From Cyanobium sp. NS01 (GTDB lineage: Bacteria > Cyanobacteriota > Cyanobacteriia > PCC-6307 > Cyanobiaceae): DNA of 64,000 nt. This document shows, in pieces, positions 1 to 64,000 of the stretch (positions are counted from its first letter, which is position 1; the number at the start of each line of letters is the position of its first letter). Made by a program: the position numbers and the translations under genes. The notes under the pieces were generated by a model. It had not been told where the DNA came from. It saw only the letters and a program-made list of their open reading frames with translations, and did no database searches. The stretch is from contig NZ_CP047940.1 of NCBI RefSeq assembly GCF_014280235.1, forward strand, positions 1,116,001 through 1,180,000. Direction: 5' to 3'.

Positions 1-680
1 TGCTTCTCCAGCCCTGGCCGCAGCCAGTCGCTGCTATGGCTGCCCTGGACGCCGGTCTGGAACTCATGGGGAGGCCAAGACGTCGGACTCAATTGTCCAG
101 AGCTCAAGCTGCTCCAGTGTCCTGGGTTCCAGGATCAGCCGGCGGGGTGAACGCTTGCTGGGTCGTCTCTGGCCAGTCGAACCAACGGGTGCCCCAAGGG
201 GCAGGAAGGCAGCGTGAGACCAGCCCAGATCGGCGGCACGGAAGACGGCGTAAGGGGAGGCGATCGTCATTCTTCATGACGCGTAGTACGCACGTACTAG
301 CGATGAATCGGGTGACTGTCAACGGCCATGCGTGCGGCACATGGCATCGCCATGCCCCGGCTGAGCCGGGAGGGCGAGCGGCGATACGCAAAACTGATAG
401 ACCGCAGACTGGTGGTCGGGGCTCGCTGGGCCGGTCAATATCTGCTGATTTATCTGTTCGTGGCAGCGAAAGTGTGTTGACAGTTCCGAAGCACATTTGT
501 TAGGGGAGCGTTAGGCCCCAATGCATGAGGATTTCATGCTGATGCAATTATTCAAGGTGTAACCTGCAATGCCTTCAGATCCACCGTGATCGATCGTCAC
601 GAAGAGTAAACCGTGGTGACAATCACTCACGAAGTGCTCAGTCCTGGTTGAACTAGATTGAGGTGATGAGAGTGTGATGA
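1..680. other. gene-poor stretch
   Basis: I see no credible gene on either strand. Open frames of 68-155 codons exist, but their translations are Arg/Gly/Pro-rich shadows without recognisable domains. Two small inverted repeats stand out: 7-bp arms at 284-290 and 293-299, and 6-bp arms at 523-528 and 534-539 with a 5-nt loop. Base composition from about 480 to 670 is visibly more AT-rich than the coding DNA downstream, which suits intergenic or acquired sequence. The stretch is downstream of the glycine-repeat gene on the minus strand. Confidence 0.5.
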
Positions 681-1787
681 TTAGCCTAAGAAGGAGATGG
701 ATTCAAAGCCAATCACGGTCATGGTGACTCCTCCTTGGCTGAAGCGTGTTCTCCTTCCATTTTGGGATCGTGTGTAATCACTGGCAGTGCCAGGAAGAGA
801 GAGTCTGTCTCTACCGCTCTGGCCATTCAACGTGATATCTCCGAAGCCAAAAACTCTGTCATTGTCACCGCCAAGAAGCAAGGTGCCACCGCCTCCGAAG
901 CCTCCAACGCGCGCGTCAACCCTGTCGCGGCCACCACGCGTGTTGAGCTTGCCAGCTAAAAAGATGCCAAAACCCCGCTTGCCAGCCGAGCCTGTCTCAC
1001 CAGCCTGGCCTTGTGCGCCGAAGGAGCCAAAAAAACCACGAGGGCCAGAGGATCCTGATGACCTCCTAATGAACAAGGTTCCACTCAACCCACCCTGGCC
1101 CCCGCTACCACCAAAACCGCGATCGCCTCGGGATCCACCTGAGCCACTGAATCCTGCTGCACCCTGGTTGCCACCTAATCCGCCTCTGCCGATGATTCTG
1201 TCTGACTTGTTGCCGAGTTTGAGGCGACGGCCTTGGAAAATGATCCCGTTCCCGCCGTCCCCACCATCTCCGCCATCTCCACCATCTCCGCCCGCACCAC
1301 CATTGCCACCCCGACCTCCTCTGCCACCGTTACCTCCAACACCTCCAAGGGAGAAAGAAGTAGGAAAGGCGTTGCCTCCTGCACCTCCTGCACCTCCTCT
1401 TCCGCCACCCTGGCCTCTACCACCAAAGCCTCCAGATCCTCCATCTTGGCCAGCGCCACCGTTTCCACCAGTGCCTCTGATGACAAATCTGGAACGGGCC
1501 TTCCTCAATTGACGCCGTGCGATCGTCAGCCCGAAGGCTCCATTACCACCCGAGTCTCCATTTGTTCCGTCCCCACCATTCCCACCAGATTGTCCGGTGA
1601 ATCCAGTGCCGCCGGTGCCTCCATTCTTGCCGCTTGGAGAGACTATTAGTACCCCATTATCTCCTCTAAAACCCGTGAAGCCGCTAGATGCCCTTGAAAA
1701 GATTTGAAAGGAAAAACCTCGTGACCCATTGGTGCCTGCGTTTGCGCCGTCGGCTCCAGACTGGCCGGTATTGTTGAAACGCGGCAT
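681..1787 (-). CDS. glycine-rich repeat protein with RTX-like tail
   Basis: Encodes 368 residues from an ATG. Residues about 55-275 are dominated by GGx and GxxG triplets ([26 protein letters not shown]), resembling PGRS or collagen-like low-complexity proteins. The last 90 residues change character: they contain GGRDRVDARVGG, LLLGGDNDRVFGFGD and GQSGRDRLSLPG, then a beta-rich end with VIGFESISF. This is reminiscent of RTX-type calcium-binding beta-roll nonapeptides and their capping strand. No signal peptide is evident, as expected for a type I-secreted protein, but no transporter gene is nearby. The long open frame and consistent amino-acid bias argue that it is expressed rather than a chance frame. 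Function is unknown; a surface or extracellular structural role is inferred. Confidence 0.65.
   Translation of the reverse strand: MPRFNNTGQSGADGANAGTNGSRGFSFQIFSRASSGFTGFRGDNGVLIVSPSGKNGGTGGTGFTGQSGGNGGDGTNGDSGGNGAFGLTIARRQLRKARSRFVIRGTGGNGGAGQDGGSGGFGGRGQGGGRGGAGGAGGNAFPTSFSLGGVGGNGGRGGRGGNGGAGGDGGDGGDGGDGGNGIIFQGRRLKLGNKSDRIIGRGGLGGNQGAAGFSGSGGSRGDRGFGGSGGQGGLSGTLFIRRSSGSSGPRGFFGSFGAQGQAGETGSAGKRGFGIFLAGKLNTRGGRDRVDARVGGFGGGGTLLLGGDNDRVFGFGDITLNGQSGRDRLSLPGTASDYTRSQNGRRTRFSQGGVTMTVIGFESISFLG
1250..1295. repeat. 9-nt tandem repeat encoding Gly-Gly-Asp
   Basis: Inside the glycine-rich gene a 9-nt unit (ccaccatct and close variants) is repeated about four to five times in tandem, encoding consecutive GGD triplets on the minus strand. 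Such in-frame repeats can change copy number by slippage without breaking the frame. Confidence 0.6.
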
Positions 1788-2537
1788 AGACCCCAGGAAA
1801 GCACTATCGATACCTTCCTATCTGATCTCAGGCTGTTCTGAATGCTAAACGGAGTTTTAGTAGGATTTCTTATCATTTTTATTGGGCTGAGGGGGCAGGC
1901 TGCCACAAGGACTAGAGTCGCTTGAAGGACTAGGTGCAGGCCTCCTAACAGTGCTGAACTGCCGTCGTTACCAGTCCCTGCGGAAAGCAATGGGGCCGCC
2001 TGTGACGCCGGTGGCAGCGCTGCTACCTTCCCTGCAGCAGCCCATGCCCAACTGAGGTTCTGCCGCCAGTGAACTGGTAATGCAGGCTGCTGCAATTCCT
2101 GGTTGTTGATTGCCATGGGCCTTCCGCTGGCCGCATCTGCCAGGGTGTCAGCTACCCAGGGACAGGCCCCCTACAATGGGTTGTTGGAGTTCATCTTCTA
2201 TCCCCGGACGTTCAGCCCGAGGCCTAGGTAGATTTGCAGCACTGGGATCAGGCAATCACGATGCTCATGGACAAGTTCCCCGCCGCTTCGCCTCTCTGAT
2301 CACCCCTACCCGATCAGGTCACAGGCCTCGGGATTGAGCCCACGCAAAGGGACTCGGCCCTTGCTTGCAGCACAGGCCCGAGGGCAAACGGGTGTCGATC
2401 AGGATGCATGTGGGCAGGGGTTGCCGCTGAGGCGTCAGCCTGGACACAACAAGGCCAAGGACTTCTGGCCAGCAGTGGTTGACAGATCACCCTGGATCAG
2501 CCAGTGCCCGTCAGCCCTTCGCCTGGCGACGGTGCCA
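1788..2537. other. gene-poor stretch, possible gene debris
   Basis: No frame here has convincing coding character. On the plus strand a short frame from 2114 reads plausibly (PYNGLLEFIFYPRTF) and stops at about 2230. Another frame then gives LQHWDQAITMLMDKFP and stops at about 2302. The change of frame with stops suggests decayed coding sequence, but I could not identify a parent family. The AT content between 1800 and 1900 is higher than in the flanking genes. Confidence 0.35.
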
Positions 2538-2801
2538 TCAATCAGTGAGCACGTCCTCCCCTGGTTTCGTATCTCTTTCAACCTTGCCTCTGTTGGCAGC
2601 CGCAATGTCGCTGTCAACCTCCGCCGCCGGAGGCAGGTTGCGCTCCACCTGCACGAACAGCAGCCAGGCCAGGCCGCCGCTGACGCCGGTGCCCCAGTCG
2701 CCCCGCACCGCGGCGACGATGGCAATGGTGCTGGCCACGATGCGCAGGGCACGGATCCCGAAGCGGCCGATTCGATCGAGGGACTGCTGATTGAAGACCA
2801 C
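2538..2801 (-). CDS. small putative membrane protein
   Basis: 87 residues, GTG start. The middle holds two hydrophobic stretches, about residues 17-33 (ALRIVASTIAIVAAV) and 37-50 (GTGVSGGLAWLLFVQVE), separated by a short polar turn. This suggests a hairpin of two membrane helices or a peripheral amphipathic protein. The C-terminus is charged. It sits 52 nt downstream of another tiny gene on the same strand and probably belongs to the same transcript. Family not recognised. Amino-acid composition is natural, whereas the longer overlapping frames on both strands are Ala/Gly/Arg-biased shadows. Confidence 0.6.
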   Translation of the reverse strand: MVFNQQSLDRIGRFGIRALRIVASTIAIVAAVRGDWGTGVSGGLAWLLFVQVERNLPPAAEVDSDIAAANRGKVERDTKPGEDVLTD

Positions 2802-2853
2802 AGGTGTCCGAGCCGACTGGGGAGCCAGTCTGCTGCTGACCTGCCGGCCCCAT

Positions 2854-3009
2854 TCAGAACTTGCGCAGCTCCCGGCGCAGTGGTGGCGGCGCCCCCGCCG
2901 GCTCCTGGCGCAAGGGCTCCGAGCCCGGCAGCAGCGCCGAGGCCAGCACCGCCAGCACCAGCCAGGTGCTCAACCACGACCAGAAGCGTCTGACGCCTGG
3001 ACGACTCAC
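2854..3009 (-). CDS. 51-residue single-helix protein
   Basis: A short gene reads from GTG at 3009 to TGA at 2854. The N-terminus is basic (SRPGVRRFW), then a hydrophobic helix spans about residues 11-28 (SWLSTWLVLAVLASALL), and the tail is Pro/Arg-rich, ending LRRELRKF. The layout fits a type II single-pass membrane protein or an uncleaved signal anchor. It lies 24 nt downstream of the secreted protein gene that ends at 3034, so co-transcription is likely. No family recognised. Support comes from topology and context, not homology. Confidence 0.5.
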   Translation of the reverse strand: MSRPGVRRFWSWLSTWLVLAVLASALLPGSEPLRQEPAGAPPPLRRELRKF

Positions 3010-3033
3010 CCAGCCTGTCCCTGGCGACGCCCC

Positions 3034-3501
3034 CTACTCACAGCCCTTCACGGAAATCCGATAGCTGAAGCCCAGGGAGCCTGGGTGGTTGCTGGAGCCC
3101 ACACGGAAGTTCATCAGCCGGCTGCGCCGGCCCGGCACGGCCTTGAAGGGGCCGAACTCGCGGCCCTCGCCTGGATTGAACGTGGGCGTTTCATTGATCA
3201 CCTGCAGGTTGGCCCCATCGGTGAACACCATGAAACCCGCAATCGGGAACAGGGCCCGCTCCGTGGAGGCGGAGGTGAAGAAGAAGCGGTAGCTCTTGTA
3301 GTCGCGATCCACAACGAAATCGGTGTTCCAGTTGGTGCGGCCCAGGGCCCGGTCAGGACCGATCTGTTTGGCCACCACCGGATCGCCGCCCCCGCCCAGG
3401 GGCACCAGGAACCTGCAGCTGGCCTGGGCCGGGCTGAGCCCCGCCACAGCCGTGATCGAGAGGGTGGAGAGCATCGCAAGGCTCCCGCCAATCCAGGACA
3501 T
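3034..3501 (-). CDS. putative secreted protein
   Basis: 155 residues if started at ATG 3501. The frame stays open upstream, but that part is a shadow of the ferredoxin gene. The N-terminus looks like a Sec signal peptide: MSWIGGSLAMLSTLSITAVAGLS, with likely cleavage after AQA near residue 27. The mature part begins with Cys and is rich in beta-prone and aromatic residues (NWNTDFVVDRDYKSYRFFF). It ends with Cys two residues from the end, so a disulfide between the two termini is possible. It lies 23 nt downstream of the ferredoxin gene. Family not recognised; exported, function unknown. Confidence 0.7.
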   Translation of the reverse strand: MSWIGGSLAMLSTLSITAVAGLSPAQASCRFLVPLGGGGDPVVAKQIGPDRALGRTNWNTDFVVDRDYKSYRFFFTSASTERALFPIAGFMVFTDGANLQVINETPTFNPGEGREFGPFKAVPGRRSRLMNFRVGSSNHPGSLGFSYRISVKGCE

Positions 3502-3524
3502 AAAAAGGATTCGGAGCCTGAAAC

Positions 3525-3755
3525 CTACTGGAAGCCGCCCTGCTGCAACCCCGGCTTCTCCTCGGGCAGGATGGCGCCGTTGACGGGACACACCTGCAGG
3601 CAGATGCCGCAGTCGATGCAGGTGTCGAAGTCGATCCAGTAGAAGCCGGTGCCCTTGCTGTTGGCGCTCTTGCCGGGGTGGATGCAGGCCACCGGACAGG
3701 CATCGACGCAATCGGCCACCCCTTCACAGACGTTGGTGACGATTGTGTGGGCCAT
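3525..3755 (-). CDS. bacterial-type ferredoxin, two Fe-S clusters
   Basis: 76 residues with eight cysteines. The first set is Cys10, 16, 20 and 24 (CX5CX3CX3C). The second is Cys46, 49, 52 and 56 (CX2CX2CX3CP). The pattern and the sequences DCVDACPV and CIDCGICLQVCPV match the 7Fe/8Fe ferredoxin family, a small soluble electron carrier. Cys24 beside the first set resembles the extra cysteine of 7Fe ferredoxins, so a [3Fe-4S]/[4Fe-4S] or a double [4Fe-4S] content is possible. It lies just downstream of hisZ on the same strand. The electron partner cannot be told from context. Confidence 0.92.
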   Translation of the reverse strand: MAHTIVTNVCEGVADCVDACPVACIHPGKSANSKGTGFYWIDFDTCIDCGICLQVCPVNGAILPEEKPGLQQGGFQ

Positions 3756-3781
3756 CAGGACAGGCGTGACTGCGGCGGATC

Positions 3782-4972
3782 CTAGGGAGCCAGCCAGTGC
3801 AGTTTGGAGCAGGCCCGCTCGCGGGCGACCGCCTCAGCGGCGGCGTGGCTGCTGAATGGACTCGGCAGCAGTTCGGCCCTGATGGCGCTGCGGTGCAGGG
3901 CTTCGAGGCTGTCGAGGGCCTGGGCCAGCTGCTGCGGGGCGCCATAGGCCACCAGCTCGGGGCCGCTGCCGGGCTCGCTCAAGGCGCTGCTGCCCGCCCC
4001 CGTGGCCAGCAGCTCGCGCACGGCCTCCACATGGAAGGCGAAGCCCACGCCTGCGGCGGCCTGGCCCTCGCCGCTGAAGCGCCCCACCAGGGCGTCGTAG
4101 CGGCCGCCACCGGCGATCGCCACCGGGGCGTCGGGTCCCTGGCACACCAGCTTCAGCACCAGCCCGTCGTAGAGAGCGAAGTGGGGCTGGTAGGTGGGAT
4201 CGAGCTGCACCTCCACCCCGAGCCGCTGCGCCGCCGGGGTGACCACCGCCAGGGTGTGGCTGAGCTCTTCGAGCAAGGGGATCGGACCCAGCCACTGCTC
4301 CAGTTGATACAGCACCTGGGAGGCCTCGCCCCGCAGCCGCATCAGGGCGCTGAGCCGCTGACGATCGGTGCCCTGCAGCTGGAGCTGCTCCAGGGCGATC
4401 GGATCGAAGCTGGTGAGGGCGGCGCGGGCGGCTGCCCGCTGGGCGGCGGGCAGTTGTTGCAGCAGGGCGCCGAGCACGCCGTGATGCCCCACCAGCAGCC
4501 TCGGACTGTGCTCCAGGCGCAGACCGAGGTTGCCGGCTGCCGCCAGCAGCAGCCGGGTGAGTTCGGCATCGGCTGCCGCCGACGCTTCTCCCAGCAGCTC
4601 CACGCCGCTCTGCAGCTGCTCGTGGATGCGCTGCAGGCCGGAATCGCCCACGCTGCTGCGGAAGGTGCTGCCCTCGGTCCAGAGGCGCAGGGGCCTGGGG
4701 CGCTCGGCCATGCGGGTGCCGGCGGCCCGGGCGATCGAGGCGGTGAACTCAGGCCGCAGCCCGAGCGGCTCGTCGGCGGCGAGGCGCACCAACTCGCGGC
4801 CATCGATGCCCCCGCCGGCGGCCAGGGTGTCGAGCCGCTCGAAGCCGGGCGGCGCCACTTCCTGGTAGCCCCACAGCCGGTAGATCGCCGCCAGATCGGC
4901 ACAGATGCGTCGGTTGCGCTCCACCTGGCGCGGGTTGAGATCCCGGGCGCCGGCGGCGGGTTGCAGGGCCAT
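3782..4972 (-). CDS. hisZ: HisZ, ATP phosphoribosyltransferase regulatory subunit
   Basis: 396 residues, related to histidyl-tRNA synthetase but lacking its anticodon-binding role. HisZ pairs with short-form HisG to catalyse and feedback-regulate the first step of histidine synthesis. Evidence: the class II core with GLRPEFTASIAR (motif 2 region) and GGGRYDALVGRF near residue 290, plus a GVGFAF segment. The C-terminus is short, without a complete HisRS anticodon domain. A true histidyl-tRNA synthetase would be longer, with better preserved active-site motifs. The gene is 30 nt downstream of the inositol-phosphatase gene on the same strand. Confidence 0.88.
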   Translation of the reverse strand: MALQPAAGARDLNPRQVERNRRICADLAAIYRLWGYQEVAPPGFERLDTLAAGGGIDGRELVRLAADEPLGLRPEFTASIARAAGTRMAERPRPLRLWTEGSTFRSSVGDSGLQRIHEQLQSGVELLGEASAAADAELTRLLLAAAGNLGLRLEHSPRLLVGHHGVLGALLQQLPAAQRAAARAALTSFDPIALEQLQLQGTDRQRLSALMRLRGEASQVLYQLEQWLGPIPLLEELSHTLAVVTPAAQRLGVEVQLDPTYQPHFALYDGLVLKLVCQGPDAPVAIAGGGRYDALVGRFSGEGQAAAGVGFAFHVEAVRELLATGAGSSALSEPGSGPELVAYGAPQQLAQALDSLEALHRSAIRAELLPSPFSSHAAAEAVARERACSKLHWLAP

Positions 4973-5002
4973 GGAGGCAGGCGGTTGGAACGCCGCCCGA
5001 TC

Positions 5003-5926
5003 CTATGGAGCGGCCTGGGCGGCGGCCCCATCCAGCTCCGGAGCTCCGAAGCTGGCGCCGGTCAGGGGCCGACAGGCGGCCAGGCCCTCGATCAGGGCTG
5101 GCTGCAGGGCTGGAGCACAGGCGATCAGCCGGCCCTGCTCCAGCACCAGGGGCCCGCCGCCATAGCTGCTCACCCGCCCGCCGGCCTGCTCCACCAGCAC
5201 CACGCCGGCGGCCAGGTCCCAGGGGGAGAGGCCCCGTTCCCAGTAGCCATCCAGGCGGCCGGCGGCCACGAAGGCCAGGTCCACCGCGGCGGCCCCGCCG
5301 CGTCTCACCCCATGGGTGCGGTGGGTGAAGTGGGCGAACTCGGCGTAGTTGTTGTCGAGCCGCTGGAAGCGGTCGTAGGCGAAGCCGGTCACTAGCAGGG
5401 CGTCCTGGAGGCGCGCGCAGTCGCTCACCTGCAGCCGCTGACTGGAGCCCAGGCGCTGGTCGTCGCACCAGCTGCCCAGGCCCGGCGCGGCCCAGTAGAG
5501 CTCCTGCAGAGCCGGCACCGCCAGGGCGCCGAGCAGGGGTGTGCCCTGCCAGCACAGCCCCACTGAAGTGCCGAAGAACGGATAACCATGCGCGAAGTTG
5601 GTGGTGCCGTCGAGGGGGTCGACGCACCACTCGAAGCAGCCCTGGCCACTGCGGCGGCCGCTCTCCTCGGCCAGCACCCCGAACTCAGGCGTTTCCCGCT
5701 GCAGCAGGGCCAGCACGGCGGCCTCGGCGGCCAGGTCCGCCTCCGTGACCAGATCGCCACAGCGACCCTTTTCCCGCACCTGGCGCACGCGGCCGTACTT
5801 CTCGCTCAACAGGGCGCCCCCGGCCTCGGCAGCCCGCCGGGCCACCGCCACCAGGTTGTCCCGCTCGGAGGGCGTCAGGCCCGACTCGACCAGGGCCCGA
5901 TCGGAGGCCGCTGCGGGGCCGCTCAT
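5003..5926 (-). CDS. inositol monophosphatase family protein
   Basis: 307 residues of the Mg-dependent, lithium-sensitive phosphatase superfamily (IMPase/SuhB/CysQ/HisN-like). Metal-binding signatures are present: AEESG near residue 90, DPLDGTTNF near residue 107 and WDLAAGVVLVEQAGG near residue 238. The enzyme hydrolyses a small sugar or nucleotide phosphate. Because hisZ follows directly, a histidinol-phosphatase (HisN-like) role is a reasonable guess, as is inositol-1-phosphatase. Sequence alone does not decide. Its start overlaps the 3' end of the 2Fe-2S ferredoxin gene by 4 nt (ATGA), showing translational coupling. Confidence 0.88.
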   Translation of the reverse strand: MSGPAAASDRALVESGLTPSERDNLVAVARRAAEAGGALLSEKYGRVRQVREKGRCGDLVTEADLAAEAAVLALLQRETPEFGVLAEESGRRSGQGCFEWCVDPLDGTTNFAHGYPFFGTSVGLCWQGTPLLGALAVPALQELYWAAPGLGSWCDDQRLGSSQRLQVSDCARLQDALLVTGFAYDRFQRLDNNYAEFAHFTHRTHGVRRGGAAAVDLAFVAAGRLDGYWERGLSPWDLAAGVVLVEQAGGRVSSYGGGPLVLEQGRLIACAPALQPALIEGLAACRPLTGASFGAPELDGAAAQAAP

Positions 5927-6291
5927 TCCTCCTCCAGGGGCAGGCCGGGGCTCACCTGACCGCGGCCGAAGTGGCGGCCGAACTGGAGGTCGTAGACCTC
6001 ATCCTCATCCTGGGTTTCCACCTCCAGGGGGCCGATGGCCCGGGCCACGCAGAGCAGGCCGTAGCCGCGCTCGCGCAGTTCGCGCGACAGGCCCAGGGCT
6101 TCGCGGTGGTCGATCTGGCCGTTGAGCACCCGCACGGCACAGGCGGTGCAGCAGCCGTTGCGGCAGCTGAATGGCAGCGGATCACCCTGCTCCTCAAAAC
6201 TGCGCAGGATGTAGGCCCCCTCCGGCACCTGATGGCGGATGGTGCGTCCGCTCTGGCGCCAGTGGACGGTGATCGGGTAGGTCGTGGTCAT
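5923..6291 (-). CDS. 2Fe-2S plant-type ferredoxin
   Basis: 122 residues from ATG 6291; the frame extends upstream without plausible coding sequence. The cluster-binding loop is SCRNGCCTAC (CX4CX2C), with the fourth ligand in GLLCVA about 34 residues later. The N-terminal part forms the beta-grasp fold, and the acidic TQDEDEVYDLQFGRHF tail is typical of a cyanobacterial low-abundance ferredoxin distinct from PetF. It is a soluble one-electron carrier with unknown partner. The gene is divergent from tRNA-Ser (38 nt apart) and coupled by a 4-nt overlap to the downstream phosphatase gene. Confidence 0.9.
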   Translation of the reverse strand: MTTTYPITVHWRQSGRTIRHQVPEGAYILRSFEEQGDPLPFSCRNGCCTACAVRVLNGQIDHREALGLSRELRERGYGLLCVARAIGPLEVETQDEDEVYDLQFGRHFGRGQVSPGLPLEEE

Positions 6292-6329
6292 GCTGCTACA
6301 TTGCCACCTGAGTGCCCCATTTAGCCGCT

Positions 6330-6416
6330 GGAGAGGTGGCCGAGTGGTCGAAGGCGCAGCACTGGAAATGCTGTATAGGGGCAACTCTATCGAGGGTTCG
6401 AATCCCTCCCTCTCCG
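6330..6416 (+). tRNA. tRNA-Ser(GGA)
   Basis: An 87-nt cloverleaf can be folded by eye. The acceptor arms are GGAGAGG (6330-6336) and CCTCTCC (6409-6415), with discriminator G at 6416. The anticodon stem and loop include CTGGAAA, giving anticodon GGA. A long variable arm follows, as required for class II serine tRNAs, and the T-arm contains GGTTCGAATCC. CCA is not encoded. The GGA anticodon reads UCC and UCU codons. Confidence 0.95.
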
Positions 6417-6423
6417 CTTCCCC

Positions 6424-6446
6424 GCCAGCCTTTGTGCTGGCTTTTT
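6424..6446 (+). terminator. intrinsic terminator after tRNA-Ser
   Basis: A perfect 6-bp stem, GCCAGC (6424-6429) and GCTGGC (6436-6441), closes a 6-nt loop and is followed by TTTTT (6442-6446). It begins 8 nt after the tRNA. There is no T-run on the other strand, so it serves the tRNA rather than pstB. Confidence 0.85.
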
Positions 6447-6468
6447 CATGCTCGCCAAAAGGCTGGCT

Positions 6469-7296
6469 TCAGCCGAAGCGGCCGGTGACGTAGTCCTGCG
6501 TGGATTGCTGGGCTGGATTGTTGAAGATCTTTTCGGTTTCGCTGAACTCCACCAGATAGCCCACCTTGCCGGAGCCACCTGAAACCGCCTCGGCGTTGTA
6601 GAAGGCGGTGAGGTCTGCCACCCGCACGGCCTGCTGCATGTTGTGGGTCACGATCACGATCGTGAAACTGCGCTTGAGCTCATGCATCGTCTCCTCGATC
6701 TTGAGGGTTGAGATCGGGTCAAGGGCGGAGCAGGGTTCATCCATCAGGATCACTTCCGGCTCGGTGGCGATGGCCCGGGCGATGCAGAGGCGCTGTTGCT
6801 GGCCGCCGGAGAGGGCCAGACCACTCTCTTTCAATTTGTCCTTGCACTCATCCCATACCGCTGCCTTGCGCAGGGAGCGCTCCACCAGTTCATCCATGTC
6901 GCCCCGGTAGCCGTTGATGCGGGCTCCAAAGGCGATGTTTTCGTAGATCGTCTTGGGAAAGGGGTTGGGTTTCTGGAACACCATGCCGATGCGCCGACGC
7001 ACCTCCACCGCATCCACGTTGGGGGCGTAGATGTCATGTCCGTCGAACACCACGCGGCCCTTGAGGTGGCAGCCGGGGATCAGGTCGTTCATGCGGTTGA
7101 GGGCCCGCAGCACCGTGGATTTGCCGCAGCCGGAAGGGCCGATGAAGGCCGTCACCTTGCCGCGTGGAATGTCCATGTAGACGTTCTTCACCGCCTCGAA
7201 GCTGCCGTAGGAGATGGTCACGTTCTCCAGGGCCAGGCAGGTGTCGGGAGCGGAGGCCGGAGTGTGGGACATGCTGATCGTGCTGGCGGTGGTCAT
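6469..7296 (-). CDS. pstB: PstB, phosphate ABC transporter ATPase
   Basis: 275 residues. It powers high-affinity phosphate import through PstC/PstA. Walker [10 protein letters not shown] lies near residue 55, the signature LSGGQQQR near 165, and Walker [14 protein letters not shown] near 185. Family-specific features are [26 protein letters not shown] and the C-terminal [16 protein letters not shown]. The start may instead be ATG 7272 (MSHTPAS). The gene follows pstA by 34 nt. No pstS (periplasmic binding protein) gene is in this window. Confidence 0.97.
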
Positions 7297-7330
7297 GGTG
7301 TTGGAGGTGCAGGGAAGAACCAGGTGGCGC

Positions 7331-8254
7331 TCAGGCGCGAGAGAAACTGGCGATCCAGCGGGCCAGCAGATTGGCCACGAGAATCATCATCACCAGCACG
7401 AAGGAGGCCGCCCAGGCCAGTTCGTTCTGGGCCTCGTAGGGCATGATCGCGAAGTTGAAGATCAATACCGACATGGTGGCAATCGGGTTGAACACCCCCT
7501 CCGGCCAGAAGGGTGAAAACAGAGCCGTGAAGATCAGCGGGGCGGTTTCCCCGGCGGCCCGGGCAATGCCGAGCACCACGCCTGTGGCGATGGGCGTGAA
7601 CGCCGCCGGCAGGGTGATGCGCATCACCGTCACAAATTTGGAGGCCCCCACGCCGTAGGCCCCCCAGCGCAGTTCCTGGGGCACGAGTTTGAGGCCCTCA
7701 TCGGTGGTTTTGATCACCGTGGGCAACATCAGGGTGGCCAGGGCGATGCCACCGGCCATGGCGCTGTAGCTCTGATCAAAGAAGATGCGGGTGGCCACCA
7801 CGATGCCGTAGACGAACACGCCGCAGATGATCGAGGGCACGCCGGCCAGCACGTCGTTGCCGAAGCTCACGAACTTGGCAAACCAGCCTCTCTGGGAATA
7901 TTCCGTGAGGTATATGCCACCGCCAACACCGATCGGCACCGCGATCAGGGAGGCGATCAGGGTCACCAGCATGGTGCCCAGGATGGCATTGCCGATGCCG
8001 CCGCCGTCCAGGCCAGGAGGGGGCGGCAGCTCGGTGAACATGCTGAAGCTGATCAGCCGGCCGCCCTGCAGGAGCACGTAGAGGATCACCAGGAACAGGG
8101 GGAGCACCGCCGTCAAGGCAAACAATCCGGCGATGCCGGTGCACAGCCGGTTGATCCTGTTGCGCTTCAGGGAGCGATCGAAAGTGAGAGGCCGCCTCGC
8201 AAAAAGGCTCTCTGTGAGCTCGCGTTCGTCGCGGGCGGTGGAGATGGTCGCCAT
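7331..8254 (-). CDS. pstA: PstA, phosphate ABC transporter permease
   Basis: 307 residues with six membrane helices. It forms half of the inner-membrane channel for phosphate together with PstC. The binding-protein-dependent permease loop (EAA region) is visible as [21 protein letters not shown] basic cytoplasmic N-terminus of about 35 residues precedes the first helix near residues 36-60. The gene starts 10 nt after pstC ends and is followed by pstB, the standard pstCAB order. Confidence 0.95.
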
Positions 8255-8264
8255 GGGTGGGAAT

Positions 8265-9230
8265 TCAGTAGCGGAGGCTGAGACGACGCACCAGCCACTG
8301 GGCTAACACGTTGACGAGGAAGGTGAGCACCATCAGCACCAGGGCCGCATACATCAGAGCCGACACCTGGATGCCGCTCGCCTCCCCGAACTGGTTGGCA
8401 AGCATCGCCGCAATCGTGTTGCCCGGAGCCAGCAGCGAAAAGCTGAAGTTGAGGGCATTGCCGATGATCATGGTCACGGCCATGGTTTCCCCCATGGCGC
8501 GGCCCAGGGCAAGCATCACCCCGCCGGTGATGGCCGAGACGGCCGCCGGCAGGATCACGCTGGTGATGGCCCCCCAGCGGGTGGTGCCTACCCCGTAGGC
8601 CCCCTGGCGCAGTTCCACCGGCACCTGGTTGAGGGCATCGCGGGAGATCGCGGTGATGATCGGCAGGATCATCACCACCAGGATCAGGATCGCTGGGGCC
8701 ATGCCTGGCCCGCGCGGCACGGTGTCGAACAACGGAGACCAGCCCAGCAGGCCGTGGAGGAGATTCAGGGCCGGCCGGATGGCCGGCTCCATCACGAAGA
8801 TGGCCCAGAGGCCCAGCACCACCGAGGGGATGGCGGCCAGGAGCTCCACCATCAGACCCACGGCGTTGCGCACGAACGTCGGCACCAGGTCTTCGGTGAT
8901 GAAGATCGCCGTGCCCACGCCGAGGGGAACGGCGATCAGCAGGGCCAGCAGCGAGCTCACCAGCGTGCCGTAGATGGCGATCAGGGCGCCGTACTGATCG
9001 TTGACCGGATCCCAGGCCGAGGTGGTGAGGAAACGCAGTCCGAAGGCCTGGATGGCGTCCTGGGAGCCCCGCAGCACCACGATGAAGATGCCCAGCAGGG
9101 CAATGGCCACCACCGAGGCCAGGCAGAGGGTGAGCTGGCGGAAACCGATGTCCACCAGCTTGTCTGAGGGGGGTCGGCGGCGCAGCGTGAAGGCGTCGTC
9201 GCTGGCTATGGGGGGCACGGCTGCGGTCAT
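8265..9230 (-). CDS. pstC: PstC, phosphate ABC transporter permease
   Basis: 321 residues with about six membrane helices, the first near residues 32-55. It is paired with PstA in the phosphate importer. The EAA loop reads ELRQGAYGVGTTRWGAITSV, and the segment GLWAIFVMEPAIRPAL before it matches PstC proteins. It is the first gene of the pstCAB operon. The upstream gap to the divergent dnaK gene carries a candidate Pho box at 9305-9324, about 75-95 nt before this start, consistent with induction by phosphate starvation through PhoB. Confidence 0.95.
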   Translation of the reverse strand: MTAAVPPIASDDAFTLRRRPPSDKLVDIGFRQLTLCLASVVAIALLGIFIVVLRGSQDAIQAFGLRFLTTSAWDPVNDQYGALIAIYGTLVSSLLALLIAVPLGVGTAIFITEDLVPTFVRNAVGLMVELLAAIPSVVLGLWAIFVMEPAIRPALNLLHGLLGWSPLFDTVPRGPGMAPAILILVVMILPIITAISRDALNQVPVELRQGAYGVGTTRWGAITSVILPAAVSAITGGVMLALGRAMGETMAVTMIIGNALNFSFSLLAPGNTIAAMLANQFGEASGIQVSALMYAALVLMVLTFLVNVLAQWLVRRLSLRY

Positions 9231-9304
9231 GGCGATCCGGGCGCGCTGTGGTCAGTCCACGGGCGGTCCGGTCCCCAGGAATGTACGAAGCGCTCCCTGC
9301 CGGT

Positions 9305-9324
9305 GCATTAAGTCGTGATTAACG
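9305..9324 (-). promoter_or_regulatory. candidate Pho box upstream of pstC
   Basis: On the minus strand two half-sites, GTTAATCA and CTTAATGC, are spaced with an 11-bp period (TTAAT cores 11 bp apart). Cyanobacterial Pho boxes consist of tandem 8-bp PyTTAAPyPy-like repeats separated by 3 bp, so spacing and core agree although the 3' bases of each repeat diverge. The site lies in the 148-nt gap between divergent pstC and dnaK. Its AT-rich core stands out in GC-rich surroundings. Binding by PhoB is inferred. Confidence 0.5.
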
Positions 9325-9378
9325 CCGGCCAGCCCGGTAGTTTTGGGGCGCCACAGGGGTGACGGGGCCGCGCAGTTC

Positions 9379-11805
9379 ATGGGTCGCATCGTCGGCATCG
9401 ACCTCGGGACCACCAATTCGGTGGTGGCGGTGCTGGAGGGCGGCCGTCCGGCGGTGATCGCCAGCGCCGAGGGCAGCCGCACCACCCCCTCGGTGGTGGG
9501 CTTCAACCGCGACCAGGAGCTGCTGGTGGGGCAGCTGGCGCGGCGGCAGCTGGTGCTCAATCCCCGCAACACCTTTGCCAACCTCAAGCGCTACGTGGGG
9601 CGCCGCTGGGACGAGCTCGAGGAATCGAGCCTGGGCGTGCCCTACACGATCCGCGCCAACGACCAGGGCAACGTGCGGGTGGTGTGCCCCGCCACCGAGC
9701 GCGAGTACGCGCCGGAAGAACTGGTGGCCAGCGTCCTGCGCAAGCTGGTGGACGATGCCGCCACCTACCTCGGTGAGCCGGTGGAGGCGGCCGTGATCAC
9801 CGTGCCCGCCTACTTCAATGACGCCCAGCGCCAGGCCACCCGCGACGCCGGCCGCCTGGCGGGCATCAGCGTGGAGCGGATCCTGAACGAGCCCACGGCG
9901 GCGGCGCTGGCCTACGGCTTCGATCGCTCCGCCGTGAAGCGGGTGCTGGTGTTCGACCTCGGCGGCGGCACCTTCGACGTGTCGGTGCTGCGGATCGCCC
10001 AGGGGGTGTTCGATGTGAAGGCCACCAGCGGTGACACCCAGCTGGGCGGTAACGACTGGGACCGCCGCATCGTGGACTGGCTGGCCGATGGCTTCCAGCA
10101 GGAGCACGGCCTCGACCTGCGCCGTGACCGCCAGGCCCTGCAACGCCTCACCGAGGCGGCGGAGAAGGCCAAGATGGAGCTCAGTGGGGTCCAGAGCACG
10201 CCCATCTCGCTCCCCTTCATCGCTACGGGCTCCGACGGCCCGCTGCACATTGAAACCAGCCTGGAGCGCCGCCGTTTCGAGGCCCTCTGCCCCGATCTGC
10301 TGGATCGGCTGCTGCGCCCGGTGCAGCGCGCCCTGCGCGATTCCAGCCTGGCCGCCGATGAGATCGACGACGTGGTGCTGGTCGGGGGCTCCACCCGCAT
10401 GCCGATGGTGCAGGAGATGGTGCGCACCCTGGTGCCGCGGGAGCCCTGTCAGTCGGTGAATCCCGATGAGGTGGTGGCGATCGGCGCCGCGGTGCAGGCC
10501 GGCATCCTCACCGGTGAGCTGCGCGACCTGATGCTCAACGACGTGACGCCCCTCGGTCTGGGTCTGGAGACGATCGGCGGCGCCATGAAGGTGCTGATCC
10601 CACGCAACACGTCGATCCCGGTGCGCAAGAGCGACCTGTTCAGCACCTCGGAGGCGAACCAGAACTCCGTGGAGATCCACGTGCTGCAGGGGGAGCGGCA
10701 GATGGCCGCCGACAACAAGAGTCTCGGCCGCTTCCGCCTCTCCGGCATCCCGCCGGCTCCCCGCGGAGTGCCCCAGGTGCAGGTGTCGTTCGACATTGAC
10801 GCCAACGGCCTGCTGCAGGTGTCTGCCACTGACCGCACCACGGGCCGCCAGCAGAGCGTGAGCATCCAGGGAGGCTCCAACCTCAGCGAGGAGGAGATCG
10901 CCCGGCTGCTGCAGGAGGCTGAGGAGAAGGCGGCGGAGGACAGGCGCAAGCGCTCCGCACTCGACCGCCGCAACAAGGCCCTCACCCTGATCGCCCAGGC
11001 GGAGCGGCGGCTGCGGGATGCCTCTGTGGAACTGGGCCCCTACGGTGCCGAGCGCCAGCAGCGGGCTGTGGAGCTGGCTCTGCGCGACGTGCAGGACCTG
11101 ATGGCCCTGGAGCAGAGCGGCAGCAGCGATGTCGGGGAGCTGGAGCTGGCTGTCAGCCAACTGCAGGAGGCCGTGTACGCCCTGAACCGGCGCCTGCTCA
11201 GCGAGCGTCGCAGTGAGCAGGGTCCGCTGCAGGGCCTCAAGAACACCCTGGGCTCGCTCAAGGATGAGCTGTTTGCCGACGATGACGACTGGGATGACTG
11301 GAGTCGGCCGGGCAGTGACCCCTGGGCCATGCCCGCCGGCCGTTCCCGTGGTGGTTACGACAACCTGGGCTCGCCAGGCCGCAATCAACGCGATCGGGGC
11401 TACGGCTACAGCGAACCCGGCTACGACGACCGCAGCTACACCGACCGCAGCTATGCCGAGCCCGGTTACGGCGACCGCAGCTCTGCCGCCAGCGGCTATG
11501 GAGATCGGGGCTACGGCCGTGGTGAGCAGCCAATGGGCTACTCAGGCTCTGATCAGCTTGACCTGGACGACCAGAGGGCCGACGTCCAGAGGGATGACGA
11601 CCGCTGGGATGAGGATCGCTGGGATGGTGCCAGGGGTGGTGCCAGGGGTGGTCGGTCAGACGATCCAGACCTCGATCTGAACCGGCCCCGCTCGCGTCCT
11701 GCCCAGCCAGCGGACCCCACCGGCCGGGGCTCCTTCCAGGGCGCCTCCCGCCAGGGAAGGCCTGTCTCCCGGGTGCCCGATGACGATCCCTGGGCTGACG
11801 GCTGA
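9379..11805 (+). CDS. dnaK: DnaK-type Hsp70 chaperone with long disordered tail
   Basis: 808 residues from ATG 9379 (MGRIVGIDLGTTNSVV). The ATPase domain covers about residues 1-370, with VFDLGGGTFDVSVL and VVLVGGSTRMPMV. The substrate-binding domain follows (DVTPLGLGLETIGG), then the helical lid to about residue 620. The usual short EEVD-like end is replaced by about 185 residues of low complexity. This tail has Asp-rich patches (FADDDDWDDW), repeats of GYxDRSY type at about 673-719, and Arg/Gly/Asp segments. Cyanobacteria carry several DnaKs. The long tail and the DnaJ gene 5 nt downstream resemble the thylakoid-associated DnaK3/DnaJ3 pair, an inference from organisation. Confidence 0.95.
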   Translation: MGRIVGIDLGTTNSVVAVLEGGRPAVIASAEGSRTTPSVVGFNRDQELLVGQLARRQLVLNPRNTFANLKRYVGRRWDELEESSLGVPYTIRANDQGNVRVVCPATEREYAPEELVASVLRKLVDDAATYLGEPVEAAVITVPAYFNDAQRQATRDAGRLAGISVERILNEPTAAALAYGFDRSAVKRVLVFDLGGGTFDVSVLRIAQGVFDVKATSGDTQLGGNDWDRRIVDWLADGFQQEHGLDLRRDRQALQRLTEAAEKAKMELSGVQSTPISLPFIATGSDGPLHIETSLERRRFEALCPDLLDRLLRPVQRALRDSSLAADEIDDVVLVGGSTRMPMVQEMVRTLVPREPCQSVNPDEVVAIGAAVQAGILTGELRDLMLNDVTPLGLGLETIGGAMKVLIPRNTSIPVRKSDLFSTSEANQNSVEIHVLQGERQMAADNKSLGRFRLSGIPPAPRGVPQVQVSFDIDANGLLQVSATDRTTGRQQSVSIQGGSNLSEEEIARLLQEAEEKAAEDRRKRSALDRRNKALTLIAQAERRLRDASVELGPYGAERQQRAVELALRDVQDLMALEQSGSSDVGELELAVSQLQEAVYALNRRLLSERRSEQGPLQGLKNTLGSLKDELFADDDDWDDWSRPGSDPWAMPAGRSRGGYDNLGSPGRNQRDRGYGYSEPGYDDRSYTDRSYAEPGYGDRSSAASGYGDRGYGRGEQPMGYSGSDQLDLDDQRADVQRDDDRWDEDRWDGARGGARGGRSDDPDLDLNRPRSRPAQPADPTGRGSFQGASRQGRPVSRVPDDDPWADG
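11395..11535 (+). repeat. Tyr/Asp/Arg-rich repeats in the dnaK tail
   Basis: The coding sequence repeats short units such as gaccgcagctac/t and gagcccggctac, giving peptides GYGYSEPGYDD, RSYTDRSYAEPGYGD and RSSAASGYGDRGYG. Units are imperfect and about 24-36 nt long. Confidence 0.6.
11626..11652 (+). repeat. 12-nt tandem repeat in dnaK
   Basis: The unit ggtgccaggggt occurs twice in direct succession (11626-11637 and 11638-11649), followed by a partial third copy. It encodes GARGGARGG in the tail of DnaK. Confidence 0.7.
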
Positions 11806-11810
11806 CTCCT

Positions 11811-12869
11811 GTGGCAGTGCGTTCCTCGGCCCCATCGGACTACTGGGCGGTGCTCGGCCTTGACCCGGGTGCCGATCTCCCCAGCCTGAAGCGAGCCTTC
11901 CGCGCCCAGGCCAGGCGTTTTCACCCCGATCTCAACGGCAACGACCCCAGCGCCGAGGAGAGCTTCAAGCTGGTCAACGAGGCCTATGCGGTGCTCTCCG
12001 ACCCCCGCCGCCGAGCGGCCTGGGAGCGAGGCGAAGACTCCGGAACGGCGGTGCCCACGGATCCCTTCGCCAGCGGCTTTCCGCGTTTCGAAACTTACCT
12101 CGAGGCGCTCTTCGGGCAGCGGCAGCGCTCTCGCTCCACTCCGTTCGATGACGGGGCATCGGGTGTTGACGCCACGTCGTCGGAACCCTTCGAGGAGGAG
12201 CCATTTGCGGAGGATGGCTTCGATGCCCACAGCGGCAGAGGCGATGCCGACGGCAGCGCTGACCCGGCGAGTGACTGGGGAGGGCCGGGCGGCTCCGTGA
12301 CGCCTTCGCCAGCCCCGCCGCCTCCGGTGCAGGCCAGCACGGATGCCGAGAGCACGGTGGTCCTCAGCCCCGAGCAGGCGCTGCACGGGGAGCGGGTGGA
12401 GCTGGAGTTGCCCGACGGCACCGCCGTGGAAGTGTGGACACCGGCCATGGCGGGCGATGGCTGGCGGCTGCGCCTGGAGGGCGTCGCCCCCGGCGGTGGG
12501 GATCACTTTCTGCAGCTGCGGGTGCGCACGGAGGAGGGGTTGCGCATCGATGGCCTGCGGGTGCAGTACAGCCTTGATCTCACTCCCGCCGAAGCGGCCC
12601 TGGGCTGTGTGGTGGTGGTGCCCACCCTGCGCGGCCCGGTAAAACTCACGGTGCCGCCCTGCTCGTCCAGTGGTCGGTTGCTGCGCTTGCGGGGCCGGGG
12701 AATGGAGCGGGGCGACCAGCGGGGCGACCAGCTGGTGGAGGTGCGCATCGTGCTGCCGGATCAACTGGCCGATGCGGAAGAGGCCCTCTATGGCCGCCTC
12801 CAGGAGCTGGCCGACCAGGCTGCCGAGGAGCCCGCTCAGGAGGCTTCCCAGGAATCAGGCGGGCGATGA
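11811..12869 (+). CDS. DnaJ-class co-chaperone
   Basis: 352 residues from GTG 11811. The N-terminal J-domain covers about residues 9-70 (YWAVLGLDPGADLPSLKRAF, with HPD in RRFHPDLNG and then FKLVNEAYAVLSDPRRR). It stimulates the ATPase of a DnaK partner. A 110-residue acidic, low-complexity linker replaces the Gly/Phe and zinc-finger regions. The C-terminal client-binding beta domain starts near residue 180 (VVLSPEQALHGERVEL) and includes LRLRGRGMERGDQRGDQLVEV. It is thus a type B/III J-protein. It lies 5 nt after dnaK, which strongly suggests a dedicated DnaK-DnaJ pair. Confidence 0.9.
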   Translation: MAVRSSAPSDYWAVLGLDPGADLPSLKRAFRAQARRFHPDLNGNDPSAEESFKLVNEAYAVLSDPRRRAAWERGEDSGTAVPTDPFASGFPRFETYLEALFGQRQRSRSTPFDDGASGVDATSSEPFEEEPFAEDGFDAHSGRGDADGSADPASDWGGPGGSVTPSPAPPPPVQASTDAESTVVLSPEQALHGERVELELPDGTAVEVWTPAMAGDGWRLRLEGVAPGGGDHFLQLRVRTEEGLRIDGLRVQYSLDLTPAEAALGCVVVVPTLRGPVKLTVPPCSSSGRLLRLRGRGMERGDQRGDQLVEVRIVLPDQLADAEEALYGRLQELADQAAEEPAQEASQESGGR

Positions 12870-12908
12870 GAGAGTGGAGCTCCTGCGCCCCTCCTCCCAG
12901 CTCCTCCC

Positions 12909-13382
12909 ATGCCGGTGCACGTGTTGCTCTTCGATCCCGGAACCGATCAGGAGGGGATCCATTCCCTCGAGATCAACGGCCGCACGGTGGTGCTGCTGTT
13001 CGAGGCCCGCGATGACGCCGAGCGCTATGCGGGTCTGCTGGAAGCCCAGGACTTCCCCGTGCCCTGTGTGGAGGCCCTCGAGCGACCTGAGATGGAGCAG
13101 TTCTGCCAGGAATCGGGTTATGAGGCCCGCTTCGTGCCCGTGGGCTTCCTGCCCCAGAGCCCGGAGGACCGGCTGCTGATCGCGCCGCCGGAGCGCAACA
13201 TGGACGTGACCACCTGGCAGGAGCAGACCGCCGCCGCCGGCGCCGTGGCCGCCTCGGAGGCCCCCCAAGCCTCCGGCCAGCAAGGTGCTGATCCTGCCGT
13301 TGAGCAGACCCCGGCCGAACCGATCAGCAGCGGCGATCCCGAGCTTGAGGCCTTTCGGCGCCAGCTGGAGGGCCTGCTGTGA
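12909..13382 (+). CDS. DUF3110 family protein
   Basis: 157 residues. The first 100 (PVHVLLFDPGTDQEGIHSLE, then VVLLFEARDDAERYAGLLEAQ) match the cyanobacterial and plastid DUF3110 family of small soluble proteins of unknown biochemical function. The last 50 residues are an Ala/Pro-rich tail. The stop overlaps the GTG start of murQ (GTGA), and the gene lies 39 nt after dnaJ, so the four plus-strand genes from dnaK to murQ may share a transcript. Confidence 0.85.
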   Translation: MPVHVLLFDPGTDQEGIHSLEINGRTVVLLFEARDDAERYAGLLEAQDFPVPCVEALERPEMEQFCQESGYEARFVPVGFLPQSPEDRLLIAPPERNMDVTTWQEQTAAAGAVAASEAPQASGQQGADPAVEQTPAEPISSGDPELEAFRRQLEGLL

Positions 13383-14314
13383 GTCCGGCCGCCGCCACGG
13401 GGGCCGATCGGGGCCATCTGCTCACCGAACAGGCCAATCCCCTCAGCGCCAGCCTTGATCAGCTCCCCACCGCCGAGCTCGTGGAGCTGTTCATCCACAA
13501 CGACCTCGAACCCCAGCGGGCGGTGGCCGCCGCCGCCGCTGCCCTCAGCAGCGCCATCGAGGCGATCACCGCCCGGTTGCGGGCCGGGGGGCGTCTCTTC
13601 TACCTGGGTGCCGGCACGTCCGGACGGCTGGGGGTGCTGGATGCGGCGGAGTGCCCGCCCACCTTCTGCAGCCCGCCGGAGCTGGTGCAGGGGGTGCTGG
13701 CAGGCGGCGCGCCGGCCCTGCTGCGCAGCTCCGAGGGGCTGGAAGACCTGGAAGACGCGGGCCGCAGCGATCTGCAGGCCCTGGGCTTCGGGCCCGGCGA
13801 CTGCCTGGTGGGAATTGCGGCCGGGGGCACCACCCCCTATGTGCTCGGCGGCCTGGCCCATGCTTCGGCCATCGGCGCCCTGGCCATCGCCATGGCCTGC
13901 GTGCCCGCCGACCAGGTGCCGATGCCCTGCAGCATCGACATCCGCCTGCTCACCGGCCCCGAGCTGCTGGCGGGCTCCACCCGCCTCAAGGCGGGCACGG
14001 CCACCAAGATGGCGCTCAACATCCTCTCCACCGGCGTGATGGTGCGCCTGGGCAAGGTGTACGGCAACCGCATGGTGGATGTGGCGGTGACCAACGCCAA
14101 GCTGGAGGACCGGGCCCTGCGCATCCTGCGCGACCTGGCCGGGGTGGAGCGCAGCGCAGGCATGACACTGCTGGAGCGCTCCGGCGGTTCCGTGAAACTG
14201 GCCCTGCTGATGCAGGCCGCTGGGCTGGAGGCCGCCGCTGCAGCCGAGGCCCTGGCGGCCCATGGGCCCAGCCTGCGCCGCACCCTCGCTGCCCTGGGAG
14301 CCACGTTGGGCTGA
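13379..14314 (+). CDS. murQ: MurQ, N-acetylmuramic acid 6-phosphate etherase
   Basis: 311 residues from GTG 13379. It cleaves the lactyl ether of MurNAc-6-phosphate to GlcNAc-6-phosphate and D-lactate in peptidoglycan recycling. SIS-domain features are clear: [20 protein letters not shown] near residue 75, the family sequence [34 protein letters not shown], and [17 protein letters not shown] near residue 203. The C-terminal helices end as in the family. Translationally coupled to the DUF3110 gene. It converges on mtnP with a 25-nt gap. Confidence 0.96.
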
Positions 14315-14339
14315 GCAGACCCTGCAGCGGCCGGGGCGA

Positions 14340-15296
14340 TCAGCCGCTGAACGGCCCCCAGTAGGGGCTGGTGAACAGGTCCACGCGGCGGCGCGTTTCG
14401 GCGGGAACCTGCTCGGCCGGCGTCATCAGGGCATGACGCAGGGCCTGGTGAAAGCTGCTGCTGGGTCGCAGCTCGCCCACCCGCTCGGCCGCCAGCCGCA
14501 CGATCTGCTGGGCCAGGGCGGCATTGGAGCGCAGGTTGTCGATCACCAGCTCCACCGTCACCGAGGCGTGCTCCTGGTGCCAGCAGTCGTAGTCGGTCAC
14601 CATCGCCAGGGTGGCGTAGGCCATCTCGGCCTCGCGGGCCAGGCGGGCCTCGGTGTGGTTGGTCATGCCGATCACGCCGCAGCCCCAGCTGCGGTAGAGC
14701 TCGGACTCGGCCCGGGTGGAGAAGGCAGGCCCCTCCATGCACAGGTAGGTGCCGCCGCGGTGCATGTGGCGGCCCGGCGGCATCAGGCTGTCGCCCACAT
14801 CGGCCAGCAGGCGGCTGAGGGCGCCACAGAAGGGATCGGCCGCGGTCACATGGGCCACCACTCCCTCGCCGAAGAAGGTGAGGGGGCGCTGGTGGGTGCG
14901 GTCGATGAACTGATCGGGCACCATCATGTCGAGGGGCCGGAACTGCTCCTGCAGGGATCCCACCGCCGACACCGACAGGATCCAGCGCACGCCCAGCGAG
15001 CGCAGGGCCCAGAGGTTGGCCCGGTAGGGCACCTCGCTCGGCGTGAAGCTGTGGTGGCGGCCATGGCGGGCCAGGAACACCACCTCCAGGTCGTTGATGC
15101 GCCCAAGCCGCAGGCTGTCGGAGGTGGGGCCGAAGGGCGTCTCGACGCTGATCTCGCGCATGTCCTCCAGCCCGTCCATGGCGTAGAGGCCGCTGCCCCC
15201 CAGCACGCCGAGGCGGGCACGGCGCAGATCGGGAGCGGCGCTGGTGGGGGCCTGCTCGGCAGGGGCGGGGGTGGTGGTGATGGGGGGTGTTGGCAT
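14340..15296 (-). CDS. mtnP: MtnP-type S-methyl-5'-thioadenosine phosphorylase
   Basis: 318 residues from ATG 15296. It phosphorolyses methylthioadenosine, the by-product of polyamine synthesis, to adenine and methylthioribose-1-phosphate. Nucleoside phosphorylase motifs: [63 protein letters not shown] and [14 protein letters not shown]. The first 25 residues are Ala/Pro/Thr-rich and may be partly non-native; an internal start is possible. A purine nucleoside phosphorylase would be the close alternative. It is divergent from the cyclophilin gene. Confidence 0.93.
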
Positions 15297-15392
15297 CGGG
15301 GGCTTCGGGTGGGAGCCGCGCTCTGGCGGGCGGCGCAAACCGGCCCCATTGTCGTGCCGGCCCCATACAGTCGTGTTTTCAGCCATTCCCCC

Positions 15393-15833
15393 ATGACCAA
15401 AGCCCTGATGGAGACGGATGCCGGCAGCATCGAGCTCGAGCTCTTCGATGCCGACGCCCCGAACACCGTGGCCAACTTCACCAAGCTGGCCAAGGAGGGC
15501 TTTTACGACGGCCTCGCCTTCCACCGCGTGATCCCGGGCTTCATGGCCCAGGGTGGATGCCCCAACAGCCGTGATGGTGCCCCCGGCATGGCCGGCACCG
15601 GCGGCCCCGGCTACCACATCGACTGCGAGATCAACGGCCAGAAGCACAAGTCGGGCACCCTGGCCATGGCCCATGCCGGCAAGAACACCGGCGGCTCGCA
15701 GTTCTACATCTGCCATGAGGCCCAGCCCCACCTCGACGGCGTGCACACGGTGTTCGGCCACACCACCAACATGGATGTGGTGCAGGCCCTCAAGAACGGC
15801 AGCAAGATCAACAAGCTGACCATTCAGGACTGA
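15393..15833 (+). CDS. cyclophilin-type peptidyl-prolyl isomerase
   Basis: 146 residues from ATG 15393. It is a short, single-domain cytoplasmic cyclophilin without a signal peptide. Active-site and core segments are [47 protein letters not shown] and [18 protein letters not shown]. The equivalent of the catalytic Arg is in FHRVIPGF. It catalyses cis/trans isomerisation of Xaa-Pro bonds during folding. It ends convergent with ribBA, and a strong hairpin lies between them. Confidence 0.95.
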
Positions 15834-15876
15834 GCTTGCCGCGCGACCGATCCGCTGCGGTCGCTGCCGGGCTCAG
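15830..15876. terminator. two-tier hairpin between convergent genes
   Basis: An outer stem, CTGAGC (15830-15835) with GCTCAG (15871-15876), encloses an inner 7-bp stem, GCGACCG (15843-15849) with CGGTCGC (15858-15864). It spans the short gap between the ends of the cyclophilin and ribBA genes and touches both stop codons. It lacks a T-tract, so a bidirectional structural terminator or mRNA 3'-end stabiliser is inferred. Confidence 0.45.
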
Positions 15877-17609
15877 CGCCAGACCAGAAAGGCCTCGGCC
15901 TGCAGCGGCAGCCCCGCCACACCGCCCCCCTGGAGCTCCGCCAGGGGGCGGTGCTGGCATTGCAGCTGGGCGCTGGGATGGGCCGTGCGCTGGGCATCGG
16001 GGGTGAGCAGCAGCGCCACGCTTTCGGTGTGGGGCCAGGCGGCCAGCCGGCGTAGAAGGTCGCTGATGCCCTGCTCCCGCAGGCCGTCTGCCCCCCTCCC
16101 TGAACTGAGCAGCAGAGCCAGGCCGGGCTGGTTCAGCAGGGCCAGCAGGCGGGGGTGCTCCTCGCGCCCCAGCAGCAGCCCCTGCTCCAGGGCCCAGGCC
16201 TGCAGATGGTCCAGCCGCTCCGACCGGGCGGCGTCCGGTCGTCCGCCTGACTCGTCGGCGACGCCACTCCAGGCCAGTACGGCGGTGAGCCCCAGGGGGC
16301 AGCTCGGCCCGTCTCCCATCAGGTGGCCGAGCTTGGAGCGCTTCACGGCCAGGTAGGCGGCGTTGTGGGTGCCGGGATCCATCACCAGGGGCACCCGGTC
16401 CACCACCTCCAGCCCATAGCCGCCCAGGCCGGCGATCTTGCGGGGGTTGTTGGTGATCAGCCGCAGCCGCTGCACACCCAGGTCGCTGAGGATCTGGGCG
16501 CCGACGCCGTAGTTGCGCAGGTCGGCGGGGAAGCCCAGCCGCTCGTTGGCCTCCACCGTGTCCAGGCCCGTGTCCTGAAGCGAGTAGGCCTTGAGCTTGT
16601 TGATCAGGCCGATGCCCCGGCCCTCCTGGCGCAGGTACACCACCACCCCTTCGCCGGCCTCCTCCAGCATCCGCAGGGCTGCCTCCAACTGGGGCCGGCA
16701 GTCACAGCGCAGGGAGCCGAAGGCATCGCCGGTGAGGCATTCGCTGTGCACCCGCACCAGCACGGGCGCGCTGGCCTGCTCGGGATGGCCCTTGACGATG
16801 GCCACATGCTCGCTGCCATCGAGCTCATTGCGGTAGCCGATCGCTCTGAACTCCCCGAAGCTGCTGGGCAGGGCGGCCTCGGCCTGACGGCGCACGAAGC
16901 GCTCCGTGTCGAGGCGGTAGCCGATCAGATCGGCGATGTTGATCAGGCGCAGACCATGGCGGCGGGCGTAGGCGGCCAGCTGGGGCAGCCGCGCCATCGA
17001 GCCATCGGCATTCTGGATTTCGCAGATCACTCCGGCGGGGTAGAGGCCGGCCAGCCGGGCCAGGTCGACGGCGGCTTCGGTGTGGCCCGCCCGCTTGAGC
17101 ACGCCCCCCTGGCGCGCCCGCAGCGGAAAGATGTGGCCCGGCCGGCGCAGGTCGCTGGGGCGGCTGCCGGGATGGATGGCCACCTGGATGGTGCGGGCCC
17201 GGTCATCGGCCGAGATGCCAGTGCTCACCCCGTTCTCCGGGCCGGCATCGACGCTCACGGTGAAGGCCGTCTGGTTCTCGTCGGTGTTGCGATCCACCAT
17301 CAGGGGCAGATCGAGGGCATCGAGGCGCTCGCCCTCCATGGCCAGGCAGATCAGGCCCCGCGCCTCGGTGGCCATGAAGTTGATCTGCTCGGGGGTGGCG
17401 AACTGGGCGGCGCAGATCAGGTCGCCTTCGTTTTCGCGGTTTTCGTCGTCCACCACCACGATCGACTCACCGTTGCGGATCGCGGCGAGGGCATCGGCGA
17501 TGGCATCGAAGCGGATGGCACCGGTCACGGTCGCCTCGGAGCTGGCGACGGATGGGTTGCTCAGGGCGGTCAACGGGGGCGGTCGGACCCAGGGGCCCGG
17601 TGCAATCAT
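15873..17609 (-). CDS. ribBA: RibBA, bifunctional riboflavin synthesis enzyme
   Basis: 578 residues. The N-terminal half is 3,4-dihydroxy-2-butanone-4-phosphate synthase: [19 protein letters not shown] near residue 50, then [29 protein letters not shown]. The second half is GTP cyclohydrolase II with zinc ligands in [17 protein letters not shown] and the catalytic RQEGRGIGL. Together they supply both precursors of riboflavin. About 150 residues follow the cyclohydrolase domain, without recognisable motifs. Such extensions occur in cyanobacterial RibBA. The first 30 residues are variable, so the start may lie a little downstream. Divergent from argC (41 nt). Confidence 0.96.
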
Positions 17610-17650
17610 CCTTTATAAAGCCCGCACCACCTCTCCATCGGGGCTCCGCC

Positions 17651-18715
17651 ATGGCCAGAAAGCGCGTCGCGGTGATCGGTGCCAGCGGCTATGGTGGCCT
17701 CCAGACCCTGCGGCTGCTGCAGGGCCATCCCGGCTTTGAGGTGAGCTTCCTGGGCGGCGAGCGCAGCAGTGGCAAACGCTGGAGCGCGATCACGCCCTTC
17801 CTGCCCCTGCCGGGCGATCCGCTGGTGCAGAGCCCTGACCCCGACGCGATCGCCGCCGCCGCCGACTTCGCCGTGCTCAGCCTGCCGAACGGCCTCGCCG
17901 CCCGGCTGGTGCCGCCGCTGCTGGAGCGCGGCGTGCGGGTGGTGGATCTCTCCGCCGACTACCGCTACCGCTCCCTGGAGGCCTGGCAGGCGGTGTACAG
18001 CGCCGAGGCCGAGGCGGTCCCCCGCACAGATGCCGACCTCTGCGCCGAAGCGGTCTACGGCCTGCCCGAGTGGGAGGGCCGCCGCCTGGCCACAGCGCGC
18101 CTGGTGGCCTCCCCCGGCTGTTTCCCCACCGCCTCCCTGCTGGGTCTGCTGCCCCTGCTCAAGCAGGGCCTGATCGAAACGAGCGGCATCGTGATCGATG
18201 CCAAGACCGGCACCAGCGGTGGCGGTCGCGCCGCCAAGGAAAACCTGCTGCTGGCTGAGGCCGCCGAGGCGATCGCCCCCTATGGCGTGGTGGGCCATCG
18301 CCACACCAGCGAGATCGAGCAGATCGCCGCTCAGGTGGCCGGCCAACCGATCCAGCTGCAGTTCACCCCCCACCTGGTGCCGATGGTGCGTGGCCTGCTG
18401 GCCACCCTCTACGCCCGCCTGCGCGACCCCGGCCTCACCGCGGAGGACTGCCGCACGGTGCTGAGCTCCGCCTACCCGAACAGCCCCTGCGTTCAGGTGC
18501 TGCCGGTGGGCACCTACCCCTCCACCAAGTGGGTGCGGCAGACCAACCGTGCCCTGCTCTCGGTGCAGGCCGACCCGCGCACGGGCCAGCTGATCGTGAT
18601 GGGCGCGATCGACAACCTGGTGAAGGGCCAGGCGGGCCAGGGAGTGCAGTGCCTCAATCTGATGGCCGGCCTGGAGGCCACTGCCGGCCTGCCCCTGCTG
18701 CCCTTCTACCCCTAG
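17651..18715 (+). CDS. argC: ArgC, N-acetyl-gamma-glutamyl-phosphate reductase
   Basis: 354 residues from ATG 17651. It reduces N-acetylglutamyl phosphate to the semialdehyde with NADPH in arginine synthesis. The Rossmann start is VAVIGASGYGGLQTLRLL. The active-site cysteine is in VASPGCFPTASLLGL near residue 155, and the catalytic His region is HRHTSEIEQIA with HLVPMVRGLLATLYA. Length is normal. The stop codon overlaps that of purN on the other strand in the shared tetramer CTAG. Confidence 0.97.
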   Translation: MARKRVAVIGASGYGGLQTLRLLQGHPGFEVSFLGGERSSGKRWSAITPFLPLPGDPLVQSPDPDAIAAAADFAVLSLPNGLAARLVPPLLERGVRVVDLSADYRYRSLEAWQAVYSAEAEAVPRTDADLCAEAVYGLPEWEGRRLATARLVASPGCFPTASLLGLLPLLKQGLIETSGIVIDAKTGTSGGGRAAKENLLLAEAAEAIAPYGVVGHRHTSEIEQIAAQVAGQPIQLQFTPHLVPMVRGLLATLYARLRDPGLTAEDCRTVLSSAYPNSPCVQVLPVGTYPSTKWVRQTNRALLSVQADPRTGQLIVMGAIDNLVKGQAGQGVQCLNLMAGLEATAGLPLLPFYP

Positions 18716-19401
18716 CTCGCCAGTCCGAGCGCCTGGGCGGCCAGGCACACCCCGAGGGGCAGGAGGCGATGCTCCAGCGGCCTGATGCGTGCCGCCAGCT
18801 GCTCGCGGCTGTCGCCCGGCAGCACCGGCACCGCCGCCTGCACCAGGATCCTGCCCGCATCCACCGTCTCACTCACCAGGTGCACGGTGCAGCCGCTCAG
18901 GGTGACCCCCGCCGCCAGGGCCTGGCCGACGGCATCGAGGCCGCGGAAGCTGGGCAGCAGGGAGGGATGAAGGTTCACCAACCGCTGCGGAAAGGCATTG
19001 ATCAACGAGGGCGTGACGATCCGCATCCAGCCGGCCATCACCACCAGATCCACCCGGGCCTGATCGAAGGCTGCGATCAGGGCGGCATCGAGGGCGGCGC
19101 GGCTGGGCTGCAGCCGGTGATCGAGCAGCTGGCAGGGAACCCCCAGCCGCTCGGCCCGCTGCTGGGCACCGCAGCCCGGGTTGTTCACCACCAGCAGCAC
19201 CACCTCGGCCTGCAGGGCCGGAGGCGGGCGGCGGGTGGCCTCCACCAGGGCCTCGAAATTGCTGCCTGCCCCGGAGGCCATCACGCCGAGGCGCAACGGC
19301 CGGTCCCCCTGGCCGCCACCGACAGCGGCCTGGGGTGGCAACGGCCACTGGATGCTGGGCCAGTGATCGCTAGGGTCAGACAAAGCGGGCCTCGGCTCCA
19401 T
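18712..19401 (-). CDS. purN: PurN, phosphoribosylglycinamide formyltransferase
   Basis: 229 residues if started at ATG 19401. It transfers a formyl group from 10-formyl-THF to GAR in purine synthesis. The core begins near residue 38 with LRLGVMASGAGSNFEAL. Catalytic features are VVMAGWMRIVTPSLI, NLHPSLLPSFRGLDAVGQAL (containing the catalytic HPSLLP motif), CTVHLVSETVDAGRILVQA and a D in the latter. The start is uncertain: ATG 19401 overlaps the start codon of the divergent Ycf35 gene, and about 37 residues precede the conserved core, so an internal start such as TTG is possible. Confidence 0.93.
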   Translation of the reverse strand: MEPRPALSDPSDHWPSIQWPLPPQAAVGGGQGDRPLRLGVMASGAGSNFEALVEATRRPPPALQAEVVLLVVNNPGCGAQQRAERLGVPCQLLDHRLQPSRAALDAALIAAFDQARVDLVVMAGWMRIVTPSLINAFPQRLVNLHPSLLPSFRGLDAVGQALAAGVTLSGCTVHLVSETVDAGRILVQAAVPVLPGDSREQLAARIRPLEHRLLPLGVCLAAQALGLAS

Positions 19402-19744
19402 GTCCCATCTCTCCATCCTGCCCACCCAGTTCCGCGACGTTGAGGGACTGGCCGCCAGCCTTGAGGCCCTCGGGCTCACCCCCAGCTACGGCGGGGTGCT
19501 GCGGGGCTTCGCCGATGAGCGCCAGTCCGTGGCGCTGCAGGTGAGGGTGGAGGCGGATCTGTGCCTGGGCTGGCGCCGCCAGCCCGACAACTCCCTCGCT
19601 CTGGTGGGCGATCTGCAGCGCCTCAGCCGCAGCCGCTCCCTGCAGGGGCTGTTGGGTCGGCTCACCCGCGCCTACGCCGCCCGGATGGCCCTCAGGGACG
19701 CTGCGCTCCACTTCAGCGATGCCCAGGTGAGCGTCAGCACCTGA
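19400..19744 (+). CDS. Ycf35 / DUF1257 family protein
   Basis: 114 residues, matching the cyanobacterial and plastid Ycf35 family. The N-terminal SHLSILPTQFRDVEGLAASL is diagnostic, followed by a beta-alpha domain with GWRRQPDNSLALVGDLQRL. The molecular function is unknown. It is a small, soluble protein. The gene is followed 8 nt later by the M61 peptidase gene, so the two are probably co-transcribed. Confidence 0.88.
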   Translation: MSHLSILPTQFRDVEGLAASLEALGLTPSYGGVLRGFADERQSVALQVRVEADLCLGWRRQPDNSLALVGDLQRLSRSRSLQGLLGRLTRAYAARMALRDAALHFSDAQVSVST

Positions 19745-19752
19745 ACCAGCCT

Positions 19753-21510
19753 GTGTCGTCGCCTGCCCCAGCCTGCCCTCGCTTTCAGCTCGATCTCAGT
19801 CAGCCCAGCAGCCACCTGGTGGGGGTGAGGCTGCAGCACACGCCCCGGCGCCCGCAGCTGCGCTTCGCGCTGCCGGCCTGGACGCCCGGCTCCTACCTGA
19901 TTCGCGACTACGTGCGGCAGCTGGAGGGTCTGGAGCTGCACCAGGGGGGGCAGGCCCTGCCTCTGCGCCGCGTCGGCACCAGCCAGTGGCAGGTGGCGCT
20001 GCCCAGTCTGGAACCGGTGGAGATCCGCTACCGGATCCTGGCCACCGAGCTCACGGTGCGCACCTGCCACCTCGACGGCGATCACGGCTTTCTGGCCCTG
20101 GCCGCCGTGGTGCTCGAGCTGGAGGGGGAGCGCTGGAGCCCCCAGACCCTGGAGCTGCGGCTGCCGCCGCAGTGGCAGGCCTTTGTTCCCCTGCCTGAGG
20201 ACCCCTCCGGCGGCTGGCGGGCCACCAGCTTCGATCAGCTGGTGGACACGCCGGTGGAGGTGGGGCCTCACCGCTGTCACCAGTTCAGCGTGGCCGGGGT
20301 CCCCCATCGCTGGGTGAGCTGGGGCCGCACTCTTTCAGGGGAGGATCTGCCCTCGCCGGCCCCCCGCTGGCTGGGGGATGTTGAACGGGTGTGTCTGGCC
20401 TGCTGCCGCCTGATGGGGGTGGAGCGGCCTGCCGCCGCTGCCTATCTGTTCGTGCTTCATCTGAACGCGAATGGCTATGGCGGCCTTGAGCACGACAGCA
20501 GCACGGTGCTGCAGTTCGGCCGGCGCCGCCTGGCGCAGCCTGCGGGGCGCCGCAAGCTGCTGCAGCTGGTGGCCCACGAATACCTGCACCAGTGGAACGT
20601 GCGGCGGCTGCGGCCGGCCGAGCTCAGTCCCTACGACTACGGCCAGGCTGTGGTGATCCCCACGCTCTGGTTTGCCGAGGGCATCACCAGCTACGTGGAC
20701 CAGCTCCTGCCCCACAGCGCCGGGCTGTGCAGCGCCGCTGAGGTGCTCGACGATCTCGGCGCCGATCTCAGCCGCTATCTGCTCACCCCGGGCCGGGCCG
20801 TGCAGAGCCTGCGTCAGAGCGGCGAGGAGGCCTGGGTGAAGCTCTACCGCGCTGACGCTGATGCCCCCAACAATCAGATCAGCTACTACCTCAAGGGGGC
20901 GGTGCTGGCCCTGGCGCTCGACCTGCACCTGCGCCGCGTCGGCAGTGGGCTGCCGGTGGTGCTGCGCCAGCTCTGGCGCCGGCTCGGCTGCGTGGGCCGG
21001 GGCTACCGCGAAACCGATCTGCTGGAGGCCTTCGCCGCCCAGGCCCCGGATCTGCAGGCCCTGCTGCCGGCGTGGCTGGAGGGGTTGGAGGATCCCCCCC
21101 TGGCCGCCTATCTGGCCGATGTGGGACTCAGCCTCCAGCCCCGCAGCCAGAGTGGCGCCTGGGTGGGGTGGCGGCTGAAGAGTGGCACAGGGGGCTTGAC
21201 GTTGCAGCGCGTTGTGCGGGACTCTCCTGCCCAGCAGGCTGGACTGATGGTGGGCGATGAATTGCTGGCCCTGCACGGGTGGCGCCTCCATCAACCAGAC
21301 GACGTGGCCCAGCTGCTGCAGCCCGAGGCTGCCCTGAGCACGGCTGAAGCCGGCATCCCGCTGCTCTATGCCCGCGATGGCCAGGTGAAAACCACCCTGT
21401 TGAGACCAGCCTCCCCCGCCATTGAGGCCTGGGACCTCAAGCCAGACGCCGAGGCGGACGCGGCCAGCCTGGACCGCCGCCATCGCTGGCTGTCCCTGGA
21501 GCTGCCGTGA
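19753..21510 (+). CDS. M61 family aminopeptidase with PDZ domain
   Basis: 585 residues from GTG 19753; the open frame extends upstream into the Ycf35 gene as a shadow. The beta-rich N-terminal domain starts at FQLDLSQPSSHLVGV. The gluzincin site is HEYLHQWNVRRLRP (HExxH) near residue 275, with the third zinc ligand expected in WFAEGITSYVDQLLP. A PDZ-like segment lies near 485-545 (RVVRDSPAQQAGLMVGDELL). M61 enzymes remove N-terminal Gly or Ala from peptides. No signal peptide, so cytoplasmic. Its TGA overlaps the GTG start of the amidase gene (GTGA). Confidence 0.93.
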   Translation: MSSPAPACPRFQLDLSQPSSHLVGVRLQHTPRRPQLRFALPAWTPGSYLIRDYVRQLEGLELHQGGQALPLRRVGTSQWQVALPSLEPVEIRYRILATELTVRTCHLDGDHGFLALAAVVLELEGERWSPQTLELRLPPQWQAFVPLPEDPSGGWRATSFDQLVDTPVEVGPHRCHQFSVAGVPHRWVSWGRTLSGEDLPSPAPRWLGDVERVCLACCRLMGVERPAAAAYLFVLHLNANGYGGLEHDSSTVLQFGRRRLAQPAGRRKLLQLVAHEYLHQWNVRRLRPAELSPYDYGQAVVIPTLWFAEGITSYVDQLLPHSAGLCSAAEVLDDLGADLSRYLLTPGRAVQSLRQSGEEAWVKLYRADADAPNNQISYYLKGAVLALALDLHLRRVGSGLPVVLRQLWRRLGCVGRGYRETDLLEAFAAQAPDLQALLPAWLEGLEDPPLAAYLADVGLSLQPRSQSGAWVGWRLKSGTGGLTLQRVVRDSPAQQAGLMVGDELLALHGWRLHQPDDVAQLLQPEAALSTAEAGIPLLYARDGQVKTTLLRPASPAIEAWDLKPDAEADAASLDRRHRWLSLELP

Positions 21511-22415
21511 ACCTGCGCCAGCGTCCTTACATGGTGGCCGGCGTCGCGGCCTCGGGTGTGCTTCTTCTCGCCGGCATCGGCTGGCTCGCAGCCACCCTGG
21601 GCGGCGCCTCGGCTGGAGACCCCAGCCAGGCCACCCTGATGGAACTGCTGGAGGAGGTGCGCTCGCCCCCCATGGCGCCCCGGGCGGGCCGGCGCAATGC
21701 CCCCGCTCCCCCCGCTCCCAGCGACTGGACTTCGCCCCTGGCGGGCGGCACCTGTGCGGGCTCGGGTTCAGCCGATTCACCGCGGCTGCGGGCCCAGCTC
21801 GAACGCCTGCGCACCGCACCCCTGCGGCTCAGGATCGACCCCAGCAACTACGGCACCCGCTTCAACCGCGATGCCTTCGGCAACCCCCTCGATCCCACCC
21901 CCCGGGTGGTGATTCTCCATGAAACGGTCTTCGGCATCGGCTCGGCGATCAACACCTTCCTCACCCCCCATCCCCGCGACGAAGACCAGGTGAGCTACCA
22001 CGCCGTGATCGGCCTGGATGGCAAGACGGTGCTGCTGCTCGACCCCAGCTCCCGTGCCTTCGGGGCGGGCAACTCCGCCTTCCGAGGCCAGTGGGTGGTG
22101 ACCAATCCCGACTTCAACGGCTCGGTGAACAACTTCGCCCTGCATGTGAGCCTGGAAACTCCCCTCGATGGCGAGGACACCGGCCCCAGCCACAGCGGCT
22201 ACACGCCGGCGCAATACGACGCCCTGGCGGTGCTGCTGGCCGACTGGATGGAGCGTTTCCCCATTTCCCCTGACCACATCACCACCCACCAGGCGGTGGA
22301 TCTGGGCGGCGAGCGGATGGATCCCCGCAGCTTCGACTGGCAGGCCCTGAAGACGAGGCTTTCAGCTCTGCAGGCCTTCTGCGACCGCCCCGCCACCACC
22401 ACGGCCCTCAACTGA
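21507..22415 (+). CDS. N-acetylmuramoyl-L-alanine amidase, amidase_2 fold
   Basis: 302 residues from GTG 21507. A signal anchor is likely at residues 9-30 (YMVAGVAASGVLLLAGIGWLA). After a Pro-rich linker, the zinc amidase domain spans about residues 125-290. It has VVILHETVFGIGSAIN (first His ligand), SYHAVIGLDG, NNFALHVSLE, and HQAVDLGGERMDPRSFDW (last ligand region). It should cut the bond between MurNAc and the stem peptide in periplasmic peptidoglycan or fragments, like AmiD. Coupled to the M61 peptidase gene by a 4-nt overlap. With murQ this suggests wall recycling. Confidence 0.88.
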   Translation: MNLRQRPYMVAGVAASGVLLLAGIGWLAATLGGASAGDPSQATLMELLEEVRSPPMAPRAGRRNAPAPPAPSDWTSPLAGGTCAGSGSADSPRLRAQLERLRTAPLRLRIDPSNYGTRFNRDAFGNPLDPTPRVVILHETVFGIGSAINTFLTPHPRDEDQVSYHAVIGLDGKTVLLLDPSSRAFGAGNSAFRGQWVVTNPDFNGSVNNFALHVSLETPLDGEDTGPSHSGYTPAQYDALAVLLADWMERFPISPDHITTHQAVDLGGERMDPRSFDWQALKTRLSALQAFCDRPATTTALN

Positions 22416-22433
22416 CCTGAGCCGCAGCTGAAT

Positions 22434-23288
22434 TCAGATCAGGGGCGAGAGGGCCGGCCGGCGTTGGCCGTAGAGCAGGGCGTGCAGTTCCGGATCCTGC
22501 ATCGAGCGCAGGATGCGGCGGTGATAGTCGAGCTTGCCGTTGTGCAGGTAGGCGAGGGTGGCCAGGGCCTTGGCCTCACGGGGACTGGCACTGGCCTGGA
22601 GCACGCGGTCGGTGGGGAAGTCCAGATCGTGGCTGAGGCGGGCGAACTTGCCCACGAGCAGGCGCACGTTCTGTTCTGGATCGAGCAACTGACGACGCGC
22701 CTCCATCACCTGCTCGTCGGAGGCGTCGGCCTCCAGGAGCCCCTGGTGCACCATCTCGCCGAGGCCCAGCTGAGCGGGCCCATGGGTGCTGAACAGGCCG
22801 GAGTGGGCCGCCAGGGGCAGATCTTCCCCTGGCTTGGCGTGGCGCATCTCATCGAACAACACGGCCGTCACCAGCATCGGGTTGATGTGGTGGCGGGCCG
22901 ACTCGCTCAGAATCACCGGCCGCAGTTCCTCCAGCCTCCCCAGGGCATGGCTGCGCAGGGGCTCGAACTGGTCGATGCCCTCGGTGAACAGCTGGGCCAG
23001 GCGGGGCTGGGGGCCATGCACACCGAAACGGCGCTGCAGCTCCTGCAGCTCACTGGCCGAAAACTGCAGCGGATCGGCCTGGGTGCCGCCATCGGGCGTG
23101 TTGACGCTGCCGCTCAGGCCCGGATCGATCAGCAGCGGCGACTGGGGCTCCAAGCGCCCCGCCGGACTGAGCAGGGCCAAGCCGAGGGCCGCCAGCACGC
23201 CGAACCGCCGCCTCAGCCGCACCCCTCCCCCGAGGGGCCTCATTGCCGGCAGGGCGCAATCGATCACAGCCCAGCACGGCGGCGACAC
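22434..23288 (-). CDS. DUF1402-like exported protein
   Basis: 284 residues from the upstream ATG; ATG 23243 (MRPLGGGVRLRRRFG) would give a neater signal peptide, with hydrophobic core VLAALGLALLSP. The mature part is helical. Its best conserved segment is INPMLVTAVLFDEMRHAKPG followed by HSGLFSTHGPAQLGLGEMV, which recalls DUF1402 proteins and the Glu-containing helices of lytic transglycosylase-like folds. Peptidoglycan binding or cleavage is a guess. It converges with the amidase gene (18 nt apart) and diverges from pgi. Confidence 0.65.
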   Translation of the reverse strand: MSPPCWAVIDCALPAMRPLGGGVRLRRRFGVLAALGLALLSPAGRLEPQSPLLIDPGLSGSVNTPDGGTQADPLQFSASELQELQRRFGVHGPQPRLAQLFTEGIDQFEPLRSHALGRLEELRPVILSESARHHINPMLVTAVLFDEMRHAKPGEDLPLAAHSGLFSTHGPAQLGLGEMVHQGLLEADASDEQVMEARRQLLDPEQNVRLLVGKFARLSHDLDFPTDRVLQASASPREAKALATLAYLHNGKLDYHRRILRSMQDPELHALLYGQRRPALSPLI

Positions 23289-23496
23289 GACTGCCCTGCA
23301 GGGCGCAGTTCGGGCGTGAGAGGCAGGGGCACAGGCAACACAACAAAGCCAAAGTTCATCTTAAGAAGCCTGTCCAGCCTTTGATCCCGGAGCCGAACGG
23401 TCCTGTGGCCGGCACTTGATACAGGGGCCCGCCGGGATCAGCCCTAGTTTCTGGGCGTCAGACCCGGCGCCCCAGGGCGCAACCCCAGCCGACTCC

Positions 23497-25113
23497 ATGC
23501 CTGCCGACTTCGATGGTTCCAGCCCCGCCACCCAGTGGAGCCGTTTCTGTGACCTGCTCTGGTATCACGATGGCCTGGGAGTCTGGCTCGATGTGAGTCG
23601 GATGGCCCTGAACCAGGCCGACCTCAGCCGCCTGGCGCCAGGTTTCGCCTCGGCCTTCACGGCGATGGCGGCCCTGGAGGGGGGCGCCATCGCCAACCCC
23701 GATGAGCAGAGGATGGTGGGCCATTACTGGCTGCGGGCCCCCGAGCTGGCACCGGATGCCGCCACCGCCGATCACATCGCCGCCGAGATCGACCAGATCG
23801 AGGCCTTCGGCGCCGGGGTGCTCTCCGGCAGCCTGCAGGCCCCCGGAGGGGTGCCCTTCAGCGATGTGCTCTGGATCGGCATCGGCGGCTCGGGTCTTGG
23901 CCCCCTGCTGGTGATCGAGGCCCTGCAACAGGAGGGCTGCGGCCTGCCCTTCCACTTCATCGACAACGTCGATCCCCAGGGCATCAGCCGCACCCTGGCC
24001 CGGCTCGGGGAGCGCCTGCGTACCTCCCTGGTGATCGTGGTGAGCAAGTCCGGCGGCACGCCCGAGCCGCGCATCGCCATGGAGCAGGTGCGCGAACGGC
24101 TGGGCAGCCTCGGCGGCCACTGGGCCCAGCAGGCCGTGGCGGTGACCATGGTGGGCAGCCGTCTGGACAGCCTTGCCGTGCAGGAGCAGTGGCTGGCCCG
24201 CTTCGACATGTTCGACTGGGTGGGGGGCCGCACCAGCATCACCAGCGCCGTGGGGCTGCTGCCCGCCGCCCTGGTGGGGGCCGATCTGCGCGCCTTCCTC
24301 GATGGCGCCGCCCAGATGGATGCCGCCACCCGCTGCCCCGAGCTGGAGGCGAACCCCGCGGCCCTGATGGCAGCCGCCTGGCACGTGGCCGGCCATGGCC
24401 GCGGTCAGCGCGACATGGTGCTCCTGCCCTACCGCGACCGGCTGGCCGTGTTCAGCCGCTACCTGCAGCAGCTGGTGATGGAGAGCCTCGGCAAGCGTCT
24501 CGATCGCGACGGCCAGGTGGTGAACCAGGGCATCGCCGTGTACGGCAACAAGGGCTCCACCGACCAGCACGCCTATGTGCAGCAGCTGCGCGATGGCGTG
24601 GACAACTTCTTCGTGACCTTCATCGAGGCCCTCGACGACCCCGCTGACCTTCCCGCCCTCAACGGCGAGTGCCCCGGGGACGTGCTGGAGGGGTTCCTGC
24701 AGGGCACTCGCACGGCCCTGATGGAGAGCGGCCGCCAGAGCCTCTCGATCACCCTGCGCCGCTTCGATGCCCGCAGCCTGGGCGTGCTGGTGGCCCTGTT
24801 CGAGCGCGCCGTGGGCTTCTACGCCGAACTGGTGAACATCAACGCCTACGACCAACCCGGCGTGGAGGCCGGCAAGCTGGCCGCCGCCTCGATCCTGGAA
24901 CTGCAGGGCCGCCTGCATGAGCTGCTCGCCGATGGCCAGCCCCGCAGCCTGGAGCAGATGCGCCAGGCCCTGGAGGTGCCCTCCGCCGAGCCGCTGTTCT
25001 GGATCCTGCGCCACCTCTGCGCCAACCAGCCCGGTTACGTCGTGGAGGGCGACTGGGGCCGCCCCGAGGAACTCGTGGTGGCCCAGCCCGATCAACTGGA
25101 GGCGCTGGTGTAG
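23497..25113 (+). CDS. pgi: Pgi, glucose-6-phosphate isomerase
   Basis: 538 residues from ATG 23497. It interconverts glucose-6-P and fructose-6-P in glycolysis, gluconeogenesis and the pentose phosphate cycle. Phosphosugar-binding SIS motifs: IGIGGSGLGPLLVIEAL near residue 130, SKSGGTPEPRIAMEQVRER near 185, and VGGRTSITSAVGLLPAAL. Catalytic-region segments are MESLGKRLDRDG, GNKGSTDQHAYVQQLRDG and INAYDQPGVEAGK. The 5' gap to the divergent DUF1402-like gene is about 250 nt. Its 3' end overlaps that of the convergent ABC permease gene by 22 nt. Confidence 0.97.
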   Translation: MPADFDGSSPATQWSRFCDLLWYHDGLGVWLDVSRMALNQADLSRLAPGFASAFTAMAALEGGAIANPDEQRMVGHYWLRAPELAPDAATADHIAAEIDQIEAFGAGVLSGSLQAPGGVPFSDVLWIGIGGSGLGPLLVIEALQQEGCGLPFHFIDNVDPQGISRTLARLGERLRTSLVIVVSKSGGTPEPRIAMEQVRERLGSLGGHWAQQAVAVTMVGSRLDSLAVQEQWLARFDMFDWVGGRTSITSAVGLLPAALVGADLRAFLDGAAQMDAATRCPELEANPAALMAAAWHVAGHGRGQRDMVLLPYRDRLAVFSRYLQQLVMESLGKRLDRDGQVVNQGIAVYGNKGSTDQHAYVQQLRDGVDNFFVTFIEALDDPADLPALNGECPGDVLEGFLQGTRTALMESGRQSLSITLRRFDARSLGVLVALFERAVGFYAELVNINAYDQPGVEAGKLAAASILELQGRLHELLADGQPRSLEQMRQALEVPSAEPLFWILRHLCANQPGYVVEGDWGRPEELVVAQPDQLEALV

Positions 25114-25922
25114 TGGCGCAGGGCGTAGCGCCAGAACCAGCGGCTGCCCAGGAAGGTGGCCGTCGCCATGGCCAGGCCGCCCACCACCCACAGGGGCTCT
25201 CCTCTCCCGAGCACTGCCTCGGCCGGCACCGTGGTGAGGAAGGCCACGGGCAGCACAAAGGTGAACACCAGCCGCAGGGCCTGGGGGTAGGCCGTCACCG
25301 GATAGCGGCCGGCCACCAGGGTGTAGCGCAGCACCTCGGTGGCGTTCCACACCTTCACGAACCAGATGCTGAGGGCCGCCAGCACGAACCAGAGGCTGTA
25401 GAGGATCACGGCGCTGGCCACCAGCAGGGCGGCACTGAGGGCCAGCCCCAGGGGAGTCCAACTGGCCCCGGCCCGGGCGGCTGCCCAGCCGCACAGAGCG
25501 AAACCGGCCAGGATCCCCGGTAGGCCCCAGGGCGAGATCATGCGGGTGGAGAGCCAGAACTGGCTGTCCAGGGGTTTCAACAGCACGAAGTCGAGGCTGC
25601 CGTTCTGCACATGCCCCACGATGCGGCTCAGGTTGGGCTGCAGCAGGCTGGTGGTGAAGCCATCCAGCACGGTGTAGAGGCCCAGCACCACCAGGGCCTC
25701 ATCCCAGCTCCAGCCGCCCAGGTTGGCGGTGCTCTGCCGCTGCGGCCCTCCGAACAGCAGCCCCAGCACGAACACACTGCCGGCCAGGTTGCCGAGCACC
25801 GAGAGGGCCTCGATCCAGAAGTTGGCCGGGTATTCGAGCTCAGCGCTCAGGGCCGTGGCCCAGAAGCGGCCCAGGCTGCGCCGGTAGCGCCCGAGCCTGG
25901 AGGCGAGCAGGGGTGTCGTCAT
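25092..25922 (-). CDS. ABC-2 type permease, subunit B
   Basis: 276 residues from ATG 25922, with six hydrophobic segments and a topology typical of ABC-2 exporters. It contains GHVQNGSLDFVLLKPLDSQF, a sequence typical of the ABC-2 permease group with DUF990-like pairs, and WFVKVWNATEVLRY. The upstream continuation of the frame is a shadow of the next gene. It is last in a three-gene exporter operon (ATPase, permease A, permease B), overlapping permease A by 1 nt. Substrate unknown. The 3' end runs 22 nt into pgi on the opposite strand. Confidence 0.85.
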   Translation of the reverse strand: MTTPLLASRLGRYRRSLGRFWATALSAELEYPANFWIEALSVLGNLAGSVFVLGLLFGGPQRQSTANLGGWSWDEALVVLGLYTVLDGFTTSLLQPNLSRIVGHVQNGSLDFVLLKPLDSQFWLSTRMISPWGLPGILAGFALCGWAAARAGASWTPLGLALSAALLVASAVILYSLWFVLAALSIWFVKVWNATEVLRYTLVAGRYPVTAYPQALRLVFTFVLPVAFLTTVPAEAVLGRGEPLWVVGGLAMATATFLGSRWFWRYALRHYTSASS

Positions 25923-26728
25923 CAGGCCCCCATGGAGGAATAGCGCCTCAATCCCCGGCGCCAGAGGAAGGCGGCGATCGGCAGCAACAGGGCGCACCAG
26001 GCGGCAATGGTGGCGAAGCCCAGTGGGGCCGACACCGGCAACCCCGCCAGCAGCCGGGCCGGGAAGTCGACCATCCAGGGGAAGGGGGTGGCGAGGGCCA
26101 GCCGTCGCAGGCCCGGAGGGAAGCTGTCGAGGGGGGCCACCAGGCCGGAGAGAAACAGGTAGGGAATCAGCAGCAGCCGATCCAGGGCGGCGGCGCGCTC
26201 GGTCCAGAAGCAGGCCATCGCCACCACGGTCTGCAGCAGGAAGCGCAGCAGGAAGGCGGCCCCGATCGCCACCAGGCCGAGCAGCAACTGCGGGGCCGGG
26301 GGCAGCCACAGCCCGCCGGGCAGCAGCAGGGCCAGGGGCAGCAGCATCAGGGCCACGAATGGCACCCGGGTGCCCTGCTCGGCCACGTGGGCGGCCAGAT
26401 AGCGCCACAACGGCAGCAGGGGTTGCAGCAGCAGGGGTGACAGCTTGCCCTGCAGGGTGTCCTCTTCGAACACGTGGATCAGCCACACCACGCTGAACTG
26501 GCGCACCAGAAAGGCGGCCAGGAAATAGCGGCGCAGCTGGATCGGATCCAGCCCGGAGGCGCCATTGGCCTCAGCGCCGCTCCACACCCCCAGCATGATC
26601 AGCGGCAGCACGCCCGAGAGCGCCCAGAGGGCGATTTCGGCCCGGTACTCGAGCATGTAGGCGTACTGGGTCACGAGCAGGGCCCGGGCGATGCGCCAGG
26701 TCCGTCGCGGGCGCCATAGGCCCCTCAT
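25922..26728 (-). CDS. ABC-2 type permease, subunit A
   Basis: 268 residues from ATG 26728, six hydrophobic segments. The segment VIHVFEEDTLQGKLSPLLLQ-like region (HVFEEDTLQGKLSPLLLQP) and LDSFPPGLRRLALATPFPWM are typical of the ABC2_membrane_6 type half-permease. It works with the adjacent ATPase and the second permease as an inner-membrane exporter. It overlaps the ATPase gene by 4 nt (ATGA) and abuts the second permease. The upstream part of the open frame is antisense-like shadow in the ATPase gene and was excluded. Confidence 0.85.
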   Translation of the reverse strand: MRGLWRPRRTWRIARALLVTQYAYMLEYRAEIALWALSGVLPLIMLGVWSGAEANGASGLDPIQLRRYFLAAFLVRQFSVVWLIHVFEEDTLQGKLSPLLLQPLLPLWRYLAAHVAEQGTRVPFVALMLLPLALLLPGGLWLPPAPQLLLGLVAIGAAFLLRFLLQTVVAMACFWTERAAALDRLLLIPYLFLSGLVAPLDSFPPGLRRLALATPFPWMVDFPARLLAGLPVSAPLGFATIAAWCALLLPIAAFLWRRGLRRYSSMGA

Positions 26729-27708
26729 CGGCCGGCCTCGCGGCGGAACAGCCCGCCGATCAGCTCGTCGATCGGGGGGTCGGCCACCTCCAGATCGCTC
26801 ACCTCGAAGCGGCTGAGCAGGGCGGCCACCTGCTCCGTGAGCTGCTGGCGCGGGATGCGCAGCCGCACATGGTGGCCCTGGTGCTCGTCCACCAGGCCGT
26901 AGGCCTCGAAGCAGCCGGCCGGCTGCAGCTGCTGCAGCTCCAGGCGCACCTGGCGGTGGGGGGCAAGGTCCTGGGTGAGCCGCTCCAATGAGCCGTCGTG
27001 GAACAGCCGGCCCTGGTGAATCAGCAGCACCCGCGGACACAGCGCCGTGATGTCACCCATGTCGTGGCTGGTGAGCAGCACCGTGGCACCGGTGCGGCGG
27101 TTGTAGTCGGCGAGGAACTCCCGCACGCGGGCCTGGGCGTTGACGTCGAGGCCGAGGGTGGGCTCATCGAGAAAGAGCACGGCCGGCCGATGCAGCAGCG
27201 CCGCCAGCAGCTCGGCCTTCATCCGCTGCCCGAGGGAGAGCTTGCGCACCGGACGGCGCAGTTCGCTGCCCAGCTCCAGCATCTCGGCCAGCTCAGCGAT
27301 GCGATGCTCGGCGGTGCTGTCATCGATGCCGTAGACGGCGGCATTGACGCGTAAGCTGTCCAGGGCCGGCAGATCCCAGATCAGCTGCTGGCGGTTGCCC
27401 ATCACCAGGGTGATCTGCTGCAGGAAGCGCTCCTGGCGCTGGAAGGGCACACAGCCCGCCACCTGCACGGAGCCGCCGCTGGGGTGGATCAGGCCGGTGA
27501 GCATCTTGAGGGTGGTGGTCTTGCCGGCGCCGTTCGGGCCCAGGAAGCCCACCATTTCGCCGGGTTCGATCTGGAAGCTCACCCCCTGCACGGCCGGCAC
27601 ATCTCGGTGGCGCCTCTGCACCAGGTGCTCCAGGGTGCCGCGCAGCCCCGGGCGCTTCTCGGCCACCCGGTAATGCTTCCTCAACTGGCGCACGTCGATG
27701 ATCGGCAT
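26725..27708 (-). CDS. ABC-2 exporter ATP-binding protein
   Basis: 327 residues from ATG 27708. Walker A GFLGPNGAGKTTTLKML lies near residue 60, the Q-loop region VMGNRQQLIWDLPALDSLRV near 105, the signature LSLGQRMKAELLAALLHRP near 160, and Walker B VLFLDEPTLGLD near 180. About 90 residues follow the ATPase core as an accessory domain (RQVRLELQQLQPAG). It is of the NatA/YhaQ-like type that drives export. The GQRMKAEL signature is specific to this ABC-2 subfamily. First gene of the operon. Confidence 0.93.
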   Translation of the reverse strand: MPIIDVRQLRKHYRVAEKRPGLRGTLEHLVQRRHRDVPAVQGVSFQIEPGEMVGFLGPNGAGKTTTLKMLTGLIHPSGGSVQVAGCVPFQRQERFLQQITLVMGNRQQLIWDLPALDSLRVNAAVYGIDDSTAEHRIAELAEMLELGSELRRPVRKLSLGQRMKAELLAALLHRPAVLFLDEPTLGLDVNAQARVREFLADYNRRTGATVLLTSHDMGDITALCPRVLLIHQGRLFHDGSLERLTQDLAPHRQVRLELQQLQPAGCFEAYGLVDEHQGHHVRLRIPRQQLTEQVAALLSRFEVSDLEVADPPIDELIGGLFRREAGR

Positions 27709-27782
27709 CGCCGCGCCTCCGAACCGGTCGGCATTCTGGGGGCCCGATGGCAGCAACGGCAGGCCCGGCGGCGGCCAATCCC

Positions 27783-28934
27783 CTAGCCCGCCAGCAGGCC
27801 TGCCATCACCAGGCCCAGGTAGGTGCCCACCACATAGCCCAGCAGGCCGATCGCCACGCTCGGCAGGGCCAGATCGGGGCGCTGGAGGGCGCCGGCCAGG
27901 GCCAGGGCGGTGCTGGGGCCACCCACGGCGGCCTGGCAGCCCACGAGGCTGTCGGCCAGTCCCCAGTGCCGCCAGCGGCCCACCAGCAGCACGACCAGCG
28001 CCTGCACGGCCACGATCAGGCTGGCCAGGGCAAACACCCAGCGGCCTTCCCCCAGCAGGCCCTGCACGGGTGAATTGAGACCGATCACGGTGAAGAAAGG
28101 CTGGATCAGCAGCAGCCCCAGCGGATAGCTGAGCCGCAACTGGGACAGGGCCGGTAGCTGGGCCGCCGCCAGGGCGATGCTGGTGAGCACCAGGATGCCG
28201 GGGGCGCCGGGCCACCAGTTCTGGAGGACGCCTGTGGCCGCCTCGCTGATCACCACGATCACCACCCCCCAGAGCAGGGCCACGCCGCCGGCCCGGCTCA
28301 GGAGGTCGCGGGGGCGGGCACTGGTGGGCTCCCAGGCTGCGGAGCTGGCGATCTGTTCAGGACTGGCCGAGTGCTCGGCGCCGGCTGTGGCGCTGAGGGA
28401 TTCGGCTGGGTGAGCTCTGTGGCGGCGTCCCAGGGCCAGGCTGATCAGAAACCAGAGGCTGAACACCACATGGTCGGCGGCGGTGGCCACCAGCACCAGG
28501 CCCTCAGGGGGCTGCAGGGTGCGGGCCACCGACACGAAGTTGAGGCTGCCGCCGCTGAAGGTGGCCGTGAACAGACCGCTGAGGGCCGGCAGATCGGCAC
28601 CGAGCCGCCCGCCCAGCAGCCATGCCCCCAGGCCGGTGCCCAGCACGGCCGCCAGCACCGCCGTGGCGAAGGGCTGCAGCAGCCGCTGCGCCCCGGGCCA
28701 CACCCGGCGCAGATCCACCGCCAGCAGCAACAGGGCGATGGCGAGGGAGGTGAGCGGCCCTGTCACCACGGCTTCGGCCGCCGCCTCGGCCTTCCAGCCG
28801 AAGAGGTTGGTGGTGAGCAGGCCAAGGAACAGCACCAACAGGGTGGTGCCCAGCTGACGGCCGATCGCGGTGGCCTCGGCCAGCCACCAGCCAGCCCCGG
28901 TGAGCAGGGCGATCAGCAGCAACGAGAGCAGCAT
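27783..28934 (-). CDS. DUF819 family membrane protein
   Basis: 383 residues with about ten membrane helices. Family features: LLGGRLGADLPALSGLFTATFSGGS followed by NFVSVARTL, and near the end CQAAVGGPSTALALAGAL with AIGLLGYVVGTYLGL. DUF819 (YjcL-like) proteins are predicted carriers of unknown substrate with a duplicated GG-containing core. The gene lies 74 nt upstream of the ABC exporter ATPase on the same strand; a shared function cannot be shown. Confidence 0.85.
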   Translation of the reverse strand: MLLSLLLIALLTGAGWWLAEATAIGRQLGTTLLVLFLGLLTTNLFGWKAEAAAEAVVTGPLTSLAIALLLLAVDLRRVWPGAQRLLQPFATAVLAAVLGTGLGAWLLGGRLGADLPALSGLFTATFSGGSLNFVSVARTLQPPEGLVLVATAADHVVFSLWFLISLALGRRHRAHPAESLSATAGAEHSASPEQIASSAAWEPTSARPRDLLSRAGGVALLWGVVIVVISEAATGVLQNWWPGAPGILVLTSIALAAAQLPALSQLRLSYPLGLLLIQPFFTVIGLNSPVQGLLGEGRWVFALASLIVAVQALVVLLVGRWRHWGLADSLVGCQAAVGGPSTALALAGALQRPDLALPSVAIGLLGYVVGTYLGLVMAGLLAG

Positions 28935-29037
28935 GGCGACGGCCAGGAGCCGGATTGTCTGGCCGGCTCCAGTGAAGGCCGGGCTGAAGCGGGGTGCAAT
29001 GGCGCTTCAGTTCAGCCGTGCTGCCCAGAGGCTGGGA

Positions 29038-29217
29038 TCACCAGCCGCAGGGAGCGCTGGGGGCAGCGCAGTCGTCCTTCATCTGGGCGTGCTCAGCAGG
29101 GGAGAGCGGCCGGTAGCCACCGGAATGGGGGCCACCGCGCTGCTCGGCTTGGGCCAGGCCGCCGAAGGAGCCGGCCAGCACCACAGCCAGGGCCAGGGAT
29201 TGGAGGAGAGTCGTCAT
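29038..29217 (-). CDS. 59-residue secreted peptide
   Basis: A short gene reads from ATG 29217 to TGA at 29038. The first 24 residues form a strong Sec signal peptide (MTTLLQSLALAVVLAGSFGG, then LAQA as cleavage site). The mature 35 residues are EQRGGPHSGGYRP, an acidic stretch with EHAQMKDD, and two Cys (residues 50 and 57) near the C-terminus that could form one disulfide. No family recognised. It sits alone between the DUF819 gene and cutA, about 50 nt downstream of cutA on the same strand. Confidence 0.6.
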   Translation of the reverse strand: MTTLLQSLALAVVLAGSFGGLAQAEQRGGPHSGGYRPLSPAEHAQMKDDCAAPSAPCGW

Positions 29218-29269
29218 GGTTTGTTCCGCAAGGGAGCACAGGCTGCCCAGGGCGTGCCTGTATCCATGA

Positions 29270-29698
29270 CTACCGTTCGGCGATGGGATCGGATTGCCAG
29301 GGGCTCTTTGGCTCCTGCTCCGGCTCCTTCTTCGGTTCCTGTGCTGGAGCCGGCGCCCCTGAGGGCTGGACCTGCTCGATCAGCCAGCGCCGATAGGCCG
29401 GATCGACATCCTGCAGCGGGGTGGTGGAGATCTCCGGCAGCTCGTAGGGGTGTGCCTCCCGGATCAGCTCCATCAGGGCCGGCTGCTGCCCCCTGCTGGT
29501 CTTGAAACTGATGCGGATCTCCTGCTCCTCAACCAGTTCGCCCTTCCAGAAGTAGAGGCTGTCGATCGGCTGCAGCTGGGCGCAGGCGGCCAGCCTTCCC
29601 GCCACCACCCGGCGCGCCAGCTGCCTGGCGTCGTCCAGGTTGGCCACGGTGGTGTGAATGGTGAGCAGCTGTTGCTCCTGGTCGATTGATCCCGTCAT
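29270..29698 (-). CDS. cutA: CutA divalent-cation tolerance protein
   Basis: 142 residues from ATG 29698. CutA1 features: TIHTTVANLDDARQLARRVV near the start, LAACAQLQPIDSLYFWKGEL, EEQEIRISFKT, and HPYELPEISTTPLQDVDPAY near residue 105. CutA forms stable trimers of ferredoxin-like fold and is linked to copper tolerance in Escherichia coli; its role in cyanobacteria is unclear. The C-terminal 25 residues (APAQEPKKEPEQEPKSP) are a charged low-complexity extension. It is divergent from the DUF4079 gene. Confidence 0.92.
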   Translation of the reverse strand: MTGSIDQEQQLLTIHTTVANLDDARQLARRVVAGRLAACAQLQPIDSLYFWKGELVEEQEIRISFKTSRGQQPALMELIREAHPYELPEISTTPLQDVDPAYRRWLIEQVQPSGAPAPAQEPKKEPEQEPKSPWQSDPIAER

Positions 29699-29794
29699 CG
29701 CGTGGTCGTCAGCAGGTGTTGACGATCGTGCCCAATCCAATCCGCTTCCTAGGTTGTAGTTGACAAGCAGCTTCTGCTCAGCGCCCTTACGCCC

Positions 29795-30502
29795 ATGACA
29801 ACGACGGACTGGCTCTGGGTGTTGCATCCCGCCCTGGCGGTGGTGCTGGTGTACCCCCTGCTCGGCCTGGTGCTGCGCCTGGCCCAGCAGACCCGCCAGC
29901 GGCGCGTGCAGAAACTGAAGCTGCCCCCCAGCGTGGGCGGCGAGCATGTGGACTTCGGCCGCTGGTTGGCGGCGGCGGTGGTGGGCATCGAACTGCTGGC
30001 GATGGTGGTGGTGATCAGCACCAAGCAGCCCTCGGCACTCACGCCCGGCCGCAGCGGCCTGTTGCTCCTCGTGCTGGCTGGCACCGTGGCGGCGTTGGTG
30101 GCGCTCTGGCGTGCCAAGGAGGCGATCTACCGGGCCAGCTTCGCCCTGCTCTGCTGGGCCGGCGTGATTGGTCTGGGCCTGCAGCCGGAGGTGTGGCGCC
30201 TCAGTGACAATCCCCTCGATCCGGCCTTCTGGCAATCCCACTTCTGGGGCGGCATGGGGCTCACCGGCCTGATGCTGTTCTCAGTGGCGGCCCGGCCTGA
30301 GATTCTGCGGCAACTGCGCTGGCGGCGGCTGCACATCACGGCCAATGTGATCGCGGCGCTGATTTTCGTGGCCCAGGGCATCAGCGGCCCGCGGGATCTG
30401 CTGGAGATTCCGCTCAGCTGGCAGAAGTCGGTTGTCTATGCCTGTGACTTCACCAACAAGGTGTGTCCACCGCCGGCACCAGCGCCGGCGCCCCAGCCCT
30501 GA
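29795..30502 (+). CDS. DUF4079 membrane protein
   Basis: 235 residues with about six membrane helices. The first is residues 10-28 (HPALAVVLVYPLLGLVLRL), followed by a basic loop (RQRRVQKLKLPP). It matches the cyanobacterial DUF4079 family, proposed to resemble cytochrome b561-like helical bundles; several His residues lie near helix ends. A periplasmic Pro/Ala-rich C-terminus (CPPPAPAPAPQP) ends the protein. The glycosyltransferase gene starts 9 nt later, so they form a transcription unit. Confidence 0.8.
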   Translation: MTTTDWLWVLHPALAVVLVYPLLGLVLRLAQQTRQRRVQKLKLPPSVGGEHVDFGRWLAAAVVGIELLAMVVVISTKQPSALTPGRSGLLLLVLAGTVAALVALWRAKEAIYRASFALLCWAGVIGLGLQPEVWRLSDNPLDPAFWQSHFWGGMGLTGLMLFSVAARPEILRQLRWRRLHITANVIAALIFVAQGISGPRDLLEIPLSWQKSVVYACDFTNKVCPPPAPAPAPQP

Positions 30503-30511
30503 CCTGCTCTG

Positions 30512-32545
30512 ATGCGTCTCCCCTGGGCCGTGGCCCTGCTGGCCCTGCTGGCTGGCCGTTACTGGTGGTGGCGCCTCACCAGCACCCTGGTGCTGGACGA
30601 CTGGCTCAGCGGCTCGATGAGTGTGCTGGTGCTGCTCGCCGAGACCTGGCTGCTGGCCCACAGCTTCCTGCAGCTCGGCTTCAGCCTTGCCCCTGACCCG
30701 CGCATCACCCCTCGGGCGGATCGGGCAGCCGCCCGGTTGCAGCGTCGTCTGGAGCCCGCGGGATCCGCCTCGCTGCCCCTGCCCTGGGTGGATGTGCTGA
30801 TTCCCACCTGCGGGGAACCACTGGAGCTGGTGGAGCGCTGCCTGCTGGGCTGCCTGGCGCTCACCTATCCCCGGGCCCAGGTGTGGCTGCTGGACGATGC
30901 CGCTCGTCCTGAGCTGAAGGCGCTCTGCCGGCGGCTGGGCTGCCGCTACAGCTTCCGCCGGGGCCGCGAGCATGCCAAGGCCGGCAACCTCAACCACGTG
31001 CTGCCCCTGCTGCAGGGCGAGCTGATCGCCGTGTTCGATGCCGACGTGGTGCCGCTCAACACGTTCCTGCTGCGCAGCGTGGGGCTGTTCGATGAGCCCC
31101 GGGTGGCGCTGGTGCAGTCGCCCCAGACCTACATGACCGCCGATCCGGTGATCCGCAACCTGCGGCTGGAGGGCTGGCTGATGCCCGACGAGGAGAGCTT
31201 CTACCGCTGGATCGAACCGGTGCGCCAGGGCGTCGGCGCTGTGGTGTGCGCCGGCACGTCGTTCCTGGTGCGCCGTTCGGCCCTGCTGGCCGTGGGGGGC
31301 TTCGACACGGGCACCTCCTCGGAGGACCTGGCCACCGGCATCCGGCTGACGGCGGCGGGTGGGGAGTGCGTGTATCTGCCCGAAAAGCTGAGCGCCGGGT
31401 TGGCGCCGTTCACGGCCTCGGCCCTGGTGCGCCAGCGCTGCCGCTGGGCCAGCGGCACCCTCCAGACCCTGCGCACCGGCGCCAGTCCGCTGCGCATTGC
31501 CGGGCTGACGCCCCTGCAGCGGCTTGCCTTTCTGGAGGGCATCCTGCACTGGTTCAACGCCCTGCCGCAGCTGCTGCTGGCCCTGATGCCGCTGATGATC
31601 GGCGTGCTGGGCGTGCTGCCTCTGCAGATCACCGCCGCAGGCCTGCTGCGCTATGCCCTGCCCTTCTTTGGCGCCCAGCTGCTGCTGGCCCGCTGGTTCA
31701 GCAACCAGGCCCGTACCGGCCTGCTGCCTGAGCTCTACCGCTGGATCGTGTTGATCCCGCTGGTGGCGACGATCTGCCGCTGGGCCCTGCAGCGCCCGCT
31801 GCGCTTCCAGGTGACCCCCAAGGCTCTGGCCATAGCCGGCAGGCAGGCCGCCGATCCCCGCCTCTGGCTGCCGTTGCTGGTGCTGCTGCTGTTGCAGTTG
31901 CTGGCCCTGCTCAATCTGTTCGGCTGGGCGCAGGATCCCACTGGGCCGGCGCTGGCGCCGGTCACCCCTGCCAGCCTGGCTCTGGGGGTGAGCTGGAGCC
32001 TGATCAACGCCCTGCTGTTGCTGCTCGCCCTGCGCTGCTGCTGGGACCGTCCGCGACGTTCCGCTCTGCCCTGGTTCGCCGTGCGTGAACCCGCCTGCCT
32101 GGATGGCCAGCCGGTGCTGCTGCGGGCGATCAGCGAGGAGGGGGTGGAGCTGGCCCTGGCTCCAGGTGCTCGGCAGGCTGGCCAGGTGGCGCTCTCCTTG
32201 GCTGGTCCTGCCTCACTGCTGCAGCTCACCTGGGGCCAGGAGTGCTGGCCCCTGCAGCTGGCGGCGTGCCGCGGCCATCGCCTCGGAGCCCTCTGGAGTG
32301 GCCTCAGCCCCCGCCAGCAGCGGACCCTGCAGCAGCGGCTCTACCGCCAGAGCGGCCTCTGGCCCCACCGGCGGGCGCCGTTTGAGCCACTGGCCCTGCT
32401 GGCGGTGCTGGGCCGTCTGCTCAGCCCTATTCCCCCCGACGACTGGTTCCGGCGCAGCCTGGTGCCGATCCAGCTGACCGCCCCCGCCCGGTCCCAGCGG
32501 CCGGTGCCGCCACGGGCCTACCCCACGGCCGAGCTGGCGGTGTAA
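30512..32545 (+). CDS. cellulose-synthase-like glycosyltransferase
   Basis: 677 residues. Two or three N-terminal membrane helices are followed by a family 2 catalytic domain at about residues 90-330. Processive-enzyme motifs are LDDAARPE, FDADVVP, TSEDLATGIRL and QRCRWASGT (QxxRW). At least four C-terminal membrane helices follow, then about 160 residues that may hold a degenerate PilZ-like beta domain. It would polymerise a UDP-sugar into an exported beta-glucan or related polysaccharide. No bcsB, bcsZ or accessory gene is adjacent. Its last 28 nt overlap the convergent malic enzyme fusion gene. Confidence 0.9.
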   Translation: MRLPWAVALLALLAGRYWWWRLTSTLVLDDWLSGSMSVLVLLAETWLLAHSFLQLGFSLAPDPRITPRADRAAARLQRRLEPAGSASLPLPWVDVLIPTCGEPLELVERCLLGCLALTYPRAQVWLLDDAARPELKALCRRLGCRYSFRRGREHAKAGNLNHVLPLLQGELIAVFDADVVPLNTFLLRSVGLFDEPRVALVQSPQTYMTADPVIRNLRLEGWLMPDEESFYRWIEPVRQGVGAVVCAGTSFLVRRSALLAVGGFDTGTSSEDLATGIRLTAAGGECVYLPEKLSAGLAPFTASALVRQRCRWASGTLQTLRTGASPLRIAGLTPLQRLAFLEGILHWFNALPQLLLALMPLMIGVLGVLPLQITAAGLLRYALPFFGAQLLLARWFSNQARTGLLPELYRWIVLIPLVATICRWALQRPLRFQVTPKALAIAGRQAADPRLWLPLLVLLLLQLLALLNLFGWAQDPTGPALAPVTPASLALGVSWSLINALLLLLALRCCWDRPRRSALPWFAVREPACLDGQPVLLRAISEEGVELALAPGARQAGQVALSLAGPASLLQLTWGQECWPLQLAACRGHRLGALWSGLSPRQQRTLQQRLYRQSGLWPHRRAPFEPLALLAVLGRLLSPIPPDDWFRRSLVPIQLTAPARSQRPVPPRAYPTAELAV

Positions 32546-35037
32546 CGGGGCTCCCACCGGGCTGCATCGAGACACTGGAGCGCCTCGGCCGGCGTGCTGG
32601 CCCGCTCCGTCAGCCCCTGCTGCACGGCCATCAGGGCCACCGCCTCCGCCACCGCCCGGGACACGGCCTGCACCCGGGTGAGGGGTGGCATCAGCGGCTC
32701 CAGCGGATCCCGGGCGGCGGGAATGGTGGACGCCAGGGCTTCCAGGGCCGCATCGATCATGGCCTCACTCACCCGGGTCGCGCCCACGGCCACACAGGCA
32801 AAGCCCAGGCCGGGGTAGAGGAAGCAGTTGTTGCACTGTCCGATCACGCGCTCCTGGCCGTCCCAGGGCACCGGGGCGAAGGGGCTGCCCGTGGCCACCA
32901 GGGCCCTGCCGCCACTCCAGGCGAGCAGATCGGCGGGGCTGGCCTCGGCCAGGTTGGTGGGGTTGGAGAGGGGCAGGATCACGGGGCGCTCGGTGCCGGC
33001 GGCCATCGCCTCCACCACTGCCTGGTCGAAGGCGCCGGCCACGGTGGAGGTGCCGATCAGCACGGTGGGCCGCACCTGCTGCACCACCTGCAGCAGCCCG
33101 ATCTGCCCCTGGCCGTTGCGGCTGAAGCGCTCCGCTTCCTCGGCAGGCCGGGCCAGGGCGGCGGGGGGTTCTGATCCAGGCGCTGCCACGATCAGCCCGC
33201 GGCGATCGAGGCCCCAGATCCTCTGGCGGGCCTGGAGGGCGCTCAGGCCGGCGGCCTGCAGCAGCCTCAGCAGCCGTTCGGCGATGCCGCAGCCGGCTGT
33301 GCCGGCACCGAAGATCACGATGCGCTGCTCGGCCAGACCGGTGCCCAGCCCCCGGCAGGCCGCCAGCACCGCCGCCGCCGCCACGCCGCTGGTGCCCTGG
33401 ATGTCGTCGTTGAAGCTGGGGGCCTGCTCGCGGTAGCGATCCAGTACCCGCCGGGCCTGGAGCTTGCCGAAGTCCTCCCAGTGCAGAAACACGCCCGGGA
33501 ACACCTGCTGGGCCGCCGCCACGACGGCGTCAAGGAAGCGGTCGTAGGCCTCGCCCCGCAGCCGCGGCTGACGCCTGCCGAGGTAAAGGGGATCGTTCAG
33601 CAGGGCGGCGTTGTCGGTGCCGACATCGAGCGCCACCGCCAGCACCCGGCCCGGGTGGAGGCCGCTGCAGAGGGTGTAGACGGCCAGCTTGCCCTGGCAG
33701 ATGTGGATGCCGCCCACGCCCTGGTCGCCCAGCCCCAGGATTCCTTCCGCATCGGTGATCAGCATCAGATCCACCGGGCCTTCGGCGGCCTGGCGCAGCA
33801 GCTCGGGCAGCCGCGGTTCCATCTCCGGCGTGAGGTAGGCGCCCAGGTCAGGCGGCTGGTGGCTGTAGCTGAAGCCCTGGATCACCCGCCCCACGGTGGG
33901 GGTGTACACCACGGGCAGGGCCGCCTCGATGTGCTCCTGCAGAAAGGCGTGGAAGAGGGTTCGGTTGCTGCGGCGCAGCCGGTCCAGGTAGGTGAAGCGC
34001 TCGAGGCTGCCCTGCAGGCCAGCGAAGCCCTGCCACACCCGTTCCACCTGCTGCTCGAGGCTCTCCACCGCTGCTGGCAGCCGGGCCTCCAGCTGCAGGC
34101 TGCGCCGCTCCTCGGGGCTGAAGGCGGTGTCGCGGTTCAGCCGTGGGTCGGCCAGCACGGCCATGCCCTGGCGCGGCTGGAATCCCTCGGGATCAGGCCC
34201 CGCTTCCACTCTCACCCGGTAGTGCATGTGGGAGCCCACACCGGTGCCCCGGTAGTGGCCGCTCACGGGCGCCGCCAGGTGGTGATCGGCGGCCGTCACC
34301 AGGGTGACGTGGCCATCGGCCACGGCCAGGCCGAGGCTGGGGTCGTAGGCGCGCCAGCCGCCGCCGGGGAGCCACACCTCCGCCCAGGCATGCAGCTCGT
34401 GCTCGCTCACCTCTGGCGGGTGGTGCATCGAGTAGCCGCTCACGAAGCGGGCCGCCAGGCCGAGGCTGCGGCAGGCCGCCACGTAGAGCATGGCCGTGTC
34501 GCGGCAGGCGCCGCGGCGCTGGGCCAGGGTGTCAGCGGGCGCCATCGGTTCGCCGTCGAAGCGACCGATGTGCTCGAAGCCGTGGTGGATGCGGTCGGCC
34601 AGCAACAGCAGCAGATCCGTGCTGCGCTGGCCGGCCTCGGCCGCCAGCTCTGCGGCCCAGGCCGCCACGCTCGGCTCCGCCTGGCCCAGGAAGGGGGCCA
34701 GGGCCGCCGCGGTGGCGGGGGGGTAGCGCAGGGGCAGGGTCTGGGCGCTGGGATCGGTGAGGATCCAGTCGAAGGGGTTGCGGCGCAGCGTTTCCACCAC
34801 GGTGGTGGTGTGGATCCAGAGCTCCTGGCGCAGGCCCGTGAACCAGATCTCAGTGGTGTCGGCGCCGCCGGGCTCCTCCACTGGCGTGCTGCCGGCCGGC
34901 GGTTCCCGCACTGTGAGGGTGTGGCTCAGCAGCCGCTGCGTGGCGCTCTGCCGGGGGGTGAGCCGCAGGGTGTGCGGCTCCAGGAACACGGGTTGGTCGT
35001 AGTGGTAGTGGAGGGTGTGGTGGATCCGGAAGAACAT
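32518..35037 (-). CDS. transglutaminase-like domain fused to NAD-type malic enzyme
   Basis: One uninterrupted frame of 839 residues carries two complete enzymes. Residues 1-285 are a bacterial transglutaminase-like/cysteine-protease protein: N-terminal FRIHHTLHYHYDQPVFLEPH, the triad region with Cys178 (RRGACRDTA), His216 (ELHAWAEVW) and Asp232 (YDPSLG). Residues 300-839 are a long-type malic enzyme: DTAFSPEERR, VVYTPTVG with Tyr378, HWEDFGK with Glu521/Asp522, DDIQGTSG with Asp544/545, NAD site FGAGTAGCGIAERLL, LSNPTN and GQCNNCFLYPG. Malic enzyme decarboxylates malate to pyruvate. Normally both are separate proteins. I confirmed by hand translation that no stop lies at the junction (34,150-34,240). 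ATG for Met292 could allow internal initiation, but no clear ribosome site precedes it. Confidence 0.9.
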   Translation of the reverse strand: MFFRIHHTLHYHYDQPVFLEPHTLRLTPRQSATQRLLSHTLTVREPPAGSTPVEEPGGADTTEIWFTGLRQELWIHTTTVVETLRRNPFDWILTDPSAQTLPLRYPPATAAALAPFLGQAEPSVAAWAAELAAEAGQRSTDLLLLLADRIHHGFEHIGRFDGEPMAPADTLAQRRGACRDTAMLYVAACRSLGLAARFVSGYSMHHPPEVSEHELHAWAEVWLPGGGWRAYDPSLGLAVADGHVTLVTAADHHLAAPVSGHYRGTGVGSHMHYRVRVEAGPDPEGFQPRQGMAVLADPRLNRDTAFSPEERRSLQLEARLPAAVESLEQQVERVWQGFAGLQGSLERFTYLDRLRRSNRTLFHAFLQEHIEAALPVVYTPTVGRVIQGFSYSHQPPDLGAYLTPEMEPRLPELLRQAAEGPVDLMLITDAEGILGLGDQGVGGIHICQGKLAVYTLCSGLHPGRVLAVALDVGTDNAALLNDPLYLGRRQPRLRGEAYDRFLDAVVAAAQQVFPGVFLHWEDFGKLQARRVLDRYREQAPSFNDDIQGTSGVAAAAVLAACRGLGTGLAEQRIVIFGAGTAGCGIAERLLRLLQAAGLSALQARQRIWGLDRRGLIVAAPGSEPPAALARPAEEAERFSRNGQGQIGLLQVVQQVRPTVLIGTSTVAGAFDQAVVEAMAAGTERPVILPLSNPTNLAEASPADLLAWSGGRALVATGSPFAPVPWDGQERVIGQCNNCFLYPGLGFACVAVGATRVSEAMIDAALEALASTIPAARDPLEPLMPPLTRVQAVSRAVAEAVALMAVQQGLTERASTPAEALQCLDAARWEPRYTASSAVG

Positions 35038-35143
35038 GGGGGGGCAGCGTCAGGCGCCAGGGCCAGGGCCACCGGGTCAAACTAGGGCAGCCGGGGCAGG
35101 CTGAAGCTGCGCCAGCGCCACACTGCTGCGCAGAGGTGAAGGG

Positions 35144-35566
35144 ATGCTCGGTTTTCTGCTGAACGTTCTCTGGTTTGTGCTGGGGGGCTTTGTGATGGGC
35201 CTGGGCTAGTGGCTGGCCGGCCTGGTGGCGGCCCTCACCGTGGTGGGGATTCCCTGGGCCCGGGCCTGCTTCGTGATCGGCAACTTCTCCTTCTGGCCCT
35301 TCGGCAAGGAGGCGATCAGCCGCCAGGAACTCACCGGCCGCTCCGACTTCGGCACCGGCCCCCTGGGGCTGGTGGGCAATGTGATCTGGTTCCTGCTGGC
35401 GGGCTGGTGGCTGGCCATCGGCCACCTCAGCTCGGCCCTGGCCTGCTTCGTGACCATCGTGGGCATCCCCTTCGGCATCCAGCACGTGAAGCTGGCGCTG
35501 ATCGCCCTGGCCCCGATCGGCCTCGCCATTGTGCCGAGTGGCACCACCGCGAGGCTGGAGGAGTGA
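35144..35566 (+). pseudogene. yccF-like membrane protein gene with in-frame amber codon
   Basis: The frame reads MLGFLLNVLWFVLGGFVMGLG, then TAG at 35207-35209, then WLAGLVAALTVVGIPWARAC and on to EE at 35566. The whole matches the YccF family of small inner-membrane proteins, including TVVGIPWARACFVIGNFSFW and WFLLAGWWLAIGH. Codon 22 is Trp in the expected GWWLA context, so a single TGG-to-TAG change explains the stop. GTG 35225 could restart translation, but would lose the first membrane helix. It may be a true pseudogene, a readthrough case or a sequence error. The family function is unknown. Confidence 0.85.
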
Positions 35567-35782
35567 GTTCCGGTGCTGATGAATCCTGAGCTTGAACAGG
35601 GATTGCGTGCGTCGCGAACTGGCTTGGAACGATTGATGATCTTGCCCTGTTGGAGCAGCCGTTCAGCGATCTGCTCCAAGGCCAAGGCGAATCCAGGTGG
35701 TGGAAGGGCCGGGCCCAGCAAGCACCTTCACGACCAAGCCGGGCCTGGGGATGACAAACCGAACGAGCGAGCTTTGGCTACC
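35567..35782. other. intergenic, no gene seen
   Basis: Between the broken yccF-like gene and the toxin gene I see no convincing coding sequence. A minus-strand frame gives LALEQIAERLLQQGKIINRS, which has natural composition but continues into the yccF antisense strand. I could not assign it to a family. Base composition is less GC-rich than the surrounding DNA. Confidence 0.4.
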
Positions 35783-36127
35783 TCATGGCAGCTCCAGCCA
35801 GCCACGCAGGGCCAGGTCCAGCTCGATGAGCCGCTGGGGCTCCAGTTGGCCCAGGATGCCGCCGATGGCAACGACCGGAACAGTGAACAACTTGTCCACC
35901 ATCAGCTGACATGGCTTGCGCAGGCCGTTGCGATCGCTTGGTGCCACAGCGATGTGCACCAGTGGGGCCTCCAACAGGGTGCTGGTGAGCGGGCAGAGCG
36001 TGACGCTGGGGTGCGCCTGCAGCCAGCGATCAGCTTGAACCACAACTGTCGGCCTGGGCTTGCCCGAGTACACCCCGGCACTGGCCACAGTCACCACGGT
36101 GCCGCGGCTCAAGAGCAGCGCCGTCAT
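35783..36127 (-). CDS. MazF/PemK-type toxin
   Basis: 114 residues from ATG 36127. The fold signature of CcdB/PemK-like endoribonucleases is present: LLLSRGTVVTVASAG, GKPRPTVVVQADRWL (usually GxxRPxlVvs), VTLCPLTST, VAPSDRNGLRKPCQLMVDKL (the conserved NGL.k...v.vdqi block), and an Ile/Leu-rich C-terminal helix. Such toxins cleave mRNA to arrest growth. Its ATG overlaps the antitoxin stop (ATGA), the usual antitoxin-first order. The Arg in the N-terminal SRG and the Thr/Ser of PLTST are retained, so it may be active. Confidence 0.88.
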   Translation of the reverse strand: MTALLLSRGTVVTVASAGVYSGKPRPTVVVQADRWLQAHPSVTLCPLTSTLLEAPLVHIAVAPSDRNGLRKPCQLMVDKLFTVPVVAIGGILGQLEPQRLIELDLALRGWLELP

Positions 36128-36327
36128 GCCGTCCAGTCGCCCCAATCCGGCAGCTGCTCGCTCCAATGCCCCTGAGGCTCCTGGGCCGCCAGCAGCTGGG
36201 ACTGTCGCCTGGCCTCCTCGGCGTTGCCGAAGCGTTGCAGGTAGTGGTGCAGGGCCTTACACACGCAGGTGCTGTGGCTCTTGCCGAGCTGACGCCCTAC
36301 TTCCGGTTCCACTCGCACCCCGAGCAC
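36124..36327 (-). CDS. small RHH-like antitoxin for the MazF-type toxin
   Basis: 67 residues from GTG 36327, which has a good ribosome site (GGAG, 6 nt spacing). GTG 36360 would add 11 residues, but has no such site. The N-terminus LGVRVEPEVGRQLGKSHST followed by VCKALHHYLQRF fits a ribbon-helix-helix DNA-binding domain (beta strand, helix, helix). The C-terminal EEARRQSQLLAAQEPQGHW with SEQLPDWGDW looks like a toxin-binding acidic tail. RHH antitoxins bind their own promoter, so autoregulation is expected. The stop overlaps the toxin start by 4 nt. Confidence 0.75.
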   Translation of the reverse strand: MLGVRVEPEVGRQLGKSHSTCVCKALHHYLQRFGNAEEARRQSQLLAAQEPQGHWSEQLPDWGDWTA

Positions 36328-36356
36328 CGGGATCTCCAGGCCCTGGGCATCATCGA

Positions 36357-36506
36357 TCACCTTCGGATCCCTTGATCCTGTCCAGTGCCGATCGGCATGA
36401 GCAAGCCGATTGACTGCCCTGAACCGGTGCCCGAGCTGACCACAAAGCTCACTCCACGGCTGGTGATCTCGATGGCTTCCTGTAGGTGGCGTTGCAGCTG
36501 CAGTTC
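36357..36506 (-). pseudogene. helicase fragment with altered Walker A
   Basis: A 49-codon stop-to-stop stretch reads LQLQRHLQEAIEITSRGVSF then VVSSGTGSGQSIGLLMPI. It matches motif I of DEAD/DEAH-type helicases (Q..AI....G.S.VV.SGTGSGKS...L.PI), but with the ATP-binding Lys replaced by Gln. It has stops on both ends (TAA before, TGA at 36357) and no other helicase motif around it. It is therefore a relic of a larger gene. It lies immediately upstream of the antitoxin gene and its end overlaps the possible longer antitoxin start. Confidence 0.6.
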
Positions 36507-36589
36507 TTAGTTGCAGACCCCGGCTGTAGTCCTCAATGGAGATTCGGGAAACCGCATCCGGCCCGAAATGATGTAAATCACACGACTGG

Positions 36590-37168
36590 CTATGGAAGGT
36601 CTGCGGCATCCATTGCACTCCTTTCCCCCTTCAACCCATCAAACCCACAGCGCAGCACCGCCAGGGCGTCATCCGGCAGGCCCAGAAAGCCGTCGAGCCA
36701 GGGATCGCCGCTGGGGGGCACCCGCGCCACGCCCACCAGACAACCCTGGCCGCGGGCATCCAGGGGGCTGCCCTTGGCGTGGTGGCGCTGGCCAGCCACC
36801 GATCCTGTGCTGAGATCCGTGGTCACCAGCAGCGGCGGCGGACGGTAGAGCCCGGCCCAGCTGCAATGGAAGCGCGCCTCGAAGCGCAGCGTCACGGCGC
36901 CGCTGGCCGGCACGAGCTGGCCGGCGAGAGTGAGGGGTTCGATGGCGATCTGCAGCCCCGGCGGCAGGGGCAGCACCAGCACCTGCGTTGTGCGCCAGTT
37001 CAGCGGGGGGATGCTGAGGTCGGCTGGGTCGAAGACGATCTCCAGCCTGTCGTCAACAGGGGTGCAGGTTGCCCTGCCGCTGCCGCCCCGGGCGTCGTAG
37101 CGGAAGCGTGGGTAGCGGCCGATCGCCAGCCCGCAGCCCGCCTGGGTGTGCAGCTGCAGGCTGGTCAT
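36590..37168 (-). CDS. conserved hypothetical protein
   Basis: 192 residues from ATG 37168. Beta-rich, no membrane helix. Segments GRYPRFRYDARGGSGRATC, DLSIPPLNWRTTQVL, LPLPPGLQIAIEPLTLAG and LDGFLGLPDDALAVLRC look conserved in style, and I recall similar proteins in marine picocyanobacteria, but no domain name can be given. It may bind a hydrophobic ligand, judging only from the alternating hydrophobic strands. It lies 32 nt downstream of the PPC-glutaredoxin gene on the same strand. Confidence 0.75.
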   Translation of the reverse strand: MTSLQLHTQAGCGLAIGRYPRFRYDARGGSGRATCTPVDDRLEIVFDPADLSIPPLNWRTTQVLVLPLPPGLQIAIEPLTLAGQLVPASGAVTLRFEARFHCSWAGLYRPPPLLVTTDLSTGSVAGQRHHAKGSPLDARGQGCLVGVARVPPSGDPWLDGFLGLPDDALAVLRCGFDGLKGERSAMDAADLP

Positions 37169-37200
37169 GGCAACAGGCGGGCTTGAGCGGACACAACCCT

Positions 37201-37806
37201 TCAGGCGCCGCGGAGGCCATCGAGGCTGCCGCGGGCGTGAAGCTCGGCGAGGGCGTCATAGCCCCCGATGAAGGCGCCGTCGATGAACACCTGGGGCACG
37301 CTGCCCGGCTGGCTGGGCTCGATCACCCGGTGAGCAATGCCAAGGGTGCGCAGCATGCGCAGCGCCCGCGCTGAGAACGGGCAGCCCGGCAGCACCGCCA
37401 CCTCCACCCGGGGCACCGTGGCGGCCTGGGCCAGGGGCACCATCAGGGGTTCAGCGCTCTGCTGCTCGGGGCCCGGCTCCGCATCGAACAGCCCCACCAG
37501 CAGGTCGGCGCCCTTGTACACCAGCGTGCCGGGCTCCAGGTGGCCGCCCCACACCTGGCAGGCGTTGTCGGAGAAGCTCAGGTGCAGGTGCACCCCCCGG
37601 GCGGCCACCGTGCCCTGCAGGGTGATGATCTCCAGCTCTCCCGTCAGCACGGTGGGGCCGGCCTCGCCGGGGCACTGGAAGGAGGCCTGGGTGAGGTTCC
37701 CCACCACGCTCAGCACGAAGCCGTGGCCGCCCTCCTGGGCGGCCAGCTGCTCCAGGGACTGGCGCACGTCGCTGCCTGGTTCGAGGTGCAGGGCCAGAAA
37801 CCGCAT
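37201..37806 (-). CDS. PPC/DUF296 domain fused to glutaredoxin
   Basis: 201 residues from ATG 37806. Residues 1-115 are a PPC (DUF296) domain: FVLSVVGNLTQASFQ, RGVHLHLSFSDN and VWGGHLEPGTLVYKGAD, the family's HLH and GGHL hallmarks. Residues about 133-201 are a glutaredoxin-like fold: VEVAVLPGCPFSARALRML with a single redox Cys142 (CPFS), the cis-Pro segment SVPQVFIDG, and GGYDALAELHARG, the glutathione-binding end. The monothiol active site fits GSH-linked reduction or Fe-S handling rather than dithiol chemistry. Prokaryotic PPC domains trimerise; the fusion suggests a trimer displaying three glutaredoxins. Confidence 0.88.
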   Translation of the reverse strand: MRFLALHLEPGSDVRQSLEQLAAQEGGHGFVLSVVGNLTQASFQCPGEAGPTVLTGELEIITLQGTVAARGVHLHLSFSDNACQVWGGHLEPGTLVYKGADLLVGLFDAEPGPEQQSAEPLMVPLAQAATVPRVEVAVLPGCPFSARALRMLRTLGIAHRVIEPSQPGSVPQVFIDGAFIGGYDALAELHARGSLDGLRGA

Positions 37807-37909
37807 GGGCAGAGGGGCGTGAACGGACGACACCAAGGCCCGCAAATTAGGCCCTCGCCTGGCCCACGGTCGCCCAGCAGACCGCCGCCAGGCTCCGGGG
37901 GGCTTCACA

Positions 37910-38872
37910 ATGCGAGCCCGCCAGGGTCCTGTGATCGGCTTTCGTTCGCCCCGCTCCTACACCCTGCTGTCCGTTGGGGCGGCCGTGAGCACCATGGTGA
38001 TCAAGCTCGCGGCCTGGCGCCTCACGGGATCGGTGGGCCTGTACTCCGACGCGCTCGAATCCCTGGTGAATCTGGCGGCGGCGCTGGGGGCCTTCTGGGC
38101 CCTCACCCTGGCGGCCAGGCCCGCCGATCGCGAGCACAACTACGGCCACTTCAAGGCCGAATACTTCTCCAGCGGCCTCGAGAGCGCCCTGATCGTGCTG
38201 GCGGCGCTGCTGATCCTGCAGAGCGCCTTTGGCCGGCTGCTGAACCCCCAGCCCCTGCAGCAGGTGGGCCTGGGCCTGATGCTGTCGCTGCTGGCCACGG
38301 CCCTCAACGGCCTGGTGGCGGTGCTGCTGTTGCGGGCGTCGCGGCGCTTTGATTCGATCACCCTGCGGGCGGATGGCCAGCACCTGCTCACCGATGTCTG
38401 GACCTCCCTTGGGGTGGTTGTGTCCCTGGTGCTGGTGCCGCTCACGGGCCTCACGGTGCTGGATCCCCTGGTGGCGATCGCTGTGGCGGCCAACATCCTG
38501 TTCACGGGCTGGCAGCTGCTGCGTGAGACGGCCTCCGGGCTGATGGATCGCTCCCTGGCCGAGCCCGACCAGCAGCGGCTCGCCCGGTTGCTGGCAGCCC
38601 GCAGCGGCGATCAGGTGGCCTTCCACGCCGTGCGCACCCGGGTGGCCGGCTCCCGCCGCTTCGTGAGCCTGCACGTGCTGGTGCCGGGCCACTGGAGCGT
38701 GCAGCGGGGCCATGACTTCTGCTCCGCCCTGGAGCACGACATTGCCGCTGCCCTGCCCCGCAGCCATGTTTTGACCCACCTGGAGCCGATCGAGGATCCC
38801 AGCGCCTGGAACGATGATGGCTTCCAGTGGGATGGCGACCAGGCGGCAGCCCGTGGCTCCGCTTCCCGCTAG
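37910..38872 (+). CDS. cation diffusion facilitator family transporter
   Basis: 320 residues with six membrane helices and a cytoplasmic C-terminal domain. It exports divalent metals such as Zn, Mn or Fe against protons. CDF landmarks: SVGLYSDALESLVNLAAAL in helix 2, REHNYGHFKAEYFSS (the cytoplasmic H-G-H loop), and DGQHLLTDVWTSLGVV in helix 5 (HxxxD). In helix 2 the site reads SDALES, in place of the HD/DD pattern of many Zn transporters, so metal choice is open. The C-terminal domain includes VRTRVAGSRRFVSLHVLV. Divergent from the PPC-glutaredoxin gene. Confidence 0.92.
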   Translation: MRARQGPVIGFRSPRSYTLLSVGAAVSTMVIKLAAWRLTGSVGLYSDALESLVNLAAALGAFWALTLAARPADREHNYGHFKAEYFSSGLESALIVLAALLILQSAFGRLLNPQPLQQVGLGLMLSLLATALNGLVAVLLLRASRRFDSITLRADGQHLLTDVWTSLGVVVSLVLVPLTGLTVLDPLVAIAVAANILFTGWQLLRETASGLMDRSLAEPDQQRLARLLAARSGDQVAFHAVRTRVAGSRRFVSLHVLVPGHWSVQRGHDFCSALEHDIAAALPRSHVLTHLEPIEDPSAWNDDGFQWDGDQAAARGSASR

Positions 38873-38889
38873 CTGCTGGCTTCAGGGGG

Positions 38890-39168
38890 TCAGAGCGCCC
38901 GTCCCGGTGGCTGGGAGCCTGAGGGCGGCAACGGCCTGGGGCTGCGTCGGCCCGGTTCCAGACTGGCCAGAAGGGCTCCCAGCGCCAGCAGACCCAGCAG
39001 CCACCAAAGCCGTGGGCGGGGCAGGCGCCGCCCCGAGCCTCCGCTGCGGCGCCTCACCTGCTTCTCGGCCTTGAGGCCGAGCGGGCGCCCGCAGCGCCCG
39101 CAAACAAAGCGGCCGGCCAGGCTGCGGTCTGCCTTCACCGACCAGCTGCCGCAGCTGGAACAGGCCAT
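38890..39168 (-). CDS. small zinc-ribbon membrane protein
   Basis: 92 residues. The N-terminus has two CxxC knuckles (CSSCGS at 3-8 and CGRCGRP at 23-29), a likely zinc ribbon. A basic linker follows (RRRSGGSGRR), then one membrane helix at about residues 54-69 (LWWLLGLLALGALLASL) and a Pro/Arg-rich end. The ribbon would face the cytoplasm. No named family. It converges with the CDF gene (17 nt) and follows the oxygenase gene by 44 nt. Confidence 0.75.
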   Translation of the reverse strand: MACSSCGSWSVKADRSLAGRFVCGRCGRPLGLKAEKQVRRRSGGSGRRLPRPRLWWLLGLLALGALLASLEPGRRSPRPLPPSGSQPPGRAL

Positions 39169-39212
39169 CGCGAGGGGGTGGGATCAGGGCTCCAGCATGC
39201 CGACCAGCGTGG

Positions 39213-40214
39213 CTAGGCGGCTGGAGCAGTCGCCTGGCTGCCCCCGTCACCATCCGCGGTCAGCAGATTGATCCGGTAGAGAGTGTCTTCCAGCACATCA
39301 GCCACCAGCTCCCCTGCCCAGCGCTGGGGGCGCTCGGCGCTGCAGCAGGCGTTGAAGGGCTGCAGCACCGTGGTGGGTCGCGGATGGCAGAACTGCACCA
39401 CGCTCAGGCGGGAGCCGCTGGCGGCGGGATCGGCCATCACCCGGTGCCAGCCGCTGGGGATCAGGCCATTGCTGAGGCGCTCCAGCATCAGGCCGCTGTT
39501 GAGGATCACATGGCCCTCGGGCGGCGTGGCCGGCAGCCACTGCTCCCCCACCAACACCTGCAGCCCCGGCGCTGTGGCCCGGGGCAGGGCCGTGATCAGG
39601 TTGATGTCGGCGTGGGGGGCAGCCCACAGGTGGCCCCCCGCCGGTGCCTGGGGCATGGGCGGGTAGTGCACCGCCCGGGTGAGGGTGGGCGCCTCGGCCA
39701 CCATCGCCTCGAAGATCGCCTCATCCAGCCCCAGACCCACGGCGATCACCCGCAGGAAACGGCGCTGTAGCGCGGCGATGGCCGCGTGGAAGGCGGTGAG
39801 CACCGCGCTGATACCCGGCACCGCGGCCTCGGGCAGGCCCTGCTCCGGGTAGAGGAGGGGGTAGCGCCGACGCAGGGGGTGGTGCGCCGGAATCGGCTCC
39901 GCCCAGTTGAGCATCTCCTTCCAGTCGGCCAGGGACGCCCCGGCGGCGGTTTCCACCAGGGTGCCGGTGTAGCCGGTCTGGCCACTGGCGCCCTCCACCC
40001 GGAAGGCCTGCTTGCGGGGTTGGGGCAGCTGAAAGAACTGCTCCAGCAGGCCATAGGCCTCATCCAGCAGGTCCAGGGGCAGGTCGTGGCTGGTGGTCAC
40101 GAAGCCGGTGGCCAGGCTGCGGCGCACCCCGTCCACCACGGCCTCACGGGCACGCTGATCGCCCCGCTCGAAGCGCAGCAGGTCAACGTCGAGAACGGCC
40201 GGATCGGCAGGCAT
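39213..40214 (-). CDS. 2-oxoglutarate/Fe(II) oxygenase, isopenicillin N synthase type
   Basis: 333 residues from ATG 40214. The N-terminal DIOX_N-like part is LATGFVTTSHDLPLDLLDEA with FFQLPQPRKQAF. The iron site is the HxD of WAAPHADINLITALP near residue 201 and the distal His of SGWHRVMADP near 257. The 2OG-binding Arg-x-Ser is SRLSVVQFC. The fold is that of plant and bacterial small-molecule oxygenases; the substrate is unknown. No biosynthetic cluster is around it. The frame upstream of ATG 40214 is the antisense of the DUF427 gene region. Confidence 0.9.
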   Translation of the reverse strand: MPADPAVLDVDLLRFERGDQRAREAVVDGVRRSLATGFVTTSHDLPLDLLDEAYGLLEQFFQLPQPRKQAFRVEGASGQTGYTGTLVETAAGASLADWKEMLNWAEPIPAHHPLRRRYPLLYPEQGLPEAAVPGISAVLTAFHAAIAALQRRFLRVIAVGLGLDEAIFEAMVAEAPTLTRAVHYPPMPQAPAGGHLWAAPHADINLITALPRATAPGLQVLVGEQWLPATPPEGHVILNSGLMLERLSNGLIPSGWHRVMADPAASGSRLSVVQFCHPRPTTVLQPFNACCSAERPQRWAGELVADVLEDTLYRINLLTADGDGGSQATAPAA

Positions 40215-40225
40215 CGCGGCGCTGC

Positions 40226-40504
40226 TCAGCGCACGCTGACGCCTTTCCAGAAGGCCACCCGGCCCTGGATCTGGCGGGCGGCCTCCTTCGGTTCCGGGTA
40301 GGTCCACACGGCATTGGCGTTCACCGCTCCGTCCACCACCACGTCGTAGTAGTGGGCCTCCCCCTTCCAGCCGCAGACGCTGCGGTGCTCGGAGGGCCGC
40401 ACCAGGGCGCTGTTGAGGGCCTCGGCGGGGAAGTAGGCGTTCCCCTCCACCATCACGATGTCGTCGCTGCTGGCGATCACGGCACCTTTCCAGCTCGCTT
40501 CCAT
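40226..40504 (-). CDS. DUF427 family protein
   Basis: 92 residues from ATG 40504. Typical DUF427 sequence: ASSDDIVMVEGNAYFPAEAL, then HRSVCGWKGEAHYYDVVVDG and WTYPEPKEAARQIQGRVAFW. The CGWKGEA..Y block is a hallmark of this small beta-barrel family of unknown biochemical function, some of which carry HNOB- or photoreceptor-type relatives. It lies 11 nt upstream of the oxygenase gene and probably shares its transcript. Confidence 0.92.
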   Translation of the reverse strand: MEASWKGAVIASSDDIVMVEGNAYFPAEALNSALVRPSEHRSVCGWKGEAHYYDVVVDGAVNANAVWTYPEPKEAARQIQGRVAFWKGVSVR

Positions 40505-40634
40505 GGTCCATCCGTCAGTGGGCCCATCCTGCCCGCTCGCCACCGCCCGGTGCGCAGGCGCACACCGCGGCCTTGCCAAACCAAGACCCTTCCCCTTCAG
40601 TGGAATCAAGGCATGAGACTCAAGGGAGAGCGTG

Positions 40635-40838
40635 ATGGACCGACCCCCAGCCCTTGCCTCCTGGAGCCACCGCGGTTGCAGCGTTGAGCTGGCCGCCGAA
40701 CCCTCGGCCCCGCCGCTGTTCCGCATCACCCATGGCAGCGGCGTGCCCCTCGGCCAGGTCTCCAACCTGGAGGAGGCCCGGGAGCTGATCGATCGGGAAC
40801 TGCCCCTGCTGCGCCAGCGCCTGGCCGCCTCGGCTTGA
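40635..40838 (+). CDS. 67-residue conserved-type small protein
   Basis: Starts at ATG 40635, preceded by GGGAG with good spacing; GTG at 40632 adds one codon. Reads MDRPPALASWSHRGCSVELA, then FRITHGSGVPLGQVSNLEEARELID and a leucine/arginine-rich helix (RELPLLRQRL). Soluble, alpha/beta. Family not recognised, but codon use and ribosome site support a real gene. Confidence 0.65.
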   Translation: MDRPPALASWSHRGCSVELAAEPSAPPLFRITHGSGVPLGQVSNLEEARELIDRELPLLRQRLAASA

Positions 40839-40948
40839 CGCCACCGCTGGAACGGACCCGGGCCAGGCCGCTTCCCCTGCCACTGGCAGTTGGGCCAAAG
40901 GGCGTTAAGACAGGAGCACCAGCTGGGCGCCGCAGCGCCAGGGCGCCC

Positions 40949-41350
40949 ATGAATCCCACCCTCTCGGAACGGTTGCTGAGCAGGCGTTCGGATGGCTTCT
41001 TCCGGGCCCATCCGGCGGCCCCCTGGGACGCGCTGCTGGAAACCCCGGTGGCCCTCCAGACTCTGGCTCTGGTCCAGCCTGCCGTGGAAGCGCAGCCAAC
41101 CCCAGCCACCTCAGCTCCGGCCACCTCAGCTCCGGGCACCTCAACGTCAGCCCCCGAGCTCCTGGTTCTGGTTTTGATGGCCGTGGTCTGGCTGGTCGAT
41201 GGCTGGTTGGCCCTGCGCCAGGGCCTCAGGCGTCGCCCCACGGCCCCTGTCAGCAGCGCTGCCCATGGCAAGGCCCGCGTGGTGGCTGGACCTGCCCGGC
41301 CGCCATCCCCCCGGGCCCGTCGCCGCTCGGCCCCTGTGCTGGTGGCATGA
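40949..41350 (+). CDS. hypothetical protein with one membrane helix
   Basis: 133 residues from ATG 40949. The N-terminal 40 residues are polar (SERLLSRRSDGFFRAHP). An Ala/Pro/Thr/Ser linker with ATSAPATSAPGTSTSAP precedes a membrane helix at about residues 70-88 (LLVLVLMAVVWLVDGWLAL). The C-terminus is very basic (RARRRSAPVLVA). Its TGA overlaps the ATG of the next gene (ATGA). Function unknown. Confidence 0.6.
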   Translation: MNPTLSERLLSRRSDGFFRAHPAAPWDALLETPVALQTLALVQPAVEAQPTPATSAPATSAPGTSTSAPELLVLVLMAVVWLVDGWLALRQGLRRRPTAPVSSAAHGKARVVAGPARPPSPRARRRSAPVLVA

Positions 41351-41619
41351 GCGGGGCCAGCCCAGCGGGCCCGTCGCCGGCTTCGCCCCTGGGCCCGGAC
41401 GACTGGCGCCGGGTCCGCGCCGCCCTCCTCTACATGGGGCGGGATCTGCATCACCGCTCCTATGCCGTCACCGCGGAGCGCAGAGAACTGCTCTGGCAGG
41501 AGATGGATGCCTGCCTGGCCCTGGCGGAGCGGATCCCGGCCGATGGCGACGAAGCCCTGTCAGTGGGGCCTGCTGCGGCAATCATGGGGGCTGCCGATCC
41601 ACCAGCAGCCAATGCCTGA
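41347..41619 (+). CDS. small hypothetical protein
   Basis: 90 residues from ATG 41347. After a Pro/Ser-rich start, a helical middle reads DDWRRVRAALLYMGRDLHHR and ELLWQEMDACLALAERIP. No membrane helix. It overlaps its upstream neighbour by 4 nt and its downstream neighbour by 8 nt, so the three genes are translationally coupled. Family not recognised. Confidence 0.65.
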   Translation: MSGASPAGPSPASPLGPDDWRRVRAALLYMGRDLHHRSYAVTAERRELLWQEMDACLALAERIPADGDEALSVGPAAAIMGAADPPAANA

Positions 41620-42292
41620 GCCACGCCCAGCACCCTATCTGCCTGCTCCTAAGACCGCCCTCTCCCCTGACCCGGCCGCACGGCGCTGGCGCCAGCTGCT
41701 GGCCAGCGCGGCCCTGGCCGTCGGCCTGCCCCTGGCCCTGCCTGCCGCCGCCGCTGCCATGCCCGCCTCCGGGGCCGGTGAACCCGGCGTGGCCCGCCTG
41801 AGCGGTGAGGCCGTCTACGGCTTTGGCTGTGTCGAAGCCGAGGGGAGCTACTGGATCGGCCTCGGCCTGATCCCCAAACCCTCCTTCAATGTGGTGACGA
41901 ACCCGATGGCGGTGCCGGCCCTCAGCTCCACGAATCTGGCCCCGGTGGCTGAGATCACCGGGGCCGTGGGTGCCGGATCGATCGCCCACCGCTGCACCAG
42001 CATCGCCACCCGCCTCACCAACCTGGCCCTGGCCACCGGCACCGCCTCGCCCCTGGGCATCCTCACCCTCACGGAGTTCCTGCAGGCCGGCATGGTGGCC
42101 GGTCAGCCAGTGATCGCCATCGGTCAGCTGGCCCTTCCCGACGTGCTGGCCACCCTGCCCCAGGGCAGCGATCCCCAGCAGGCCCTCGATCGCGTCAGCG
42201 AGCGCATCCGCGCCGTGTCCACGGGCCCGGCCATCGCTGAAGTGCTGCTGCGGGAGGGGCTGGTGGAGTTTGTCGAGGTGCCGCTCGACTGA
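41612..42292 (+). CDS. secreted hypothetical protein
   Basis: 226 residues from ATG 41612. The N-terminus is long and basic, then a hydrophobic core LLASAALAVGLPLALPAAAA with AAM/ASG cleavage options near residue 50. The mature part has YGFGCVEAEGSYWIGLGLIP and a later Cys (AHRCTSIATRLTNLALATG), so one disulfide is possible. The rest is helical and Ala/Leu-rich. Third gene of the coupled trio, likely exported. Function unknown. Confidence 0.7.
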   Translation: MPEPRPAPYLPAPKTALSPDPAARRWRQLLASAALAVGLPLALPAAAAAMPASGAGEPGVARLSGEAVYGFGCVEAEGSYWIGLGLIPKPSFNVVTNPMAVPALSSTNLAPVAEITGAVGAGSIAHRCTSIATRLTNLALATGTASPLGILTLTEFLQAGMVAGQPVIAIGQLALPDVLATLPQGSDPQQALDRVSERIRAVSTGPAIAEVLLREGLVEFVEVPLD

Positions 42293-42326
42293 GCTCTGGG
42301 CGCTGCACGAGGGGAATGGCGGCTGG

Positions 42327-44765
42327 TCAGTCCAGGCTGTTGGGCTCCAGCCGCTGCTGGCCCCCCAGGGCTTCCAGCCACACCACCACAGCCAGCCAGT
42401 GCAGCCCCACCGCCGACCAGAGCGAGCCGGTGAGGCCGTAGACGAGCACGCAGGCGCTGCCCAGCAGGGTGCACTGCAACAGGAAGCGGGGGTCGTCAGA
42501 GACGGCCCTGCCCTGGGGGTACCAGAGGCGGGCCGCCAGGGGGTGGTAGGCCACGAACAGACCCACGCTCAGGGCCCCCCAGGCCGCCATGGCAGGGCCA
42601 GGCACCCCTTCGAGCGGATGGGGGAGCAGCAGGCCTCGGAAGATCAGCTCCTCAACCAGCGCCGGCAGCACCAGCAGAGCAGCGGCGCGGCGCAGCAGGC
42701 CGGGCCAGCCTGCCCCGCCCTGCCCTCCCCAGCGCCAGGCTCCGTTCAGGAAGCCGCTGGCGAATCCAATCCCCAGGGCCAGGGCGCCATACAGCAGCAG
42801 CACCAGCACCGAAAAGCCGAGGGGAGCCCCCAGCAACGGTGGCACCAGGCCATCCATCAGCCGCGGCACCAAGGTGCCCACCACCGGCAGATGCCCGAGC
42901 ACGGTGGTGGGGGCGACCGGCTCCAGCGCGGGGTTGTTGCCGGGGATCTGGTTGGTGCGCAGGATCCAGAGCGGCAGCCCCTGGCGCAGGAACACGGAGG
43001 CGAGGCCGTCATGGGCCCGGCGCGGCAGCATCGAGCGCAGGCTGAGCAGCACCGCCACCGGCCCCTGGTTGGCCATGAAGGCGGGCTGGGCGGGCCCGCC
43101 TGGGGAGTCCTGGCGCAACCCCGTGCCGGCCATGGCGGTCACCTGGGCGTTGTGGCGCCAGTCGGGGCGCACCATGCCGAAGGGCGTGAGCAGCTCCTCG
43201 AGGCCACGCCCCAGGCGACTTAGACGGCTGTCCGGATCAGGCGCGATCCCGGCCAGCCGTTGTTCGGCGCGCAGTTGATCCAGGGCGATCCAGAGGGCCT
43301 GGCTGGAATCCTGCACACAGGAGGTGGCAGGCGTCACCAGCGCCACGCCGTGGCCATCGCCCGTGCGGTAGCGGGCACTGATGATTTCCGCCTGCAGGGC
43401 CAGGGCATCCAGCAGCGGCCCGTCCAGGGGCACGAGCACATCCGAGAAGGGGCGGGTGCCCAGCCAGCCCCGCTGCAGGTTGCCGGCGTAGGCGCTCCAG
43501 TCCTGGCTGCCCGAGACGATGCCGTTGGGGTTGTTGGCATAGATCTGGTGGTAGCGCAAATCGAGCTGGGGCTCGCCGCTGAATGGATCCAGCACCACTT
43601 CGGCCTCGCCGAGGGCCAGATGGCCGGTGGTGGTCCAGGCCGGGGAAGGTTCGCCATCGCGTCCGCCGATGCCGCCGAACAGATGGATCAGCAGAGCCCG
43701 CTGCCCGGGTTGCGCCAGGGGCAGCTCCTTTGGCTTCGAGGTGATGGCGGTGCTGGTCAGCGTGCCCCGGCGCAGGGCTGCTTTCGCCCAGTTTTCGCGG
43801 TCGATCTCCCTCAGCCCTGCGGCCGTGCCTCGCACCACCCGCGTGGGCTTGAGGCTCAGCAGGGCCCGCGGCTGCAGCGCCTGCACGGTGAACACCCCAT
43901 CGGGGCCCGGGGCGCCGCTGATCAGCCAGCCCTCGGGGTTGAGCTCCGAGGCCACCAGCCCGCTCGGATCCAGCATCACCCGCCCGAAGCGATCCGGAGG
44001 CAGCTTCGGAATCCTGATCGACTCCTCCACCCCGGAGAAGTCAGCGTCGGAGCGGTCGTAGTGCCGCACCCGCCACCGGTGGGGATCGCCGCTGCTGCTG
44101 TCGCGCCCCAGCACGGTGACCAGCCCCAGCCAGCGCCCAGTGGTCTGCAGCGGCGGCTTGCTGATCCGCAGCGTGTCGCCCTCGAGGCTCACCCCTTCCA
44201 GCCGCACATTGACGCTGTCCTGGGGGCGGGCTCCGGCCAGGGACTGCAGCGGCCCCACGGCCAGGCGGCCATCCAGGCGGGTGGGCACAACGTTGGCGGC
44301 GGCAGCGGCGTCACGGGCGGCCTGGCCCAGGCGCACATCGGTGCTCACGGCCTCCACCATCGCCTGCAGGCGGGGCTGGTCGGCCCAGGTGAGGCCGAGC
44401 CGCTGGCCGATCAGGGCCTCCTGGCCCGGTGGCGCCTGCTCCAGATCCAGCCACACCCAGTCGCCGCGGCGCAGGGCCTTCTCCTCCACCGAGGGCAGGA
44501 TCAGCTGTCCCAGCCAGTCGGCATGGGGCCGGTAGAGCTGCCGATCCGGTTGCAGGGCCAGGGGGTAGTAGGCGCTCTGGCTGAACGGGGAACGGTTGGC
44601 CAGGGCTTCACTGCTCTCCGGCAGGGGCCGCTCCGGGCTGCCCTGGCGCAGCGGCATCGCCTGCAGCCCCGGCCGCAGCGGGCCCAGGGGCAGCAGGGTC
44701 AGCACGAGGGCCAGCAGCCCCCCCAGCAGAGCCTGGAGCGCGCTCAGACGGACAGGGCTGCTCAT
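42327..44765 (-). CDS. large protein with C-terminal CPBP intramembrane protease domain
   Basis: 812 residues. A signal anchor lies at residues 9-30 (ALQALLGGLLALVLTLLPLG). About 570 residues of predicted periplasmic, beta-rich sequence follow, without a recognised domain. From about 630 a multi-helix membrane domain carries the CPBP (Rce1-like) motifs PALVEELIFRGLLLP (EExxxR), FVAYHPLAARLW and VGLHWLAVVVWLE. CPBP proteins are intramembrane proteases or scaffolds. The gene overlaps sbcC by 4 nt, which makes it the third gene of the sbcDC operon. Confidence 0.85.
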   Translation of the reverse strand: MSSPVRLSALQALLGGLLALVLTLLPLGPLRPGLQAMPLRQGSPERPLPESSEALANRSPFSQSAYYPLALQPDRQLYRPHADWLGQLILPSVEEKALRRGDWVWLDLEQAPPGQEALIGQRLGLTWADQPRLQAMVEAVSTDVRLGQAARDAAAAANVVPTRLDGRLAVGPLQSLAGARPQDSVNVRLEGVSLEGDTLRISKPPLQTTGRWLGLVTVLGRDSSSGDPHRWRVRHYDRSDADFSGVEESIRIPKLPPDRFGRVMLDPSGLVASELNPEGWLISGAPGPDGVFTVQALQPRALLSLKPTRVVRGTAAGLREIDRENWAKAALRRGTLTSTAITSKPKELPLAQPGQRALLIHLFGGIGGRDGEPSPAWTTTGHLALGEAEVVLDPFSGEPQLDLRYHQIYANNPNGIVSGSQDWSAYAGNLQRGWLGTRPFSDVLVPLDGPLLDALALQAEIISARYRTGDGHGVALVTPATSCVQDSSQALWIALDQLRAEQRLAGIAPDPDSRLSRLGRGLEELLTPFGMVRPDWRHNAQVTAMAGTGLRQDSPGGPAQPAFMANQGPVAVLLSLRSMLPRRAHDGLASVFLRQGLPLWILRTNQIPGNNPALEPVAPTTVLGHLPVVGTLVPRLMDGLVPPLLGAPLGFSVLVLLLYGALALGIGFASGFLNGAWRWGGQGGAGWPGLLRRAAALLVLPALVEELIFRGLLLPHPLEGVPGPAMAAWGALSVGLFVAYHPLAARLWYPQGRAVSDDPRFLLQCTLLGSACVLVYGLTGSLWSAVGLHWLAVVVWLEALGGQQRLEPNSLD

Positions 44766-47700
44766 GGTGACGTCACGGTACCGAGCACCACCCGGGAGCC
44801 CCGCTCCGAAGCGATCACCTCAAGCCCGCAGCGGATCCGCTCCCGCAGGGCGCCCACGTGGCTGATCAGGCCGATCATGCGTCCGCCCTCCCGCAGGCGA
44901 TCCAGTTCATCCATGGCCAGTTGCAGGCTGTCCGCATCGAGGCTGCCGAACCCCTCATCGATGAACAGCGTGTCCAGGGCCACGCCGCCGCTGTGGGCCT
45001 GCACCGTATCCGCCACCCCCAGGGCCAGGGCCAGGGAGGCCTGGAAGGTCTCACCCCCCGACAGGCTCGACACCTCCCGCTCCTCGGCGGTGTAGGCGTC
45101 CAGCACCCGCAGGCCGAGGCCCGCCTGGCTGCCGCGCCGTTGGCCGCTGGCATCGGAGAGCCGCAGTTCGTAGCGGCCGGCGGTCATCTGACCCAGCCGC
45201 TGGTTGGCGTAGCCGCAGATCTCTTCCAGGTAGGCGGAGAGTACCCAGCGCTGCAGGGAGATGTTCGGCTCGCTCCTGCCCTGGCAGCGGGCCGCCACCC
45301 CCTGCACCAGGTCGCTGTGGGTCAGCTCCGCGGCGAGCTCGTTCTCCCCCTGCCGATGCCGCGCCAGCAGGTCAGTGATGGTGGCGTAGGCGCCTTCGGC
45401 GCGGGTGAAGCGGGCCAGGGCGGCTCTTCGGGCTGCATCGCTGGCGGCCAGGGCCGCCTCGGCGCCGGCCAGGTCTGGGCTGGGTTCGGGAAGCTGTTGC
45501 AGGGCCGGCTCGGCCAGCACCTTCTGCTGCAGCTGCAGCTCCAGCTCGAACTGCCGCAGACGGGTGGTCCAGGTCTGACGCTGCTCCGCCGCGGCGAGGG
45601 CCTCGGCCAGGGCGCGGCGATCGGCGAAGTGCGCGGCCGCCAGGTCGGCGTCAAGGCGGCGCCGCGCCTCCGCCTCCCGGGCCGCCGCCGTGCTCCACAG
45701 CCGGGCCGCCTCCGCCAGGCTTTCGAAGCCCGCCCGCAGCGCCTGGACCTGCTCGAGCAGGGTTGTGGGGTCGTGGTCGCCCCCCAGGCTCTGCTCCAGC
45801 CGCGCCTGCAACGTGGCCGCGTGCTGCTGTTGCTGGGCCAGCCGCTCACGGTGGCTGCCGCCCTCCTCCCGCAGCGCCTCCAGCCGCTTGCGGTAGCGCT
45901 GCAGCCGCAGATCGACGCTGGCGACGTCCTGCTCCAGCTGCGGCAGTGCCTTGGCCTCCTGCTGGGCCTTGGTGAGGGCCGCTTGAGCTGCCTCGGCTGC
46001 CTGGGCTGCCGCGGGGGCCTGCTGGGCCGGGCTGGTCTCAGGGCTCTCGCCCCAGGCCAGTTGCCGCAGCTGGGCCTCCAGGCCCTCCAGCAGCGCCTGC
46101 TGTCGCGCCTGCCCGGCGCGGGCCTGGGAAAGGGCGAGGCTGGCCAGCTCCAGCTGGCGCTCCGCTGCCTCCATGGCCTGATCGGCCACGGCATCGGCCT
46201 GGGCCGCCGCCGGCTGGGGATGGTCCAGGGAGCCACACACCGGGCAGGCCTCGCCGGCCTGCAGGCCAGTGGCCAGGCGAGCTGCCATGCCCTGGAGCTG
46301 CCGTTCGCGCAGGTCGAGCTGGTGGCCTCGCGCCTGCTGCTGCCGGGCTTCCGCTTCCAGGGCGGCTCCAGCGGCGCTGCCCAGCTGCCGCTGGACCTGC
46401 TGCCGTTGCTGCAGGGTCTGGGTGAGGGACTGGGCCGCCCTGGCCCTCTGTTCCAGCCCCGCCAGCCCATCCCGGGCGGAGCGGCAGGCCTGCAGCCGCT
46501 CCTGCAGGGCGCTGCGGCCCTGCTCCTGCTCAGCCACCTTCTCCTCGCCCTGGCGGCTGCGGTCCGTGGCCTCCCGGAGCGCCCGGCTCACCTCCTGAAT
46601 CGCCTGCCTGGCCTGATGGACCTCCCTGGCCAGCCCCAGCACGTGCTCGAGCTCCCGCTCCCGGGTGGCCAGCAGGTTGAGGCAGCCGCTGAGGAGCCGG
46701 GGCTCGGGGCATTGCTTCAGATCCAGCTGGGCCACGGCCTCAGGCAGCTGCTGGGCCCGATCCCGCTGCTGCCGCAACTGGTTGAGCTGCTCAGCGCAGC
46801 TGCTGGCGGCCTGCTGCAGCTGCTGCTCGGCGGCGGCGGCGGCCTCCAGGCTGGCGCGCACGGTTTCGGCGCGCTCGGCGCGCTCAACACCTTGCCTCAG
46901 GGCGGCGATCGCCGGCAGCTCCTGTTCCAGGGCCTGCAGCCGCAGGCGCGCCAGCTGGCGCCGTTGCCACTGCTCCAGCTGGCTTCGGCAGTCTCCCAGG
47001 GCGCTCTGGCGGCCGCTGAAGGCCGCCTCAGCCGCTGAAAGCTGCTCCCTGGCCTGCCGCAGCAGGCCCTCGATCGCAGCCTGCACGGCGGCGCGCTCGG
47101 GGGGGCCACCATCGATGAGCTCCAGCTGCTGCGGCCACTCCCTCTGCCAGGGCGCCCAGGCCTCGGCGATCTGGCTGAGGGTCTGCCGTTGCTGGCTCTG
47201 CCGTTGCTCCAGCTGGTCCCGGGCCTGTCTGGCCTGCTCCGAGAGCCACTCCGTGGCCCGTTGGTAGAGGGCCGTGTCGAAGAGGGTCTTGAGCAGGGTT
47301 TCGCGCTCCTCGGGCCTGGCCCGCAGCACATCGGCGAAGCGGCCCTGGGGCAGCAGGATCACCTGCCGGAACTGGGCGGCGTCCAGCCCCACCAGCCGCC
47401 CCACCTCGCGCCCCACCTCGGCGATCCCGGAGGCCACCGGTTGCCGTTCTTCCCCCTGGCAGCGCCAGAGGCTGGCCCTGGCGGGCTTGCTGGTGGTGCC
47501 CTCGCCGCGGCTCTTGGCCACCTCGCAGGCGGCCTGGCGCTCCACCCGCCAGCGTGCTCCGGCGGCGGAGAACTCAAGCGCCACCTGGGGAATGGCCTGG
47601 GGCGGCGCATGGTCGGAGCGCAGGCCCTTGACGCTGCGTTCCCCGCTCACGTCGCCGTAGAGGGCGAAGCAGAGGGCATCAAGCAGGTAGGTCTTGCCGG

Positions 47701-47815
47701 CACCGGTGCTGCCGTGGATCAGGAACAGGCCATCGCGGGAGAGGGCATCGAAGGGGATCGTCACCGCCTCGGCGTAGGGCCCGAAGGCCTGCATCTCCAG
47801 CTGGTGCGGCCTCAT
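44762..47815 (-). CDS. sbcC: SbcC, exonuclease ATPase subunit
   Basis: 1017 residues, the Rad50-like partner of SbcD. Together they process hairpins and double-strand ends. Walker A is HGSTGAGKTYLLDAL near residue 36. Two long coiled-coil arms rich in Gln, Ala, Leu and Arg flank a zinc hook, GEACPVCGS, near residue 522. The C-terminal ATPase half has SLSGGETFQASLALALG and Walker B TLFIDEGFGSLDADSL. Overlaps sbcD and the CPBP gene by 4 nt each. Confidence 0.96.
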   Translation of the reverse strand: MRPHQLEMQAFGPYAEAVTIPFDALSRDGLFLIHGSTGAGKTYLLDALCFALYGDVSGERSVKGLRSDHAPPQAIPQVALEFSAAGARWRVERQAACEVAKSRGEGTTSKPARASLWRCQGEERQPVASGIAEVGREVGRLVGLDAAQFRQVILLPQGRFADVLRARPEERETLLKTLFDTALYQRATEWLSEQARQARDQLEQRQSQQRQTLSQIAEAWAPWQREWPQQLELIDGGPPERAAVQAAIEGLLRQAREQLSAAEAAFSGRQSALGDCRSQLEQWQRRQLARLRLQALEQELPAIAALRQGVERAERAETVRASLEAAAAAEQQLQQAASSCAEQLNQLRQQRDRAQQLPEAVAQLDLKQCPEPRLLSGCLNLLATRERELEHVLGLAREVHQARQAIQEVSRALREATDRSRQGEEKVAEQEQGRSALQERLQACRSARDGLAGLEQRARAAQSLTQTLQQRQQVQRQLGSAAGAALEAEARQQQARGHQLDLRERQLQGMAARLATGLQAGEACPVCGSLDHPQPAAAQADAVADQAMEAAERQLELASLALSQARAGQARQQALLEGLEAQLRQLAWGESPETSPAQQAPAAAQAAEAAQAALTKAQQEAKALPQLEQDVASVDLRLQRYRKRLEALREEGGSHRERLAQQQQHAATLQARLEQSLGGDHDPTTLLEQVQALRAGFESLAEAARLWSTAAAREAEARRRLDADLAAAHFADRRALAEALAAAEQRQTWTTRLRQFELELQLQQKVLAEPALQQLPEPSPDLAGAEAALAASDAARRAALARFTRAEGAYATITDLLARHRQGENELAAELTHSDLVQGVAARCQGRSEPNISLQRWVLSAYLEEICGYANQRLGQMTAGRYELRLSDASGQRRGSQAGLGLRVLDAYTAEEREVSSLSGGETFQASLALALGVADTVQAHSGGVALDTLFIDEGFGSLDADSLQLAMDELDRLREGGRMIGLISHVGALRERIRCGLEVIASERGSRVVLGTVTSP

Positions 47816-49017
47816 CGCTCCCCCGTTCTGCCGGCTGCCGCCAGGGCCTGCCGCAGCAGCTGCTCCTCCGCCGGCAGCGGAGGGCGGCCCTGCTGATCGG
47901 CGAAGAAGGCCAGCAGGCGCTGTTCAGGACTGCGGGCGGCCCGGATCCGCTGGCTGCGGGCGCTGCTGCTCAGGGCTTCGCCCTCGGGCCGCCGGTGTCT
48001 CAGTTCCACGACATGGGGGAAGCGCTGCCGCAGCCGCGCCATCGCCTGCTGGGGCAGCAGCGGGTCGGTGAGCTCGGCCCGCACCCAGGCCTGCTCGGCA
48101 GCGGCCAGCTCGGGATCCTGCAGCAGTTTCTCCAGGTCACCGCTGAGGCTGCGCAGGGGCCGCCCCACCCCCAGGGGAACCACCTCCACGCTGGGGGTGC
48201 CATCGGCGGCGAGCTCCACCAGCCGCACCGACTTCACGTGGCTCTCCTCCGAGAAGGAGTAGGGCAGGGGGGTGCCGCTGTAGGCCAGGCGCGGGCCATC
48301 CAGCTGCTGGGAGCGGTGCAGGTGGCCGAGGGCCACGTAGTGGAAGCCCCCGAACATGGCCACTGGCACCGCTTCGGCATGGCCCACCGAGAGCTCCCGC
48401 TCAGATTCCGAACTGCTGCCGCCTGCCACGAAGGCATGGGCCACCAGCACCGAGCGGCTGCCGGGGCGGCGGGCCAGGTCGGCACGGATGCGGTTGAGGG
48501 CCAGCTCGGTGACCTCCGGGTGGCGCAGGCGCTGGCTGGTGAGGGGCTGCTCCGTGTCCTGTTGCAGACCGGGCCCATCCAGCAACGGCTCCAGGTAGGG
48601 CAGTGGATAGATGGCCACGGGGCCGCCGCCAGAGCGGGGGCTGACCAGCACGGGTTGATCGGAGCGCTGCCAGCGGCCCCGGATCGTCACCTCCAGCGCC
48701 GAGAGCAGCTCGTCGTACACCGACACGCGCACGTGGGAGTCGTGGTTGCCGGCGATCGCCACCACCGCCGCCCCGTTGCTGCGCAGGCGGGCCACGGTGT
48801 CGGTGAACAGGCGCACCGCCTCCGCCGGGGGGATGGCGCGGTCGTAGAGGTCGCCGGCGATCACCACCAGCTCCACCGCTGCCTCGCGGCTGAGCTCCAC
48901 CAGCCGGTCCATGGCCTCGGCCTGGGCGGCCAGCAGGTCGTGGCCGTGGAAGCTGCGGCCCAGATGCCAGTCGGAGGTGTGCAGCAGCCGCACCGCGGAG
49001 CCCTCACTGACCGCCAT
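47812..49017 (-). CDS. sbcD: SbcD, exonuclease nuclease subunit
   Basis: 401 residues from ATG 49017; the frame upstream is antisense of the PfkB gene. Calcineurin-like phosphoesterase motifs: VRLLHTSDWHLGRSFHGHD, VIAGDLYDRAIPPAEAV, VVAIAGNHDSHVRVS, LVAHAFVAGG and FHYVALGHLHRSQ. These carry the Mn ligands of Mre11/SbcD nucleases. The C-terminal 100 residues form the SbcC-binding part. First gene of the sbcD-sbcC-CPBP operon. Divergent from the PfkB gene, 40 nt apart. Confidence 0.96.
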   Translation of the reverse strand: MAVSEGSAVRLLHTSDWHLGRSFHGHDLLAAQAEAMDRLVELSREAAVELVVIAGDLYDRAIPPAEAVRLFTDTVARLRSNGAAVVAIAGNHDSHVRVSVYDELLSALEVTIRGRWQRSDQPVLVSPRSGGGPVAIYPLPYLEPLLDGPGLQQDTEQPLTSQRLRHPEVTELALNRIRADLARRPGSRSVLVAHAFVAGGSSSESERELSVGHAEAVPVAMFGGFHYVALGHLHRSQQLDGPRLAYSGTPLPYSFSEESHVKSVRLVELAADGTPSVEVVPLGVGRPLRSLSGDLEKLLQDPELAAAEQAWVRAELTDPLLPQQAMARLRQRFPHVVELRHRRPEGEALSSSARSQRIRAARSPEQRLLAFFADQQGRPPLPAEEQLLRQALAAAGRTGER

Positions 49018-49057
49018 TGTGGAGCCTGCGGTCGCCGGGCACGGCCCGGCCGCGTCG

Positions 49058-49987
49058 ATGCCGTTGTCCACTGCGCCGATCAGCCCTTTTGCGCCCCTGC
49101 CCCTGGAGGCCCTGCCGCCGCTACCGCCGCTGCAGCTGGCCGTGGTGGGCCATGTGGAGGTGGTCACGTTCCTGGAGGTGGAGCACCTGCCCCGGCCGGG
49201 CGAGATCCTCTCCTGCCCCTCCGCCCTGGAGTTGCCGGCGGGGGGCGGCGCCGTGGTGGCCGTGCAGCTGGCGCGGCTGCTGGGGCGGCCGGTGCCCTTC
49301 TTCACCGCCCTGGGGAGGGATGCCGTGGGGGAGCAGGCGGCGGCGGCGCTCACGGCCCTCGGCCTCGACCTCCAAGTCGCCTGGCGTCAGGCGCCCACCC
49401 GCCGCGGCCTCACCTTTGTGGATCGCAGCGGCGAGCGCACGATCACCGTGATCGGCGAGCGGCTCAGTCCCGAGGCCGCCGATCCCCTGCCCTGGGAGAG
49501 CCTGGCCGGGCTGGATGGCGTGTTCGTGACGGCCGCCGATGTCGCGGCCCTGCGCCAGGCCAGGGCGGCGCGGCTGCTGGCGGCCACGCCCCGGGTGCGG
49601 CTGCCGGTGCTGCAGCAGGCCGGGGTGCGGCTCGACGCCCTGATCGGCAGCGGCCTCGATCCAGCCGAGCAGGTGCCGCCGGGGGCCCTCGATCCCGCCC
49701 CGACCCTGCGGATCGCCACCGCGGGGGCAGCCGGCGGCGAGGCCTGGCCGTTCGGGGCCTTCCTGGCGCCCCCACGGCAGCGCCCCGTGCTCGACAGCTA
49801 CGGCGCCGGCGACAGCTTCGCCGCCGGAGTGAGCGCCGGCCTGGCGGCGGGCTGGGAGGCGGCACTGGCGATCAGCCTGGGCTGCCACTGCGGCAGCGCC
49901 TGCCTCGATGGCCGGGGCCCCTATGCGGGCCAGCTCCATGCCGGCCAGCTGCGGGGCGGCAGCGACGCTGTCACGGCACCAGATTGA
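49058..49987 (+). CDS. PfkB-family sugar kinase
   Basis: 309 residues from ATG 49058. Ribokinase fold: [19 protein letters not shown] at the start, the substrate-side [31 protein letters not shown], and the catalytic [20 protein letters not shown] near residue 248. A sugar or nucleoside substrate cannot be assigned. Its last 17 nt overlap the convergent leuS gene. Confidence 0.88.
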
Positions 49988-52598
49988 CCAGCTTGCCCGG
50001 CACCACGATCACCCGGCTGGGGGGCTTGCCCTCCAGCCACTTGGCGGCGATGTCGCTGGTCAGGGCGATCCGCTCCAGGGTGGCCTTGTCCGCATCGGCC
50101 GGCACCTCGAGGTTGCCGCGCACCTTGCCCTTCACCTGGATCACCAGGGGAATCGTGTCGCGCACCAGGGCCGTGGCATCCACCTGGGGCCAGGCCTGGC
50201 CGTGGATGCTGCCACCGCCTTCCAGCTGGCTCCAGAGCTCCTCGGCCAGGTGGGGAGCAAACGGTGCCAGCAGCAGCAGCAGGCTGGCCAGGGCCTCCCG
50301 GGCCACGGCGGTGCCGCTGGCCTCCAGGTGTTCGGCCATGGCATTGCTGAGCTTCATCAGCTCGGCGATGGCGGTGTTGAACTGAACATCGCCGTCGAGG
50401 TCGTCGCTCACCGCCGCGATGGCCGTGTGCACGGCGCGGCGCAGCTCCCGCTCGGCTGGGCTGAGTTGCGGCGGGTCAGCGCTGCCGAGGCCGCTGGAAG
50501 GGCCCTCCGAACTGAACCCAGCCAGCCGCAGACCCCTGGCCTGGGCCGCCTCCACCAGCCGCCAGAGGCGCTGCAGGAAGCGGAACTGGCCCTCCACGTC
50601 GGCATCGTCCCACTCGAGATCCTTCTCCGGGGGGGCCTTGAACAGGATGAACATGCGGGCCGTGTCGGCGCCGTAGCGCTCGATCACCCGGGCTGGATCG
50701 ACGCCGTTGTGCTTCGACTTCGACATCTTTTCGTAGTAGGTGTCGAGCACCTCGCCGCTGATCGGATCGCGGGGGTCGGTGGGGTCAGCCACATCGGCCG
50801 GGGCGATGTAGTGGCCGCTGCCGGGGTTCCTGTAGGTGATGCCCTGCACCATGCCCTGGGTGAGCAGCCGCTGGAAGGGTTCATCGAAGCCCAGCAGGCC
50901 GCGGTCCCGCAGCACCTTGGTGAAGAATCGGGCGTAGAGCAGGTGCAGGATGGCGTGCTCGATGCCGCCCACGTACTGGTCCACCGGCAGCCAGCGGTCC
51001 ACCGCCTCACGGCCGAAGGGCAGGGCGCTGTTTTGGGGATCGCTGTAGCGCAGGTAGTACCAGCTGGAGCACATGAACGTGTCCATGGTGTCGGTCTCGC
51101 GGCGGGCCGGCCGGCCGCAGCTGGGGCAGTCCACCTGCCACCAGCTCTCCAGCTGGGCCAGGGGGGAGCCGCCCTTGCGGCTGATCGCCACATCCCGGGG
51201 CAGCTCCACCGGCAGCTGCTCGGCCGGCACAGGCACAACGCCGCAGCTCTCGCAGTGGATCATCGGGATCGGGCAGCCCCAGTAGCGCTGGCGGGAGATC
51301 AGCCAGTCGCGCAGGCGGAACTGCACCGTGCCCTCACCCCAGCCCTGCTGCTCGGCGGCGGTGGTGATCGCCGCCTTGGCCTCGGCGCTGGCGAGTCCGG
51401 TGAAGGGGCCTGAGTGAATCAGCATGCCCGGTTCGGTCCAGGCGCCGCCCTCGTAGGCGTGCTCGTCGCTGCCCTCCGGGATGATCACCTGCAGCACCGG
51501 CAGCTCGTACTGCCGGGCGAACACGAAATCGCGCTGGTCGTGGGCGGGCACGCCCATCACGGCGCCGGTGCCGTAGTCAGCCAGCACGTAGTCGGCGATC
51601 CAGAGCGGGATCAGGGCGCCGCTGGCGGGGTTGCGCACCCGGGCGCCGATGGGGATGCCGCGCTTGGGGCTGTCGTCTGCCGTGCGCTCCAGGTCGCTCT
51701 GGCGGCTCACCAGATCGCAGAAGGCCGTCACCGCCAGCTCCTGCTCGGGACTGGTGAGCGGCGCCACCAGGGGATGCTCCGGCGCCAGCACCACATAGGT
51801 CACGCCGTAGAGGGTGTCGGGGCGGGTGGTGAACACGCGGATGCGCTGGTCGGTGTCGCGGCCGTCGGCATCGACCACGGCAAAGCTGAGTTCAGCGCCC
51901 GTGCTGCGGCCGATCCAGTTGGCCTGCATCGTGCGCACCCGCTCCGGCCAGCCCGTGAGCCTGGGCAGGTCGTCGAGCAGCTGGTCGGCGTAGGCGGTGA
52001 TCTTCAGGAACCACTGGCGCAGGCGACGCTTCTCCACCAGGGCGCCGGAGCGCCAGGAGCGGCCCTCACCGTCCACCTGTTCGTTGGCGAGCACCGTCTG
52101 GTCCACCGGGTCCCAGTTCACGGTGGCCTCCTTCTGATAGGCCAGGCCGGCGGCGTGGAACTGCAGGAACAGCCACTGGGTCCAGCGGTAGTAGTCGGCG
52201 TGGCAGGTGGCCACTTCCCGGTCCCAGTCGATCGAGAGGCCCAGCCGCTGCAGCTGGCTGCGCATGGCGGCGATGTTGCGGTCGGTCCAGGCGCCGGGGT
52301 CGACGCCCCGCTCGATCGCCGCGTTCTCCGCCGGCAGCCCGAAGGCATCCCAGCCCATCGGCTGCAGCACCGCCCTGCCGCGCATGCGCTGCACCCGGGC
52401 GATCACATCGGTGATCACGTAGTTGCGCACATGGCCCATGTGCAGGTTCCCCGAGGGGTAGGGAAACATCGACAGGGCTACGAAGGGCTCGGCCTCGGAG
52501 GCTGGGGCCGCTGGGGTGCGGTAGGCCTGCTGCTCCTCCCAGATCGCCTGCCAGCGCTCTTCGATGACCTGCGGTTGGTAGCGGTTGCTCTCGCTCAC
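49971..52598 (-). CDS. leuS: LeuS, leucyl-tRNA synthetase
   Basis: 875 residues from GTG 52598 ([19 protein letters not shown]); ATG 52634 would add 12 poorly conserved residues. The HIGH-type motif is [11 protein letters not shown], with [12 protein letters not shown]-like family sequence. The CP1 editing domain includes [20 protein letters not shown]. The KMSKS motif is [14 protein letters not shown] zinc-type CESCG and CPSCG pair lies near residues 450-500. Single-copy essential enzyme. It follows hfq by 56 nt on the same strand. Confidence 0.97.
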
Positions 52599-52654
52599 GT
52601 CAGCAGGTCGGAATCCCAGCTGTGATCGTGCCACAGGCCTGGGGAGCGTCGATC

Positions 52655-52906
52655 TCAGCCCAGGGAGCGGATCAGGCTCACCTGGTCGCGGTTGATCAGG
52701 ATGAGCGGCGGTCCCTCGGGGGGATCGCTGCTCTGCTGCAGCGCGATGGCGTGGACGTCCTGCCAGCGGATCACCCCTTCGAGGGCCGGTCCGCCGCTGA
52801 CCTGGATCGCCACGGTCTGGCGCCGGCGGATCAGGTCCTGCACGTGGCGGACGCTGGGCAGGGAGGTGTCGAGAACGCTGGAGCGGGCTTCGAGGAAGCT
52901 CTGCAT
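52655..52906 (-). CDS. hfq: Hfq-type LSm protein, cyanobacterial short form
   Basis: 83 residues from ATG 52906. The Sm core reads [17 protein letters not shown], then [20 protein letters not shown] and [15 protein letters not shown]. Cyanobacterial Hfq diverges from enterobacterial Hfq and lacks the usual RNA-binding KH motif. In Synechocystis it acts with the pilus ATPase PilB, affecting motility. Its head-to-head arrangement with dapF (31 nt between starts) matches the neighbourhood known from Synechocystis, which strengthens the call. An alternative GTG at 52915 is in frame. Confidence 0.85.
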
Positions 52907-52937
52907 AGGATTCACATCAGGCTGGGGACCTCCCATC

Positions 52938-54092
52938 GTGCTGCAGTACAGCAAATACCAAGGGCTGGGCAACGACTTCCTGATGCTCGATGCACGCGAG
53001 GCCGCCAGCAGCGATGACGGCTTCGGGCTCACAGCGGAGCGCATTCAGCTGCTCTGTGATCGGCGCTTCGGCATCGGCGCCGATGGCCTCATCCTGGCCC
53101 TGCCGCCCCGAGAGGGCGGCGAGCTGCGGATGCGCATCTTCAACGCCGACGGCAGCGAGCCGGAGATGTGCGGCAACGGCATCCGCTGCCTGGCCCGCTT
53201 TCTCGCCGACAGCGACGGCGACCTCCCCGGCCGCTCCTGGCAGATCGAAACCCTGGCGGGTCCCATCGTTCCCGAGTTGCAGGCCGATGGCAGCGTGCGG
53301 GTGGACATGGGGGCTCCCTTTCTGGAGCCAGACGCCGTTCCCACCACCCTGGAGCGCGGCGAGGCCGGCATCCCCGCCGGAATCCTGGAGGCCGCCGGCG
53401 AGCGCTTCGCGGTGGGGGCCGCGGGCATGGGCAATCCCCACGTGGTGATCCCGGTGCCGGATGTGGAGGCGATCGACCTGGAGCGCTTTGGCGCGGCGCT
53501 GGAGGTGCATCCCGCCTTCCCCGCCCGCACCAACGTGCATTTCGTGCAGGTGCTCGATCCCGGCCATCTGGTGATGCGGGTGTGGGAGCGCGGCGCTGGC
53601 CCCACCCTGGCCTGCGGCACCGGCGCCTGCGCCACCCTGGTGGTGTGCCACCGCCTTGGCCTGGCCGATCGGCGCGCCCGTCTCGACCTGCCCGGGGGCC
53701 CGCTGCTGATCGCGTGGGACTCCGACAGCGACCACCTGCTGATGACCGGCCCCGCCGAGGCGGTGTTCGATGCGGTGCTGGCCCCCTCCGTCTGGGACCA
53801 GGCCGGTACCCCAGCAGAGATCCCCGCCGAGGCAGCATCTGCCGCTTCTGAGCCTCTGGCCGACTCCACCGTGCTGCCTGCGGACCCTGACCAACCCCCC
53901 GCCATCGACTGCGCCACGGTGTGTGCCCAGGGCTGCATCCGCCCGGAGGCCTGCCCCTCCGCCGAGGCCCGGGCCCGAGTGGCGGCCCTGCTCAGCTCCA
54001 GCTCCCTCGACGACCTGGTCAACCTGGCCACCACGTCTCTGGAGGACCGCACCCGCGCCCGCGCTGAACGCCCCTCCAGCTTCGGCGGCTGA
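52938..54092 (+). CDS. dapF: DapF, diaminopimelate epimerase with C-terminal extension
   Basis: 384 residues from GTG 52938. It interconverts LL- and meso-diaminopimelate for lysine and peptidoglycan. The two catalytic cysteines are Cys78 (EMCGNGIRC) and Cys226 (LACGTGACA); the N-terminus is YSKYQGLGNDFLMLD. A normal DapF ends near residue 285. Here about 95 residues follow: a Pro/Ala/Ser linker, then DCATVCAQGCIRPEACP with four Cys (325, 329, 333, 339) and a helical SLDDLVNLATTSLEDRTRAR. The extension is in frame up to the stop. The cysteine desulfurase gene starts 4 nt later. Confidence 0.95.
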   Translation: MLQYSKYQGLGNDFLMLDAREAASSDDGFGLTAERIQLLCDRRFGIGADGLILALPPREGGELRMRIFNADGSEPEMCGNGIRCLARFLADSDGDLPGRSWQIETLAGPIVPELQADGSVRVDMGAPFLEPDAVPTTLERGEAGIPAGILEAAGERFAVGAAGMGNPHVVIPVPDVEAIDLERFGAALEVHPAFPARTNVHFVQVLDPGHLVMRVWERGAGPTLACGTGACATLVVCHRLGLADRRARLDLPGGPLLIAWDSDSDHLLMTGPAEAVFDAVLAPSVWDQAGTPAEIPAEAASAASEPLADSTVLPADPDQPPAIDCATVCAQGCIRPEACPSAEARARVAALLSSSSLDDLVNLATTSLEDRTRARAERPSSFGG

Positions 54093-54096
54093 CGCG

Positions 54097-55314
54097 GTGG
54101 TGGCTGAGCTGGCACCGCTTGATCCGGCACCGCTCTACCTCGATGCCTGCGCCACCGCTCCGCCGGCGCCGGAGGTGCTGGCGGCCATGGCGGCGGCCCA
54201 GCGCACCGCCTGGGCCAACCCCTCCAGCCTGCACGGCTTCGGCCTGGAGGCCGCCGACCTGCTGGAGCGCTGCAGGATGCTCATCGCCGCTGGCCTCGGC
54301 TGCGGCGCCGACGCCCTCGTGTTCAGCTCGGGGGGCACCGAGGCGATCCACATGGCCCTGCTCGGTGCGGCGGCTCCCTTGGCGCCGGGTCGCCTGCTGC
54401 TCTCGGCGGTGGAGCATCCCGCCACCACGGCAGCGGCGGCACGGCTTGAGGAGCGGGGTTGGCAGGTGCAGACGGTGCCGGTGGACCGTGCCGGCCGCCT
54501 GGACCTGGCGGCGTTCGAGGCGCTGCTGGAGCCGCCCACCCGGCTGGTGTCGATCATCTGGGGCCAGAGCGAGGTGGGCACGGTGCAGGCGATCGAGCCC
54601 ATCGGTGCCCGCTGCCGCCAGGCCGGGGTGCCCCTGCATGTGGATGCGGTCCAGCTGGTGGGCCACCGGCTGGTCAACTTCGACCAACTGCCGGTCGATC
54701 TGCTCAGTTGCGCTGCCCACAAGCTGCAGGGGCCCAGGGGCGTGGGAGCCCTGCTGGTGCGGCCAGGGCTGCCCTTCGTTGCGCCCATGCGCGGTGGCGG
54801 CCAGGAGGGCGGCCGCCGCGGCGGAACCGAGCCCGTGCCCCTGGTGGCCGGGTTTGCAGCGGCCCTGGAGCTGGCCCAGGAGCGCCTTCGGCAGCACGAC
54901 GGCCAGGACCCGCTGGCTGCCCAGCGCGATCAGCTGCTGGCCGCGCTGCTGCGGCAGCCCGGCCTGGAGCTCACCGGTGTCGATCCACGCCAGGCCCCAC
55001 TGCAGCGGCTGCCGCACCACATCAGCCTGCTGGCGCGCGGCAGCGGCGGCGAGCCGTTGTCGGGACGGCAACTGGTGCGGGCTCTGTGGCGCCATGGCCT
55101 GGCCACCAGCAGTGGCTCGGCCTGCAGCAGTGGCTCCAGCGCCACCGGGCTGGGGGCCAGCCCGGTGCTGCGGGCGATGGGGTACTCCACGGCTGCGGCC
55201 GCCGCGGGCCTGCGGCTGAGCCTGGGCCCCTGGCTTGATGCCGCCAGCCTGGAGCTGGTGCCGCCGGCCCTGGCGGCAGCCTGGAGGGAGCTGGATCAGC
55301 GATGCCCTGGTTAA
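54097..55314 (+). CDS. cysteine desulfurase, class V aminotransferase
   Basis: 405 residues from GTG 54097 (GTG 54100 also possible). IscS/NifS-like PLP enzyme that moves sulfur from cysteine for Fe-S or thiolation pathways. Features: LYLDACATAPPAPEVLAAM, FSSGGTEAIHMALLGA, HVDAVQLVGH, the PLP Lys near residue 209 in CAAHKLQGPRGVGAL, and the catalytic Cys near 343 in SSGSACSSGSSATG. The usual N-terminal DNNATTP is here DACATAPP. It directly follows dapF, whose tail has four Cys. Whether the two products interact is unknown. Confidence 0.92.
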   Translation: MVAELAPLDPAPLYLDACATAPPAPEVLAAMAAAQRTAWANPSSLHGFGLEAADLLERCRMLIAAGLGCGADALVFSSGGTEAIHMALLGAAAPLAPGRLLLSAVEHPATTAAAARLEERGWQVQTVPVDRAGRLDLAAFEALLEPPTRLVSIIWGQSEVGTVQAIEPIGARCRQAGVPLHVDAVQLVGHRLVNFDQLPVDLLSCAAHKLQGPRGVGALLVRPGLPFVAPMRGGGQEGGRRGGTEPVPLVAGFAAALELAQERLRQHDGQDPLAAQRDQLLAALLRQPGLELTGVDPRQAPLQRLPHHISLLARGSGGEPLSGRQLVRALWRHGLATSSGSACSSGSSATGLGASPVLRAMGYSTAAAAAGLRLSLGPWLDAASLELVPPALAAAWRELDQRCPG

Positions 55315-55354
55315 GGTCGCCCCACTCCCGGCCCGTGGAACCCCCGGCCTGACC

Positions 55355-56047
55355 ATGCTCCCTGCCGATCTGCGAACAGCCGAGGCCGAGGCCCTGCAGG
55401 CCATTCAGGCTGCCCTCGACAGCGCCAGCAAAGGCCTCTGGACCGCCGAGCTCCGCTTCGAGGGGCTGAGGCTGATGCCCGTGGCCCTGCGCCTGCTGGC
55501 GAACCTTGGCCAGGGCCGCGATGACCTCCGCATGCTGTTCCCAGACGCCGGCGCCACGGCTCTGGCCAAGCGCGATGCCCCTGACCTGGCCCCCCAGCTG
55601 GGCAGCCTGCGGGACCAGATGCGGCTGCAGCAGGCCGATGGCGGCAGCGAGGGGGTGATCCTTCTGGTGGCGCCGACCCCGGCCGATTACGAGGAGGTGG
55701 AGCAGGTGTGCGCCCTGCACCGGGGACTGGTGCTGATGCTGAACGGCAGCCTGGAGGATGCCGCTGTGGGCATCGGCAGCGTGGCCCGCGAACGCCGCAA
55801 GGGCTTCCTCTCCGGCTGGCAGAGCGCCTACGCGCTGATTCCCCTGGGCGATGGAGCGCTGCGGCGCGCTTACCCCGCCGCCTGGGAGCTCTACCGCCGC
55901 GACCCCGACGGCCATCGCTTTGTGGCCGGTTTTGAGCAGAAACCCGATGCCGAGCAGCGCACCGAGGCCCTGGCGGGTGAGGGCGGTGCCGGCATGGCCG
56001 GCAGCCTCAAGGCCCTGGACAGCCTCATCGAGGGCCTGCAGAACTGA
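55355..56047 (+). CDS. DUF1995 family protein
   Basis: 230 residues from ATG 55355. It matches the cyanobacterial/plastid DUF1995 family: LPADLRTAEAEALQAIQAAL at the start, RFEGLRLMPVALRLLANL, and VILLVAPTPADYEEVEQV followed by LVLMLNGSLEDAAVGIGSVA. The C-terminus ends SLKALDSLIEGLQN. Soluble, function unknown in bacteria; plant members act in the chloroplast. 40 nt after the desulfurase gene, same strand. Confidence 0.88.
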   Translation: MLPADLRTAEAEALQAIQAALDSASKGLWTAELRFEGLRLMPVALRLLANLGQGRDDLRMLFPDAGATALAKRDAPDLAPQLGSLRDQMRLQQADGGSEGVILLVAPTPADYEEVEQVCALHRGLVLMLNGSLEDAAVGIGSVARERRKGFLSGWQSAYALIPLGDGALRRAYPAAWELYRRDPDGHRFVAGFEQKPDAEQRTEALAGEGGAGMAGSLKALDSLIEGLQN

Positions 56048-56125
56048 AGCGGCGCCCAACCGTTCAGGGCCAACTGGTGCGGGCTGGCCAACGTCTTTAC
56101 AGTGCGCCGAACGCCGCGCCTGCCG

Positions 56126-56656
56126 ATGAGCCCCGAGACCTCTGCCGCCAGGCCCCGTCGCTGGAGTGTGGTGGATGCCGCTGCCCTGGCTGCCGTGGTG
56201 CTCGCCGCCGCCGGCGTGATCTGGAGCCCGAAGCTCTCCGGGGCCGTGGCCCAGGCCACTGGCGATGTGGTGCCCGTGACGGTGCTGGTGGATGTGCGCG
56301 GCGTGCCCGTGGCCGACCCTGCCGGCCTGATTGAGGCCGCCAGGGCCGAGGGCAAGGTGGCGATCGTGATCCGCAACCAACCCCACGGCTCGGTGGATAT
56401 CGAGCGCATCCAGCCCCTGCAGCGGCGCCTGCTGGCCGTTCAGCCGGATGGCTCCGTGGTCACGGCCACTGATCCCACCGGCCGCGACTTCAGCAACCTC
56501 GACGCCCGCTTCGTGCTCAAGGCCCAGGGCCGCAAGGCGAGCGGCGGCGTGGTGTTCGGCAACCAGACCGTGAAGGTCGGAGCTCCGATCGAGATCGAGG
56601 GCCAGGGCTACCGGGTCAACGGCAACGTCACCGGCATCGCCATCGAGGAGGGCTGA
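56126..56656 (+). CDS. DUF4330 membrane-anchored protein
   Basis: 176 residues from ATG 56126. One N-terminal membrane helix (about 16-36, VVDAAALAAVVLAAAGVIWS) is followed by a beta-rich extracytoplasmic domain: VPVTVLVDVRGVPVADPAGL, VAIVIRNQPHGSVDI and GAPIEIEGQGYRVNG. This matches DUF4330. The PBP4-type gene starts 1 nt after its stop codon (TGAC ATG), so the two are co-transcribed. Confidence 0.85.
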   Translation: MSPETSAARPRRWSVVDAAALAAVVLAAAGVIWSPKLSGAVAQATGDVVPVTVLVDVRGVPVADPAGLIEAARAEGKVAIVIRNQPHGSVDIERIQPLQRRLLAVQPDGSVVTATDPTGRDFSNLDARFVLKAQGRKASGGVVFGNQTVKVGAPIEIEGQGYRVNGNVTGIAIEEG

Positions 56657-56657
56657 C

Positions 56658-57971
56658 ATGGCTGGGTTCAACCGCCGTCTGACCTGCCTGGCGCCGGGCC
56701 TGGCCCTGCCCCTGAGCCTTGGCCTGCCCCTTCTGGCCAGCGCCGCCCAGGCCCAGACCAGGCCGGCGATCAGGGCCTTCGAGCTGGAGCCAGCCCCCCT
56801 GGCCCAGCTGCCGGCGGCGCCACCGCCGATCGGCCTGCCCAAGCTCCAGACCCAGGTCAGCTGTCCAGCCCTGCAGCAGCGGGTTCAGAGCGTGCTGGGT
56901 GGCGAGGCCGGTGTCTGGAGCGTCACGATCGCCGATGGCCGAGGCCAGCTGCTGGCCGATGTGAATGGCCTGCGGCCGCGGGTGCCCGCCTCCAACGCCA
57001 AGCTGGTGAGCACCGCCTACGCCCTCGATCGGCTGGGGCCGGACTACCGCCTCGCCACCCGCCTCTGGCGCCTTCCCGATGGCTCCCTGCGGCTCACCGG
57101 CGAGGGCGACCCCGATCTGGCCCTGCCCCAGCTGCAGCGGCTCACGAAACTGGCCATGGGCTCCGGCGGCTCCAGCGGCCAACCCGGCTCTCAGGTGCGC
57201 CTGCAGGTGGCCGAGGAACCCAAGCAGGCCTGGTGGCCGCGGGGCTGGAGCGTCGATGACCGCTACTACGCCTACGGCGCACCGATCACCCGGTTGGCGG
57301 TGACCAGCAACGCCATCCACGACTCGGTGCTGAACCCACCCTCCCGGCTCCAGACCCTGATGCAGCGCAGCGCCAGCCAGCAGGGCGGCAGCCTTCAGGT
57401 GGTGTTTGTGGCCGCCAACCCGGTTCCAGCTGATGCCGTGCTGCTGCACCAGGAGAACTCGGCGCCCATGCACAACCTGCTCAGCCTGGCCAACACCGAG
57501 AGCCACAACTTCACCGCCGAGGTGTTGATGCGTCAGGCCGCCGGCAGCTGGAATCTGGCCCAGGCCCAGCAGCTCACCACCCAGTGGCTGGCCCAGCAGG
57601 GCGTACCCATGCAGGGCGTGCGCGTTGCCGATGGCAGTGGCCTGGACCGCACCAATCGCCTCACCAGCCGTTCGGTGACGGCCCTGCTGCTGCGCATGGA
57701 CCAGCACCCCTACAGCCGAAACTACCTGGCCTCGATGGCGGTGGCCGGCCAGCGCGGCACCCTGCGGCACCTCTACAAGGGCACACCCCTGCAGGGCCAG
57801 TTCTTCGGCAAAACGGGCACCCTCAGGGGCGTGCGTTCGATCAGTGGGGTGCTGCTCACCAGCCGAGGCCCCCGCTACGTGAGCGCGATCAGCAATGGAT
57901 CCGGCAACCCGGACACCCGCATCGGTCAGCTGCTGCGCCAGGCGCAGCAGACCCAACTCTGCCCGGCCTGA
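56658..57971 (+). CDS. D-alanyl-D-alanine carboxypeptidase, PBP4/DacB type
   Basis: 437 residues from ATG 56658. A Sec signal peptide lies at residues 1-32 (LGLPLLASAAQAQT, cleavage AQA). Class C penicillin-binding protein motifs: SxxK in VPASNAKLVSTAYAL near residue 112, SxN-type site in DGSGLDRTNRLTSRSV, and KTG in FFGKTGTLRGVRSIS near 385. It trims or cross-link-hydrolyses peptidoglycan stems in the periplasm. The family also carries LANTESHNFTAEVLMRQ. Coupled to the DUF4330 gene. Confidence 0.93.
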   Translation: MAGFNRRLTCLAPGLALPLSLGLPLLASAAQAQTRPAIRAFELEPAPLAQLPAAPPPIGLPKLQTQVSCPALQQRVQSVLGGEAGVWSVTIADGRGQLLADVNGLRPRVPASNAKLVSTAYALDRLGPDYRLATRLWRLPDGSLRLTGEGDPDLALPQLQRLTKLAMGSGGSSGQPGSQVRLQVAEEPKQAWWPRGWSVDDRYYAYGAPITRLAVTSNAIHDSVLNPPSRLQTLMQRSASQQGGSLQVVFVAANPVPADAVLLHQENSAPMHNLLSLANTESHNFTAEVLMRQAAGSWNLAQAQQLTTQWLAQQGVPMQGVRVADGSGLDRTNRLTSRSVTALLLRMDQHPYSRNYLASMAVAGQRGTLRHLYKGTPLQGQFFGKTGTLRGVRSISGVLLTSRGPRYVSAISNGSGNPDTRIGQLLRQAQQTQLCPA

Positions 57972-58874
57972 TCAGCCGGCCAGCTGGCCCAGGCGGTTGG
58001 CAAGCCGGCGGCGGCGACCACCGCCGCCGATCGCCGTGGGCTCGACCGATGCGGCCGCTTTGGTGGTCTCCTGCTGCATGTCGGGGGTCTGCAGGCGCAC
58101 CAGCTCGCGCCGGCCACTCACCACCACCTGGTTGAGCTCCTTCAGCCGGCCTTCCAGTTCACCGAGCACCTGTTCGGCGTAGCGGTTGGCGCCCTCGCTG
58201 ATGCCGGCGGCCTCCTGGCGGGTGCGGGCAATGGCGGCGTCACATTGCTGCTGAGTCTGCTGGCGGAACTGCAGAGCATCGTTGTGGAGCCGCTCGGCTT
58301 CGGCCTGGCTTTCGCGCTGAACGCGCAGGCCCTCCTGCCGCACCTGCTCCAGCTCGGCCATCGCCTGCTGGCGGTTGCGCTCGTGCTGCTCGATCAGCAC
58401 CTTGTTGCGCTCAGCCGCCTCCTGTTCCAGCTGCTGACGCCTGGTGGCGAACTGGTTCTCCATCTGGGCCAGGCGGGTCTGCTGCTCCTGCTCGGCGCTG
58501 GCGGCCTGCTGGCGGATCTGCATCATCAGGTGGTCGCCCTGCTGGCGGGCCTGTTCCCGCAACTCGGCGGCCTGCTTCTCGGCTTCCTGCCGCACGGAGG
58601 CGGAGCTGATCAGCTGTTCGCGCTCCCGCTTGGCTACCGCCACGATCTCCTCGGCCTGCTTGCGGGCCTGAGCGATGAAGTCCTCCCGTTGACGCAGCAG
58701 ATCCACGGCCTGGGTCAGCTGGCTGGGCAGGGCCTCCCGCACCGCATCGATCACCTCGATCGCGTCCTGCTCATTCACCAGGCGGCCGCCGCTGAACGGC
58801 ACCCGGGTGCCCTCCAGCAGCAGATCCTCGATCTGGTCGAGCTGATCGAGCACCGTGATATTGGCTTCAGCCAT
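57972..58874 (-). CDS. coiled-coil protein
   Basis: 300 residues from ATG 58874. The N-terminal 60 residues include [20 protein letters not shown] and [21 protein letters not shown] Gln/Glu/Arg/Ala coiled coil of about 190 residues follows ([33 protein letters not shown]). The end is basic ([17 protein letters not shown]). It resembles DivIVA-like or F-type ATPase subunit b-like coiled coils, often misannotated as such. A scaffold or septum role is a guess. It overlaps coaD by 8 nt, which implies coupling. Convergent end abuts the PBP4 gene with no gap. Confidence 0.8.
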
Positions 58875-59370
58875 GGCTGGACGTCCCGCATTCCGTCCGA
58901 TTAAAAAGCCTGGAGAGGTCTTCTGCCACTCCAGACGGCACCATGTGGTGCACATCACCGCCGAAGCGGGCCACCTCCTTCACCACGGAACTGCTCAGAA
59001 AGCTGTGGTGCACGGCGGTGGCGAGGAACAGCGTCTCCACCCGGGGCTCAAGGCTCTGGTTGGTGTGGGCGATCTGCAGCTCGAATTCGAAGTCGCTCAG
59101 GGCCCGCAGACCGCGCAGGATCACCTGGGCGCCGTTGCGACGGGCGCACTCCACGGTGAGGCCATCGAAGCTGCCCACCTCCACCCCGCCGAGCGTGGCC
59201 GTGGCGGTGCGGATCTGCTCGAGTCGCTGCTCAAGCGGAAAGGCCGGCTGCTTGCCGGGGTTCTGGAGCACGGCCACCACCACGCCATCGAACAGGCGGC
59301 TGGCCCGCTCGATCAGATCGAGGTGGCCGAGGGTGAGGGGGTCGAAGCTGCCGGGGTAGAGGGCGCGCAT
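58867..59370 (-). CDS. coaD: CoaD, phosphopantetheine adenylyltransferase
   Basis: 167 residues. It transfers AMP from ATP to 4'-phosphopantetheine in coenzyme A synthesis. Motifs: [20 protein letters not shown] (nucleotide-binding TxGH), [20 protein letters not shown], and [17 protein letters not shown]. Length is normal. First gene of a two-gene unit with the coiled-coil gene. Divergent from the flavin reductase gene, about 98 nt apart. Confidence 0.97.
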
Positions 59371-59468
59371 CCGGCCAGCCTATGGGTGAGGCCCGCTCCA
59401 TGCCTGCCCCTGCCGGGTTTCTAGAGTTGGGATTGTTCCATGTGCCCCCCCGGGGCCTCCCGTCCGCC

Positions 59469-59960
59469 ATGGCCACCTCCACCCTCAACGCTGAAGCCAA
59501 GAAAACCCTGCTGCGCAAGATTCCCCACGGGGTGTTCATCTGCGGGGTGGCCGAGGGGGAGGAGGTGAATGGTTTCACGGCCAGCTGGGTGACCCAGGGC
59601 TCCTTCGAGCCCCCCCTGGTGGTGATGGCCGTGCGGGCCGACAGCACCAGCAACGGCATCATCCAGCGCACCGGCAAGTTCGCCCTCAACGTGCTCGCCG
59701 CCGACCAGAAGGATCTCGCCGCCGTGTTCTTCAAGCCCCAGAAGGGGATGGGTGGCCGCTTCGATGCCGCTCCCTTCCAGATGGGCGAGCTGGGCCTGCC
59801 GATCCTGGACAACGCCCTCGGCGCCGTGGAGTGCGAGCTGGTGGGCCAGGTGGCCCTGGGCGACCACACCGTGTTCGTGGGCGAGGTGAAGGCCGCCACC
59901 CTGCACCGTGACGGCGATGCCCTGGAGCTGGGCAGCACGGGCTGGAAGTACGGCGGTTGA
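59469..59960 (+). CDS. flavin reductase-like protein
   Basis: 163 residues from ATG 59469. Flavin-reductase-like fold: [40 protein letters not shown], and [20 protein letters not shown]. It binds FMN and may supply reduced flavin or resemble the C-terminal domain of flavodiiron proteins. In cyanobacteria Flv proteins carry such a domain, but here it is a stand-alone protein. uvrC follows 25 nt later. Confidence 0.9.
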
Positions 59961-59985
59961 GGCCCTCGCCAGGGCGGCGCCGGCG

Positions 59986-61998
59986 GTGAGCACTTCGCCC
60001 CTGATCCAGCAACCCGAGCGGCTGGCGGCCCGGCTCAAGGAGGTTCCCTCCGAGCCGGGCTGCTATCTGCTGCGGGACAGCGACGACCGCATTCTCTACA
60101 TCGGCAAGGCGAAGGTGCTGCGCCAGCGCGTGCGCAGCTACTTCCAGAGCGGCAGCGGCCACGGCCACAGCCCCCGCATCGCCCTGATGGTGCGCCAGGT
60201 TTGCGAGCTGGAGTTCATCGTCACCGACAGTGAGGCCGAGGCCCTGGCCCTCGAGTCGAACCTGATCAAGCACCATCAGCCGCACTTCAACGTGCTGCTC
60301 AAGGACGACAAGAAATACCCCTACCTCTGCATCACCTGGAGCGAGGCCTACCCCCGCATCTTCATCACCCGCCAGCGCCGCTTTCGCTCCCCCCTGGATC
60401 GCTTCTACGGCCCCTACGTGGACGTGGGCCTGCTGCGCCGCACCCTCGCCGTGGTCAAGCGGGTGTTCCCCCTGCGCCAGCGGCCCCGGCCCCTGTACCG
60501 CGACCGCACCTGCCTCAATTTCGACATCGGCCGCTGTCCGGGCGTGTGTCAGCAGAAGATCAGCTCCGAGGACTACCACCAGACGCTGCGCCAGGTGGCG
60601 ATGGTGTTCCAGGGCCGCAACGACGAGCTGCTGGCCCTGCTGCAGGGCCAGATGGAGCGCTACGCCGAGCGGCTGGATTTCGAGAGTGCCGCCCGCGTGC
60701 GCGATCAGCTCCAGGGCATCGACACCCTCACCGCCGACCAGAAGATGAGCAGCGGCGACAGCTCGGTGAGCCGCGACGTGGTGGCCCTGGCCGCCGGCGA
60801 ACGGGTGGCGGCGGTGCAGCTGTTCCAGGTGCGGGCCGGCAAGCTGGTGGGGCGGCTGGGCTACATGGCGGAGGTCACGGAGCTGCCAGCCCTCGAGGAG
60901 GGCGCCCTGGGACGCATTCTGCAACGGGTGGTGGAGGAGCATTACAGCCAGGTGGAGTCGGTGGAGATCCCGCCGGAGTTGCTGCTGCAGTTCCCTCTGC
61001 CCCAGCAGGAGCTGATCAGCAGCTGGCTGAGTGAGCAGCGGGGGCGCAAGGTGCGGCTGGCGGTGCCGAAGCGCCAGCAGAAGGCCGAGATGATCGATCT
61101 GGTGGTGCGCAACGCCAGCTATGAGCTGCTGCGGGCTGAGCGGGCCAGCGAACAGAACCTGCTGGCCACGGAGGATCTGGCCCAGTTGCTGGAGCTCACG
61201 GTGGCGCCGCGCCGGGTGGAGGGCTACGACATCAGCCACATCCAGGGCAGCGATGCGGTGGCCTCCCAGGTGGTGTTCATCGACGGCCTGCCGGCCAAGC
61301 ACCACTACCGCAAATACAGGATCCAGAGCAGTTCGATCCGCGCCGGCCATTCCGACGACTTCATGGCCATGGCCGAGATCATGCGGCGCCGTTTCCGCCG
61401 CTGGGCCCAGGCCAAGGCCGAGGGCGCCGACCTGCTGGAGCTGCGCCGTCAGGCCGGCACCGCCCTGCACACCGGCGGCCTCAACGACTGGCCCGATGTG
61501 GTGATGATCGACGGCGGCAAGGGTCAGCTCTCCGCCGTGATGGAGGCCCTGCGGGAACTCAACCTCCACGACGACCTGGTGGTGTGTTCCCTGGCCAAGC
61601 AGCGGGAGGAGGTGTTCGTGCCTGGGGCGACCAGCCCGCTCGAGAGTGAGCCCGAGCAGCTGGGGCTGCAGCTGCTGCGGCGGCTGCGCGATGAGGCCCA
61701 CCGCTTCGCGGTGAGTTTCCACCGCCAGCAGCGCGGCGAGCGCATGAAGCGCTCCCGGCTCTCCGACATCTCCGGTCTGGGCCCCAAGCGGGTCAAGGAC
61801 CTGCTGGCCCATTTCAGCTCGATCGATGCCATCCAGCTGGCCAGCCCCGAGCAGATCGCCACCGCCCCCGGCATGGGGCCGGCCCTGGCCCGCCAGGTGT
61901 GGGAGTACTTCCATCCCCAGGGCGAGGCGGAAAGCGGCGAGAGGGGGGAGCCGCCGGCCGAGCGGGAGGCTGACCAGCCCCTGGAGCTGGCCAGTTGA
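59986..61998 (+). CDS. uvrC: UvrC, excinuclease subunit
   Basis: 670 residues from GTG 59986; the frame upstream overlaps the flavin reductase gene and is not used. The N-terminal GIY-YIG-like nuclease is [24 protein letters not shown] motif lies near residue 215-250 ([19 protein letters not shown]). The RNase H-like C-terminal nuclease starts near [17 protein letters not shown] with [16 protein letters not shown] helix-hairpin-helix pair is at [18 protein letters not shown]. It makes both incisions in nucleotide excision repair. Confidence 0.97.
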
Positions 61999-62342
61999 GG
62001 GAGCTCAGCGCTCAGCGTGTCCCAGGGCGGCCCTGGCCCCTGCTGCTGGCCCTGGTGCTGGGCGGCCTGCTCCAGCTGGCCACCCTGCTGGCGCCGGTGC
62101 CGGCCCTGGCCGCCCCGGGCCTCTGCGTGGGGCCGGTGTGCGCCGATGAGATCACCCGCAGTGCCAAGCACCACTGGCAGCTGCGACTGCGGGTGGACGA
62201 CCAGCGGGGCCATCGGGAACGGCTGGTGGTGGACTGCCGTGACGGCCACCTCAGCCCCGAGAGCGGCACGGTGGAGAGGGGCTACGCGGCGGCGGTGGCC
62301 CGCCGCGCCTGCCGTCTGGCCGGCGAGGGGTCCCAGGGCTGA
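61995..62342 (+). CDS. small secreted protein
   Basis: 115 residues from TTG 61995, overlapping the uvrC stop by 4 nt (TTGA). A long hydrophobic signal follows a basic stretch: [20 protein letters not shown] with ALAA as cleavage site near residue 40. The mature 75 residues have paired Cys ([12 protein letters not shown]), a beta-rich middle ([14 protein letters not shown]) and two more Cys (DCRDG, RACRL), so two disulfides are possible. Family not recognised. No in-frame ATG or GTG fits better. Confidence 0.65.
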
Positions 62343-62433
62343 TCGTCTCGGCTTGAGACTGATCAACAGGTTCTCTGCTCCTGGGATTGATCGGTTTGGA
62401 TAGGTCCACGCAGCAAGGGCCTCGGGGGGAACC

Positions 62434-64000
62434 ATGAATGACCCCGCGTCCAGGCTCGAGGCCCGGGCCCAGGAGCTGCTGGCACAGGTCTCCACGGCCG
62501 AGAAGCTGGCCCTGCTCGATGGCGACACGCCGTTCTGGTCCGGCATGGCGGACATTGCTCTGACTCAGGCCTCCCACCGCCATCCCTGGCCGGCGGGGCA
62601 GCTGCCTCGGCTGGGCCTGAAGGGCCTTCAGTTCGTCGATGGTCCCCGGGGCGTGGTGCTCGAGGGTGGCGCCACCACGTTCCCCGTGCCGATGGCGCGC
62701 GGTGCCTGCTGGGACCCCGAGCTGGAGGAGCGCATCGGCGAGGCCATCGCTGTTGAGGCCCGATCCTTCGGGGCCAACTGGGTGGCCGGGGTATGCGTCA
62801 ACCTGCTGCGTCACCCTGGCTGGGGCAGGGCCCAGGAAACCTATGGGGAAGACCCGGTGCACGTGGGCGCCATGGGGGCCGCCATGACCCGGGGGCTGGA
62901 ACGCCATGCCGTGGCCTGCGTCAAGCACTTCGCCCTCAACTCGATCGACAGCTCCCGGTTCCTGGTGGACGTGCAGGTCGGGCAGCGGGCGCTTCATGAG
63001 CTGTATCTGCCCCATTTCCGCGATTGCGTGGAGGCCGGCGCCGGCTCGGTGATGAGCGCGTACAACCAGGTCAACGGCCACTGGTGCGGTCAGCAGCCTG
63101 AGCTGCTGCGGCGGATCCTCAAGGAGCGGTGGGGATTCAGTGGCTTCGTGGTCACTGATTTCATCTTCGGCCTGCGGGATGGCGTCGCCGCCCTGCTGGC
63201 GGGCCAGGACCTGGAAATGCCCTTTCCCATGGTGTTCGCAGGCTGCCTGCCCGAGGCCGTGGCCGATGGCCGGGTGCCAATGGGGTGTGTCGACGAGGCC
63301 GTGCGGCGGCTGCTGCAGGTGCAGCTGGGTGTGCCACCTGGAACGTACCCAGCCTCGCTGCGCTCGTGCCAGCAGCACCGGGCCCTGGCCCGCGAAGCGG
63401 CCACCAGCTCGATCGTGCTGCTGCGCAACGAAGGGCAGGTGCTGCCCTTCCGCGGTCTCACCTCGCTGGCGGTGATCGGCCGGCTGGCGTCGCTGCCAAA
63501 CCTGGGCGATCGCGGTTCTTCAGACACCAGACCCCTGCCCGGAGCGGTGGTGACGCCGCTGCAGGGTTTGCGGGACGCGGCTTCAGAGCTGCGGATCGAG
63601 CAGGCCAGTGGCGACAGCCCCCAGGAGGCGGCGGAGCTGGCGGCCCGCTGTGATGCCGCCTTGGTGGTGGTCGGGCTCGACTGGCGCCTGGAGGGGGAGC
63701 ACATCCACCCCGGGGACATCGCCCCGATCCTGCGCCTGATCCCCCCGCCTGGCTGGTTGCTGCGGCTGCTGGGGCGGCGCCGGCTGATGCCGCTCTGGCG
63801 ACCTGTCGCCGAGATGATCGCCTGGACCACCAGCTTTGCCTCCGCCCGTCAGGGCGGCGACTTTGCCGCCGGGGATCGCACCGACCTGAGCCTGCCGGCG
63901 GATCAGGTGGCCCTGATTCGCCAGGTCGCCGCCGCCCATCCCCGCACCGTGGTGGTGCTGATGGGCGGCGGGGGCCTGCTGATCGAGGACTGGCGGCAAC
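62434..64000 (+). CDS. family 3 glycoside hydrolase, 3' end missing
   Basis: Open from ATG 62434 to the window edge (522 codons and one base), so the C-terminus is not seen. GH3 features: FVDGPRGVVLEGGATTFPVP near residue 70, GWGRAQETYGEDPVHVGA (family FGRNWETYSEDP-like), CVKHFALNS near 163, and SAYNQVNGHWCGQQPELL. The nucleophile Asp is expected in FSGFVVTDFIFGLRDG (about residue 241). The common SDW is TDF here. The second, flavodoxin-like domain begins near 345. Beta-glucosidase or beta-xylosidase activity is likely. No signal peptide, so cytoplasmic. Confidence 0.9.
   Translation, partial: MNDPASRLEARAQELLAQVSTAEKLALLDGDTPFWSGMADIALTQASHRHPWPAGQLPRLGLKGLQFVDGPRGVVLEGGATTFPVPMARGACWDPELEERIGEAIAVEARSFGANWVAGVCVNLLRHPGWGRAQETYGEDPVHVGAMGAAMTRGLERHAVACVKHFALNSIDSSRFLVDVQVGQRALHELYLPHFRDCVEAGAGSVMSAYNQVNGHWCGQQPELLRRILKERWGFSGFVVTDFIFGLRDGVAALLAGQDLEMPFPMVFAGCLPEAVADGRVPMGCVDEAVRRLLQVQLGVPPGTYPASLRSCQQHRALAREAATSSIVLLRNEGQVLPFRGLTSLAVIGRLASLPNLGDRGSSDTRPLPGAVVTPLQGLRDAASELRIEQASGDSPQEAAELAARCDAALVVVGLDWRLEGEHIHPGDIAPILRLIPPPGWLLRLLGRRRLMPLWRPVAEMIAWTTSFASARQGGDFAAGDRTDLSLPADQVALIRQVAAAHPRTVVVLMGGGGLLIEDWRQ

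Follow-up and report, generated by a model that had tools for sequence, protein, structure and literature searches.

A transglutaminase-like enzyme and a long-form malic enzyme joined in one gene in a small group of picocyanobacteria

A single reading frame of Cyanobium sp. NS01 encodes a transglutaminase-like enzyme and a long-form malic enzyme in one chain, and this fusion is genuine, conserved and lineage-restricted. It looks like a new domain combination, joined in a small picocyanobacterial group whose relatives carry the two parts as two genes. The gene lies in the window, by which we mean the whole stretch of 64,000 nucleotides that was analysed (contig NZ_CP047940.1, positions 1,116,001 to 1,180,000); coordinates given here are those of the window unless a locus is named. 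The gene and its parts are as follows.

32518..35037, minus strand: fused transglutaminase-like / malic enzyme gene, 839 aa, ATG start, single frame; same frame in genomes G072 and G099
34183..35037, minus strand: transglutaminase-like half, residues 1-285, with Cys178/His216/Asp232; Pfam PF08379 and PF01841, PDB 3isr, triad kept in relatives
34165..34197, minus strand: junction, residues 281-291; placed by alignments and by the tail lengths of stand-alone transglutaminases
32521..34164, minus strand: long-form malic enzyme half, residues 292-839, with Gly432 at the substrate-binding Arg site; Pfam PF00390 and PF03949, PRK13529, 6ags, residue table

Four Pfam domains, all scoring above their cut-offs, make up the 839-residue product: Bact_transglu_N (residues 3-82), Transglut_core (162-233), malic (357-536) and Malic_M (546-804). 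The first half belongs to the bacterial transglutaminase-like superfamily, with PF08379 and PF01841 both above cut-off and a Cys-His-Asp triad present. All 35 close rows (at least 58% identity, fusions included) and all 68 aligned transglutaminase rows have Cys178, His216 and Asp232, and the best PDB match is the putative cysteine protease 3isr (E 1e-11). To our knowledge, no substrate has been described for this transglutaminase subfamily. The second half belongs over its full length to the long-form malic enzyme family: NCBIfam model PRK13529 (oxaloacetate-decarboxylating malate dehydrogenase) matches residues 289-834 of the fusion with 667 bits against a curated cut-off of 326, and the PDB relatives are the malic enzymes 6ags, the best sequence match, and 6urf. 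The first-pass annotation had read the frame as a complete transglutaminase-like protein followed at once by a complete long-form malic enzyme, and the open reading frame, Pfam and NCBIfam agree with it. An AlphaFold model, built with malic rows only, is confident for the malic half (blocks mostly above 90), for which the best fold match is again 6ags (TM 0.90 by target). The transglutaminase half of the model has pLDDT below 70 throughout and mostly below 60, because the alignment held no transglutaminase rows; the model confirms the malic fold only, and not the domain arrangement.

The full-length, stop-free fusion occurs in three of the 13 genomes of the genus: that of NS01, G072 (85% protein identity) and G099 (83%). 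The three assemblies consist of one, one and two contigs, and that of NS01 is a single contig of 2,748,087 bases, 100% complete. An assembly or sequencing error, which had been raised earlier as a way in which the reading might fail, can for practical purposes be dismissed, since three genomes at 83-85% protein identity share the same stop-free frame and the NS01 genome is one contig. Nor do relatives always encode two adjacent proteins, as had also been considered: G072 and G099 share the single frame, and the genes of unfused relatives are unlinked. The halves are separate genes in six other genomes of the genus (G030, G121, G140, G155, G180 and G203, with the malic gene of G155 truncated at the end of a contig); only the transglutaminase is present in G221, which is 78% complete; and G168, G192 and G212 (94, 99 and 77% complete) have neither gene, a joint absence in three of 13 genus members. 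Apart from the fusion, the three genomes that carry it contain no malic-domain gene. No stand-alone close copy of the transglutaminase half was found in these three, the only other match being a paralogue at 34-35% identity; the NS01 genome has two Transglut_core genes, one of which is the fusion.

Pairwise dN/dS ratios among the three fusions (Nei-Gojobori) are about 0.11-0.20 for the transglutaminase half, 0.21-0.24 for the malic half and 0.25-0.29 for residues 275-310. Both halves are under purifying selection by this measure and therefore in use. A stretch of 20 residues at the linker, 281-300, is looser, with dN/dS of 0.21-0.56. The frame is kept open through the divergence of three species: the junction region has no gap among the three fusions and no stop in frame. 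Stand-alone close transglutaminases extend 2-49 residues beyond the last aligned position (32 loci). At the joint, the malic N-terminus directly replaces this transglutaminase C-terminal tail, with almost no linker between the two halves, and malic sequence is kept from the "PDxxRF" stretch on. The earlier suggestion of a true fusion is thus upheld by its presence in three species, by selection on both halves and by the lack of stand-alone copies.

The surroundings of the gene bear on how the fusion was made. Four neighbouring features are relevant.

29795..30502, plus strand: DUF4079 gene, beside the glycosyltransferase; same pairing in G121 and L032
30512..32545, plus strand: glycosyltransferase of family 2, in convergent orientation to the fusion and overlapping it by 28 bases
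36590..37908, minus strand: two genes, one without assigned function and one with a PCC and a partial glutaredoxin match
49974..52598, minus strand: leucyl-tRNA synthetase homologue

On one side of the fusion, the DUF4079-glycosyltransferase pair has its counterpart directly downstream of the stand-alone transglutaminase gene of G121. A homologous pair is found in Synechococcus sp. CS-1328 (L032), where the glycosyltransferase homologue lies 0.9 kb upstream of a stand-alone malic enzyme gene. On the other side, the two genes at 36590-37908 have homologues in G140 and G030, some 2-3 kb downstream of the malic enzyme gene, which stands alone there; in the same two genomes a leucyl-tRNA synthetase gene directly precedes the malic enzyme gene, and in the window its homologue lies about 15 kb from the fusion. 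Genes from the surroundings of each stand-alone gene are found together at the fused locus, and local rearrangement is therefore the most likely origin of the fusion. A remnant of the lost transglutaminase tail, sought upstream of the DUF4079 gene where a one-inversion model would place it, was not found in the fused genomes by tblastn with two tails (E 1e-4) or in the printed frames. Among those neighbours of stand-alone transglutaminase genes that are annotated, the only one seen to recur is a GAF-GGDEF gene, at two loci from a single genus.

Unfused genomes of the family that carry both genes (n=47, among the matches listed) have them on different contigs in 41 cases and on the same contig in six, at least 29.9 kb apart. 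This spacing argues that the fusion was made by a rearrangement and not just by a lost stop codon. The simple form of the latter, loss of a stop between adjacent genes, had been offered earlier as an alternative and is not supported here, with the genes adjacent in 0 of the 6 same-contig genomes (29.9 kb or more apart) and on different contigs in the 41 others; the two genes may be adjacent at contig ends, or may have been so in a lost ancestor. Both trees carried long-branch warnings, with unsettled bootstrap values for the transglutaminase and a quick method for the malic enzyme; in them the three fused sequences group in a single clade, with support of 100/100 for the transglutaminase halves and 100 for the malic halves, from which we conclude that the fusion had a single origin. 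In the malic tree the fused clade has four unfused enzymes from the genus as its sister (96). Unlike the malic half, the transglutaminase half is placed apart from its genus mates, weakly, with G023 and G069 (84/91).

Transfer of the malic enzyme had been proposed as well. In a quick tree, the malic enzymes of the whole family cluster with the gammaproteobacterial enzymes and are separate from the enzymes of other cyanobacteria, a pattern that fits a transfer into the family, probably long before the fusion. The proposal thus suits the malic enzyme of the family at large rather than the fused gene.

Co-occurrence of the two genes extends beyond the genus. Among the matches listed for 300 genomes of the family, 50 genomes have both genes (three of them fused), 16 the malic enzyme only, seven the transglutaminase only and 227 neither; for this tally the malic enzyme had to be of the long type and the transglutaminase was any row of at least 58% identity, partial matches included. 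The two unlinked genes therefore tend to co-occur in the family (50 of 300, a genome tally that ignores kinship). By genus, seven genera include a genome with both genes, six have the malic enzyme and never both, and three have the transglutaminase and never both, one genus falling into both of the last groups. No further fusion was found among the matches listed for the 300 family genomes, which were drawn from a larger group, nor a second one among those listed for 386 phylum genomes (106 with a match), a sample that overlaps the first; G072 and G099 are absent from the phylum results and so were evidently not drawn in that sample. A scan across 84,980 species genomes listed 80 of its 88 confirmed loci; the matches at these 80 start at residue 227 or later, and none of them covers the transglutaminase half. 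The same scan missed the fused G072 and G099 and may omit close relatives, so the lack of further fusions in it is weak evidence. Three loci with matches reaching back to residues 227-251 (L044, L101 and L102) were discarded as further fusions, having no significant transglutaminase match (best E 0.59). Long frames from relatives that lack the fusion, G242, G084, G023, G103 and G077 among them, were likewise set aside: no frame has both halves, and the transglutaminase or malic match is C-terminal, behind an upstream overhang without a match to either half. A malic frame of 846 aa in G102 proved to be 565 aa at its loci. A full-text literature search on both families, judged from the search results alone, returned no described transglutaminase–malic enzyme fusion.

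The catalytic equipment of the malic half is nearly complete. Tyr378, Lys450, Glu521, Asp522, Asp544, Asp545, Asn692 and Asn736 are kept, among which we take the roles to be those of the catalytic Tyr and Lys and of the Glu-Asp-Asp metal ligands. The classic active-site Arg, presumably the substrate-binding Arg165 of human ME2, is replaced by Gly432. Counted by rows rather than species, some rows coming from the same genome, Gly occupies this site in 84 of 86 cyanobacterial, 19 of 20 gammaproteobacterial and two of two Loigolactobacillus rows, and Arg in six of seven others. The earlier statement that both halves retain their catalytic residues therefore applies to the first half, where the triad is kept, and mostly to the second, where eight residues are kept and the Arg is Gly432. 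Because Gly432 replaces the substrate-binding Arg, the malic half may be malic or malolactic in its reaction. Lack of the Arg is compatible with malic activity, since Ala occupies the site in the 6urf chain, which was deposited as an M. tuberculosis malic enzyme. The name NAD malic enzyme, given at first, is uncertain in view of Gly432. As a separate observation, the Arg165 equivalent is missing from the long malic enzymes of Cyanobium-like picocyanobacteria, and these enzymes resemble Legionellales-type and lactobacillal ones at this site. The annotated reaction of the long malic enzyme in these cyanobacteria, malic or malolactic, needs checking.

No Ldh_1_C protein (NAD malate/lactate dehydrogenase) was found in the three fused genomes or in G192, unlike G140, and the fused genomes have a partial match to Mqo. 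With no Ldh_1_C protein and this partial match, and judged on these two families, the fusion may be the sole NAD(P)-linked malate enzyme of its genomes.

Three kinds of known enzyme invite comparison. With other long-form malic enzymes (SfcA/MaeA-like; PRK13529, 6ags and 6urf) the fusion shares full-length domain content and the metal-site and NAD-site residues; it differs in its extra N-terminal enzyme and in having Gly432 where the 6ags alignment has Arg. With malolactic enzymes it shares Gly at the Arg165 position, as seen in the two Loigolactobacillus rows, which we take to be malolactic-type. The malolactic NCBIfam model is the second-best match of the fusion, yet its 517 bits fall far below the cut-off of 850, and in the tree the lactobacillal rows are set apart on a long branch of their own. 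According to the available text of PMC7435853, malic and malolactic enzymes are closely related. The third comparison is with malic enzymes that carry a phosphotransacetylase-like (PTA) domain, which belong to another malic enzyme type. In the available text of PMC12704298, malic enzymes fused to such a regulatory domain are called hybrid-type malic enzymes; these ME-PTA hybrids (e.g. E. coli MaeB), like the present fusion, join a malic enzyme to an unrelated enzyme-like domain. Their PTA domain is C-terminal and, by that account, inactive (PMC12704298), whereas the present fusion is of the long type with an N-terminal transglutaminase domain that retains its triad. By Pfam, the fusion has no C-terminal PTA-like domain, and it would be a second kind of hybrid among malic enzymes.

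We consider it probable that local rearrangement gave rise to the two-enzyme fusion on one occasion, in the common ancestor of a small clade of picocyanobacteria, and that it placed a complete transglutaminase-like cysteine hydrolase or transferase in frame with a complete malic enzyme. One chain of about 90 kDa would be made. Long malic enzymes are typically oligomeric, and the malic half would be expected to form its usual oligomer; several transglutaminase domains would then be displayed on one particle. The malic half would decarboxylate L-malate, more probably to pyruvate with formation of NAD(P)H than to lactate; the substrate cleaved or transferred by the transglutaminase half would be an amide. 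Tethering would give 1:1 supply and co-location of the two enzymes. Gene fusions often point to functional partners, and the present one would be a direct handle on the transglutaminase substrate, because it has no stand-alone back-up and because the partners are otherwise separate, unlinked genes in the same family.

It is possible, if less probable than the account just given, that the gene is a frozen accident, in which a rearrangement joined two genes, the halves keep their old separate jobs and the tether brings no benefit. The unfused orthologues are unlinked, so that no prior operon pairing is visible; the linker at 281-300 changes faster (dN/dS 0.21-0.56) than either half; and the fusion is seen in three species only in the family, genus and phylum samples. 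Set against this, the fusion has outlived at least two species splits unbroken with both halves selected, although the same would be seen if two needed genes had been joined by a harmless accident. More doubtful is a hybrid malic enzyme of a new kind, in which the transglutaminase half acts on the malic half, or senses for it, in regulation. The tendency of the two genes to co-occur in the family, in a tally that ignores kinship, is in keeping with such a role, and the ME-PTA enzymes offer a precedent, their fused enzyme-like domain being an allosteric module in the available text of PMC12704298. The precedent is imperfect in that the PTA domain, as described there, is C-terminal and without activity of its own (PMC12704298), while here the partner is N-terminal and the triad is kept in all aligned rows. 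A further elaboration, to which we give slightly less credence, is that a live transglutaminase domain on a malic oligomer acts on a peptide or amide, as a modifying enzyme or a sensor, and so ties nitrogen or peptide turnover to malate decarboxylation, as a new hybrid class. If this were true, two stand-alone families that co-occur in Cyanobium-like picocyanobacteria would act in one pathway. Plain tethering or a frozen accident explains the fusion as well as any tight coupling does, including the possible link of proteolysis or cross-linking to carbon metabolism that had been suggested earlier.

Production of two proteins from one mRNA, with the malic half also or only translated from an internal GTG, is improbable. 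In-frame GTG codons at 258, 267, 275 and 277 are common to all three fusions, and a malic half started at 267, 275 or 277 would have an N-terminus of roughly normal length for malic enzymes. Against such starts, those Val codons are also part of the end of the transglutaminase half, and no strong ribosome-binding match precedes them, upstream pairing with the anti-Shine-Dalgarno sequence being no better than -5.0 kcal/mol in absolute terms. Many cyanobacterial genes lack a ribosome-binding match. Met292, in frame just past the junction, is Ser in G072 and Thr in G099; a separate malic start there was rejected, as the position is not conserved and both G072 and G099 lack a start codon where the malic protein would natively begin. 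On these sequence features, internal initiation at the conserved GTG codons appears unlikely. A promoter scan found no promoter; its single terminator-like site, which lies on the opposite strand, was near chance level.

Elsewhere in the window, a second apparent fusion, of a 92-residue gene with the dioxygenase reading frame at 39213-40511, was rejected, the two overlapping in another frame by their coordinates. Positions 37201-37908 (minus strand) hold one frame with a PCC domain and then a partial glutaredoxin match, with homologues in G140, G030, G072 and G099. Neither the window nor any of 11 loci surrounding close relatives, fused or stand-alone, gave a CP_ATPgrasp or Alpha-E match; such matches are present in L201 and L209. 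The transglutaminase of CP_ATPgrasp / Alpha-E clusters is of the same superfamily as the fused half, which differs in belonging to another clade. The NS01 genome itself has such a CP_ATPgrasp - Alpha-E - transglutaminase cluster (L201:3292-6619), in which the paralogue is 35% identical to the fused half.
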